This document shows positions 1 through 64,000 of a stretch of 64,000 bases of DNA, piece after piece. Within the stretch, counting starts at the first letter, position 1; every line of letters starts with the position of its first letter. The stretch is from Cloeon dipterum (Eukaryota; Arthropoda; Insecta; Ephemeroptera; Baetidae). Made by a program: the position numbers and the translations under genes. The notes beneath the pieces were generated by a model. That model did no database searches. It was not told the DNA's origin and saw only the letters and a program-made list of their open reading frames with translations. The stretch spans positions 25,920,545 through 25,984,544 of the forward strand of contig NC_088790.1 in NCBI RefSeq assembly GCF_949628265.1, in the 5' to 3' direction.

Positions 1-189
1 AATAATAATTTCGTAGCTCGAAAATGATGGTAGATTGAAAATTTGTAATAATAATCGTTAAATTTCACGTTTGAGGTAAAATATTTCCGCGTCATAACAG
101 AACGTACTTGTAGCATTGTAAGCTTAGTTCATAATAAAATTGAGTAATTCCAAACACCAGATTTAATTTAAAATTTGTCCTGATATAGA

Positions 190-195
190 TTTATT
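190..195 (-). terminator. Poly(A) signal for CZIB gene
   Basis: AATAAA on the minus strand lies about 105 bases past the CZIB stop codon. It is the only hexamer match I saw close to the gene end. Confidence 0.45.
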
Positions 196-300
196 TTTTT
201 AACATGGATTCGCTTCAACCAGATACATAAAATAAAAAATCAGTCACTTCAAGGCGAGGAAATTTTAATTTAAAGCAGTATAAAAACGAGAGTCGAAAAT

Positions 301-967
301 TTACTTTTCATGCTCACGTACGAACTGGAATTTCATCTCAGAGATGCCGACTGGCATTTGACTCTTTGGGTCGTATTCCACCCAGTCCTCGGAAAGATTG
401 ATGTTTTCAAAGGTTGTGTTCGAATCCAAAACCTTCACGTCCCAACCATCCTATGTGATCAAAAATATTATTTATTAGTTATAAAACCAGAAAAAAATAA
501 AAATCGTCTCACTTCAAAAGAAAACTGGACAGGCTCGATTCCTTTGCAAGTGAAGCTGACAATAGTTTTGAACTTTCCACTGTCCTCCTCTGTGTACTCT
601 TTGTAAGAGCCTTTGACGACATCTAAATGACATTAAAATAAATAAACAACTTCAATTGTAAGAAATGAAAATTTTTATAATACCAATATAGCCAGGTCGT
701 TTGCAGAATTTGCATTTCATGTGGAAGTTGACGTCTCCCTGGACGTCGCTGTAGTGGTCACTGTCCATTTCACTTATTTGATGCCACGTTTCGTCCTCTG
801 TTCCGCAAGATCCACATTTCACCTTTAAATTTAAATGGTTTTAATTATTCATGACGGAATTAGTGAAAAATTAACACAACCTTTAGGCACCAGCTGAAGG
901 ACCCGTCAGACTTTGGTTTCAACGAGTCTATTTGCTCCAGTTCGCAGGAAATTTGTAGTCCTAGCCT
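301..967 (-). CDS. CZIB: CXXC zinc-binding protein, CZIB/UPF0587 family (5' end incomplete)
   Basis: Four minus-strand exons join in frame: 967-881, 822-684, 622-513 and 450-301 (stop TAA at 303-301), giving 161 residues that lack only about the first two or three of the family's roughly 160. Two CxxC pairs (VKCGSCG and MKCKFCKRPG) are the zinc ligands of this small beta-sandwich family. The C-terminal segments TIVSFTCKGIEPVQF and NINLSEDWVEYD match the conserved family core. All introns have GT/AG ends and compatible phases (0, 1, 0). Cellular function of the family is poorly known. The initiator exon is not resolved: an ATG at 1126-1124 reading Met-Ala is tempting, but its possible donor does not join in phase to the acceptor before 967. 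An AATAAA on the minus strand at 195-190 fits as poly(A) signal. Confidence 0.88.
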
Positions 968-2212
968 CTATACAGCAAAATGCATTGTAAATTAATTAAA
1001 TCACGGCTCCGCTCATCTTGTTTTTATGGGAGAGAGAGAAAAAGGAAAAAACCAAAATATTTTGACTTATTTTTTTAGCCACAAAAATTTATTCTTTAAA
1101 TTTTGACTGGAATAAAAACTTGCCATTTTCTGTACTTCCTATAAAATTCTCCAAATTTAAATCAGAAAGCCTCGTGCGGTGACAGCGTGAGCTTTGTTTA
1201 CGTTTAATGCCTTCGTCAGCTGAGAAAGGGGAGTTCAAACCGAAGTTATGTTAAATAAATATTTTTGTTCTTGATACTGTAAAAACATCACAAAATTACA
1301 CCGAAGAGAATCATAAATAAAATTAAATAAATATGTAATATCTGTTGATTGGTTTAAGTAGCTTTTTTAAGTGTTTTTCGTTCAGTATCTTATCAGAGAA
1401 CAAATTCCTTTCGGTACTCTCCTCTTGGAAGAACAAGCAAAAAGTTCGTGCGTTGGAATCTGGATGGCGCGATTGATCAGCACTGTAAATCGCTGGGATC
1501 CGTGTTGGAGCCGCCTGTACCGTGAGCCATGGAGATTATTTAATTTATTTATACTAAAATTATTTATTTAAATTAGTTTGAAATAAAAACTTTCATATTT
1601 TCGCGTCATTTATCAATCGTGGTATTAAGTTAGTTCAAAATTTAAAGGAAACAAATCTCCGTGGAAAATTTATTTTGTGTCTGCTGATAATGAAATGACG
1701 GGAATTCCCGGTTTCCTATTAAAAACAAGTAAAGGAAAAATCCACAGATAGATGACGTATTTTCCTTGACTCGAGGAGCAGCAGCAGCAGCTCCGGGGAA
1801 AGCGGAATGAGGAGGAAAACGAATGAAAAAAGGGCTGTTTTTCTTCCTCGTTAAGGTTCTTGTGGGAGGAGAGAACGTGTATAGAGAAGTAGAGATATGT
1901 GATACGCGCGCATTTACGGTGAGTCGTCGGCAGAGAAAAGGGAACCGCGGGGAAAGGCGGATGAAGAAAGAACAGAGAGAGAGAGAAAAGAAATCTCAGA
2001 CGTTTCAAGACACATACACGTTCATGTGGGACGTAAAACATTGTCATTTTTTTATTTTCAGTTCGTTTTATCGATTTTATCGTACTGTTCGTATATCTGT
2101 AGATTGCTTGCTGCCTTCAGCGAAATGTGAATTTAGATCACGAAAAAAACTCACTAGAAAGTGAATGTTTGAAAATTGATTTTATTTAGACCTTTTTAAT
2201 CGAGACTCAATT

Positions 2213-2670
2213 TTTAAAATAGGTTTAATTGTAAATTTTTCCATTAAAGATCGTCTTTGACGAAGTTTCTGAGCACACCAATCGATTCTTGAGCGTCGAA
2301 TTAGGTAAAGTGGATGTTTTTCCGACCAAAAGAGTCCAGCGAGACTTGCGAACTTTTTTCCCGCCAAAACAATATGAATGCGAGAAGTGCGCATGCGTCA
2401 AAGAGCTGGTTGGATCTGACAAAGTCATTCGTACAGGAGGTCTCTCTGCAAGTGCTCAAACCAGCTCTCACGCATGCGCACATCTCGCATTCATATTGTT
2501 TTGGCGGTAAAAAAAAGTTATAATTGTGCTACGCACGTCGCGTTGCACCTTTTGGTCGAAAAAATATCCATTTTACCTAATTCGACCCTCAAGAATCGAG
2601 TGGTGCGCTCAGAAACGTCGTCAAAGACGGTCTTTAATAGAAAAACTACAGTTAAATCTAGACATCCCTA
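2213..2670. mobile_element. Palindromic MITE, family C copy 1
   Basis: The two halves are imperfect reverse complements. AAAGATCGTCTTTGACGAAG near 2246 pairs with CGTCAAAGACGGTCTTTA near 2625. CCGCCAAAACAATATGAATG near 2362 pairs with CATTCATATTGTTTTGGCGG near 2490. The outer arms are AT-rich and less well matched. There is no coding capacity. A second copy lies at 55105-55620. The unit is typical of a non-autonomous hairpin DNA transposon; the superfamily is unknown because no target duplication could be fixed. Confidence 0.8.
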
Positions 2671-5067
2671 TTTTTAAGTTTAAAATCAGTTCTCTTTACC
2701 AAATTCTTTTTTTAAATAATTTCAAAACTGACGAGACCAGGACAACCCTGTATAAATATGGAAAAAACGGATGAATAATCTTCTTTTAATTTAAACTGGA
2801 AATGTAATAAAATGGATGTTTTCCCTATTTAATTATCTTCTTAAAATTTAATTACTTCGGAAATATTTACAATGAAAAATCCAGCATATTTTTCTTAATA
2901 TCCTGCTTCATTTTTTAATTTAGCAACATTTCATCTAGAAAAAAGTTCAAATATGGACTGTTCGTGTTGAGACAAAGCAGAGCTCTTTACACACAGCACA
3001 TGAAAATGATTTTGCCAAGAAAGAGCTGCAGCCCCGGCGAGGCTGGTTGAAAGTTTCACTTCTCTTCTTCTTCTTCTCTCTGCTTCGCGAGGCGCACTCA
3101 TTGCTTTTATTCCATACTTTGCTCGCTCGGACAGCTGCGGGGGTTGTGGGGGTGAGGCGGGGAGAAAGCTGCAGTTCTCTGGCCGTGGAATGGAGAGTGG
3201 TGCGGCTCGGGAGAAGGAAAGACGAAGAGAAAAGGGAAAAAGAGCGCCATAGAGAGGAGAAAAGAGAGAAAGAAAGACCACCAGCAGCAGCGCAGCAGCA
3301 ACAGCACAAGGAAGAAGAGAAAGACGAAGGCATCAGCAGAAAGAAGCTTTAGATCTCTGAACCGATACCCCGCGATCACGATCACAGAAAAGCGACAAAT
3401 TTCACAGACACAAAAAACGGGAAAAAAGTCTTTGTGATCCTTGAAAGGTCGAAATTAGAGCGTAGTAACCAAAAACCGCGATAAATCTTTGGTAAAGCGT
3501 TGCCACGAATGTTTTACGACATAATGCGCGAGGAAAGCGGAAATGAAAGATAACAAGAAAATAAAAAAAATGGTTCAGTTTAGTCATCCGTCGAATAACC
3601 AAGTTTTATTTAATATGTTAAATATTTACATGCGAAAATGACTGAAATCCGTGAACAATGGCAAAAAATGACAAGCAGTATCTGCACGAACGCCCGAAGC
3701 AAAAAATTGATTCGTCGCTGTCACGTGCCGTTAAGAAGTTAATAAATTAAACGCTCACAACATATTTTCTTTTGTGAACAAAGTACTTGAGACAACTCTG
3801 CAAATTATCTTTGTAATAAGTTATTTATGATGATGAAATGTCATGATTGATTTTTTGTGAGCAGCCATTTTTCTCGAAATTCAGCTGAAAATCAGGGAAT
3901 TGAGTTAATTTACTGAATAAGCAGCATTTAATTTTACAACCGTGCTCTAAATTATCCAGATTTGGTTAACACGATCATGTTGATGGATTCAGATGGTTTA
4001 CAAGAATAAATTAAGTGGTTTGTAAACAAAATTTCACTTAGTGTTGTTGTTTAGGTTTGAAACATTGTCAATTTGAACAAAATTTGCTCTTGTAGTTCTC
4101 TGTCGCGCCCTAAAATGGCTAAAATTGTTAAAATGTCGAATTAATTTAAAAACAAAATCTGTAAAAGTAGCAAAACTTACAAAATTCAAAATAGCCGAAA
4201 TGTGACAGGCGTATTAAAAACTTAAGACATGTTTTTCTTCAATTATTGAGAATATCTAAATCAAATTAAAAAAACCTCGTGTTTTTTGCACCCTAAAGAT
4301 CGAGATTTTTTAGAATTGGGCAATTTTTGTGCAGATTTCGAGCGGCGTTGTCCCACGTTGGATCGAAATTATTTATTTTGAATTTTGGAAGTCATGGTTG
4401 GGGGCGGAATTAATTTCATATGGATTGCGCCACGAGAAACTCAATTCTATGGGTATAAATATAGTGTTTTTTTGAAGCCTCTGCCCGAAATGAAAATTAC
4501 TGAGCCAACAAGCAGAAGATGTTTTGGCCAGGGTTCTAGAGATCGAACAAAAAATGAAATGAAATAAATATTGAAAGCTTTTAAATCGGATTTGAATTTT
4601 AAGAGCTCTCGTTGTTGGATTATATTTCCTTTTTGAAATTGAGGGAATTTTGATACCGTGCAGAAAATAAATTTATTTTAAAGTTACACAGATTACGATC
4701 AGGAAAGTGTTAAAACGGATTAAAGATGAAGGAAATTCAGGAACTTGCTGTGACGCGTGTCTGAAAGGATAAAAAAAAATACTAAATGATCCATCAGCAG
4801 AGCGTATCTATATTTGATCTAAAAAACCAAAATAAATGTTTTAATTAAGAGGTTAACTCTCCATATAAAAGCTGCGGTTGTTCGTCATAAGTAGCGATAA
4901 TTGTTTTGTTGACTCTCCAGCCTTTTTGAATAAAAAAATTACTAAAAATTCAATATGGAGCAAAAAAATCGAAAATTTCCTACAATTCATATCTTGCTTC
5001 TGGATAGTTCTGCCGGCTGAGGGGGTGGTTGGCTTAGGGGTCTATCGGGCTGTTATAAAAATAAAAG

Positions 5068-5072
<5 letters not shown>

Positions 5073-5124
<52 letters not shown>
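5073..5124. repeat. (GA)n microsatellite
   Basis: About 26 uninterrupted GA units are followed by related GA-rich DNA at 5225-5250 and GAGC-rich DNA to about 5290. ORFs across it on both strands are low-complexity artefacts. Confidence 0.95.
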
Positions 5125-5128
<4 letters not shown>

Positions 5129-8100
5129 GATAGCAGGCGGAGAGCTGGTGCTGGGCGGCGCGGCGCTCACGCAGCACACAATAGCGCGCTGTGCTGTGTG
5201 CTGTGCGAGCGGCGGTGGCGGCAGCGAGAGAGAGAGAGAGAGAGAGAGGAAAAGAGCGAGTGAGTGAGAGAGCGAGCGAGCGAGCGCGCGAGAAGGACGG
5301 GGGAAAAGAGAGAGCTCTGACAAAGACTGGAACAAGTAGGTCTTAGCTTAGAGAAAATAGGTCTTCTTTGCTTCCCTGCTCAGTTCCTTTTTCGCCGCTG
5401 CATGAGAAGCGTCCGCTCCGCGCTCGGTTGGATACCTTTTTTCTGGAAGACAACTCGGCTATCCAGCATCCCGGTGAGTCGCTGCCTGCTTTCCATTCTA
5501 TATAGTGTTTGCTTGATCTCCGGACCAGAGTCTGGTGATTTCGGCTTATCAGCAGTCCGCGCCGATAAAAAATTCCGAACGAATGCACTGCCCTGCTCCT
5601 GGTTATCTATCTCCGTGCCAAGCAAGGGTTTCTGCCCTATCTCCAACGAGATTCTCAATCAAAAAAGAAAAAAACTCAATAATTTAAAAACAGTTTCACT
5701 TTCACTCTTCATTATGGTTAATTTGTGCTTGCTCAAATCTTAAAATAAGGCGATATTTAGCTTCAGCGTCGGTTTTCTGATTGCGAGACACAAAAACTGT
5801 AAACTGGGATTTTTATTTTGGTTGCAAAATTTTATTCAGGGTTTTTTGGCACTTATTTTTAGATTTGATATGGTTTTTGCGGTTTTTGCTAAACACAACA
5901 CTACTTAATTTTTTAAAATACAATCTCGTAAAATTATCTCTCACGACACTAGGAAAATATTAAAATTTGATTTCCTATCCTGCATTAATTTAATAATATG
6001 AAAATTATATTTAGTTTGAAATTCACGAAAAACAATCACTAATGGCAGTGTTTAAATTTCCATTCAATTACACACCTGAGCAGACTAACTATAATTATGA
6101 AATTAAGCTCAAGTTTTGCAAATCGATTAGAGCGATTTTCCACGTGTGCGCCGCTCTTGCTTTCATTTCATCAGAGCTCGTTATAATTGACTTCCGCGTT
6201 CGAAGAGAAAGAGAAACAGCTTTCCATCAAATTAAGCAAACGCGTCCATCTACGTCCGTTCGCGCTTCAAACAGAGGTTGAAAAAATAATAAATTCAGAC
6301 TCAAAAAGTGCGAGACAAATACCCAATAATAATAATAAAAAAAAAATCAAGAAAAGCACTTTTGCCGCCGAGCTCGTTTTAATAACAAGAGTGAAATTCA
6401 CACCGACAATTTCTCTTTTCTTATTCGCCGTTCTCTCTCCTCTCATGCTGCTTCTGCTGCATGTGTAAATCGCAAGCAGCGACTCACTTTCTAATTTTCG
6501 TCCGACGATTCACACTGGTCTGCCATGGCAGCCGCGCGGAGAAAGAGCTTGCTCTCCGTTTCGTCGCAGTTGTGCCGTGTGTGTGTGAGTGTGTTCCCTG
6601 ACCCGCGCACCAACGCACGCACTCTCGATTTTCGTCACACTTTTTTCAGCCCGAAACCGCCGCGGGGCATTCCCAAAAGAGCATGAAAGTTAATTTGCAA
6701 AAAAAAGAGCGGGCGAACACGCCGCGCCGAGACTTTTATTGCCGCCTGCAAATCAACGACGTTTTCCTCTTTTCTCTTTCACTCTCCGTATGGCACTATT
6801 GATTTCTTATCCAGCTCGAGCCTCTTTTTAATCTCAATTCTGGCTTATTTAATGAGATAACGGATAATAGGAACGATCAAAAGTTAAATTGGTTTTAATT
6901 TGATTCGAATGCAATTAATTTAAAGGGTTTCCATAATGTTGAGATGAAATGAAACTACTGCACAAATTTGAGTTAATTAATAATTCTAATAATTTAATTA
7001 AAAACTCGGTGCTATAGATTTAAATGACGTTAATTTGAGCTGTGTACGGAATATTTCGATGCTCAGTCTTAAAAAATCTTTAAGAATAGACATTGGAATG
7101 CCATGATCATTTTTTTAATTCTTCTATAAACACAGAATTTTCAGAAATAAGAAGAAAATAAAAATATTATCTATACATTATCTGTTATGAAATAATTTTA
7201 ATACTAAAAATTTAAGATGACACTTTTCCTTCGTGTGATGATGAATATTTTGATGAAATTTAAATTACCTTTCCTTTTCCCTTCGTAAAATTTAGGTTAT
7301 GATGAATTTAAAAATTCTCCAATTAATAATTTGAAAGTTTCGAGCACAGAGACCGATTTTCCGCCGGCAATTATTTTAATTGCGCTTTAGCAGGAAGCCG
7401 AACAATGCGCCAAAAATTGGATTTATGACTCTCATTTTCACCTAAACGCACGTACGTGAGGCAAATTAAAGAAAACAGCGCTGTTTTTGACGATTTCTTG
7501 AGCAATAATAATGTATTCATACTGATCCGCGGAGCATGAAGAATCTGCTCTTTCTCTCTCTGTCTCGCTCCCGCCTCTTTTAGGCTAAAATCGCATTAAG
7601 AAACGTTTCAACACGCAACGCGCGCGCGCGCGGCGCAAGAAATGAAAAGTGATCGAGAGCAGCCGCGGAGCGCGAGAGAGAAGATGATTTCTCTCGTTCT
7701 TGAATGAGTGAAAACGCGTTTTGTGTTGCACACACTCACACCGGCGGCGGCGGCGCGCGCAAAGAAAAGGGAAATGGCAAGCGATTATTTCGTTACTGGG
7801 TCACTTGGTTCTCCTCTACCTCAGCACGTGGCTAAAAAGCGAACTTGAAATCGGAGCTGCCAATTTGGAGGTGTATTCAATTAATTAGCAGATCGTGTTC
7901 ATTTAATTTCACTTTTGCAGAAATACCGCTTTTATAAAGAAAAATTAAAATCAGAAGGAAAATAATTAAGAAAAAATTGCAACTAATAAAATAATTGATC
8001 TAGGTTTTACTCGATTTAAATCTATCTGTGCATATCTTTTCCTTGAAGAAATAATTAAAAACTAAAGAAAATCCCAGCGGGGGCCAGATTTGCGGTAAAA

Positions 8101-9832
8101 TTTGTTCGCACTGCGCAGATCCAAGATGGCGTCTGAACGTGGGAAACAAAAAGCTCTCTTTGGATTGCCGTACGAGTGTCTAGAGTTTGTTTTTACGATC
8201 CAAAAGACACAATTAGTACAAGTAATGCAAATTATGTCACAATATTGACGAAAACTTACTTTTTTCACGCATTTTCACGTGACACCGTTTTTTCGCGCCA
8301 TATCTGCGCGTCGCCCGAATCTAGAAAATCCCGAAAATACTGGCTAATTTCCTGTTTTTATTTTATTTTTTAAAAATTAGCTGCCAATTTAGAAATGTAA
8401 AAATTCTGCGCTGAACGCTGATTTCCGCACAGATTTGGCCGAGTGCCGGCGTCCGTGCGCTGGCCACCGGCTCTTTTCTCTTTCTCTCTGGCTGAGTCAG
8501 TATAGCAGTAGCAGCAGCTTTTGATTTTTTTATTCCATGTTGTGCTTGCTCGCTGCCGTTGTTTGATCAGCTTTGTGCTGACGTGAGGAATACAGATTAC
8601 AAGAAGAGGGAAAGTGCGCTCACTGGGTTGATGCGAGCGCGAGCTGGTTCGGCGTTCTGCACAGATTCGGAGAAATTTACTTTTCATACCGGCTGAGCAA
8701 GAAAGTAAACACGAAAATCGCGCAATGAATCTCTCGCGTCCGCGCACTTGAGACGAAAACAAAGAGCGCCGAAGAAAGTTATCCTTTTTCCACTGCCTGT
8801 GACTTCAAGCGGATATTTTCCTATTATTTCGCAGCTTTTTAACAATGGCTTTACAAAGTCGTCTTCTATGATGAGCAAAAAATGTGAGCGTGAATTGGAA
8901 AAGAACTGCAGAAATGTTTAAACGTTTTAAACAGAAAGGAGATAATTTTTTCTATTATTACAGGGTCAATTATTGAACAAATTCTAAAATTTGTGCAAAT
9001 GAAATAAACAAATCGGCCCAGTAGTTTATTTTTCTCATACTTTAGCATTATTTTAAAGCTGACCATGCAAAAAATATGTTTTAAAATTTCATTTCTCCTT
9101 TCTAATAAAATAATAATTTTTTAGCTTAATTTTTACTCTCACTGTTCACGCTTTTGAAAAGAAAAATCCGCCTCCTTGAACCGATTTGATTCCGTTCCAG
9201 TTAACAGTTGTTACACCAGTCGTGTCGTCTTTTTTGCCGATCGAAAGTAAAAAGAATCGCTTAGCCGCCGTCACTTAATTCCTGGCAAAAGAAAGATGCA
9301 CGCGTACGTGTTGGTCGCGAGAGAGAAGAAAGTGTTTCTCTCGCTCGCCGCCGCGTTATTGTGCTTTTGCCACTGGTGAACAAGGAAAGGAACAGGACGA
9401 CGGTGAATAAATATATGAATTTGAAAGTTTCGCCTGACGTCACACGCACTGCCGGCCTTTCTTGTGCAAAAGAAACGCGAGATGATGGCTCTTCGGCGCG
9501 CGGAAGCAGAAGGGGAAAATCGAGAGCGAGCGAGCGAGCGAACGCGAAACGCTCGCTCCTCCGCTTCGCAGCCACTTATTACGTGATTATGAGGACACCC
9601 GATCAGAAAGTTACATTATTAGGCATTGTGCATCATCATTAGCACCTGCCAAGCCATCGGCGTGCGACCGAAATGCACCGCCCAATTAAAATCGTTTTTC
9701 ACTTTCGTCTATTGTCGAAAATGTACGATAATATATAGGAATAGAAATATAATTCATTTGCCTACCCGATCGAGACGAAAAGTGAAAATTTATAGCTAAC
9801 CAAAACCTGATTTCAGGACTGCGCGGCGTTAA

Positions 9833-12800
9833 ATGAGTACCAACGGCCAGCACTTTTGCCTAAGATGGAACAATTATCAAGCGAACATGACATCAGTTTT
9901 CCACCAATTGCTGACGGATGAGGCTTTCGTCGACGTCACCCTCGCCTGCAATGAAGACACGCTCAAAGCTCACAAAGTGAGTATCAAAACAATTTGTTCA
10001 TTCAATCAATCAATCCCGGAAAGGGATGATTTTAAAAATACTGCCGTATTTAACAAGATTTTAATTTTGCTTTAATATACAGCAAAAATAAGTCGTTAAG
10101 TCTTTAACTGTAAGAAACAAAATATTATTAGTCTTTTTACAATTTTGAATCAAAAACACTATAAATTTAAAGCTGATAGACATTAAAAATGTAAGAAATG
10201 CATTAATAATTTGTGGTTGATTTTTGCTTGAAACATTTACATGCCTCAAAAAACGTAAAATATTTTTCTTTCCCTCTAATCTGCGCGGATTCCAAACCGG
10301 ATGGGTGGCTTAAAGTGCTCCTTTTGATAAGAAAAAATATTGTCAAACGTCTTTTTACTGATCTGACCTCTTAGAGCCATTTATTATTATTTTCTGTATC
10401 ATTTCTAACATTTGAACATTTTCCAGGTCGTTTTGTCGGCATGTTCGCCGTACTTCCAGAAGCTGCTGCTGGACAACCCTTGCAAACACCCTGTGATCAT
10501 CCTGCCCCAAGAGGTCAGCTTCCTAGACCTGCAGTTCATCATCGACTTCGTGTACCGCGGCGAGGTGGACGTCAGCCAGGACGAGCTGCAGAGTCTGCTG
10601 CGGACGGCCGAGCAGCTGAAAATCAAAGGCCTGTGCGACGTGGCCGCCCGCGAGATGGGCCACCACCACGGCTACCGGCCGCACCCCATCCACCCTCACC
10701 ACCCGCACGCCAAGGTCAAGTTCTCCAGCTTCAAGCGAAAGCTGCACGACGCCGAGCCGATCGACTACTACAAATCTTCCAACTCGGAGATGGACGACTA
10801 CGACGAGGATGACGTCGACGTCGACGACTACGACGACGACATGGAGCCCAAGAACTACAGCAGGAAAGACCCCCTGGTCGACGTCAACGCCAACTCGACG
10901 CAGCAGAAGTCGCACGAGCCCCCTCCCGTCTCAAGGGTTGATGATCCACCTCCCCTAAAGGTCATTAATACCGGGAATTTTGTACTGATCTGGATTTTAA
11001 TTTAAATATGTGAATTTTGCAGCCAAAGGAAGAAAACCATCAGCCACCAATGATGGTTACTCCAGAACTCCTTGGTCTCATTCCAACCTCAGCCCTAAAT
11101 AATTCCAGCCTCAACCTTAAATCAGGTAATTAACTGACAATGATTTTTAAGCTGGAAATTTGGAAGTATGCAACCTGCTCAACATCACCGTCGGGACGGT
11201 TGCATAAATGTTGACGACTCATTGAAATTTCTAAAATAAGACAGTTAAAAATTAAAGAGAATAATTATTCTAAACTAATTTTCAATTTCGAGTAGCACCT
11301 GATGTTTCCAATTTATTTTTGGTCTTTTTATAAATATTTCTAATCAATTGGTATTATAAAATCATTAAAGCTTTTCCTCGGATTCTATTTCCAAGCAGAA
11401 CATCTCTCTCCAGGTCAAAATAAAATCAGAAATTATTTACAAAAAAAGGAAGAGTGTCCTGATTTCTTAAACCTATTTTTATAGAAATTTAACTTTAGTT
11501 TCATTTCATTTTTAGGAAATCAATTTTGTATGCTTCCAGTCCCAAATGAAAACGAGGTGATCATGACGCACAAGAGCACCAAGCACTGGACGCAGGAGGA
11601 CATGGAGCTGGCTCTGGAGGCGCTGCGGACGCAGGCGATGAACCTGACGAAGGCGTCGGCCACCTACGGCATCCCGTCGACGACGCTGTGGCAGCGGGCG
11701 CACCGGCTCGGCATCAACACGCCCAAGAAGGACAACGCGGCCAAGACGTGGAGCGAGGCCGACCTCGAAGTGGCCCTCAAGGAGCTCAGGGCGGGCCGCA
11801 TCTCGGCCAACCGCGCCTCCAAGCAGTTCAATATCCCCAGCAGCACCCTTTACAAGATCGCCAGGAAGGAGGGCATCAAGCTGTCGGCGCCGTTCAACGC
11901 GTCGCCCACCTCCTGGAACTCGGACGACCTTGCGAAGGCTCTTGAGGTGAGTCGACACGAAAATTATTATAGACGTCGGGAGGAGAGGGGTGATAGGGAG
12001 AGGGGAAACGAGAGGAATGCAAGGAGGGGAAATATGTGTGGCAATTAATTCCTCTCCGTCAGTTATTATTTTGTTATTTCCGTTAAGGCTGATTTCAGAT
12101 TAAATTCACCAGTTGAGAAAGCCCTTTTAGTGTTCGAAGGCGCCAATAGATGGCGCCAGTGGATACTTTAGATTTTAAGGCACTTTCGCTACGATTTGAG
12201 ACTCAATCATGACTTGCATTCTTCACCTAGAATGTTTTCTTTTTTGAGGCGCTGAAAACAAACCACCTAGAATCGTGAAAAATAATTTTTAATTCACCAG
12301 TTGCATAAACCCTAAGTGTTCGAAGCCGCCAACAGATGGCGCCACCGTAGACTTTCACTTTTAAGGCACTTCCGCTGCGATTTCAGACTCAATCTAGCTA
12401 CTGTGCATTCTTCAATTAATTTGCTATTTTTTGACGTGCTGAAAACCAAAATCAGTTCAGCCAATCGCCGTAGATTCGTGAGAAACTATTTTTGGAAATA
12501 AAAAAATCTTTTCCAACGTTTCTACGGCGAATGGCTGAACCGATTTTGGTTTTCAGCACGTCAAAAATTAGCAAATTAATTAAAAAAAGCAAAATAGCTA
12601 GATTGAGTCTGAAATCGCAGCGAAAATGCCTTAAAACCTCTTAAAACAAATTTTTTTAAGAAAGTCTGTGGTACGCCATCTGTTGGCGGTTTCAAACACT
12701 AAGGGTTTATGCAACTGGTCAATTACAGAAAAAAGCTTTACTGATTGCGTGGTTTGTTTCTACAGTGATTGGCTGGACCGATTTTTAATTTAGGCACATC

Positions 12801-14025
12801 AAAAGAAATCATTTCCAGGTCTTATAAATGCAAAGAAGCATTCTAATCGAAAGTAACCGCTGGCACCATCTATTGGCAGCATTGAACACCAACTGAAGCA
12901 TTGAAAAATTAAATAATTATTGGTTAAGAAAAAATAACGATTCAGTATTCTAGATTGCACAAATTTTTAATTGCAGGGTTTGCAAGAAAGCCTCAATTAT
13001 TGTTGTTTTAATCATCTGTTGAAAACTATTTTTAATTGGTTTGCCAGATGTTTTCTTTCTTCCTCGACTCTAGCTGATAGGAAATTTATTTTGAACAAAA
13101 TTATAACCGAGGGGTTTTTAGTTTTTGATAGAAAAACTTCAACAGCCAAAGGTTTATCTCAAAACTAGTGCATTTTTAAAATTTGTATTTAATTAATTTA
13201 AAACCTACAACCGCTTCGCACTCGAGGTTTGGTTTTTAACGATAAAAAGTTGGCGAAGTGTCTAAATGGTTGGCGCGGCGTTGGAAAAGTTGCTCTGGGG
13301 GTGTGTTACCCTGATAAAGGTCAATCAGGACCCTTTGAAAAACCCCGAATAACCCATTTTCTCGATTTGTACCAAGTTTCGACGCGTTCAAAATCTCCTC
13401 CTACAATTTTTTAGATAAATGGATGAATTTTGTGCCAAAAGACGCAGAGTTAATTACCGCCATTTTTTTAATTTTGACCCTGAAATTTTTAAAACCCTTC
13501 TGAAGGTATTCAGGTGGGGTAAAAGAGCTAAAATTTTATTCCTATTAAAAATTTCCCCATTCGATTGCGGGGAAAACTTTATTTCGACGGGGGAGGGGGG
13601 TGCGGTAACCGCCTTCGGAAAAAATCCTCCCGCCGACGCGTTTAATTCCACCAAAAATAATTTTCCTCCAAAATGCTCTTCACTGTAACTGAAAAACTGT
13701 TTTCTGCGTGTGTTTTCAGGCGATTCGGAGAGGTGCGTCCGTGCAGAAGGCGGCGGCCGAGTTCGGCATTCCGTCGGGCACCCTGTACGGCCGGTGCAAG
13801 CGCGAAGGCATCGAGTTGTGCAAGAACACTCCGGTGCCGTGGAGCCACTCGGACATGTCCGAGGCGCTGGAGGCCGTCCGGGTGGGCGACATGTCCATCA
13901 ACCAGGCGGCCATCCACTACAACCTGCCCTACTCGAGCCTCTACGGCCGCTTCAAGAGGGTCAAGTTCGACGACAACAAGATGGACTACGATGTGTTCAA
14001 CAACAGCTCCAGCGACCCGCACTAA
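9833..14025 (+). CDS. psq: BTB/POZ and four-psq-domain transcription factor, pipsqueak-like
   Basis: Five coding exons join in phase: 9833-9976, 10427-10960, 11023-11125, 11516-11946 and 13720-14025, giving 505 residues. Residues 1 to about 120 form a BTB/POZ dimerisation domain of the TTK type ([28 protein letters not shown]). A His-rich stretch (about 141-156) and an Asp-rich stretch (about 184-203) follow. Four tandem psq helix-turn-helix DNA-binding motifs lie at about 284-327, 338-381, 393-435 and 444-484, each with the (Y/F)xIPxxTL(W/Y)-type recognition helix. Four tandem psq motifs behind a BTB are the hallmark of Pipsqueak, a GAGA-binding Polycomb/Trithorax-linked nuclear regulator; other BTB-psq proteins such as Bab usually have one. 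The protein is about half the length of fly Psq long isoforms. The start ATG is 16 bases inside an exon with acceptor at 9815-9816, so a 5' non-coding exon lies upstream. The donor after 10960 (GTCATT) is weak. Confidence 0.9.
12107..12893. mobile_element. Older family B MITE, split by a nested copy, in psq intron 4
   Basis: The left half (12107 to about 12294) has the family terminus CACCAGTTG, then GCGCCAATAGATGGCGCC and GAGACTCAATC. The matching right half resumes after 12720 with GATTGGCTGGACCGATTTT and ends near CACCATCTATTGGCAGC...CACCAACTG. The two halves together rebuild one hairpin element, with copy B1 inserted at its centre. Confidence 0.7.
12295..12720. mobile_element. Palindromic MITE, family B copy 1 (nested)
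   Basis: A near-complete hairpin. CACCAGTTGCATAAACCCT at the left end pairs with GGGTTTATGCAACTGGT at the right end. GACGTGCTGAAAACCAAAAT near 12433 pairs with ATTTTGGTTTTCAGCACGTC near 12543. The apex is near 12495. It is flanked by AATT on both sides, a possible target duplication. Other copies lie at 57990-58420 and, in part, near 53130-53375. Confidence 0.85.
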
Positions 14026-14197
14026 AATATAACCTCGCTACCAAACTGCCAGACGGGACCTTTAATAATTATTCTTCCATCTTCTCTTTGAATGCGGGAC
14101 TCACAACCTTGTATATATTCGAATTGTACAAAGATTTTTATCTAGTGTGTATTGTAGGATGATGGAGCAGGCGCTCTGCGATTCTTTTTTTTGTGTA

Positions 14198-14203
14198 AAT
14201 AAA
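14198..14203 (+). terminator. Poly(A) signal for psq
   Basis: AATAAA lies about 170 bases after the psq stop; a second AATAAA is at 14274-14279. Either could be used. Confidence 0.5.
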
Positions 14204-14279
14204 TTTAGATTCTTAAGCGAGGTCTTCATCCCAAATCTCTCTTTTTGTTGTGAAAAAGATGTAAGAATGAAGTAATAAA

Positions 14280-15973
14280 AGCAAAGTCTTTTTGACCTGT
14301 GAAAAATGGAAATGTTCATTTTCTTTATTTTTACATTACTGGGTGTTTTCAGGAGGGTTTCGATCTCGTCTGCTTTTTTCAAATTTTTGGTTAAACATTT
14401 TTAAATTTTTTTAGGGCTCTCGGAGATGTACTAGAGGAGGTTTCTAATTTCTCACTGTTCACCGGATATAGAAAATACGGAAAATACCTTTTTTTAAACT
14501 TAGACCATTCCGTAACTAAAAATGTCTAGTCACAAGACAGACATTGGGCAAACATTTTCTCCTATAAACCTAATAAATATTAATGTGACGAATTATAGGT
14601 AATAAAAAATTCAACAATTTCCAATTATGGAAAATTGAGCAACCATACAATTAGTCCGCCATATAATTAGGAATCTTTTGACACCTAAGGTTCTATTTTC
14701 AATAAAACTTGAGATATTTACGATTTTACCGGCCCGTTTTTAGAAATTCATCTCTGATTTTCCGGGAAAGTAACATCCAGCGAAACTTTGTTATAATTAC
14801 GCCTCTATAAGACCCCGAAAACACACCAAAAAATCATAAAAATCGATGAACAAAAATTCGGAAATTGCAGACCATATATCAAATCTCTCCTGGAGACACC
14901 TCACTAATAAATAATTCAGTCATAAAAAGCCAGAAACTTCAATCCACCATTTGGGAAATTTAAATATAATGTGATTTAATCTAAAAAGTCAAAAAATAAA
15001 GACTGCTTTAAATAAGTAAAGACGGAATTCGATGTTTTCTGTCATTTATGACGAATTTCCTTTCCCGCAGGCACTCTCAAATTTTGCTTTGACCACGCCC
15101 AGGTATTGAAGCGATTCCAAAACCGGTATCAGTATTTTCTGAGCCAAAAATAAACACGAATAAAAGGGAATTAGATCAAGAATTCTAGATTTCAAATTAA
15201 ATTCGGCTGGTATTTGTTATTTTTAAATAGTTTTAAGTGTTCTGTATATTACAATACTAGCAAACCTGAATTTAAAACCGGTTTTTTCGGTTCATAACCG
15301 CCAAAAAGAATTGTTTTTATTCAAGGCCGTCCAGGTGGAATGTTGACCCGCTCTTTGTTGACGTGTTGACTGCCGTCGACCCTGCTGTTTTCCATCAAAT
15401 CTCCTTGCCATACTCACGAGGAAGGAAAGGTTTGAAAGGTAAAGTTTATCTTCAACTTCCTGCCCTGCTTCTCCTTTAAAAGCCCACCGCCACCGCCAGT
15501 TTTATCAATTCTCAACACTCCCGCTGTAAAAACGTGTCAAATTCGCCGCTACGTGCCAAGTTGTAAACAGAAAAAATGTTTGACCATTATTTACATTAGT
15601 ATTAGTGCTCATGGCTAATTTATATGGTGAAAATACATAGCTTTGATTGCGTTATCTTGTTATCAATCTACTAGAATAATAATTGACAGCTGTGCAGGCG
15701 TCAACAGACACGTCTGAGAGGTGAAAAAACTGTCTTAAACTCCAAAAAAATGTCCAAGGATGAACTTAAACCTTAAATAATTGATTTCGATTGAATAAAA
15801 AATTTTAAATTGTGACTATGTAACCTGAATCCTTATTAAAAGCTATTTTTTCCTTGTCGGCGGATTTTTTTTGCCGTCATAATCAAGACTGAGATTGACT
15901 ATCTCTATGTACACCACTCTCTCTTGTCAAAACATTAAAAACCCCTTTTATACATTTCTCTTATCATTTTCAG
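14280..15973. other. Intergenic region between psq and Ugalt
   Basis: AT-rich, with no ORF or RNA gene that I recognise. A slightly GC-richer patch near 15340-15560 may lie at the Ugalt 5' end, since the first Ugalt exon seen starts behind an acceptor and needs an upstream exon. Nothing else stands out. Confidence 0.4.
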
Positions 15974-16004
15974 CGCCCGTGGAAGTGAAGTCGTGGACGC
16001 CGGC

Positions 16005-19000
16005 ATGCGTCATCAGAGTTTCTATCAGGATGACAGCAGGAACATCAAAATCAGCATTGCCAAGGTTTTAAACAAAGCCGTCCCATTCTCAGAACCTTTC
16101 GAATATACACTTGAGACAGTTTGCAGTTGATCTGAATTGATAAGCTCATGTGGCGTCAGCAGAGGGTTTACCGATCTTATAGCCCTGCTAAGGTGCACCA
16201 AAACAGTGTCGACACTCGCGTTAATATCGAGGAGCAAAGTGTAATTTATTGAAACTGAACGAACGTGCTTGCTTAGCAGAAGCTGTTCTTTTCATCGGTC
16301 TTTGTTTTGCTTACAGGACACTGGCGAGCTGCTTGAGAAAATAAATTCCTCCGGACAAATGCCTACGCCAACACATAGTAAGTATTTCATTCGACCAGAA
16401 TGGTTAATATTTTTACGGCTTGAATTTATTGTTTGCTTATACTAACATATTATTTCAAGACAATGAAAGATACTTATTATATTTGAGAAAAACTGAATGG
16501 CTCTACTCATTGTCAGTGGGGAAAATTAACTCTGGATGTTTAGCTAATAGTGGAAATTCCACGAGGAAAATTAAATAAAAGTGGTTCTCGTTCTCGTACC
16601 ATAAATCAGCTGTTTCGACCTTGCAGTGCTCTAACTCCAAAAGAAAATTTACTACCGCAAATCAGCGATCGTCGAAAAAAGGATCTTGTTCCTCTGCATG
16701 TGAATCAACCTTTCTGAAGAGCAATTTTCCGAGAAAATGAATTTCTACTTTTTCGAACATGAGATTTTATGCAGGAAAAATTCCCTTGTACCTTTTTGAC
16801 GGCTGCAAACTGCTTCCCTATTCAAAAATGATTTACCAGAAATTCTCAAGTTGGAAAAGCAGCATTAAATTTCTCTGTCTTTGAAATGAAGCTTTTGAAT
16901 ACTGCAGGGCCGAAACAGCTGCTGTACAGTACAAAAAAAAAATTGAAATATTTTTAATAATTGTCACATAATCTCTGATTTCCATATTTAAATGATTAAA
17001 ACTGAAAGAATATCCCAGCCATCACTGTGTGTTTGCTAACGAGTGTGCTGTTAATTTTTCAGGAAGCAAATGTATTTTCAATTACACCCTTAACTGATTT
17101 TTGGTTATTTTAGCCGCACTTTTTACCATCTCGCCGTTTGGTATATTTAACACGCTTCTCTTTTTGTAATGCATTTTATGCTCAGCTAAATTGTTACAGC
17201 TTCCGCGAAATGGCTGGGATACATGAGTCTGTTGGTGCTCACCGTACAAAATGCAACTCTTGGAATCAGCATGTCCTACGCCAGGAGGAGAGAAGGCGAT
17301 ATGTTCCTTTCATCAGCAGGTACAAATTTTCCGCAAAAAAAATATATTTGCGTAGAAGTCTCAGCCAGCCACGCCAGCCGCCGGTGAAAAAGGGTCAAAA
17401 ATTAAAAAGTGCAGGAAAAATCTTGCGGCCCTTCGGGCCGTTAAGCAATATTAAACTTCGCCACTAGGCAAAAAATTCAGCTAAACCGATGCCGCCAGCC
17501 TCTGCCTTAAATCTCGCGGCTGAGACCTCTATATAATTGAGTGAATTTTGCCTTTTAAATTAATTTTTATGCATATTATTTAAGCCATTATATCATTGAC
17601 CATCAAATTTAATTTAACCATTTGAATTTGAATTTTGGCAGCGGTGCTGTGTACAGAAGTGGTAAAACTGATCACTGCCCTGATTCTGGTCTACAAGGAG
17701 GAGAAAACGTTTGACCGATGGAGACACAGTTTGCACAAGACAATTATACTCAACCCGACAGACACGCTGAAAGTGTGCGTTCCCTCTTTAATATACATCA
17801 TCCAGAACAACCTGCTCTACGTGTCTGCCACGCATCTTGACGTCGGAACCTACCAGGTGAGAGATCTACTTGCGCAAGAAATTCAGGAAATTATTTTTTT
17901 CCACTTTTCCCCTGTGAAAATCTAAAATTTGTGGTCGGATTGGTCAAAATTTCCTCTACTATGCAGATTTTTTATTTTAATTTGCCATTTTCTTCAAGAA
18001 TTTATCTTCGACAATGTTTCAAGTCGAGGTCATAAGCAAATATTTAGGAAAATTAATGAAAACTGAGGTGCAAACATTGCCTGCAAGTCCTGCATTGTTT
18101 TAAATGCGGGAATTTTGCAACGTTGACCAAAATAAACCGTTATTTAACAATTAATTCTTCATCTCAGGTGACGTACCAGCTCAAAATCCTGACAACAGCC
18201 TTTTTCGCGGTGCTGATTCTGCGCCGGTCGCTCAACAAACTGCAGTGGTCCTCTCTCGGGGTGCTCGTGCTCGGCGTGGTGCTGGTGCAGTTGGCGCAGG
18301 TGGCCGAGGGCAACGTGACCCACCTGAAGCAAAACCGCACACTGGGCCTCTTAGCTGCGGTCACGGCCTGCTTCTGTTCAGGCTTTGCCGGCATTTATTT
18401 TGAGAAAATCCTCAAGGGCTCGGACATTTCGGTCTGGATGAGGAACGTGCAGCTCTCTTTCCTGTCTATGCCTATCGGGCTCATCACCTGCTTCGTCAAC
18501 GACAGCGCCACCATCATGGACAAGGGATTTTTTGTTGGATTCGACTCTTTTATTTGGTGAGGAAATAAATTTAGGATAAATCGGATGAATTTTCAATAGA
18601 GGTCTCAGCCGTGAGGTTTAAGGCGACGGCTGGCCATTTTCTCTGCTGAATTTTGAGGAAAAAATCCCTAAATTGTGAAATAAATCAGTGCATGATTAGC
18701 AGGGCTGGGCATTGGAATAAATAGTTTTTTGCGGATACGGTTTTTTGTGGCAGACAAATTTTGAGCTCTCTTGTCAATTTTTATAAGGCAAAATTTTATA
18801 GAAATTTACTTACGATAAATTTTAAATTTATGAAAAAAATCATTAAAACTACTAAACGCTGTGTACCCTAGATTTTCAGATACCGTTTAACATAAATATA
18901 TAAGTTTTTATATGTAGTAGAACGGGTCTACTTTGAGTTATTTATATAAATTGCAATAATCTGGTAAAAACCGCAAAAAACCACTACACTGCAAGTTTGA

Positions 19001-19643
19001 GAAACTCCCTGGGAGATTCCCAGCCATTTTTACGCATGATTTTGATCCCTCTCGTCGCAATCTACCTGAAAGTATCCAAATTTTGAGTAAAAATTTCTAA
19101 ATTGTAAAATAAATCGCGATTTTACGAAAAGGAGATGCTTGCCGCTTGATAATCAGGCAAACTTTTGAACCGATTTTTTGGAAATTAAAACGGCGACCTG
19201 GGAGAGTTTTAGTTTGTTCCTAATTTTTAGATAGCATTTCAAGCCTGAAATATCTGTAAAGCCTTAATTTTTAAGAAATTTGCTGTTTTTTCTTGATTAA
19301 AAAAATATTTTTAAAGTTTTACAGGCTTGTTTTAAGTTTTTATTTTTTCAAATTTGCCAGGGGCGTCAAAATCCTTTTCTCCTAATACAAATTTTTGTGT
19401 CAATTGTTATATAAATGCTGTTTTTGCAGGTTCGTAATTGCTCTTCAGGCCCTTGGCGGCTTGGTGACGGCGATGGTGGTCAAGTACGCAGACAACATCC
19501 TGAAAGGATTTGCCACTTCGCTGGCCATTGTGATTTCTTGCATCGCCTCGATCTACATGTTCGACTTTGTGGTGACCTTCCAGTTCGCGGTGGGTGCCTT
19601 CCTCGTGATTTGCTCCATATTCATGTACGGATACAAGGTGTGA
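16005..19643 (+). CDS. Ugalt: UDP-galactose/UDP-sugar transporter of the Golgi, SLC35A2 (Ugalt) type
   Basis: Six coding exons join in phase: 16005-16064, 16317-16377, 17200-17319, 17642-17856, 18168-18556 and 19430-19643, giving 352 residues. The family imports UDP-sugars into the Golgi lumen in exchange for UMP and is made of about ten membrane helices. Diagnostic segments are visible: [79 protein letters not shown] and the C-terminal SIFMYGYKV. The body resembles fly Ugalt and vertebrate SLC35A2/A3; substrate choice (UDP-Gal or UDP-GlcNAc) is inference. Two starts are possible. ATG 16005 adds 34 residues through a weak donor (GTTTTA at 16065). ATG 16359 (MPTPTH) gives about 318 residues and a family-typical N-terminus. 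Intron 4 contains repeat E1. Confidence 0.88.
17862..18100 (-). repeat. Interspersed repeat, family E copy 1
   Basis: Shares blocks with copies at about 21088-21285, 27425-27660 and 32636-32915, for example TTGCGCAAGAAAT, GTGAAAATCTAAAATTTG and AATTTCCTCTACT. It sits in Ugalt intron 4 directly after the exon and explains why the reading frame runs past the splice donor. Confidence 0.65.
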
Positions 19644-20104
19644 CCGAGGCAACACGAACGATGCAACTGAGCAGTGCCAATTTCGAGAAATCTATATATA
19701 TAAATTCGTTAAGAATTGAGATGTGTTCTTTTATAATACTGCGTATCAGATTTTATTATGATCAATTCGTGCACAATCCAATTTTCCTAAGATAGAACTG
19801 AGATGTACATACCTACGGCGACTTAAATTATTATTTTTTTTTTCAAATTGGTCCCCGTCTCTTGTTTGCAATTTTGTTTGTGTTGGCGATCTGTGATGGA
19901 AAACAGATGGGCTGGCCGTTTTTGGCCACACTCTTTTTCCCCCGACTGTGCGAAATCTCTCAAGTCGTGTTTTCGTAGTGTTTAACCCCGTGGTGTCGGT
20001 GCTTCTGTTCTAACTTTGAACCTTTCGTTCCATTTTGTGACTTTTGTTTTATTTATTGAATATAGAGGCAAAAATTATTGCGTCAAAAATGTCGTTTCAC
20101 TGCA

Positions 20105-20110
20105 AATAAA
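20105..20110 (+). terminator. Poly(A) signal for Ugalt
   Basis: AATAAA about 460 bases past the Ugalt stop. The importin alpha signal on the other strand (20151-20146) is only 36 bases away, so the two transcripts should end almost at the same place. Confidence 0.55.
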
Positions 20111-20145
20111 ACCCAGATGTCTCCTTCAGTTAAATTTAAACAAAT

Positions 20146-20151
20146 TTTATT
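20146..20151 (-). terminator. Poly(A) signal for importin alpha
   Basis: AATAAA on the minus strand about 535 bases past the importin stop. It leaves a 3' UTR covering 20686 to about 20125. Confidence 0.5.
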
Positions 20152-20685
20152 TGTCCGAAACGGAAAATTACAAAGGAATTTAGCATAATAGCAATTTTTA
20201 CAAAGTCACTGGTGTTGGTATCTGTTCATAAATTAATTTTGTTGTGTGATTAATAATAGATTACCTACAGATTACGTTTTCAACACAGCACCTAATTGCA
20301 TTTCTTAAAGAGTAACTCAACAATTTCAGTTACCGAGACAAAACTATACTAACTTAGAAAAAGATCAGAACATGGCAGCTCTTTTGATTTCTCTCCAAAA
20401 AAAGAAATTAAAAAGCACCTCTTTCAGATTAAGTCATCTCACTCGTTCATTCGACAGTAATCGCGTAATAGAAATTGTAACCAAGCCGGTTGGACAGAGC
20501 TGAAGAAGGGTAGGGCGAGCAACGATCCATCTCCGTCCAATCGCGTGTATAAAAACAGGCATATTATATCTCTCTGCTCCAATGCAACAACTGATAACTC
20601 GTTTTGAAAGCAGTGGAGGTGACGGAACTGAAAACAATGTGTCCTCGACTCTTGATAAACGCCGGAGATGTTTGTCCTTTTAATT

Positions 20686-23600
20686 TTAAAATTGAAATCC
20701 ACCCCCGGGCCCCTGCTGCGACGCTCCGAACTGGAACTGGTTCTGGTCGGCTGAAGGCGCCACTCGAACGTCCTCCTCCTCGCTGCCGAAGAAGTGTTCA
20801 ATGATGTCAAACGCCTTCTGGTAGATTTCCATGTTCTCGTGCGACTGTAGGAATTCGATTTTGTCCAAACCTGGTAAAGCAGAGAGGGCAGATGTTAGAA
20901 ACCTCAAAATGCTAAATTGTAAATAAAAAATCAGGCTGTAAAAAATTAGAGGTTAGATCTATGTATTTCAATTGAGAATAAAATGAAAATTTGGGAGAAA
21001 TTGAATTCAAAAGTAGTGTTCTTAACCAGAAAAATTTCATTCAAGTCCAAAAATAATTTTTTTACGTTTAAATAGGGTTTTTTCGCAACCCTATTTTCAA
21101 AAAAAATCGTTACAAAATTTTATCCAGTTTCTTGCAGGCACTGTTTGCACACGTTTTAAATAATTTTCTTATTATTAGCTCACGACCTCGACTTGAAAAA
21201 TTGTCAGAGAGAAATTTTTGGATAAATCGTGGCAGAAAATGGCAATTTACAAGAAAAAATCTGCACAGTGAGCAGCAGCAATGAAGGATTGTAAAATTTA
21301 ATGAATTAAAATATCTCTGGTTGCATAATTTTCAAATGGAAAACACTCACCATAGCACTCCTCGATCATTACAGCATAGTAGTTGACGCTGTTGCCCTTG
21401 GATTCCTGCTCACCCATGCGCAAAATGTTTTCCAGTCCGTTGAGGGCAACCTGCACAATTTTGGCGTCTTGCACAGTCAGCAGGTCACACAGAGGAGGGA
21501 TGCAGCTCTGCAATTTTCAGTACATTTTAGGATTGTGAATAAATTTAATTCATGTTTTAGTCTTTAAATCGGAGTTAAACATGTAGCAAGCGAATCCTAT
21601 CATCTAATAGGCCAATTTGAAGTTGTTGCAATTTCTGACCGCCATTAACCATTTCATCAGCACGCTTTATTCACTGCAACGTCGTAGTTAGATGCCAAAG
21701 AACTCAGCAACTTTCTAATTTCTACTTGCACACCACTAATGAATCCTGCTTAGATGGCAATCAAAAAATCGCAATAACAGCATTGATGATTTTAGTAGAC
21801 AAAAATTCACTTTCAAAATAAGAAGATAGAGTTCCCCGGTTTTACACCAGGGCATTAGTAAACCGATTTGTTTTTAAAATGCAGGCTTATGTGGCAATTC
21901 TGTCCTGCCTAGTGGCTCTTAATAAAATTCAAGTGTATTTTTAATCAAAACCGAACATGGCAAAGCTTACCTGGCTAGTAAGGTAGAAAATCTGCTCTGT
22001 CGATCCACCTGACGTTGCATTTGTAATGGCCCAAGCCGCCTCTTTCCTAGTTTTGAATTCAGCCTTGCTGAGGATATCGATGAGCACGGGGAAAATGTTT
22101 GCGTCTATCACAGCCTGAAAGAAAACAACACTCCAGTCAAGATCTTTTGTTCGTGCGACCTGACGTCGATTAATAACCTGAATTTGTTGCTTGTTTCCGG
22201 CCGTGATGTTGGAGATTGTCCAGCAGGCCTCTTTGCGAATCGTCTCTTTGGGCGAGGAGAGCAGGTGGAACAGACACGGCAGCGCCGAGCAGTTCAGGAT
22301 CATTTGAGTTTGCGCGTCGTCACCGGTCACAATGTTTCCGACAGCGCGCAGAGCCGCCGATACCACGTTGTGCTGGTTGTGCCTGAAAAAATGGAATTTA
22401 AAGATTACTTCTTGCACTCCTTTCCTAGGATTTATTGGAAAACTTCACTAAAATAAAAAATTGCAATTTAACACCATTTAAGTTCAAAACAAACTTCTTA
22501 TTAGACCAAAAAGAAATAAATTAATAATTACATGAGCAGTTCAACAAGTCGTCTGCACACGCCGGCGTCGATGACAGCCTGGATTTTTTCATTGGGTCCG
22601 TCGCTGAGGTAGGAAAGGGCCCAACACGCGTCTGCCAGAACGTCAGCGTCATTGTGGAAGAGTAAGCGAGAGAGCACCGGCAGGCACGGCGACACCTTGT
22701 GGAAGTCCGGCGGTGGATTCTTGCCGCGACAAAGGTTGCTCAGCGCCCAAACTGCATTCCTCGTCATCGAAACTCTGTTTGTCTTTCCTAGCAACCTGTA
22801 GGAACAAAAATATTTCGAGAACTTTAATAAAAGTCCGTAATTTTTTAATAAATAGAAATATAAAAAAATCCCCATGAACCCTAGCCATCTGAGCTAGACA
22901 TTACATGAAGCAACTTAAGTGAAAGTTTTATCAACATTTTACTCTGTTTATTTTTTAATGGATATTTACGTTTTTTTTTCGGCTTTTGGTCCCATATATT
23001 ATATTGCGTTTGGGGAAAAAATTGACAAATCCAACGGTTAATCGACGCGAACTTGATCTGGGAATATTTGAGACTAAATTAGAGCCGATCCGATCAAAAT
23101 TCTAGGACTAGAAAGATTTTTAAGTTTAAATACAATGATTTTTGCACTTTCGCGATAATCCAAGCCTTGCCATTTTTTCAAACCGGGGGACTAAAATGGG
23201 TTCTCACTTAAATCATCGCACGCTAAGGACCACTGCTGGTCTGGAAATCAATATTCAGATTTTTCGCGCCGATAGAAAAATTGAAATTATTTTTTTCCCT
23301 GGTTTTTCGGCTTCGTGACGCCAGTAAAAATTGTATTATTTTTCTTAAAATTCGGCCCTTCGTCCAATCTTTGACCACGACCACTCATCAGACAGGTCTT
23401 GGACGGCGCTTCAACATGGAGTACCCTAACGACCTTTTTCAGGGTACCCCGCCCTGAGGCCGGTTTTTAATGCTTTCTCACCAATTTCAAGCACAAAACT
23501 CTGTGACGATTTTTCACCCTTTTCTTTCACCGACCTTTCTCAGGAGACGCGACCTGAGATCCAGCCCCGGAATTATTTTTGCAGTCGCTTATGGTCAATT

Positions 23601-24781
23601 TCGACCTCTACGGACACTTGTCTGAAGGGCCTAAGCCACTTGTGGTGTAATATATAATATAAAAAAGTAATAATAACAAAAGCCAATATTTACATGAAAC
23701 AAAACCATATTTTTTTCTCCAGTACTCACTGTAGCAGTGGCACTAGAATGTCCTGTTGGATGACATGGTCTCTGCACTCGGGCGAGTCGCCAGCAATATT
23801 TCCCAGTGCCCACACCGCCTGCTCCTGCACGTCCTCATTGTTCGAGCTGAGCAGCTCGATGAACAACGGCACCGCTCCAGCGTCGATCACCATCCTCGTC
23901 TGCAGGGACGTGCCGGAAGCAATGTTTGTCAAGGCCCACGCAGCCTCAAACTACAGAGCAGGGCAAATTAGGATTTATATTAAAAAAAAATTTGGGTGGT
24001 TACTTGAAGGGTGCCATTTTGGCTGTGGAGGTATTCGACGAATCGGGGGACAATTCCAGTGTTGATGACCTCGTCGATCGGCGGATTCGGTTCTCTCGAG
24101 AGCAGCTTTCTGAACTTTTGTGTCGCTAAAAGCTGGTCTTCTGTGTTGCTGCTGTACAAGGCCTGCACCATTTCAGGCGTGATCCCACTCTGCGACACCT
24201 GAGCCACCAGGTCATTCTGAAAATTCAAGCGTCCTTTGAATCAAGATAATTGAGCTTTCACTGGCAAGATGGATTCAACTTTGGCTGACCTTCAGGATTT
24301 TAGCAAGTTAAATTCATCGAAACGAGCGTATACACTACAATATTAATTCAATCCTTGTTACGCAGTGATCAATACTTTTGAAACAGTTTATGTGTACTAA
24401 TAAAACAACAACCTAATCTCGAGTCTAGACTTGCATTAGGGATTCATCTAGATGTCCTCAAATTAATGCTTCAGTTTGCTGTGTATTATTTCTATTACTC
24501 ATTTAAGAGTGGACAAAATAACCCGTTTGGACGGTTGCCAATGCAGACCAATAAAAATAATGCATGTGTGTACAATGATGGCAATGTGTACGGACCTGCA
24601 TGGAAGCGGTGGAGGTCGGCTCGTCCGGCTGCGTTTCCAAACTGATGTTGACATTTCTGCGTTTGGACAGCTGCTGCTCTCGCTTCTGTTTCCTCAGCTG
24701 GACACCTTCCTCCTCTCGCCGTCGCCGCAGTTCCTGCGAGTCGAGGCCCGTGTTTTTGTACTTGAGCTTGTGGTTGCTCAT
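20686..24781 (-). CDS. Kap-alpha1: Importin subunit alpha, KPNA1/5/6 (alpha-1) type
   Basis: Eight minus-strand coding exons join in phase: 24781-24596, 24216-24004, 23950-23730, 22795-22532, 22382-22178, 22114-21971, 21507-21351 and 20870-20686, giving 524 residues, the usual family length. It is the adaptor that binds basic nuclear localisation signals and hands cargo to importin beta. Residues 1-62 are the importin-beta-binding region with [18 protein letters not shown] and a second basic cluster SKRRNV. Armadillo repeats follow, with the NLS-binding WxxxN arrays visible (AWALTN, VWALGN, VWALSN, CWTISN, AWAITN). The C-terminus has the acidic CAS-binding region ([19 protein letters not shown]) and ends GGFQF. 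Wording such as [10 protein letters not shown] and [16 protein letters not shown] fits the KPNA1/5/6 clade rather than KPNA2 or KPNA3/4. The start ATG follows its acceptor directly, so a 5' non-coding exon exists upstream. Confidence 0.96.
21088..21285 (+). repeat. Interspersed repeat, family E copy 2
   Basis: Shares CCAGTTTCTTGCAGGCA, CTTGAAAAATTGTCAGAGA and AAGAAAAAATCTGC with copy E4 at 32636-32915. It lies in the last importin alpha intron. Confidence 0.65.
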
Positions 24782-25091
24782 CTGAAAGGCCGAAAACGGT
24801 TTAGAAACTTCGAGAATTCCGCTCGGATTTTCGATCGATTTCGGCCGAACGAGGTGCTCGGACGCTTCCGATGCGTCCGGCCCTGTCGGACACGGCACCT
24901 TGTCAAAGGTAAAAGGGGCCGAAATCGATCAAACGTCGTTTAAATAGCCGAGAAGGTGGACGACTCCATGCAGCATCCTTCAATCGGCCTTGGGCGCCCG
25001 GGTTCGGACGCCGATTCGGCCGTCCGACGGGACTAACTACAAGCGGAGTGCGTCCGAACACTCGAACGCAACATCCTGCTGGAATACTAAC

Positions 25092-25200
25092 CGTGTTAGC
25101 ACCGGATCTGGCGTTGAATTTTGCTGGAAAACACTGTTCAAAGGGTGAATGCTGAGGAATGCTCGAGGAGAGTAATGGCCGCAAAATTCATTCGATCACC
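25092..25200 (-). other. Possible 5' non-coding exon of importin alpha
   Basis: A minus-strand donor CACG|GTTAGT ends a GC-richer stretch at 25092, upstream of the importin start exon, whose ATG abuts an acceptor. The upstream limit is a guess. The spacer 24800-25080 is GC-rich with short inverted motifs (TCCGACGG/CCGTCGGA-like). Confidence 0.3.
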
Positions 25201-25379
25201 GCAGTGGCGCCAAAATCGCCGCCAAGTTTGAAAGTTGGGAAAGCTGCTAGGAAACAGTACAGTGCCGCCAACGCCAAAGCGACCCAAGGTAGAACAGAAT
25301 GCCACATTTTCGTAACGATGAATTTCATGAATTTATATATATTATGATTGAGAATTTTTCAAATTTTATTTCAACAATA

Positions 25380-25821
25380 TTAAAGTGGAATGATACTGGG
25401 CAACAATTGAAAATTATTTAAATTGTTGGATGCATTAAAGAATTGACCGATAAACAATTTGTTCAACAATTTGCAATAATAAAAAAAGACGTTCCTACAA
25501 TAAAAATTCAAATTTTGCCGATTTTCTCCTAAATTTACAGTGCTCGAACATATTTTCTTGGCATATTCCGATTCGTCTCGTCGAAGTCTGTTCAACGGTG
25601 TATGCCACTTATTGGGGAAACTCTTGGTTTTGAAATTAAATCGGATTTCAAGTAAGGAGACAGCCATTACCATTTGAAAAGCACGCTAACTCTCCAGCCA
25701 ATTTTCTCATAAAATTACAGTGCTTCTTAGGTGAATTTAGGCTTTAACTGAATCCTAAGGGACGAGTTTATGCATTGGCAACAAGCATTTTCCAGGCTTT
25801 TCCAGTATCATTCCTCTTTAA
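25380..25821 (+). mobile_element. TTAA-flanked MITE, family A copy 1
   Basis: TTAA|AGTGGAATGATACTGG at the left end mirrors CCAGTATCATTCCTCT|TTAA at the right end. This gives inverted ends of about 16 bases and a TTAA target duplication. About 440 bp with no coding capacity. The TTAA site suggests a piggyBac-type or similar mobilising transposase (inference). Confidence 0.85.
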
Positions 25822-27424
25822 AAAATATTATCTACCTGTAACTTCCGACAGAAGATTTAAATTTTAATTCGTCTTGCTAGTGGTGATATTGCGCATTTTC
25901 CAACAACCAAACGCAATTTTCCTTATTGCAAGAATAAAAATGGCAACAATCAATTCAACAGAGAAAATTTGTGCTTGTTGAGCGATGCGCAATTTTACCG
26001 CGACCCAGATGAATTTTAAATTTTTTTATCATTTTACGCTGCAATATTTGATATCATTAAGATTTGCGAAAACAAAAATAAAATGAAATGGAATTCTTTT
26101 TGCCTATGTATAACAAATTGAAGCTTAATTTTCCTGAGCAATACTTAATCTCGCATATTACGAACATAATAACTTTTTAAAAGCAATAACTGAGTTAACT
26201 TGATAATTATTCTAATCTGTTCATATTGTGCTAAATTTAAAAAAAACTCAATTCTAAAATTTGTAATATCGCATTTTTTTCTGGGCTCTTGAAAAGAAAA
26301 GCAGATAAAATCGATTTTTATAAATTAATTTAAATATATAAACGAAGCTAGATATTTAGAGGATAAACATCCAATAACATTATTTCCTCTCTAGAGCTTT
26401 TGAATTTAGCTAAATTATTATATAGCCACAAACCTTTTGAACAGTCATCTTACGGTTTTCTGTTTTTAATTTAACCCACTTTAGGTTGTTTTTAAGTTAA
26501 AAAGATACATAAAATGCAGTCCAAAAAAATATGCGATATTATTTTGCAAAGGGTCAAGTTTGCGCGTTTGTGCAACCCTTCTCTGACGTCAAGAGAGCTT
26601 GGCCGCCTGAGGTCAGGACCCGAGGCCAGCGCGAGGGTCAATCTGTGTTTTCTGCTCCGGCGTTTTTTTGTTAATAACATATATTTATCGGTCTCTGACG
26701 AAAAGCTAGCCACTCCGCACGATTTCCGCCTCTTCGCTTATTGATTCGAATGGCTTTTACCCAGCGAAAGCGAGAAAGCGGCCACGGAGTGATTGATTCA
26801 CAGATTTTTCAATGGCGTGTGCCCTATGTATTATTCTGACGTGGATCTGCTGTGTTTTCGAGAGAGGAAATGAATGATATCTGGAGTTTGTTCGGTTACA
26901 GCGAGGAGAGGAAAGGCCTCTGAACTGGCTTATCACGGCGCATGTTGCCCAATCGCGAATAGGGTTTTCATCAAATTTCAATTTTAAATGTTGTAATGAG
27001 GGGAATGCATATCAATATCAAATAAAGACATTGAAATTCAGTTTATTTAGGAGGTGGAAGTTGAAAATGTTTAATATAGATAGAGTAAAAAATTTGGGAT
27101 CGATGGTCAAGTTTCTAATATGACATAAGTGGCACGACATTTTTAAATTTCACTCCCTAAAAATTACAATTAAATTAATAGTCACTTTGATTCTGGCGAT
27201 GTCGCGTTTTGCAATTTTATATGATGCAAATTTTTGCAAAATATCCTCATAAGAGTTACATAATTTGACGTAATGCGCGCGTAAAAAACTGTCATTGCTT
27301 TACAAAAAGTGTCATAATCTTAAGATTGGCAACAGAAGAAAATTACAACATGTATTTGTCCAAACCCTTAAGATCCAGATGTGACTCCTTGTATCATTTC
27401 ACTCAGCTGTTACCATTACGAATA

Positions 27425-27660
27425 TCTTGCGCAAGAAATGCAAGAAATGAATTTTTACATTTTTCCTCTGTGAAAATCTAAAATTTGAAGTCGGAGTGGT
27501 AAAAATTTCCTCTACTGTGCAGATTTTTTCTTTTAAATTGCCATTTGCTGCCTCAATCTCTTCCAAAATGTATCTCAAGTCGAGTTGATGAGAAAATAAT
27601 TAGAAAATTATTGAAAACTGAGATGCAAACATGGCCCGCAAGAAGCTGGTTAAAATTAAA
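27425..27660 (-). repeat. Interspersed repeat, family E copy 3
   Basis: Closest to E1: shares CTTGCGCAAGAAAT, CTGTGAAAATCTAAAATTTG and AATTTCCTCTACT. It ends next to the LINE relic at 27717. Confidence 0.65.
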
Positions 27661-27716
27661 AAAAAAAAACTATTTCTATCACTGCATTTTTCGGGGTTTT
27701 CGCAACCCTGGTCTCA

Positions 27717-27850
27717 GTGCCTGAACAGTGCTTCCAAGTTCAATATAAAATAAAACATAATGTACTTCCGTGTTTGGATCAATCTATCTTCGATTTTATC
27801 TATTCTATGAATGGAAACTCCAGTGCATTTAAACGGACATTTGTCTGAAT
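27717..27850 (+). mobile_element. 3' relic of a LINE related to the intact element at 42-46.8 kb
   Basis: Reads in one frame as VPEQCFQV...SMNGNSSAFKRTFV followed by a stop. This matches the last residues of the intact ORF2 (VPEQCFQV...MNGNSSAFKQKLSQTF). The middle has diverged. It is a dead, 5'-truncated copy. Confidence 0.8.
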
Positions 27851-28356
27851 TAATGTTCTCTCATTATTGAACAAACCTCTCTATCATTGTTTTTTATTTA
27901 TTTATTTAGTAATATTTTTGTTTCGGATGTGAGCAGGTATGTGGAAACGTTCCTTTGGTAACGGTGTTGCTTTAAAAAACATTAATGAGAAGCATCAATT
28001 CTTTAAACTGATATTATTCTCTGTTCATTATTTTTTTCTATTTCTATGCCTGCCGAACAAATTTGGAAAATTTCACTTACCCTTCAGTGATCTACTCTAC
28101 AATTTTAATACCTTATAAATAATTAATCAGCAAAAACCTACTCTAAAAAGAGATAAGTGAATATGTGAAAAATAATTCTAGCACGATCTCTACCAAAATG
28201 TACACTGATTTAGCCCCTTAGGCATCATGAACATGGATTAACATGATAAACTCTAGAATTTTGGCAAATCAACAATTAAAATTAAAATTTAGACCCACGA
28301 AATAAAATACAAAAATGTAAGGAGAGAAAATACGGCTATATTGCATCAAAAAACCT

Positions 28357-28785
28357 AACTGGGCAACAATTGAAAATTATTTAAATTGTTGGATGCCTTA
28401 AACAATTGAACGATAAACAATTTGTTCAACAATTTGCAACAGTAAAAAAGGACCTTTCTTACAGTAAAAATTCAAATTTTGCCGATTTTCTCCAAAATTT
28501 ACAGTGCTTGAACATATTTTCTTGGCATATTTCGATTCCTCTCGTAGAGATCTGTCCAACGGTGTATGCCACTTATTGGGGAAACTCTTGGTTTTCAAAT
28601 TAAATCGGATTCCAAGTAAGCAGACAGCCATTACCATTTGAAAAGCACGCTAACTTTCCAGCCAATTTTCTCAAAAAATTACAGTGCTTCTTAGGTCAAT
28701 TTAGGCTTTAACTGAATCCTAAGGGATGAGTTTATGCATTGGCAACAAGCATTTTCCAGGCTTTTTCAGTATCATTCATCTTTAA
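28357..28785 (+). mobile_element. TTAA-flanked MITE, family A copy 2
   Basis: Close sister of A1 over nearly its whole length, including GGGCAACAATTGAAAATTAT. The right end CTTT|AA site keeps TTAA at 28782-28785; the left inverted end is missing. Confidence 0.8.
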
Positions 28786-29089
28786 AAACTAAAAAATTTA
28801 TCATTTCAAATGGTTATAAAAACGTCCTAAACTTCTATTTATGTATTGCTTGAAAAAGGATTATATAATAAAAGATATGTAATATAATATAGGTATTGCA
28901 TAAAGTAAAACAAGGAGCGCTTTGAACAAAAGTTATGTCACCAATATTGGTCGTTTAGTGTTTTAAAAAATGTCTATTTATGGTACCTGCTCGTACATGG
29001 TTTATAAATTAAAATTTTATGGAATTCCAGAGACATTGATAAGACGCTGGAATTTGGAGGATTTTCGGCACTGAGTGTCATATTATCAT

Positions 29090-29221
29090 TATCAGAAGCG
29101 ACCATCTATGGCTGCTGGGGTCATGTGCTGCGAGGCTTTAAAGCGGCAGCAACCATCCTGCCGGCTCACTTTTTCCCCGCTCAAGTCATCTGCACCGCTC
29201 GTCGCTCCATCAGCGTACAAG
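29090..29221 (+). promoter_or_regulatory. Possible promoter and 5' exon of Sam-S
   Basis: A GC-richer island in AT-rich DNA ends in a good donor ACAAG|GTTCGTAG at 29221. It lies 445 bases before the Sam-S start codon on the same strand. The transcription start is not identifiable. Confidence 0.3.
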
Positions 29222-29665
29222 GTTCGTAGAAACGCGTTTAAACTTTGATAACCTTGACCTTAGAAACGTTCCACCCCTTTAAATAAAATGGAAAAAATAC
29301 GGCAGATTGAGATATATGTATATGCAATTTCTCAACAAGCGAGACACGCAGGTTGCATAATATATAACACTGGACCCTTCCCGAATAAATTCTTTTCAGA
29401 CGCGGGAAATTAATTTTGAATTGTTTGAAAGCAACGCATTTTATTTTCTCTCTTTAATTAATATTTAAATGTCATTAATGAGGCTCGCACTGCTTGTTAT
29501 CTCATCCTCACGCTCAATTTCATTCAATTCTGACGAAAGGCATCAGCGGCGCCGCGGTGAGCACCGCGAGTACTTTGGCCCTTTCGCTCTTTTTGCTGCG
29601 GTCCTTTCGGTGCTCACGTGTCGCCCGCTGTTAATGAGCATTTTGCTAATTGTCTAACCGGCAAA

Positions 29666-32600
29666 ATGCCTGCACGCGGACAGATGAACGGCTACAAGAA
29701 CCTGGCGGACAACGGCAATGGCACCCTCAGCTCCGACTCGTTCCTCTTCACCTCCGAATCCGTCGGCGAGGGACACCCAGGTACGTTTTCTTTTTATGTT
29801 CTTGTGTTTAGGGGTTGCGTGTTGTTATTTTTAAATCCAATCTTGGCTACCGGCTGCGACGAAGAAGAGCGCCTAAATTTTAAAAACTGAATAATTATTA
29901 TTTCTAATAAAACCAAACTGGTTCGTGGCATTATTTTTTAATGCGGTTTGACCAAACGAAATGTCAAATAATCACGCAACCTCAATGTTTTGATATCATA
30001 AACTCTCAGGTTTCTCAAAGGTATTTATTATTTTAAATTGATTTGCAGACAAAATGTGCGACCAGATCAGCGATGCCGTGCTTGACGCTCATCTGAAACA
30101 GGATCCCAACGCCAAAGTGGCATGTGGTGAGATCAAGTCGGATTTTTATTTCGTTACCCGTGTTGGATATACACTGCAGAAGTTGTTACGAAAACGAATC
30201 GAGCAAAAAATTCTCTTGAATGAATAACAGCGGCGTCCTATATATTTATCGCAACTAATTGTTTTCCAGAGACTGTTACAAAAACTGGCATGATTCTGAT
30301 ATGCGGCGAGATCACATCAAAGGCCAACGTGGACTACCAAAAGGTCGTCAGAGAAACAGTCAAACACATCGGTTATGATGATTCGTCAAAGGGTAAACAG
30401 TTTTAAAACCAACACCCAACAAGTGTATCGCACACAAACTTTGTTCCCGGCGCTCTTTTGATATTCGGTAAAACCCTTCAAATAATGCCTTTCGCAGGCT
30501 TTGACCACACGACGTGCAACCTTTTGATCGCGATCGAGCAGCAGTCGCCTAATATCGCCAAGGGCGTGCACGTCAACCGAGGCGAATTGGACATTGGTGC
30601 CGGCGACCAGGTCCAACATTACTCTTTTAAATAATGCTTACACATTTCGACTGGGGATTTAATTGCATCTATTGGGAAATATTGGAGCTAATTGCAATTT
30701 GGGTGCATGCGTGCTGTACTTTTGCAGGCCTCGACCACAAAGTGTGCGCCGTTATCAATATGATCGAGGGACAGTCCCCGGAAATCGCCAAGGGCGTGCA
30801 TGAAAATAAGACTGAGGAGGATTTGGGTGCTGGAGATCAGGTGATCAGTTTGCGGTGGAACCAATAAAAATTTATTAAAAATGCATGAAATTGGTATGCT
30901 AATTGTGCATGAAAATTTTCTAATAATTATTTACGGCTGTGAAAATGACGGGTTTTTTCGGGAAATAGTCAATTATATTTGGTGCAAATTGTGGAGCTAA
31001 ATGGGTGATAAAAACGATGTTTTTTTCTCTTTGCATGAAAATTTCCTGGTGAAAATTTCTACTGTAGCTATGACAAATCTACAGATTTTGATTAAATTTA
31101 AACTGTTTTTAGATGCTTCAGACGGTTTTAAGTTTGGATTAAATGACTTAAAATTGTATGATTCGTGCTAATTAGATGTTCCCGCAACGATTGGAAGCTG
31201 AGAAAAAAATAGTCGATCGTTTAAATTTCACAGCCCTGTATGAAATTTTCTATCTAAAATAATTTTGCATGAAAAATAACTATTTTGTGTTTAAATTAAA
31301 ATGCGAGATAAAAATTATTTGTTGCGGAAGGGAAAATATTGATTTTTGTAAGATTTTGTCTGAAATACTTCAAATTCTTGTTGAGCAAAAAAATTTAAAT
31401 TTCAATAGTTAGATTTGTTATAGCCGAAAAATTAAAAATTTTTAAACGGCTTGCAAATTGGGTCACATAAGAAGTTTTAATTTTTGACCCCGAAGAATTG
31501 TAGCGAAAAATCGAGCAAAAATTCATTCAAAATCCCACAAAAAAATAATTTAGTTTTAAATAATTCAATAAAGTGGCAGGGTTCGCAAAAACCCGCATTT
31601 TTCCCGGATAAAAACAGACTGCATTGCAAAAAACGGAGTTTTCTGCAATTTTGCGCATTTTTTCGAAACACATGCATTTTAATCGAAGACCAAAAATTGT
31701 CACGATGAATGATCACAAATAGGAATTTTTACAAATCAGTAAATTAGCCACTGGTTTCAATAAAAGACCAAAAATTTGTAGTTTTCCATAATATCTGACT
31801 TTTCGTAGCGCGAAATTTGACCTTTTCGGGGTTAAATTCGGAAAAACCCAAAACTAATGGTTTTTTCCAGCGGTTTTTTGCGCTAAAACCCAGTGGTGCA
31901 TTTTTGCGCATTCCAAAATTGGCAAACCCTGCTAAAAATCAGCTTTGATCAAATTGTTAAAAAAGCATGATTGCATGATTATGTAAAAATTAACTTGGAC
32001 TTTTTTGGAATATATTTGTTTATAATTATTTCCGTTAAAAATATATTAATTCAATTTACCCAGGGTATTATGTTTGGCTACGCGACTGACGAGACAGAGG
32101 AGTGCATGCCTCTGACGATCGTGCTGGCCCACAGACTCAACCAGAAGCTGGCCGACCTGCGCAGAGCCGGCATCCTTTGGTGGGCCCGGCCAGACTCAAA
32201 GTCTCAGGTATTTTAGACTAAAATTATATCCACCCCGCGTTCCAAGGCTTAGTTCTGCGTAGGTGACCTGCGATTACAAGTTCGTCAACGGCGCCTGCGT
32301 GCCCCAGCGGGTGCACACGGTGGTCGTCTCCATCCAGCACAGCGACAAAATCAGTCTTGAACAACTCAGGGATGAGGTCGAAAACAAGGTCATCCGCACG
32401 GTTATCCCTGCGAGGTACATCGATGACGAGACTGTCATCCATATCAACCCGTGCGGAGAGTTTATTGTTGGCGGACCTCAGGTGACTAATTTAATAATAA
32501 ATAAATTAGTCTTGACAGAGGGGCAGAAATTGCGATGAATTATTTAATTAATAATTGTTTTGGCATTAATTTCAAGTGAGACAAAGACTGTGTGACTTTC

Positions 32601-34063
32601 TTGGTCTTTGAAAAGGAGAGCATTTTTTCTCCACTCAAAAAACCCGCAGTGCAGTGGGTTTTTTCCTTTCAATTTTAACCAGTTTCTTGCAGGCAATGTT
32701 TGCATTTTTTGCACCTGTTTTAATCATTTTTCTAATTATTTGCTCTTGACCTTGGCTTGAAAAATTGTCAGAGATAAATTTTTGGAGAAATTGAGGCCGT
32801 AAATGGCAATTTAAAAGAAAAAATCTGCTCAGAAGAGGAAATTTTGACCACTCTGACCGCAAATTTCAGATTTTCGCAGGGGAAAAATGGAAAATATTAA
32901 TTTCTTGTGTAAGAAATTGGTAAAAATTGAGTGGTAAGCAAATGCAACCCTGCTCAAGCCTCTCTGGGGCAGTGAGTAAATACCAAATTTTGTATTTACT
33001 CGTGTGCAAGTCGATTGCTCAATATGAAATTTTTCCGCAAGCACAGCATAATATAAACTTATTCATTTTTGGGATTGCGCAAGATCCAGCTTGTTATTTG
33101 TTCAGGTTTATCGCGATGAGCAAAGAAACCCACGATGTTTTGCACAGCACTGATTTTTATCACCGTTTAATAACCTACAAATGACTTTCTTTTGTTTCCA
33201 TTCGTTATTATTTGTAAAACACAGACGTAATACAGCGATCGATTCCAGGGTGACGCTGGCCTGACAGGCAGGAAAATCATTGTGGACACTTATGGCGGGT
33301 GGGGTGCTCACGGTGGAGGAGCCTTTTCGGGAAAAGACTTTACAAAGGTGGACCGGTCGGCTGCGTACGCGGCCAGATGGGTGGCCAAGTCCTTGGTGAA
33401 GGCCAAGCTCTGCAAGAGGTGCCTGGTCCAGGTGAATAATGCTCGAGACATCATCATGTTGCAAAGGCTTACAATTTTCGTTCAGGTTTCATACGCCATT
33501 GGTGTGGCCGAGCCGCTGTCCATCACAGTTTTCGACTACGGCACTTCTGAGCGCACTCCTGATGAACTCTTGGCCATCGTCAAGAAGAACTTTGACCTGC
33601 GACCGGGGAAAATTGTCAAGTGAGTGCCATATTTTAATTTAGACATGTTGAATTATCAGTGTTCTGGATTTTGACCAGCCAGAGTGGTTCAAACCAGGCG
33701 ATTTTTGCCGGCATTTTTAAAATCGGTTTGAATTTATGGCTAATATAATTAATAAGTTTAATTTAAAATTCAAGGTGAAGTATTTTTACACTTAAATTAT
33801 TCTATTTAGTTACTTTCCTTATTTTAGATTTTAGCCAATTTAGCCGGCTAAAAACCAGCTTGGTTGAAATTATTTTTATCAAGCCGGAATTTCTTGAACT
33901 GAATATTGAATATTTGATTAGTTTTCCGCTGAAATAGGCTTAACTCGAATTTATTTGCAGGGAACTGAACCTAAGAAATCCAGTGTACCAGCAGACAAGC
34001 TCGTACGGCCACTTTGGCAGAGACATCTTCACGTGGGAGCAGCCCAAGAAACTGAATTTGTGA
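29666..34063 (+). CDS. Sam-S: S-adenosylmethionine synthase (methionine adenosyltransferase)
   Basis: Nine coding exons per transcript: 29666-29780, 30049-30126, 30270-30392, then either 30498-30610 (4a) or 30728-30840 (4b), then 32064-32207, 32263-32481, 33249-33431, 33486-33619 and 33961-34063, giving 403 residues. The enzyme makes SAM from ATP and methionine in the cytosol. Signatures visible: [12 protein letters not shown] (29-40, ATP/methionine site), GAGDQG (139-144), [25 protein letters not shown] and the glycine-rich GGGAFSGKD (286-294), and the C-terminal YGHFGRD. All junction phases agree. ATG 29666 has good context (CAAAATGC); an in-frame ATG at 29618 would add 16 residues. The two versions of exon 4 are described separately. 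Its 3' neighbour on the opposite strand is the SAM-using enzyme ZCCHC4. Confidence 0.97.
30498..30610 (+). other. Sam-S: Sam-S exon 4a (canonical-like alternative)
   Basis: 113 bases, phase 1 in and phase 0 out. It encodes [18 protein letters not shown] and on to GAGDQ, residues 106-143. The text is close to ordinary metazoan MAT enzymes ([12 protein letters not shown]). The donor is weak (CAG|GTCCAA). Confidence 0.9.
30728..30840 (+). other. Sam-S: Sam-S exon 4b (diverged alternative)
   Basis: Also 113 bases with the same phases, 117 bases after 4a. It encodes [18 protein letters not shown] and on to GAGDQ; 23 of 38 residues equal those of 4a. Splice signals are good on both sides (TTTTGCAG acceptor, CAG|GTGATC donor). 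The reading frame is intact, so this is not an obvious pseudo-exon. Confidence 0.88.
31020..31240 (+). repeat. Interspersed repeat, family F copy 1
   Basis: In the long Sam-S intron before exon 5. Similar blocks occur near 61345-61525: TTTGCATGAAAA, GTGAAAATTTCT-like, AGACGG...TTTAAGTTTGG and TTTAAATTTCACAG. The match is moderate and the boundaries are uncertain. Confidence 0.45.
31577..31931. mobile_element. TIR element with CAGGGTTCGC ends, family D copy 1
   Basis: Begins CAGGGTTCGCAAAAACCC and ends GGCAAACCCTG, short inverted ends of the CAGGG kind common in hAT-type MITEs. Inside it shares TTTTCTGCAATTTTGC and CCAGTGGTGCATTTTTGC with the copy at 62981-63306. No 8-base target duplication is visible, so the class is inferred. 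It lies in the long Sam-S intron. Confidence 0.7.
32636..32915 (+). repeat. Interspersed repeat, family E copy 4
   Basis: The longest of the four copies, in the Sam-S intron before exon 7. Its left part matches E2 and its right part, reverse-complemented, matches E1 and E3 (GTGAAAATCT-like, AAGAAATT). Imperfect inverted ends (CAGTTTCTTGCAGG and TTGTGTAAGAAATTGG) hint at a TIR element. Confidence 0.65.
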
Positions 34064-34106
34064 ACAGCTCATCAATGACATACACTGCAGTGATTTTTTG
34101 AATGTT

Positions 34107-34112
34107 TTTATT
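34107..34112 (-). terminator. Poly(A) signal for ZCCHC4 gene inside the Sam-S 3' UTR
   Basis: AATAAA on the minus strand, about 110 bases past the ZCCHC4 stop and about 45 bases past the Sam-S stop. Use of this site makes the two 3' UTRs overlap. Confidence 0.45.
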
Positions 34113-34223
34113 CATTTAACCGTCGAGTTTTTTAAGGAAATATATAAAATATCAAACTTGGCTTCACGCTTGCTTTGATTTTTATAACTGTCACCCTACA
34201 TTAATTAATTATTTATTTTAGAA

Positions 34224-36039
34224 CTAATCCTGACCTTTTTTGAGCTTCCGTGGAAAATTAGGGGTGTCCACCAGCTTTCTCTTCTTGTTGCTGCACTCAT
34301 GGGGCTGAGCTACGCATTTACCGCAGCTCCCACAGTGGATCCACCTAGGTTTCACACATCTTTGGCACGTGCTGCAGTGTTTGTACGTTCCACCAGCCTG
34401 TAAGCATAGGTTTTTCATAAAACAACAAACCGACCAAATAAAAAGCTCGCAGTACCTTTGACGGGCAGCTTCCACAAAGGTTGCAGTGAACATTGTCCTT
34501 GTGAACAAACCTCGAGCACTTGGAACAAAAATTGTAGCCCTCATCTTCGGGATGGACAATCAGATTCAACGGGGCATTGGTGAAAATTCTAACTGGAGAA
34601 CCAGTTTTCCTTCCTCTCCTACTATCTGTGTGTGTTTTAAAAGGTTTAGCCTCAATTCATCAAAATAACAATCAATATTTACCCGAATTAAACATTTTGT
34701 GGTCAGAGTAGTCAATTCGGTAGTCGAGCATCGCAGTTCCTGGCAGCGCATGAGAAATGTAGGCTTCCATAAAATAAGGGAACACCCAGAAGAACAGCAC
34801 GTCGCCGACGCAGCCCGTCTCTCTAATTTCGGTGACCAGCTTCTTCAAAGTGCCGGCGATGGGCTCGACTCTGCCTCCGAACGGCGGGTCAAGCAGAATC
34901 GCCACAGTCTCCTCGGTCGGCAAGGTTTTTAGGAAACTCTTAAATCTAGTCTTGCTTCTGGACCCATCAGGATCCTCCACCGTCTCCATGAAGTGGTGGT
35001 TGAACATGTTGTACCAACTGAAGTTGCTTCCGTAAAACACACCCTGACAGGAATATCATTAAATTAAGGAATAATTTTTTTTAAAGTGCCTTACATATCT
35101 CCAGTCAAAATCCAGAAGGTAGTAGTTGATTTTGAGCCTTTCTATCAGTGATGGGGTGCCAATAGAGATGACAGATTTCACACTGAGCCTGTCCAAAGTT
35201 GAGGTAATAAAATTGCAGGTCTGCTCCGAAAAGAAGAACTGTGCCTCCTTCGTGGTCTCTTTCATAGACTTCAACAGCTGACATAATTTGAAATTAGATT
35301 TATTTTTAAAAACCTTTTAGATTATTACCTTTGTAGGACGCCGAATTATATCTTTTTTAACCTGTGTCTCGATTTTGTGACCCTTGTGCTCACAATTTAT
35401 TTCAGATTTATCACAGATAAAACTGAAATTAAAATTAATAAAATTACAAAATTAAATTAGAGTTTAAAGAAATAATACCTGGTGCACGAGTGACAAAAAA
35501 TATTCTCTTTTCGTTCCTTCAGCATTCTTGATCTGAATTAAAAAAATTAATAAATTAAATTAATTAAATTTCTCTCCTCACTTTTGATATTTTTCCCAGA
35601 ACGAGACAGTCACAAGACTCTTGCACCTATCAGCCAATTTCTCGATTTTCTCCTTTTCCACGACCTGGTCTTGGTCTGTCGACACCGACACGAAAAACTG
35701 GCACTCCTTCCTCGACCTGAAGGCGGCACACGCGAAAAATCTGCTCGTTTTGCATCCCGCGGTCTTCTCAAACAATAACATCGGCCCTACAGCGTTTCAG
35801 TAGTACATTATCTTTGGAATAAGGTTAATAATATGGGGGACTCACACTTTCCGCTCACTCACACTTCTCGCTCTGATGGGAAGATTCAATGTTAATCCCT
35901 ATCCTAGCGAGAAGTGTGAGTTGGGCCAAAATGGTGAGTCTGCCATAATTATCATTGCGACTTGTTTACCATGCGGACATCGAGGACAGTTGTCTAGATG
36001 GTCGCTGGACAGGACTTTGTGGCTCTCGGCGCTTTTCAT
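34224..36039 (-). CDS. ZCCHC4: ZCCHC4-type rRNA N6-adenosine methyltransferase
   Basis: Eight minus-strand exons join in phase: 36039-35970, 35786-35582, 35532-35479, 35422-35329, 35277-35095, 35043-34683, 34625-34456 and 34397-34224, giving 436 residues. The family puts m6A on one adenosine of large-subunit rRNA using SAM. Visible: an N-terminal GRF-type zinc finger ([11 protein letters not shown] then [18 protein letters not shown]21, H23, C43, C52), a Rossmann-type methyltransferase ([19 protein letters not shown]; catalytic DPPFGG at 254-259) and, at about 345-415, the Cys/His-rich DHHC-like fingers ([29 protein letters not shown]). The protein stops about 20 residues after the last finger (ends KKGQD), without the CCHC knuckle that names the vertebrate protein. 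Intron 1 holds a 15-base perfect inverted repeat. It is tail-to-tail with Sam-S. Confidence 0.93.
35858..35920. repeat. Perfect 15-bp inverted repeat (stem-loop) in ZCCHC4 intron 1
   Basis: CTCACACTTCTCGCT at 35858-35872 is the exact reverse complement of AGCGAGAAGTGTGAG at 35906-35920, with a 33-base loop. A weaker third copy of the arm precedes it near 35840. Confidence 0.85.
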
Positions 36040-38164
36040 GACTGCCGGGTTGCAGCAGGAAGCAGAAACAAATCAGAAATTAATGCAGCAAACCGGATCA
36101 AAATAAATACACGTGTGTTCTGTGTTGGTTGAGTGTTTGTTATTATTTTTCTGCGCGAGCAGGGTTGCCAACCGACTGCGGCGGTGCGAGGCGGTGCGCG
36201 AGGTGACACTGACCCCTTGGCCTTGGGCTAGAGGCTCACGGCTCTTCGCGATATTTTTATTGAATAGATTGACGTGGCCTTTGGGGAAATTATACGAATT
36301 GCGCATTTTCTTTCTGAAGTGTTTGTTGTTGTTGCTGTTACTGCTTTTAGTTATTTAAAGCAGTTTATTCTGAAATATATGACTTGGACATGAGTGAAAA
36401 ATAATCGAATTTAAAATATTTAGTATAGCTTATTTTAAATCAATCGTCATTTTTTTGCTGTCAGTGGTATTGAAAACAACAAATCAATTGAATTTTAAAT
36501 AATTAAACTCCTTTGTTCGCAATGATTGTTTGATTTTTTAATTTTATATGTATTTGAAAATAATTTTTTTCATTCTTGGAGAGGAAAATATTTCGCCGAA
36601 ACTGGTGTTTTAATTTTTATCTTTCTCCACCTTTGATTGATTTTGTTACAAAGTGTCTGATAGAGATAAAAAGGCGCCTTTTCTTTTTCTTCGCAGCTTA
36701 CTCATCGCATCTCATAATCTTTGACCGAGTGCGCAGCAGGTTGCAAACCTTCCAGTATCCACGCCGCGCGTTCATCGCCCTGCAGCGTCATTTGTGCAAC
36801 CTCGCGCGCTTATTGTTTGTTAGTATTAGTCATGTTGCTTCGCGGATGCAAACAGGGATCTGATCTAAACCTTGAAACACGAGCATTCATCTCAATGGAG
36901 CGACGTAAAACTATACAGTCAACATAAGTGCGTAATAGTTACTTATCCTGTTCGTAGGACAACAACAAATAATAATTAAATCCTCGCAATAAGGAATCAG
37001 ATTAATTGGCCTGATTAAACAGCACTATAAAATAATTAAATGAGAGTTTATTAAATTTACTGAAATGATTTTTTTAAATTTGGAATTAACTTTATTTAAT
37101 TTAGAGCACCAAATTCTTTACAAGTAGGAGAGAAAAGCCACAGGAATTTCTGCGTCTGTGTGGCCGACGAGGAAAAATAAATGAATTTATCCTTGGGTGG
37201 CAAAATAAAAAAAGCGCGATGCGAGTAAAAAATGCGGTGTCTCGGTGCGGCGTCAGGTATGGTGGGAGCTGAGGATTCAGGCAGAAAAGTGCGTGTTTTC
37301 CGCGACGACAAAAAGGCTGAGGCAGGCGCAGGGGCGATTGCGGATCGGCGTGGCGCGTCGGCCACGTAGGCGTGGTGGTTCACGGCCGTTCACCACTTGG
37401 CTGACGACCTTAAAACAACAGGCTGTGTGTGTGTGCTGCTGCAGAGCAGACTGCTACTCGGATTCCTTGGAATCAGGCGGGCAGCAGCAGCAGCGGCGGC
37501 GGAATGCAATGCCAACCGGCACGCCGCGGCCGCCCCAACGCCTCTGGTCGGGCTCAACAATTTATTTATTCTCCTCTTCTCGCGCGCACTTGAGAGCAAA
37601 GAGATGCAATAGCAGCAATCCGGTCGGTCGGCTACTCGGATCGGCACCTCCTATTCAGGGCATTTGCAAGCGTAATACCTTGCGAGCAAAACACATACGC
37701 GCGATCACACACACACCGCACTTAGGAATGCAGCGAGCGAGCGATTCTCTCCTTGAAAGGCGGTTGCAAATCGTGTAAATGGCAAACGCAGCCGGTGAGA
37801 TCTGTCGCGGGTGCAGAAATTAGGAACACCTGCCGACTGATAACGGGGAATTTCGCCTCCTTGTCATCAATAATAAGCAGCCAGCACTTCGCGGAAATTT
37901 GCGATTCAAAGTCTGCTTTTTGTTTACTGACAAATTATCAGGCCGTCCTCTGAATTTTTTCGGCCTTGTTTCCAAATACGCAGCAGTGCCACTCAATTTC
38001 GCCCGGCTTTCCCTATCTTTTCCTTTGTGCTGGTTAAAAAGGTCAATTTGGAAAAGCCTTGAGATGCAAATCGTAGTGACAGATGACTTTGGAAACTTGG
38101 AGAACAATAATTGTTGATTATTTATTACGTAACACTGCGGTATTAAATTGGGTTTTGATATAAG

Positions 38165-38440
38165 GATGACAATTTTCAATAGTAAAAAAGGACCTTGCTT
38201 AATTTTTTTCAAATTTTCTACGAAATTTACTTGGCAGATTTCGATTCTTCTAGTCGAGATCTGTCCAACTGCGTATGAAACCTTTTAGGGAAACTCTTTG
38301 TTGTGAAATAAAATAGAATTTCGTGTAAGGAGACAGTCCTCAATATTTAACATCCACTTTTATAAAAAAAAATACAGTGCTATTTTGGTTTCAACTGAAT
38401 CCTAAGAGATGAGTTCATGCATTGGCAACAAGCAAGAAAA
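38165..38440 (+). mobile_element. Family A MITE copy 3 (degraded)
   Basis: Keeps GAGATCTGTCCAAC, TAGGGAAACTCTTTG, AACTGAATCCTAAGAGATGAG and GCATTGGCAACAAGCA from the family; both inverted ends are lost. Confidence 0.7.
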
Positions 38441-40093
38441 TTAATGACAGAAACGTCAATTTGAATTGGCGAAGAATTAAAATTTAAGGCCTGATGCTTT
38501 TTTTATTAAAATTAGGAAACGTAATCGTGTTTAATCTTTACAAATTTTATCGAATTGCACATTGCACACGAGTAATGTTGAAATTATTACTTTTGTTTGT
38601 GTCTGCTCACTCGGGCAGACTGATTTCGTGCAATTGGAGTACCAGAAATATATGTATAATCAGTGCCCGGAGACAAGTTAGCCTTGCATACCAAATAGCT
38701 GAATAACCAAAACATGTACAATGACCTTTCGCCGCTGCTGTCTGCCTTTTTAATTGAGCGGCCTGCTGTTGTTCCCAAGCAGAAGAAACTAGGCGAGACA
38801 GCACAGGCGAACAAAAAACTTAAACCTGACACCACGAGCAAAGGCCATCAATGGGAGCAGCAAAAGGAATATAAAAAACCTGTATGGGAGTGTAACAAAA
38901 ACGTGATTTAAATAATCTTATCCTTCGCCCCCGTTATAAATTAATAATAATTCTTTCCTCTGTTTGAAGTAAAACTGTACAGGAAAATTTCGAGATAAAA
39001 ATCGTCCGGTTTTACTGGCAATCGAACAGGGTGGTTTTTACAGGGGTTGAAAGATCAACGTTTTCACCCCCGAAAAACACATCAAATGAATCTAAAATAA
39101 AACCCGATAAAAAATTACACCATAATTCGCAAACCGTGTTGGCTAGATCCGTTTAGCTTTTTTAGAAATTTAACAAAATTTGAAATTTAATTGTTGCTTG
39201 GCCCTGATTTCATTATTGTATATTTTAGAAATAATTGTTGCTAAATTCCACTAACAAGAGACTCAATTAATGAACCTCTTTGATATAGCCAACGATGCAA
39301 ATTGATATTAATTGTTTAATTTTACCCTTTGCAAATATCTTCTTCCCGTCCATAAATAAAATAATTAAAAAAATCCAAATTTGGCGCGAAAGTAAATTTC
39401 CCAGAAGTCATGACACACAATGCAAAACGGCAGGAAGAGACGGCCTCCAGCTCCCCCACTGACTTTGTGAAGTCGTCGGCGCGTCCGCCGCCCCCGAAGC
39501 AATCTGCGAAAGGTCAAAAACACAGGCACTCCATTTCCCACACCTCCGCGCGCCGTTGTTGTGTGTTTGTTTGCGCCCACTAAGTAAATTACGCACTCTC
39601 TCTCGCCGGCCGAGAGCACGGCAGCGGCTGGGCAAAGGGGGCGATTGCGAAAGGCCATAACGAAATAGGCAAGCGGGATTTATTTTCGACGGCGAGACGC
39701 ATTCCAGGAGGGCGGCTGGCTGCTGGGCATCGGCCTGGCCAGACCGAGCCACGCCAGAGCCAGACAGACGCGCATTACGTATCAGGGGAGACGACACCCA
39801 GCACCCAGCCCGCCAACGAAAGAGAGCTGCACAGAAACAATATTCGTTCGAGATTCGAGTGCGCGCCTTTTCCCTGTGAACGTGAACGCAAACGGCAGAC
39901 GCGTCTCGTAAAGAAATCTCCCGGGCCGCCGTACGTCCACCAACGCCGGCAGAGCGTGCTATTTTAAATAAACGTCTGTCCCATTAAGTTTCGCGTTAAG
40001 GAGGAAATAAAGCAACATTTCAAAATTTATCGACTATCACGCGCGATGCTGACGCCACAACCTCAAAAATTTGGTGTTGGGCTATCGCGGCTT

Positions 40094-40426
40094 TTAAAGA
40101 GGATTTATACCGCAAAAGCCTGGAAAATCGGGAACTTAAGATTCAGTTGAAGCCAAAATTGACCTAATTTTTTTTTAGAAAAGTGGCTACAAAATTAGCA
40201 TGCTTTTCAAATGGTGAGGACTGTCTCTCCTTACTTGAAATCCTATTTTATTTCACAACAAAGAGTTGGACAGATCTCGACGAGAGGAATCGAAATCTGC
40301 GAAGAAAATGTGGTCAAGCGACTGAAATTTCGGAGAAGCAAGTTCCTTTTTGGATTGTTGCGAATTGTTTATCGATCCAACAATTCAAATAATTTTCAAT
40401 TGTCACCCTGTATCAATCCACTTTAA
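40094..40426 (-). mobile_element. TTAA-flanked MITE, family A copy 4
   Basis: Complete ends: TTAA|AGAGGATTTATAC and GTATCAATCCACT|TTAA. The interior is a shortened reverse complement of A1 (TTCAGTTGAAGCC, CAGATCTCGACGAGAGGAAT, CAACAATTCAAATAATTTTC). Confidence 0.85.
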
Positions 40427-41728
40427 TTTATTGTTTACTGTTTGAACCGTCTCGTTTTCACAGACACATTCCAAGTTTTATCACCTCCAAATAATTAAAT
40501 CAGTTCGATTTTTATTCCTCCAATTAATTCAGGACGAACTAGGAATGGCAGCTGTCTGTCATCCTCTTGAAGCAAATCAAAATAGACTTCAAGGGTCTAT
40601 CTGAGTGAGAGGACTAAAAGGGCTTTTCCTGCTTGAACAAAGAGCAGAAAGTGTTAACTTCAATTTATTATCTCTGATCTGCTATAGACAGTGTGTTATG
40701 CCGTAAAGATGCCCTTTGCAATTGCGGTTATCTTGCTAAAAGCTAAACTCCGTCTCCGAATATCACCACTTTGAACGAAAATTGAAAGGCCCTATCCTCA
40801 AGACCCACTTGAGGGAAACTGCTGGCTCAGCATCTCGGGTTTTGAAGCCGAACATAATGGACCGGAGCTTCCGCATGCCTTCAGAAATTCTAGAATCGAA
40901 ATGTCAAGCAGCTTACTTATTTTTAAGCCATTTTTGGCACACAAAAGTGCCTTTTACATCACTTCTCTCGCTGTCAAACGCAAAATAAGCAAGTTAGTGC
41001 ACCCAGTGCGCCATCATTGTTACATTCCCACGGGTGTACGCCGCGCCATGAAAGTGTGGACCACGCTAAACCAATTGAGAGGAGAGGAGTCTCGTGGGAA
41101 AAGGCGCGCTTCGCGCCCTTTTAAGGCGCGAGTGTGGCTCATGGGCGGTGGCGCCGTCGGCGGCCGGAATGCGAGGCTCACTTGCTTACTAACTAGGACA
41201 AAAAAGAAGCCGCCGCGGCCGCGCCAAAGAGCACTGCACCGCGCGCGTCTGCCGTCTATTTATTTATAATGGGCTACCTTGCCCTCTCGCACGCCTTTCA
41301 GAGCCCACGTGTGCGCGCTTGCCTCCTTTGTAATTAAATTAGCCGTCCGCTCGATCGATCTCGCGGCGAACTGACTGACTGAGTCGCCATTTTCGATCAT
41401 GCATTATCGATGCACGCGAATCGACACGCGTTGTTCTAATATATACATATGGATGCGGTATACCGTTTTGATTTGTTCGTTCGGGGGCGACCGCTCTGGG
41501 ACGCACGTGTGCGCCTCTGGTGCCACCGAAAGGGTTGAATGCTAATAAACCGATTTTGAATACTCGCAGGACACTCGGTTTGAACGGATCGATTATTGCG
41601 GTTGATTAAAAAGGAAACAGACAGGATAGATTTTGTGGTTGGTGCGTTACGTGGGTATTTTTATTTCCACAATCATTCGTAATTGGTCTCATTGTCAGAT
41701 TCAAACTCAAAGTAATCAAGAGAAAGGG

Positions 41729-42012
41729 TTAAAGAGGATTGATACTAAAAAATCCTTGATGCTAATGCAGAAACTGTCTCCTTACTTGAAATCCTATTTT
41801 ATTCCACAACTAAAAGGTTTCACACGCTGTTGGACAGATCTCGACGAGAGGAATCAAAATCTGCCTAGAAAATGTGGTCAAGCGCATCAAATTTTAGAGA
41901 AAATTTGAATTTTTACTGTAACAAAATGTAGAACAAATTGTTTATCAATCAACTACTGCTTATTGCATCCAACAATTCAAATAATAATTGTCAATCGTTG
42001 CCCTGTATCAAT
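41729..42012 (-). mobile_element. Family A MITE copy 5
   Basis: Left end TTAA|AGAGGATTGATACTA; interior ACAGATCTCGACGAGAGGAAT; the right end breaks off after CCTGTATCAATAAG, just before the LINE. Confidence 0.75.
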
Positions 42013-42285
42013 AAGTTGACAAAGCCGAAGTGAGCCTGGAAGACTAGCAAAAGAGACATCACAAAAAATAAAATATTTGTTCTCATTTGTCATGTAAGAC
42101 GCCTTGCAAAGGGAGGGAAGCTGTGCCGCCGAACAGTCTTTCAGTGTGGGTGCCATTCAACTCTTTCAAGACGTGACAAGGTCAAAAACAAATAAATTAC
42201 ACCAGAGCAGGTACAAAAGTTCCTAATAAGATATGCTCCAAAATTTGGATCGCTTAGAGCCTAAAAAGAGAGAGGGGAGAAAGTA

Positions 42286-43701
42286 ATGGCTGGCTCAGGT
42301 CGCTTGGTAAAGCGGCTCCTGCTTTGCCTTGCGATATCAGCGGTTTTTCGGCCCAGCAGAGCCTTTCAACGAAGCAAGAACACCCATGAACATCCGTGGA
42401 CAAAGTTTCGACCACCGGATGGTGCGGTTCGCACCCCTGTTGTCCACAGGGTGAGTGTACCTGTTTGGATGCTGCTAGTGCACTATGGAAGCATTGAAGT
42501 GGCCGAGAGTCGTGCGGTATGCAGACAACGACGGCGGCGTGAGAGCGGTGTGCTGCTGCAGCGTGCTGCTCGGCACCTGCTTTTCATGCCAGGAATGCCC
42601 ACGGCGCGCCGCCCAGTTTACTTTCTTCTGGGTAGCGTAAATTCTCATTGTATGACAACCGCTTATTTCTGTTTCGTCGGAACTGGAGCGTATTTCCTCA
42701 TCATCCTAATTTCCATGATGGACATCGAGACCAATCCTGGCCCTGCTGACGAGCCCATTAGCATGGAGGCGCTCAGCAGGCTTCTCGATGAAAAACTAAA
42801 GGTCACCAACAACGCGATCGATGGCCTGAAGAACGTCGTGGAGGGTTTTGGTACTCGATTGACAAAAATGTCGGACAAAATCGAAGAACTAACAAATGAA
42901 AAAGTGGCCCTTGTCGCGCGGGTTGATCGACTAGAGAAGCAACTCGCCACTCAAGAGGGCGAAAGGCGACGCAGAAACGCGGTGGTATTCGGCGTCCCAA
43001 CCAGGGACAACCTCGAATCAGCGGTTGATGACCTGATATTTGAAAAATTGAAGCTGCCAAAAAAGCCCAGGGAGGAGATCGTTGAGAGCTTCTTCCGCAT
43101 TGGAAAGCCTGATGGACAAACGCGGCCAATTGTGATTAAATTCTGTAGCCAGGCGCAAAAGAGCAGCGTGATGAAAAACTCCACCAAGCTGAAGGGAACA
43201 AATGTAGCCATCACTGACGATCTGACCCCTGAGGAGAGGACTGTTCGTCGCGAGCTTCTCAACGCGCGCAAAGCCGCTATGCAGGCAGGCATGCAAGTGA
43301 AAATCCAACGAAATGACTTAATCGTTAATGGTGAAAAAATTACTATCGTGGACATACGAAAAGTGGGCTGGCTCGATACCCTTCGGCAGCCGCGGCAGAA
43401 GATCAGCAATGATGGCGAGAGCGTGGCAAGCACATCGCAGAACAACAGGGGCCAGGCGGCGGCGGCGAAGAAGCGCGACCGCCAGACTGCCATGCTCTCG
43501 CCCGACAATCCGCCCCTCGTACCCCGAGCAGGCCTGCCCCAGGGTTTTGCCACCGCGCCCCTCAACAAAAAGAAAGCGTCCAGCCAGACAAAGGCGGTGG
43601 GCAACTCCCAGGGGGGCAGGAAGGCTCGGAGTCTCGAGAGGGTGACGAGGTCAACGAAAATGGACAGCCGAGAGAGCAGCGAGGGCTCCACCGCAGAGTG
43701 A
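42286..43701 (+). CDS. LINE ORF1 protein with N-terminal 2A-like ribosome-skipping motif
   Basis: 471 residues. Residues 11-22 are hydrophobic and signal-peptide-like (LLLCLAISAVF), and 134-145 form a second hydrophobic stretch. Directly after it DIETNPGP at 146-153 matches the 2A consensus D-x-E-x-N-P-G-P, where translation is expected to release after G152 and resume at P153. Residues about 160-228 are heptad-rich coiled coil (LLDEKLKVTNN, RLEKQLATQEGE). After this comes an RRM/transposase-22-like RNA-binding region (RRRRNAVVFGVP, FRIGKPDGQTRPIVIKF) as in L1- and CR1-type ORF1 proteins. The tail from about 375 is basic and Gln/Ser-rich. 2A motifs near the ORF1 start are known from several non-LTR elements; a 152-residue leader would be split off here. 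The stop TGA overlaps the start of ORF2. Confidence 0.85.
   Translation: MAGSGRLVKRLLLCLAISAVFRPSRAFQRSKNTHEHPWTKFRPPDGAVRTPVVHRVSVPVWMLLVHYGSIEVAESRAVCRQRRRRESGVLLQRAARHLLFMPGMPTARRPVYFLLGSVNSHCMTTAYFCFVGTGAYFLIILISMMDIETNPGPADEPISMEALSRLLDEKLKVTNNAIDGLKNVVEGFGTRLTKMSDKIEELTNEKVALVARVDRLEKQLATQEGERRRRNAVVFGVPTRDNLESAVDDLIFEKLKLPKKPREEIVESFFRIGKPDGQTRPIVIKFCSQAQKSSVMKNSTKLKGTNVAITDDLTPEERTVRRELLNARKAAMQAGMQVKIQRNDLIVNGEKITIVDIRKVGWLDTLRQPRQKISNDGESVASTSQNNRGQAAAAKKRDRQTAMLSPDNPPLVPRAGLPQGFATAPLNKKKASSQTKAVGNSQGGRKARSLERVTRSTKMDSRESSEGSTAE
42721..42744 (+). other. 2A-like peptide motif coding sequence
   Basis: Codons for D-I-E-T-N-P-G-P in frame in LINE ORF1, residues 146-153, preceded by a hydrophobic, Leu/Ile-rich stretch as in functional 2A sequences. 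Activity is inferred from the exact consensus. Confidence 0.85.
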
Positions 43702-46625
43702 AGACACCTGAACTGGTGCTGAAAGGTGATATCATAAATTTTATATGTGATGAAAAAGTGAATTCAAATTGTTATTTTAAAGCGATCAGTGTTAATGCTC
43801 AGTCCCTCGCCGACATTGACCATATGAGATTGTTGCGGCACCAGGTGTCACTAAATTGCGTAGATCTAATAGCAATAACTGAAACATGGTTAAAAAATAA
43901 ACACAACCTCGACAAGCAGTTTGAAATTCCGGGCTATCAATTTGTTCGGCATGACCGACCAACAACACGAGGCGGCGGTATTGCTTTTTACCTGCGGAAA
44001 AATATTGCCTTTAAAATAATTTCAAATTCAGATCAGACTGCCTCTAATTCCGCGGAATTTTGTATTTTTGAAGTCGTTCTCAAAGGCTGCAGAATTCTAA
44101 TTTGCATAATTTACAGGCGACCACTCTATTCTGTAAATTTTGAGGCATTTTTTATTGAGTTACAAAAATGCTATGCCAATTACGAATTTTGTATGTTGAT
44201 GGGTGATTTCAATTGCAACTTTAAGCAAAAGTCGCTGTTGCTCAGCTCTTTGTTAAATAATATGCGAGATTTGGGCTTGAATAGGCTGCCGATCGATGAC
44301 ACTCATCTTGCATACAACGCGGTCACTACGATTGATGCAATTATCTGTTCCTCCAATTTAAATGTCGTTGATTGTGGAAAAATGCACAACCTTTTATCGA
44401 GTCACTCTATCCTCTATGTGGTTCTCGAAATTGAAGTCTGTGATAAAACCGAGAGTGTGATACTTATCCGTGAGTTTCACAAAATCGAGCGTGACATTCT
44501 GTTGAGAGAAGCGCGTGGAGTTGAGTGGCATAAAGGGGCTGAAAATTTGTCAATTGATGATTTTTTAGCCAACTTTAACAAAAATTTGCTGTCCCTCTAC
44601 GACAAGGTTGCGCCGAAGAAGAGAGTCACTAAGACAGTCAAATTCAGGCCAAGTTTGCCTGCCGACATTGACAAATTAGCCGTGGAACGTGACAAAGCGC
44701 ATAAAGTAGCCAAAAAGAGTAAAAATAAGGAGTCGTTTAAAATATTTAAATCACTAAGAAATAGAGTCAAGCAAAAAATCCTAAATTTCCAAAAGTCAGT
44801 TATTTATAATTCACTCGATAAAGCGGGCGCGAGCAGGCATTTATGGGGCAAATTGCGTTCTCTTGGGCTTATGAAAAGCAAGGCTAGCAGTGCGGATTTC
44901 CCCCTCTCGGTGGACGAACTAGTTGACGGGCTCACAGTGAGGAGACAGCCGGAGGTCCTGGTCCGCATAGACTACAATCTTCGGCTGCCTCGAGTCATTG
45001 AAAGCGATGATAAATTTTACTTCAGGTACGTCCGTCCGCTGGAGGTGAAAATGGCACTGCGTAGCATCGAGTCATCTGCCGAAGGAATTGATGCAATTTG
45101 CAACAAAATGCTTAAGCTACCAGTCGATGTTATCCTGCCGTCTTTAACCCACATTATCAATACCGCGCTACAGACGGGTCACTTCCCGACAGAATGGAAA
45201 AAGGCGATACTGAAGCCTTTGCCAAAAGTGAGTCGCCCGGCCACCGCGAGCGACTATCGGCCAATAAGTATCCTCTGCACCGCGTCAAAAATCCTCGAAA
45301 AAGTCGTTCATGACCAAGTGATAAATTATTTGAGTAGCTTTAACGTGATAGATTCATTCCAGTCTGGTTTTCGGAGCAAACACAGTACCACAACAGCGCT
45401 TTTGAAAATAACTGAAGACCTCCGGGTCTCAATTTTCAAAGGCGAGCTGACGCTGATGATATTTTTAGATTACTCCAAGGCCTTTGATCTTGTTGATCAT
45501 TCACTTCTTTTGATTAAATTGCAGCAGTTAAATTTTTCGGAATCGGCAATAAATTTTTTTCGCAGTTTTCTCAGCGGGAGAACGCACGCGATCAGGGGTG
45601 AAGGCGGAAAATTCTCAAAATGGGTTGAAATCGAGGCAGGTGTTCCACAGGGCTCGGTTCTCGGCCCATTATTGTTTTCCGTGTTCACGCATGACGTTGT
45701 GCATCTCTTTAAAGGGCGCTGCAATTATCACCTTTACGCTGACGACATACAGCTATACTTGAGCTGCAGGCCGGACGAGATTGTAAATTCTGTCGCAGTA
45801 ATGAATGCTATTTTAAATGATGTTGTCATATGGTCTGAGCGACACGGGCTTAAGCTGAATCCGCGGAAAACGCAAGTTCTGCTGGTCGGGTCCGAGCGAG
45901 TTCACTCCAGGCTCGACTTAAAGAACTTGAGTAATGTGCGCATAATGGAAACGGAATTGCCGTATCGTGACGAGGTGGATGTAGATTACGTCGAGTTTGA
46001 TTTCAGCGACCGAGTCAAAAACTTAGGCATTGTGTTCGACCGATACCTGTCATGGGAAGGGCAAGTCTCGCGAATTTTTCAAAAAGTCTTTGGCACGTTA
46101 AAAACTTTAGAGAAGTTTAGGAATGTGACTCCAGAAAAAATCAGAATTAAACTAGTAAAAGCGTTGATACTACCCCATTTCGACTACTCTGATGTTGTGT
46201 TTTGTAACTTGAGCGCGGCGCAGATCAATAGGCTGCAAGTATTGCAAAATCATCTCATAAGGTATATTTTCGGAGTGAAACGTGGTCAGCGACTTTCCCC
46301 GTTGTACAAAAAATGCCAAATATTAAATGTCACTGATAGACGTAAACTGCATATTCTAGTCCAGACTCACAAAATTTTGTATAATAATAGTCCTCAATAT
46401 TTGCGCAATCTTGTAACAACAATGCATGATGTCGATTTTTTGGGTAGGTCACGGGCGCATCGAATGCGACTTCGGGCCCCCTTTGTCAGTGTAACAGTGC
46501 CTGAGCAGTGCTTCCAAGTCATTTGTTATCGCCTGTGGAACAACCTGTCGCCGAATCTGTGTATGAATGGGAACTCAAGTGCATTCAAACAAAAACTGAG
46601 CCAAACATTTCTTGCCAAATACTGA
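43698..46625 (+). CDS. LINE ORF2: endonuclease and reverse transcriptase
   Basis: 975 residues as numbered from the GTG at 43698. The APE-type endonuclease occupies about 26-250: SVNAQSL (N33), ITETW (E62), IIYRRP, GDFN (169-172), DAI (D213) and SSHS (H236). The reverse transcriptase is at about 470-740: LKPLPKVSRPATASDYRPISI, FLDYSKAFD with catalytic D591, GVPQGSVLGPLLF and YADD at 680-683. The C-terminal domain (LPHFDYSDVVF, RLQVLQNHLIRYIFG) is typical of CR1/Jockey-like elements. The frame is -1 relative to ORF1 and shares the four bases GTGA with its end. The first ATG in frame lies inside the endonuclease after SVNAQSL, so translation must start without a normal AUG or be coupled to ORF1. 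Confidence 0.92.
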   Translation: MKTPELVLKGDIINFICDEKVNSNCYFKAISVNAQSLADIDHMRLLRHQVSLNCVDLIAITETWLKNKHNLDKQFEIPGYQFVRHDRPTTRGGGIAFYLRKNIAFKIISNSDQTASNSAEFCIFEVVLKGCRILICIIYRRPLYSVNFEAFFIELQKCYANYEFCMLMGDFNCNFKQKSLLLSSLLNNMRDLGLNRLPIDDTHLAYNAVTTIDAIICSSNLNVVDCGKMHNLLSSHSILYVVLEIEVCDKTESVILIREFHKIERDILLREARGVEWHKGAENLSIDDFLANFNKNLLSLYDKVAPKKRVTKTVKFRPSLPADIDKLAVERDKAHKVAKKSKNKESFKIFKSLRNRVKQKILNFQKSVIYNSLDKAGASRHLWGKLRSLGLMKSKASSADFPLSVDELVDGLTVRRQPEVLVRIDYNLRLPRVIESDDKFYFRYVRPLEVKMALRSIESSAEGIDAICNKMLKLPVDVILPSLTHIINTALQTGHFPTEWKKAILKPLPKVSRPATASDYRPISILCTASKILEKVVHDQVINYLSSFNVIDSFQSGFRSKHSTTTALLKITEDLRVSIFKGELTLMIFLDYSKAFDLVDHSLLLIKLQQLNFSESAINFFRSFLSGRTHAIRGEGGKFSKWVEIEAGVPQGSVLGPLLFSVFTHDVVHLFKGRCNYHLYADDIQLYLSCRPDEIVNSVAVMNAILNDVVIWSERHGLKLNPRKTQVLLVGSERVHSRLDLKNLSNVRIMETELPYRDEVDVDYVEFDFSDRVKNLGIVFDRYLSWEGQVSRIFQKVFGTLKTLEKFRNVTPEKIRIKLVKALILPHFDYSDVVFCNLSAAQINRLQVLQNHLIRYIFGVKRGQRLSPLYKKCQILNVTDRRKLHILVQTHKILYNNSPQYLRNLVTTMHDVDFLGRSRAHRMRLRAPFVSVTVPEQCFQVICYRLWNNLSPNLCMNGNSSAFKQKLSQTFLAKY

Positions 46626-48412
46626 TATGATAGACTGATTTTACTATTCCCTCTGTTATCAAATACAAAAAAATGCTTTGTTATATTTTTGTTAAGTTCT
46701 GGATGTGGATGTATGGGGCACAGTTGCCCTGCTGATCCGTAATAAACCAAAATTTGAATCTAAAAATAAATAAAGCAATTCTTCGAAACCCAGGCAATCT
46801 GGCTACCCAAAATTGGATGCATTAATTTAATTTGTAGAAAAGTGAGCAATTTCTGTAAAACAAACAAATCTATTTCTATACCGTTTCCATGAACTGTGTT
46901 TGTCTCAAGCCGTAAAAGTGGATTCGCGTATAGCGAACAATGAACCCAATGTGTTTGTATGTGTTTTAGTTTGTCTGCTGAACACTTACGTCTTTCTAGG
47001 CAACAATATTTATTATATTCTCTAGTCTTTTTCCTAGTAGACGCGGAAACGGTTGCCAAGCGGATCTAAATTGAGACGAATTTGGTGCAAATGTTTGGGT
47101 TCTTTTGCTCATTTCCATTGGCCGAGCAATGTGCAGATGCAGACGGAGGCATGAAATTGCGCGCCAAGCGGCACGTAACCTGAAGGCAGGTATAATGAAC
47201 TCCTCAGGGATTCCCCTCTCGTTCTCGCCGGCCGCTCGGTTTTCGTTCAGAAAAATCCAGTCCGGCGCAACTCTTTGAACCCGATTCCAGTTCTGACCGC
47301 ACGCAGGCAGCTTTGCTCCGGCAAAAGCATTAAATTAAGTCTCGGCTTACTTTCGAGTCTCGGCGCGCCGCGACACATCAAAAGCGAAAAAGACGCTCTT
47401 TGTGCGCGCGTGGATATATACGGGTGCGTGTGCCTCGTTCTTCCACCGCGCATTCACCGCCAAGAAGCAATTTGTGTTTGTGTGTATACGCGTATTGTGA
47501 CGCGCGCGACACATGACAAAAACAAAAGCCGCCCCTCATTCTCAGACGAGTTATGCAAGCGCGGCTTATGCAACCGGGCGAACGCTATCTGGATTTGAGT
47601 GGTGCGGTTTGTGCGTTTGTCGGTATACATACCACGTGGTCCGCCCAACGAACGAACGCGGCCGTGATTTACCATTAGACTCTATTTCTTCGCTCTGTCG
47701 CTATGCGGCTTGAGTTAGTTAGTTTTTTTAAGAGGCTGCATTACACGCTCGCCTCTTTGAATGGGAAAATGCATTTGAATATTAAGAGTCGACGCTTTTT
47801 TGTCAGCATTTTATGTCACTCTGCTTCATTTTTCATGCGTCATTTAAATTTGGGTGATGAATAATGGTCTGCTTTTACTGTCAGAGGCGCATTAACAATC
47901 TTTTCAAATTATTTCGAAATTTGAATGACTCTTAACATGGGGGAAATTTAAGAGAGTATTATTTGGTAACCCAGATTATTTTAAAAATTCAGAAATTATA
48001 AAAGGAACGTTTATTCTTGTTTATTCTTGCAGTAGTCAATACAATAAATACATTGAATAGAAATATTAAAAGCAAGAAATGGCAAACAGTACTAGCAAAA
48101 TAAAGCTAAAACGATCCTTTACAGAGTAATATCACGCCGCACTGAGCCGCAAATTAAAATTTTATCACTGATCACTATCACTCTGCACTTGCCACAAGTA
48201 CTTTTTGAAGAGGGAGGGAAATTCAGCCACGGGGCAGTCCTTGAGCTCTGGTGGTTGGGTAAAGACAGCAGAAATAATTTAGGGCTTTGCATTTTAATTT
48301 AATATTTGGGTCAACATAGTTTTTAAGGGTAAAAATCGCATGGAAACAATTTTGTAGGTGATTATCCTAAAAGAAATTACTCTTGTAATTATGATTGTTG
48401 CCTGAACCTTTT

Positions 48413-48798
48413 TTAAGAGGAATAATTTACTGGAAAATTGCATGAACTCGTTCCTTAGGATTCAATTGAAGCCAAAATTGACCAAAGTAGAACAGTAAAT
48501 TTTTGAGAAAAGTAACTGCAAAGTTAGCATGCTTTTCAAACGGTAAGGACTGTCTCCCTACTTGAAATCTGATTTTATTTCACAACAAAGAGTTTCCCTA
48601 AAAGGTTTCACACGCTGTTGGACAGATCTCAACGAGACGAATTTGAATCTGCCAAGAAAATGTAGTAAAGCGCTGTAAATGTTTGAGAAAATTTGAATTT
48701 TTAGTGAGCAAGGTCCATTTCTAATTTATAAAAAATTGTTTATTGCATCCAACAATTCAAATAATTTTCAATTGTCACCATGTATTGATCCACTTTAA
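48413..48798 (-). mobile_element. TTAA-flanked MITE, family A copy 6
   Basis: TTAA|GAGGAATAATTTAC on the left and GTATTGATCCACT|TTAA on the right, with the family interior (TTCAATTGAAGCC, TTGGACAGATCTCAACGAGA). Its right part belongs to the left arm of the inverted duplication. Confidence 0.8.
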
Positions 48799-49055
48799 CG
48801 AAAACAATATTTCAAAACTCAGTTACAAAGCAATTACACGATTTTAATTTATTTAAACACATTTTAGAAATTAATTTCAGCAAAAATTCAGACAGTTATG
48901 TTAAATTTTTATTCTAATTAACCTTTCGTTCAGCTTTACAGGCTAAATTCAAAAGTTGTTATCAAAATATTTTCGTCATTTCATATTACCACTCAAAATT
49001 AATTATATTGTTCACTTGGGAATCAAAAAAATTAAAAGTAAAATTATTTTAACAT
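48651..49055 (+). repeat. Left arm of a large inverted duplication
   Basis: 405 bases that are nearly the exact reverse complement of 50323-50730. The arm includes the right part of MITE A6 and about 250 bases of flanking DNA beyond its TTAA. Confidence 0.9.
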
Positions 49056-50322
49056 GGGCTTGGATTCGTTCGTGCTGCATTACCTCATAGCATGCACTAG
49101 AAAAAGAGTTGAAGAGATAAGCGTAGCCCTATGAATATTTTTTTATCACGCGTGTGAATGGAGGACGAAAATAAGATAAGCAAATTTAAAAGTTGTAAAG
49201 TCGAGAGGTCCTGCTCATTTATCACACAAGCCAATCCGTCCAGCAGTCACTTAGTCATTCATGAGTTTCTGGAGTTCTTTGAGAGAGCGCTCGCCGAGGA
49301 ACCGCGTGTTTCTACGTTTCTAGATCCAATAAAAAAACAGAATCAACGCGGATTTACGGCGCTCGTCGCTTGTCAGACCGGGCCACGTGCACCTGATTGC
49401 ACGAGCTAGTCAGAAAAATGCAATTTTGTTTGATGGCGCAAGCAGGCAGACCGAAAACAAACCTCAGCGCGATGGTCGTCGTAAAAATGCGGTCGAATCA
49501 AAATAAGCAATAGCTCTGGCATAGTCGGAAATGAATAAAAATTCGGTGCACGGCGCGGTGGAGCGATCAAACGCACATGTCGGCCGCGTTGCGTGCTTGT
49601 GTTTTTGTTTACCAGCCGGTCGGCGTCCCCACCGACGGGAAATTGCACCTTGATGCTTTTCTTGACGCGAACAATGGCCCGAATGGCTAAATAACCGACC
49701 CCGGCCTGGCCTGGCATGGCCTGGCCCGCCAGACGCACCCCTGCAGCAGAAAGTCTTGTTCTTTTTGTGCGCGCCTAGATCGCGCGCGGCAGCTGTTGCA
49801 CCCGGGAATGCATCTATCCACCCTTGCTACAACAAAACTTTTTCTAACGCACCCATTGTCGTCGGCGACTTCCTTCAAGGAACCCTTGGGATGAGAATAG
49901 AGAGCATCTCCCTTTATTGCGATCGCGCGCAAGCAGCCGCCGCCGTCTGCTGGCCTTGAGAAAATTCTATAATGTCTGTCTTCCAAATTCACCGCGTGAA
50001 TGCAGTCTAATTCTTTGTGTGCGCAATCCAAGGTTTTATTCAAAATATATATACAGCCGTTATGGCTTTTTATCGTGATTCACCGCATCGTCAACACATG
50101 TCCAATATTTAGAAGAGACCCTTCAATCGAATATTGAAGTGAATATACCAATCAGTTTAAAAGGACCAAGAAGGTTGACATATGATCAAAATTCTATGAA
50201 ATTATTGTTATTTGTTCCTAAAATCGGGGGCGTCTGATAGAGCACGGAGCACGGTGGGAAAGTTACAAACGTATAAAATGAAATTGGCTTGGAAAATTTA
50301 TCATGAAAATACCTTCAGCACA

Positions 50323-50730
50323 ATGTTAAAATAAATTACTTTTAATTTTTTTGATTCCCAACTGAACAATATAATTAATTTTGAGTGGTAATATGAAATG
50401 ACGAAAATATTTTGATAACAACTTTTGAATTTAGCCTGTAAAAGCTGAATGAAAGGTTAATTAGAATAAAAATTTAACATAACTGTCTGAATTTTTGCTG
50501 AAATTAATTTCTAAAATGTGTTTAAATAAATAAAAATCATGTAATTGCTTTGTAACTGAGTTTTGAAATATTTTTTGCGTTAAAGTGGATCAATACATGG
50601 TGACAATTGAAAATTATTTGAATTGTTGGATGCAATAAACAATTTTTTATCAATTAGAAATGAACCTTGCTCACTAAAAATTCAAAAAATTTTCTTAAAC
50701 ATTTACAGCGCTTTACTACATTTTCTTGCC
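50323..50730 (-). repeat. Right arm of a large inverted duplication, with truncated MITE A7
   Basis: Reverse complement of 48651-49055 with few differences, for example TTTTTTTGATTCCCAA and CGCTTTACTACATTTTCTTG. Family A sequence runs from TTAA at 50580 to an abrupt end at 50730. The 1.27-kb spacer holds no gene I recognise. Confidence 0.9.
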
Positions 50731-53129
50731 TTTACTATAAGAGCTGATTAGCCCGGTAATAGGCGAATAAACCACTAGATGGCACATCAGGTTAATGGAA
50801 ATGTAACAAAATACGCGAGAGTGAAATTATTATGTGGGCACGCCTCTTTTTTGACGCTTCTGATTGGCCGCTGCATGGGACTGTCTCCTGATTGTCCTCA
50901 ATTATTTCAACGCCATATTAACGTCTGACCGGCGGGAACCAACACAGATCGCAACCCGGGCCCCCGGTGTTCCTAACAAGAACACCAAAATTACATAAAA
51001 CACGTCGGTTTCAAATTTAATTTACAGGACATTTACCAAAATTGTCGATCTAATCTATTTAATATCAGTAATAAAGAGTTTGAGCATTAGCTCTATAATC
51101 GTTTTTATTTATTATTCAGTTTCCTCCTATTTTTACTCGAGTTTCTCCGCAAGCACGGTGCACACACAATAGACATGGCGATACCCCCGATTCCCCCCGG
51201 CGGCGGCGGCTTACTGTACCTGAAAGGTGCAACATCTGCACGCGCGTTCCTTTCCTTTTCTTAGGACCGGCTTTTGATTACGCGTCTTGCGTTGCACATG
51301 TCAGGTTGCTGCACGAGGCACGACATTAAAAAACACCTGGCCCTCCCGCTCCCCCTAGACCCGCGTGCCCCTTTAAACCAAATTTATGCGTGTCTGCGCG
51401 ATATAGTATACCATAAAACGAATAGTAGTGTCTTCCTTTTGTCCGCACGCCGTTCCGAGCTCGAAAGCGTTTTGTAATTTCACTTTTTAAAAAGCCGCTC
51501 TCTTTCACCCCGGCCGTGATGAATCGAAATTTTGTTTTTCAGCCATTTATCACGACGGGAATTCATGAATTCCTAATTTGAATAATTTACATCACCAACG
51601 AGCCGCGGCTCTTTTTCATGTTTCCCTGCGTGGATTGATTTCGGTTTAGATACGTTCGTATGTATTTATTTATTTTGGTATCTGTCAAAGCTGGAGCTCG
51701 GAAAAAATGCAAATTAGTGCAAATTAGTTGATGAAACACTAATGAAAATGGGGGGAATTTTAATTAGGAGAGAGCGATTTTGAATTGGAAAATAAGCTTC
51801 ACTTGGTTCGATTTCTGGACAAATTGTAAATTTTAGGGGTGCGGTATTATTTTCACCACTTCCGCAGAGATAAAAACTTAACAAAAATCTGTCAAATCTT
51901 CGGAGAGAAAGAGAACCGCGGGGGTTGCGACCGGAAACAGTTCAGCCTCGACTGTATTTTTACAAGATAAATTGCTCTGGTTTCACTACAAAAGCGGGCG
52001 CAGGAAGTCCCAATTTTCCAGTTAGTAACAAAAGACCACCACTTTGACGAGCAAATCAGTCGGCCGGCAACATAAATTAGAAAGTGGAAACACGTGCGCG
52101 CATGCACAGGCGAATAACAAACAAAAAACACATTTTCCGCCGTTTCGGGGGAAAATTAACGACCATATCTCTATTTTCTCAAGAGAGTAACGACTCTGTT
52201 ATACTGTTTCTCTTATTTTCCCATGGAATAGAGCGTCCCCGCAACAGCAACAGCAGCAGCAGTGGAGATATCGGTAAACAGACTCGAAATCCCAGATGTG
52301 ACCGAAATGAAATAAAAGCGGCAAATGGGGCGTGAGAATGACTAGCGCTCGTTTGCGTAAATTGTGCGCTATGTACTCGCGGCACCCGGCACGACGAAAG
52401 AAGAGCGGCGGCAGTCTAGACGAGGCGGACGCGAACAATGGCTGCCGGGACAGACGTATAAATATGTCGCATTGTGTGTGTGTTGCGAATTGGACGGAGA
52501 GGAGCGGGGCGCGCAGACCACGTGGTGCAGACGACGAGACTCTTTCGCAGCCACAGGAGCAGAGGGCGAGAGCCACCCCTAATAAGAAAATTCATATGCA
52601 TTTCACGGCGCGTTTCGCCTCGCCATAATGCATTATTTATTGCTTGCTTCTCGGCCCTCCTCCGGGGAAGTGAAAAAAAAGGTTCGCCGGATGTGAAATA
52701 ACGTGAAATGTCATTTTCTAATAGAAACTTGACCACCCGGAAGGTTCATTGAACCAGCGAGCGGGGGCGGAAAATCGATGGGGATGTTGCGTGTCAATTA
52801 ACTGTCGGGGGTCTTTCTACTCTGAACTCGTTTTGTCAAAGTTTGGACTCGGCAATAAAACATTAATTTGGCTATATATAATGAGCGGTAATAATGATGT
52901 TCAAAGGCGGCTTAATGACTGATTTCCCACAGGGTTTGGAGTTTGGACCGGAATTAAAATTACCAAAATTACCATCATGGAACGATCAACCTTTTATCAC
53001 GAAACTCTTTGATTTTTTGATCTCATTGAAAAAAAAAACCGAAAAATCATTCAAATTGCATGGAAATGTATTATTAAAAGGCAATAGCAATGAAAAAATT
53101 TGCAAATTAGCTTTGAAAGAGTCTTCGAA

Positions 53130-53375
53130 GTTGCCGATAGCGGTTTCCGCTTCGATTTCAGACTCATTCCTGCCACTGTATGCATTCTCCGCCTATAAAA
53201 TTATTTATTTTGATGTGCTAAAATCAAAAATCAATCCAGCCAGTCAAAAGAAATAAAATTAAGAGCAGGAAGAACACAGCAGGATTGAGTCTGAAATCGC
53301 AGCGGAAGTGCCGTAAAATCGGAAGTATACGGTGGCGCTTCGAACACTATGTAAGGGCTTTCGAAAATGGTTAAC
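53130..53375. mobile_element. Family B MITE copy 3 (shortened)
   Basis: GATTTCAGACTCATTCCTG on the left mirrors CAGGATTGAGTCTGAAATCG on the right, and GTGGCGCTTCGAACACTA marks the right terminal region; most of the left terminus is lost. The ORF running into it is not a gene. Confidence 0.65.
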
Positions 53376-55104
53376 TTTCCTTCTGAATAAATAATTTCAA
53401 TGAGGAGACAGTGTTCGCCTCATCATTAGCTTGTAAAATTTTTACAGCACAGATCCACTTCAACGAGGATTAAATGCCGCTCTATTAGCAAAAATTATAG
53501 GAACTGAAGGAGGAACCCGAAAAAGGGGATGAGAAGAATGACTTTACCACTCTGTCCACACTCCTCTCATACTTCTGTTAATATTTAACGAAATTAGGAC
53601 GTTTATTCTTTTTACAAAATTTAAGCAAGGATTTTAGTCATTCAAGAGATTTGGTTTCCATCCACGCAGGAGTAAAATTCATTTATTTTTATAAAAAAAA
53701 ATGTAGTGAAATTCTACAACATCCATTAAATACTCTTGAGTAATGGAATAGAAATTATTATTTGTGTAATAATCGTCCAAGACTAAATAATTCTTCCGCG
53801 CATTTTGCTTCCCCTTGCACATTTACCTCTTACGCTGTCTTTCACACCCCCGGTCCTGCGCCTTTTTATCTCTCCCGAAATGTGTAGTAGCATCTTTGTG
53901 CATATTTCGAGATGGGGTGGCCGCCACTGCCCCTGCCCCTGCGCCTCTCCATCGTTTGGCTTTCTGGCGAATGCATGTGCTTAGGAATTATTGCTGTTTG
54001 GGGAAATAAATAAGTCGTAAAGAATCGAGGCTTACGCATGCACGAAATTTCCAAACGCGAGAGAGGCATGCATCTTTATATATAAATTTCCCGTAACATG
54101 CTTTACGGCGTTTTTACGCGGGGATAATTGTGCGCATCGGCATAAGTGCTGAATAATTAAATACGGGCGCGTTAAAAAATTTACGAGTGCAATTTCTGCT
54201 TAACGCCGATTGGCCGTAAAGAAGGACAAATTGCGGGCCGAAAAGGCAGTCGCGTATTTAACGCGGCCGACAATCCGTCTTTTACGGCGCACACTTACAA
54301 CAAACTGCAGCCCGAATTTAATTAATAATTAGGCCGAGAATTCTCGTTATAAACTTTAATAGAGACTGCAGCGGCAGCGAGAGGGGTTGCCGCTCTCTGG
54401 CAATATTATCATTTCTCAGATGATGCTCTTCTTATTCAAGAGAGCAAACTCTCAGGCGAAATCTAGCCAAGATTTCAATTTGCTTAGCAAGAAAGCGCGC
54501 ATAATCAAGAGGGAAGGGTGGAAATTTTCGATCTGACTTTTCGAGGGCCGCGCGCGTTATCTTTTACGTCGGGTAATTACGTAAAGCAATTTTCGGTGAT
54601 CGATGCCGCTTCCGAAAGGAGAAAATAAGGAGTGCGTGAGGGGAAAAAGGCAAATTTTGGAAAAGTAGATGGACTATTTCATGTAGTGGAAAATTAGTTT
54701 CGGGACAACTCCACGCCAGCCCGGCGGGATTTGTGGCTGAACAGCACGAACGCACACACAATTTTTGTTTAAAAATAAGAGATTCGACTTTCCGTGGTTC
54801 TCCGGCTCATTAACTCTTTTTCATGACATCAGTGTTTTCCAGTGGGAAATAGCTTCATTTCAACGCTCGATTTCCTGGAGGGAAAAAGACGTTTAAGGGA
54901 ATCTTGAGTGCTTTTTTATGCTAAAAAAGTTGTTAAAGGTCAGGATTAAAATAACAGAAAAATTAAAGAATGATTAAATAAATTTATGTAAATTCCAGTA
55001 TTTTTTTAGTCGAAACTGATTTCTCACAATTAAAAAAATAGCTCAAAAACCAAGACTATAGATTTTTTCAATCAATTCTTTCTTCTTTTCTCCAGAATCG
55101 TTGT

Positions 55105-55620
55105 TTCCTCAATCTTTAAGACCGTCTTTGACGAAGTTTCTGAGCTTACCAATCGATTCTTGAGAGTTTAATTAGGTAAAGTGGATATTTTTCCGATCAA
55201 AAAGTCCAGCGAACTTTTTTCCCGCCAAAACAATAAAAATGCCAGAAGTGCGCATGCCTCAGAGCTGGCTGGATCTGACAAAGAAGCCATTCGTTCAGGT
55301 GGTCTCTCTGCAAGTGCTCAAATCAGCTCTCACGCATGCGCAGTCCTTGCATTCATATTGTTTTGGCGGGAAAAAAAGTTCGCACGTTGCGCTGGACTTT
55401 TTGGTCGGGAAAAATGTCCACTTTACCTAATTCGACCCTCAAGAATCGATTGGTGTGCTCAGAAACTTCGTCAAAGGGGCGGATTACGGCACTGTTTTTT
55501 AGCTTGACCTTGAAACACTGTAAAATAATGCTATCCATATGCCCAGCGTTGCCATTTTCTTTCAAGGTTGCGCTGCCGTAATCCGTTCCAAAGATGGTCT
55601 TTATATAGGCATACGATTTC
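55105..55620. mobile_element. Palindromic MITE, family C copy 2 (interrupted)
   Basis: Same hairpin design as C1: AAGACCGTCTTTGACGAAG near 55120, CCCGCCAAAACAATA near 55219, CATTCATATTGTTTTGGCGG near 55350. The right arm is split at 55476 by a 112-base insertion and resumes at 55589. Confidence 0.8.
55477..55588. mobile_element. 112-bp hairpin MITE inserted in family C copy 2
   Basis: Ends GGGCGGATTACGGCA and TGCCGTAATCCGTTC are inverted repeats, and CAAAG is present directly on both sides as a 5-base target duplication. The uninterrupted sister sequence at about 2622-2632 shows the empty site. Confidence 0.85.
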
Positions 55621-57989
55621 TGAAATACAGCATTTTAAAGGTGCACAACTAAATTAAAATGAACCCATAGCTATTGCCACGCCAAGCACCGGCTAAAAAG
55701 TCGTATTATACAGAGCATAGATATTATCAAACTTCATATAAACATTTTGTAAGCCACACCAGCCACCTGCAAAATGCTCTGCAGCCGCCAGCCAAAAATT
55801 CGGCTGCAAATTCAGCCGGTTTAGCTAAAATCTTGTAAAATTTTGTTCTGGAAACTTGTGACCGTTTCAATTAGAGTTTTGTGCATGGCAACGAGATCGA
55901 GTGTAACACAATCTATAGGTGTGTTGAAAACTATTTTACTGTTTACATTGTGTTTAATTTACTATCTAAAGATTTCAAGTTTAAAAATAACAATCGAACA
56001 ATGCACTCACAGCACGTCTTTCGAAATGTGAACGCCCGGACCGGAATTTGAAACCCCTATTTCACTCGGCACAAATGGAAAACATGGAATACAAGCTCGT
56101 TTGCATCTGCCACGTGGGACGGGGATGCCGACCCGAGAATAGAGTATAGGTTGGTTGCTTGGTCTTATAATATGCACCGTGTGTTTATTATTGCCGCATC
56201 TGCACACGCGCGCGCGCTCGCACCGACAAGATGCTTTTTACTCACAATGCATTCCGCGGAGAAAAAGAAAAATTCCTCGACAATGCCGTGCTTCTTATTC
56301 TATCTCCCATGCTCTCAAGAGAGTGAGAAAAAAAGAACAGAAAATGGAGCAGAAAGGCAGCTGAAGTCTATCAACGGCGAGCAGACACGTGTCATCCCAA
56401 GAAAGTAGCACATATGCCTGGTGCATATAAGACGAAGAAAAGGCACGCGACCGCGCGCGGCGCTCATCATTTATATGTACAAGACGCTGCTGGAGAATAT
56501 CGCCGTGCGAGACGAAAAATCCGAAAAACGGCAGCTGCCACTTTTTTATTCCGAGACCAACCAACAAGGGGTGGCGACGAGGTGCCGCTTCTTCCCGAGG
56601 CCAGGTGTTTTGGCCTGAGACCTGACCTCACGTGGCCTTGATTGCTCGCTCGCTCGCTCGTCTGGCTCTCGTTGTTTGGCGCGTCGTCGTCGTCGCAGTC
56701 GTCGGAAATCGAGCCTGCACCTGCCCCTGTTCGCGCCACTGCCTCGCTCTTCCTCTCTCTCTCGCTCGCTCGCGCGCGCTCGCGGCGGGCCGGCGGCCGG
56801 GTAAATGCACCCAGACGAATACGCGCTCACTCTCGCGCGTATACGAGTATGTGTACAAACACAGCAGCGCAGCCACGCCGCCTCGTCTGCACCCGGCGAG
56901 AATAAGGCAAGGGTCGCCGACACCGCCGTTAATAAATTCAGGGTGCCGGACACCTGGTTCCTGTGCGAGGCAGGTTCGTCCGCCACCGCCGCCGCCGCAG
57001 AAAGTGAAATGTTTCAACGCACACGCGGCTGCGTCGATAAGCAATCTTACTTATTATGACGACAACTCGCAACTCAACGGGTTGATTGCCCCCAACCTGT
57101 GCTTTTCGCTCTTCCGCTGCGTTGGAAATTCGCATTCGCTTTTTTAAAAATTAAAAAAGATATTGATCTAACTTCAGAGGGGGAACTGAGTGAGCGCCCA
57201 GCAAAACACAAATAAGCGAATTCTATATGTTTTGTTTTTGTCACGTGAGAACCATGTGGACTGCCCTAAAAGGAAATAAAGAGAATGAAAGTTGAAAACT
57301 GACCTGACAGAAGTGAGGGTTAGCACGCAAGAAGATTATCTCGGTAAAATTAAAATATACATACACACACACAATTAAAGTAAAAAATTAAAAAAGAGGA
57401 ATCCTTAAATAATACACCGTGAATACAGGTCCAAAACCCTGGCTGTGAATTTTAGATAATAAAATAATTTTCTGAGCTTCCATTCGTCAAATGAGCACGA
57501 TCTAATAGCGATTTAAACTCCCAAAATCGTCTCAAAGACCTCTTAATGGTGAAATTTTACGCCTTTATTGTAAATAAAACCAATTGTTTGGATAAATTGT
57601 TGAGTAAAACTGCTTGTTGGGGTTAATTGTTATGCCGATCACCGACCAGTTAAATGGCAACAAGCGTTTTCAAACTTTAAAGTGCCAAAGGCCAACAGCT
57701 GCCTTTAAAGTAGAGCTTTATACAAGCCAACAATAAAGAACATTTTGCATTGTTGACTTTAATAGTGAGTAATTCATTAAGTTAAATGTTCGTGGCCATT
57801 TAAAATAGCTACAGTTTATCTCTAAGGTGTTCTATAATGAAATCAGTACCGAGGAATAGTTAAATTTTAGATTCTGGCAAATATCTTAAAAAATTAAACA
57901 GTTTGTCAATGATTTTTCACTTGATTTCAACTTATTTCGTCGTGATTTATCCAACGGTTTACGAATTTTGAGGAAAAATTTATTAAATA

Positions 57990-58420
57990 CACCAGTTGCA
58001 TATAAGCCCTTAGTGTTAAAAGCCACCAACAGATGGCGCCAGCGTTTACTTTCTTAATAAATTTAATTTTAAGGCACTTCCGCTGCGATTTCATACTCAA
58101 TCCTGTCACTGTGCATTCTTCATTTAATATATGCTTTCTTTTGACGTGCTGAAAACCAAAATCGGTTCAGCCAATCGCCGGTGAATCGTGAAAAACTATT
58201 TTTGGAAATATAAAATCTTTTCCAAAGTTTCTAAGGCGAATGGCTGGAGTGATTTTTGTTTTCAGCACGTCAAAAGTAAGCATATTAAGTGAAGAATGCA
58301 CAGCAGCAGGATTAAGTCTGAAATCGTAGCGGGATCACCTTAAAATTAAATTTATTACGAAAGTATACGGTGGCGCCATCTGTTGGCAGCTTAGAACACT
58401 AAGGGCTTATACAACTGGTG
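57990..58420. mobile_element. Palindromic MITE, family B copy 2
   Basis: Full hairpin with perfect outer ends CACCAGTTG and CAACTGGTG flanked by TA on both sides. The inner arms are GACGTGCTGAAAACCAAAAT and TTTTCAGCACGTC, and both halves carry the AGATGGCGCC/GGCGCCATCT motif. Confidence 0.85.
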
Positions 58421-61344
58421 TATTGTGAAATAAATCGTGAGGAGACAATTTATGCTAGCCGCTTGACTCTGGAAATTGTTTGGCTTTTTTCTATAATTTT
58501 TAGATAGCATTTCAAGGAAACGTAAAAAGGATTTTCACAAATTTTCAGTAAAGCTCTACTTTAAAAGACAACAAAGCGATTTCAAACCTCAAAGTGCCTG
58601 TTTTGCTCAATTTGTCTAATTCACATCCCTGTAACGAAAGATCGTCCTATTTTTCTCTCAATTCTGGGGCATACAAACAATAAATAAATACACTCCACAA
58701 GTATATTTACCGTTCAGGAAACATTTGGCTTAATTTAGATTTTTATTTCTATCACCGCGGCGAGCGTTAATGAAACACGTGATTAATCAGCAGCAAACTC
58801 GATGTGACGCTGTCACGCACCGCTTTCAGCCGAAAATGCGCGGGGTGTTAATTTCAACGGCGGTGCAGCAGAATTTATATACAGGGGGATTATTTGTTAG
58901 TGCAGGGTTTCGTCTACTACACATTTGCAAACGCAGCGTTTTCGCCCGACTTAGATAAAATTAACCGTGTTTGTTGGCAGCGCACTAGAAAAGCACATTC
59001 TGCACTATCAACAGCAGCTAACCGAGGTTTTGATGATAGGCGAAGCGAAAAGTTACACCGCAATCAGCACTTCTGCACTTTATGCACGTGCTTATGCGTC
59101 CAATCCAGAAATAGATTTGCACATAAATAGACGCGCACGGTCATGTTTTATTTAGAACGAGAGCACTCGTGTTGAGATTGGAGGCAAACAAAACAATCAC
59201 TAATTAAAGTCAGTTCCACCTCTGCATTACACGGAAAACACACTAATATTGCTGTAAGGGTTGTAACTTTAGACAATCGACTATATTTAACCATCAGAAA
59301 AGCACAAGCACGTGCCATGTATTATATCAAGGTCTAAAACAGTCGAAATGTAATCTTTCGTTAGAAATGGAGATTTTACCAAAGTTAAAATATATTTTAA
59401 ATTAAGTTAGATTTCTCTAATTAAATAAAAATGTTGAAATGCGATGCTAACATTTCAATTTTATCCATTGTGGAATGTTGCCTTGATCTATAAAAATTGA
59501 AAAATATGATATTTTTGGAATTTTCCAATCTTAAACGTATTTTTCATTGAAAAAACCTCTTGGCAAAATAAGTTACGGATTCAAAGTATTCAAATCCGTT
59601 ATTTGTTCAATGATCCGTATTAAAATTACATTTTTGTTCATCTTCCTATTGAAAAAAGCGTAGAAAGCGGTTTAAAAAAATAAAACGTATTTCCGAAATG
59701 GCATAAAAATTTACATCTTAGAAAAAAAACACAATTTGAAGTTTAAAGTAAGCTACCAGTCTATTTTTCCCTGAAAACTGTCTAAAATTCACTTTCAAAT
59801 AAAAATTTTATTCGTTCAACCGAGTTGAATCAGTTTTTTCTGTTTTATTCATGAAAGAAGGAAATAATATTCCCATTCTCCACACGTGCCCAAAACGCCA
59901 ATGTCTGACTTTCCGCGTGGCTGCACGTCGAACATTTTTAAATCCTCTTAGTGTTGAACCAAAATACACTGTGCGGCCAAATTACGTCAGTGAGTTTGAA
60001 CCTTGAGACAAGCCATAGAAAAACTCACGAGCTGCACCAAATTAAGGAAAGCGGCCCGGCAACAGAGAGTCCATGGTGCGTGGCGATCATTGGCTTTTCA
60101 TTCCACTGCAGCTCAACACACAACAAACGGGCAGACTGAGGGGGGTAAAATACATGCGAGAGACCACTAAGCCCCACAAACCACTAAACACGAGCGGAGA
60201 TTCTCCATTTCCCTTCCGGTTATGCTTGATTAACGCTGCTGAAACACTAGTTTTTCAGGAACAACACACCAAAGGGGATCGAGCTAGGAATAATGCTCAA
60301 AAGCATAGTTTGTAGTTTGTGTGCATATTTTTTCCCATGAAATACCGCTTTCTTTTGCTATAAATATGTATTTTTTAAAAAGCAGTTAACCGATTCTTAA
60401 CTTGTATACATTCGAAAGTGAAATATCAGGTTTTTAATTGCCTGCTGCTGCTTTGTCGTTTGTTTGTGTGCCATTGTCTGATAGAAATGTTTGGGTGAAT
60501 TCCGTATCGAGAGTGAAAAGTGAGCTGTATCACGGAGGGAGATTTAGAATTCTAATAAAAATTCAGGGTTTTCAAACGATTGATTTTAAGGATGAAATCA
60601 GACAGTTCTTTTAGGACACGAGAAATATTCGTTTCTTTGAATTTTACAAGAAAAACCACTTCTGTTTTTGAAAATATGTTTCAACTTGTTGAATCCAAAG
60701 TCAAATGTTTTCCTACTTATTATTTAAATTAAATAGGAAAAATTGTAAGAATAAAACAGGATTAACGAAAACATAGGCAAAATTTAAATAATTGGGTGAG
60801 AAATGCTTAAATAGTTTATTTTAGGAGTTACCTACATAGCGCTGTGAAAATAATAATATTTTTAGAAATAGTCTTCTATTTTTAGACTGTAATTAGATGG
60901 TTTCTGACGGTTTTATACGTTTTCCCCCAGTTAACTCGTTTTTCGGATAAAATTTTGCCTTTTTCCGAGATGTTTTTGCCTAAACTTTATTAAAAAAATG
61001 TCATTTTCTTGTCGAGCAGGGATGCTCCAAAAGCACGAAAAAAATCACGATTTGAAATAGACATTGTTGAGCCAAATTATTCAATGAATAATAATTTATC
61101 CTTTACTGGGAGGGACTCAATTCAAAATTTATTCCAATTGTTCCCTCAATCAACGCTCCAACCATTCCTATAAATAAAAAGTGAAAAAATCAACGCGCAG
61201 AAGATTGCAAAAAATATGTAAAATTCATGATTAAAATGCAATATTTAATATTTTTCAGTTTATGTTGAAAGGTTGGTTAGGGGGAGGGTTGAAGGGACGT
61301 CTGAATTGGGACCCAGCCAACCCAACGAAAACATCATTTATTTT

Positions 61345-61525
61345 TATTCTTTTTGCATGAAAAATCTCCTTAAAAATTAAAACTATGGCGAAAATTTCTG
61401 CTAGCGAACCGAAATAAAGCACCAATCTCCAGAATTTGAGTCAATTTTAGACGGAGTTTAAGTTTGGTTCAATGGCTTTACTCATCGCTAAAAAATCGTC
61501 TAAATTTCACAGACCTTGGAATTAC
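61345..61525 (+). repeat. Interspersed repeat, family F copy 2
   Basis: Moderate similarity to 31020-31240 (TTTGCATGAAAA, GAAAATTTCTGCTAG-like, AGTTTAAGTTTGGTT, CTAAATTTCACAG). Boundaries are uncertain. Confidence 0.4.
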
Positions 61526-62980
61526 TATATGATTTGTGCTCACAATCAGTTGAAGTTTATTTCTTCTTGCTCAGGGTTATTCTCTCTCAATCGCTCTGGA
61601 TTTTAAAGATGATTAATTTACACCAGGCTCTCTTATTTCTGGAGTCGTGTGTTTGGCCCTGAAGATTAAATTGGCAGCGAAAAACCGAATCCACCACGAG
61701 TCAGACGGAGCTCGTCTGGCGCGCTATATATATATTTTTTACTTCCATCGGATTGTTTTGGAGCAGCCGGTCTCGCTTGGGCTAGCGCCGTTTTGTTTGG
61801 GTTGGCTGCGCCGGTGCCCATCGCATCCATCGTCGGTCGGGTGGGCGCGAGCGCGCGTGCCGCGGCAGGTGCGAGCATCTTTCGCCTCGAGTGACCAGCG
61901 GCAGCAGGCCGCCGCGTCACCTGCCTCGGATGCTGCGTGCTCCGCGTATGTCGTTTCCCTCCAAATTGGGCTCAGCCTCTCTCTCTCCCTCCCCCAGTCG
62001 GCCCCCGCGGGACGCACGGGGTTTCTTTCTTAATTATCGCGCTTAAAAGGATTGTGCGTGTGTGCGAGTGCGAGCGCAGGAAATTGTTATTTTTGGTCTC
62101 GGAGACGCCGCCACCTGCTCCTCTTACAAATGAGACGGGGCAAAAAACGCATTTTTTTCCTATATGCTCTGCGGACAAACCGTCGCGTTGGCGTCTCAAG
62201 ATGCGTGGACCAAACGCTGCTGGTGTGTGTGATCCACTCTGCGCGTGGACTAGATGGAAATAGAACAGATGAATGACACATTTAGCAGTTTTGTTTGTTC
62301 TTCATTAGAGGTGGAAGATTTAAGAAATAATTTTATGATGACTGTGCTGATGAAAATGAGGCTCTTCTATTTTGGCCAATGGCTGACTCAAAAATTTTAA
62401 TTTCACTGTTTAGAGGACGGTTTAATGTCATATAGTTGGCCCATTAGTGAACATAAAACCGTGCTCCAATTGGTGTAAAATATGTATCTGGTAATATTTA
62501 TTTAACTTGGAGTTGGTAGAAAATAAACTGCTTCCTTCCATTGTGCGTTACAATATTTTAATCGATCTGATATTTTGGGTACTAAAAGTAGATTTAGATC
62601 TTTCATAATTTTATTTCTTTGAAGTGGTAACAAGTTAAATTCAATTCCTTCGTAATTTTTTCAATTGTCTTAACATAAGAAAAAGAATTTTCGGATCTAT
62701 TTTAATTCCAGCTACAAATTACGCAAATAAAATGTTTAAATTAATATCAAAAGAACCAGATTTTATTTAAAGGGTTAAAAAGTTATTACTCAACCTCAAA
62801 TAAATATAAATATTCTTCTGCGCTTTTCTACAACTTTTGCAGAGCAAAAACTAAAAAATAGATATCGGAAAATATAAATTATTCTAAATTGTTTAAATTT
62901 GATCGCCTTTGCTCCATTTTTAAAATAAAATAAATTTATTTCGATGCGTAATAAATTCGTCACGAAAATCCTCAAACAAC

Positions 62981-63306
62981 CAGGATTCGCAAAAACGCCA
63001 CCATAATTGCAAACAACTTTTTTCTGCAATTTTGCTCATTTTTCCGGAACACGTGCTTTTTTATTGATGATAAAAAATCTGATGATGGATGACAAAAAAT
63101 AAGGTTTTTTTAATCCACCCGCTTCACCAAAAACCCGAATATTTTAACAATCGATCGTAATTTGCCAAAATTTATGACTTTACGGCGCGAAATGAGACCT
63201 TTTCGGTATTAAATTCAGTAAAATGCGGAAAATCCCAAACCACAGCTGGTTTTTGCGCAAAAAACCAGTGGTGCATTTTTGCTTTTTACTAAATCGGCGA
63301 ACCCTG
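62981..63306. mobile_element. TIR element, family D copy 2
   Basis: CAGGATTCGCAAAAAC at the left and GGCGAACCCTG at the right; shares the family D interior (TTTCTGCAATTTTGCTC, GAGACCTTTTCGG, CCAGTGGTGCATTTTTGC). Confidence 0.7.
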
Positions 63307-64000
63307 AAAAAGGAGCATTCAATGCCTGAAGTACCTGTGAATTAAGTTACAAATGATGTACATAATCAGTTAAGCAACATTTTTTAACAGGCCAAACGTT
63401 GTATAATCAAAAATATCAGTAAATTGATCTCTTATTGCTCATTTAGCGTCTGTGCTTGGCACGTATCAATTTTTTTAGAGCATTCTTAAAGATAATTAAA
63501 AATCCCCAATTGAAGTTATCGATTCATCACCAAGGTATAGATAACATTTCTTTGTGCGTAGAAACCGTGCGTCCAGAGTCATTCCCGTAACTCGCGGCCT
63601 CCATTCGATTGTCCCAAATACATGTTGTGTGTATACTACGCAGACCCCCTTTTTCAGTTACGAAACAGCGATACGCAATGCGTTAATTTAGCGCTTTTGC
63701 AACCTCGGCAAGTCGGCAGTCGGCAGCAGCGGGGGAGCGAGATGAGACGCAGCCTGCGAGAGAGCGAATTAGGCAACCCACACGCACCGAGGACATATGG
63801 GTTGCATAACCTGCACCAACGCTTTGCTTATCTCGCCCACTCGAAACGGCGCTTTGCACTCGAGAGATAGATAACGATTTTTCGATAATGCAGCCGAATT
63901 GCGTTTCGGAAACAGTTACTCGGCGACCCACTGCGTACCCAAAGCGCTTCACGGTGTTAATTGTTATGTATGGAAGCTAAACAAATGGAGAAGAGCAACC

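Follow-up and report, generated by a model that had tools for sequence, protein, structure and literature searches.

Two alternative lid-coding exons in a mayfly SAM synthetase gene: a probable mutually exclusive pair

A methionine adenosyltransferase (MAT) gene of the mayfly Cloeon dipterum carries two neighbouring versions of the exon that encodes the gating loop of the enzyme, and these exons, 4a and 4b, very probably arose by tandem duplication and serve as a mutually exclusive coding pair. One gene would in this way probably yield two versions of SAM synthetase, the producer of the cellular methyl donor. The sequences tip the balance somewhat in favour of a functional difference between the two isoforms, and the different kinetics or feedback proposed in a preliminary description of this DNA are plausible. 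Two details go beyond that description, namely that the divergence of the two exons is two-sided and that the genome holds an extra MAT gene.

Gene identity and organization

The gene lies on the plus strand of the window, the whole stretch of 64,000 nucleotides that was analysed, and its label, Sam-S, is that of the preliminary description; the genome searched amounts to 190 Mb in 10 contigs. Both isoforms align with human MAT2A over nearly the whole length (E 2.9e-201 and 671 bits for the 4a isoform, E 6.9e-197 for the 4b isoform), and the Pfam families for the N-terminal, central and C-terminal MAT domains (PF00438, PF02772 and PF02773) score above cut-off in both. The gene model starts with coding exon 1, from its ATG (29666..29780), and continues with exons 2 (30049..30126) and 3 (30270..30392), both placed by AG/GT borders and frame. 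These are followed by alternative exons 4a (30498..30610) and 4b (30728..30840) and then by exons 5 (32064..32207), 6 (32263..32481), 7 (33249..33431), 8 (33486..33619) and 9 (33961..34063), where the frame ends at the TGA at 34061-34063. Upon enumeration of GT-AG borders, a protein of 403 amino acids is obtained with either 4a or 4b. An alternative donor of exon 7 at 33425, 6 bases upstream, also keeps the frame and gives 401 amino acids, with the loss of the residues QV that are present in human MAT2A.

The gene has a tail-to-tail neighbour on the minus strand (window positions 34672-35055), a ZCCHC4-like rRNA N6-adenosine methyltransferase (6uca_A, E 1e-20), which is probably longer than the stretch compared. 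A maker and a user of SAM are found here end to end.

The exon pair and its constraint

At 113 nt, exons 4a and 4b are equally long; they share the same phase and the same AG/GT borders, and an intron of 117 nt (30611..30727) separates them. They are identical at 72 of 113 DNA positions and encode 23 identical residues out of 38. By frame, a full protein is obtained from one of the two exons only, while double inclusion and double skipping are unproductive. Indeed, when both exons are included a TGA is reached at 30761-30763, corresponding to codon 155, and when both are skipped a TGA is reached early in exon 5, at 32087-32089 (codon 114). The anatomy of the pair, the two premature stops and the one-of-two rule had all been put forward in the preliminary description, and the coordinates, alignment and frames agree with it on each. 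Messages in which the stop lies several junctions before the mRNA end are expected to undergo nonsense-mediated decay; since both premature stops precede several downstream junctions, decay would be expected for the mRNAs carrying both exons or neither. Mutually exclusive homologous exons are described in PMC3923563 by similar length, homology, compatible splice sites and frame, and the presence of exactly one of them in the mRNA, and 4a and 4b show the length, the homology and the splice sites and frame of that description.

The divergence between the two exons is not that of drifting DNA. By codon position, assigned from the phase, identity is 25/37 at first, 28/38 at second and 19/38 at third positions, which on these sequences reads as a pattern of purifying selection. 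A neutral expectation was obtained by simulating drift 20,000 times for each exon, up to the observed DNA divergence. About one third of the simulated sequences were free of stops, the mean identity was about 14 residues, and the maxima (25 and 24) carried a stop; from neither exon did any of the 20,000 drifts prove both stop-free and identical at 23 or more of the 38 residues. Both exons are therefore constrained and have been retained as coding sequence.

These results bear directly on the idea that 4b is a decaying duplicate, seldom or never used. Exon 4b is in fact further from human MAT2A than 4a (22 versus 27 of the 38 residues), as a decaying copy might be, but its borders are intact, its donor is better than that of 4a and its frame is open, and together with the codon-position pattern and the outcome of the simulations from each exon this leaves decay an extremely improbable account. 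The reading of 4b as a dead exon was rejected on the codon-position pattern and the neutral simulations. No third copy of exon 4 was seen within 28001-35500, and the matches to the 4b block in the genome were 4b itself, 4a and one paralogous gene, these being all three of the candidates scored.

Consequences for the protein

The block exchanged between the isoforms corresponds to residues 98-135 of human MAT2A and contains the entire gating loop, as had been proposed from the start. The loop is placed at residues 113-131 in PMC6850014, while PMC3793261 gives it as '113-122/135-144'. In the human enzyme, SAM production is 75.6% of wild type in the Q113A mutant and 2.5% in S114A (PMC6850014). 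In both exons the block ends in an intact GAGDQ, and both encode Gln113 and Ser114. The same two residues occur in 80/80 bacterial MATs, a narrow set since it comprises the 80 sequences kept of 587, nearly all from Firmicutes and Chloroflexi by title.

Fifteen residues differ between 4a and 4b, at 9/15 positions of the strand (98-112), 6/19 of the loop (113-131) and none of 132-135. The net charge of residues 113-131 is 0 in 4a, -3 in 4b, -3 in the paralog on contig C2 and -4 in human MAT2A. As to likeness to the human protein, 4a is identical at 10/15 strand and 13/19 loop positions, and 4b at 6/15 and 12/19. By these charges and identities, the divergence is two-sided: 4a has retained the strand and lost the loop charge, while 4b has retained the acidic loop and altered the strand. 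The preliminary description had made 4b the outlier in loop charge, a role that falls to 4a instead (0 versus -3 in 4b and -4 in human MAT2A), and what sets 4b apart is chiefly the strand that precedes the loop. That description had also noted, correctly, that Q-S-P survives in 4b, with G in place of the preceding Q of 4a, but the weight it gave to this change (human position 112) is not supported, the site being variable: in the 80 bacterial MATs the commonest residues are E58, S8, A4, K4, G3 and R2, and G is present in 10 of 26 MATs from viral contigs. The latter served as a side comparison and are more diverged than the bacterial set, with, for instance, N at position 116 in 1/26.

At four of the 15 differing positions, 4b holds a residue unseen in the 80 bacterial MATs (99 L, 103 V, 109 M and 126 T), the bacterial residues being F80 at position 99, T76 S4 at 103 and A52 S27 T1 at 109. 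The same applies to 4a at seven of the 15 (105 N, 106 L, 112 Q, 116 N, 125 R, 126 G and 128 L), where 105 N, 112 Q and 125 R equal the human residue; bacterial MATs have V77 I2 T1 at 106, D78 E2 at 116, and E53, D16 and others at 128. Since both exons hold residues unseen among these 80 proteins, either isoform could be impaired. This opens an alternative in which one of the two isoforms, be it that of 4b or that of 4a, has little catalytic activity and acts as a tuning subunit in mixed oligomers with its counterpart or with the C2 paralog. The residues 99 L, 103 V and 109 M of 4b and 106 L, 116 N and 128 L of 4a, which are neither human nor found in the bacterial set, speak in its favour, as does the position of the MAT active site at the dimer interface (PMC3793261). 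We nevertheless regard it as unlikely, as Gln113, Ser114 and the GAGDQ end are intact in both isoforms. Like the other alternatives considered here, it overlaps in part with the reading of 4a and 4b as a mutually exclusive pair.

On this preferred reading, every productive mRNA would contain just one of the two exons, and both isoforms would be expressed, giving two MATs with a common catalytic core and 15 different residues. The mRNAs with both exons or neither would be removed by nonsense-mediated decay. Both enzymes would be active, as suggested by the retention of Gln113 and Ser114, and their lids may open and close differently, which would affect turnover, methionine affinity or the release of product, depending on tissue or stage. 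If both isoforms are made, they would provide a natural enzyme pair that differs only in the active-site lid and in the strand leading to it, and exon editing would therefore allow the role of the lid to be examined in vivo, with the rest of the enzyme untouched. The question is thus raised of whether arthropods tune the supply of SAM by the kind of enzyme, besides its amount.

A second MAT gene

One further MAT locus was found in the genome by Pfam searches. It lies on contig C2 at about 18747171-18749663, on the minus strand, with two exons (5164-4505 and 3223-2672 of locus L008, contig C2 of genome G000). The paralog is an intact, complete MAT of 403 amino acids and is nearly intronless: the introns of the window gene are absent from it, and its one intron, of 1,281 nt, occupies a site that is intron-free in the window gene. 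By these features, we infer that it resembles an old retrocopy. Its match to human MAT2A (685 bits) is higher than that of the 4a isoform (671 bits). The paralog holds exactly one exon-4 block, which shares 22/38 residues with 4a and 21/38 with 4b; as it is about equidistant from the two, the order of exon duplication and gene copying is not readable from it. A single block is what would be expected if the parent mRNA had one of the two exons, or if the copying preceded the exon duplication. For MAT-beta, a genome search with PF04321 gave one gene, whose open reading frame looks like a threonine dehydrogenase.

Control of exon choice

No mechanism enforcing exclusivity was found in the window gene among RNA structure, steric exclusion and the METT-10/METTL16 motif. 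Steric exclusion was rejected, as the intron between 4a and 4b measures 117 nt and introns of 54 and 55 nt belong to this same gene model, making a steric block unlikely.

RNA structure was evaluated on the introns around the exon pair, named i3, i4 and i5 in order, with i5, the intron after 4b, taken in two parts. In this one genome, pairing between introns was within the range of shuffled sequences (rank 9/60 for i3-i4, 10/60 and 46/60 for i3-i5, 44/60 and 36/60 for i4-i5), reverse-complement alignments between these introns were equalled or bettered in 92, 267 and 194 of 300 shuffles, and the local fold of the exon-pair region was no better than that of shuffles (z = 0.42). As to direct likeness between introns, shuffled pairs were as good or better in 112 of 300 cases for i4-i5, in 43 for i3-i5 and in 17 for i3-i4, the last being borderline and resting on 12 nt. 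A single copy of the element TGGAGCTAA lies downstream of each alternative exon, at 30683 in i4 and at 30992 in i5, and is possibly a splicing-factor site or a chance match. The repeat speaks in favour of a choice made by competing intronic RNA structures, with docking and selector sites as in Dscam; however, the complement of TGGAGCTAA is absent from 29601-34100 and neither the pairings, the alignments nor the local fold rise above shuffles, and on this one genome a Dscam-type choice seems improbable. Within i5 itself, a 1,223-nt AT-rich intron (30841..32063), pairing of the first with the second part beats 60/60 shuffles (z -2.87), with neither alternative exon involved. The same intron contains short repeats around TGCATGAAAATT. 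A search for known RNA families in 29000-34400 gave two matches, both under gathering scores.

The donors were scored as matches to the 9-position consensus. The donor of 4a (CAG/GTCCAA) matches at 5/9, with all four positions from +3 to +6 wrong, and that of 4b (CAG/GTGATC) at 7/9. The constitutive exon 3 also has a 5/9 donor, and exon 8 pairs less with U1 than 4a does (-5.2 versus -5.6 kcal/mol). The poor donor weakly suggests that 4a would need an activator and that 4b would otherwise be favoured; a regulated 4a donor is the simplest guess, and it is offered as a guess.

The output of SAM synthetase is under splicing control in worms and mammals, and the METT-10/METTL16 motif, in the forms UACAGAAAC and UACAGAGAA, is located at the splice sites of sams genes in C. 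elegans, Drosophila and Bombyx (PMC8208822). Neither form is present at any of the nine acceptors of the window gene, both alternative exons counted, and control through this motif at the acceptors was rejected on that ground. The sequence TACAG is present at two places in 29601-34100, and the acceptors of 4a and 4b are not among them. The METTL16 Pfam family, PF05971, is found in the genome at C1:8004417-8005514, with five pieces above cut-off. The acceptor of exon 3 (30265-30273) reads TCCAGAGAC, two bases off each of the published forms, and is possibly a lost METT-10/METTL16 site or a chance likeness.

Splicing control of this kind is also the basis of a different reading of the exon pair, as an unproductive-splicing valve. 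Regulated inclusion of both exons, or of neither, would generate decaying mRNA and lower the output of SAM synthetase, the protein difference being secondary. Both off-pattern products do reach an early TGA, the precedent in worms and mammals exists (PMC8208822), and the 117-nt intron is not too short to be spliced, which leaves double inclusion physically possible. Yet a valve would work without constraint on the coding sequence of a second exon, whereas 4b is constrained, and the METT-10/METTL16 motifs are missing from all nine acceptors; we consider this reading distinctly unlikely.

Returning to the mutually exclusive pair, a broader scenario can be sketched, to which we give just a small chance. 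The lid swap may be a switch conserved among arthropods, through which splicing adjusts the output of SAM, standing in for the m6A acceptor motif that is absent from this gene. The neutral-lid and acidic-lid isoforms would then differ in methionine sensing or product inhibition, their ratio would shift with diet or tissue, and the nearly intronless paralog would supply a steady background.

Comparison with known systems

The closest parallel is provided by Sam-S of Drosophila melanogaster, where likewise one or the other of two exons of a SAM synthetase gene is used (PMC11765297). There, a mutually exclusive exon event was observed in RNA, with inclusion of variant A reportedly rising from 0.10 to 0.36 after sertraline; the results of PMC11765297 favour variant A, and its discussion states a preference for variant B. 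The fruit fly event was seen in RNA, whereas the mayfly pair is known from DNA alone; moreover, the event is described in PMC11765297, as far as its accessible text goes, with neither exon coordinates nor sequence, and the mayfly genome has a second MAT gene. The Drosophila event likely concerns the same exon pair as 4a and 4b. With an exon swap already on record for fruit fly Sam-S, the mayfly pair looks like a good further example of a familiar kind, with no new principle.

In the main texts, Sam-S is not mentioned in PMC7954323, which uses Kassiopeia exon predictions for Drosophila, the terms Sam-S, CG2674 and adenosyl do not occur in PMC3228551, PMC3303723 and PMC6071210, and splicing terms appear in PMC4704710 in the reference list only. 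In a literature collection with few subscription journals, no publication matched S-adenosylmethionine synthetase together with mutually exclusive exons, and no further publication on this exon pair was among the matches listed.

In the sams genes controlled by METT-10/METTL16 the motif is found at splice sites (PMC8208822), in contrast to the mayfly gene, where no acceptor carries it. A likeness of another kind is offered by PKM1/PKM2 and PFKP, in which a single homologous exon distinguishes the isoforms of a core metabolic enzyme and changes their regulation (PMC7954323). The PKM and PFKP swaps, however, fall on allosteric and subunit surfaces, while in the mayfly MAT the exchanged exon encodes the lid of the active site.
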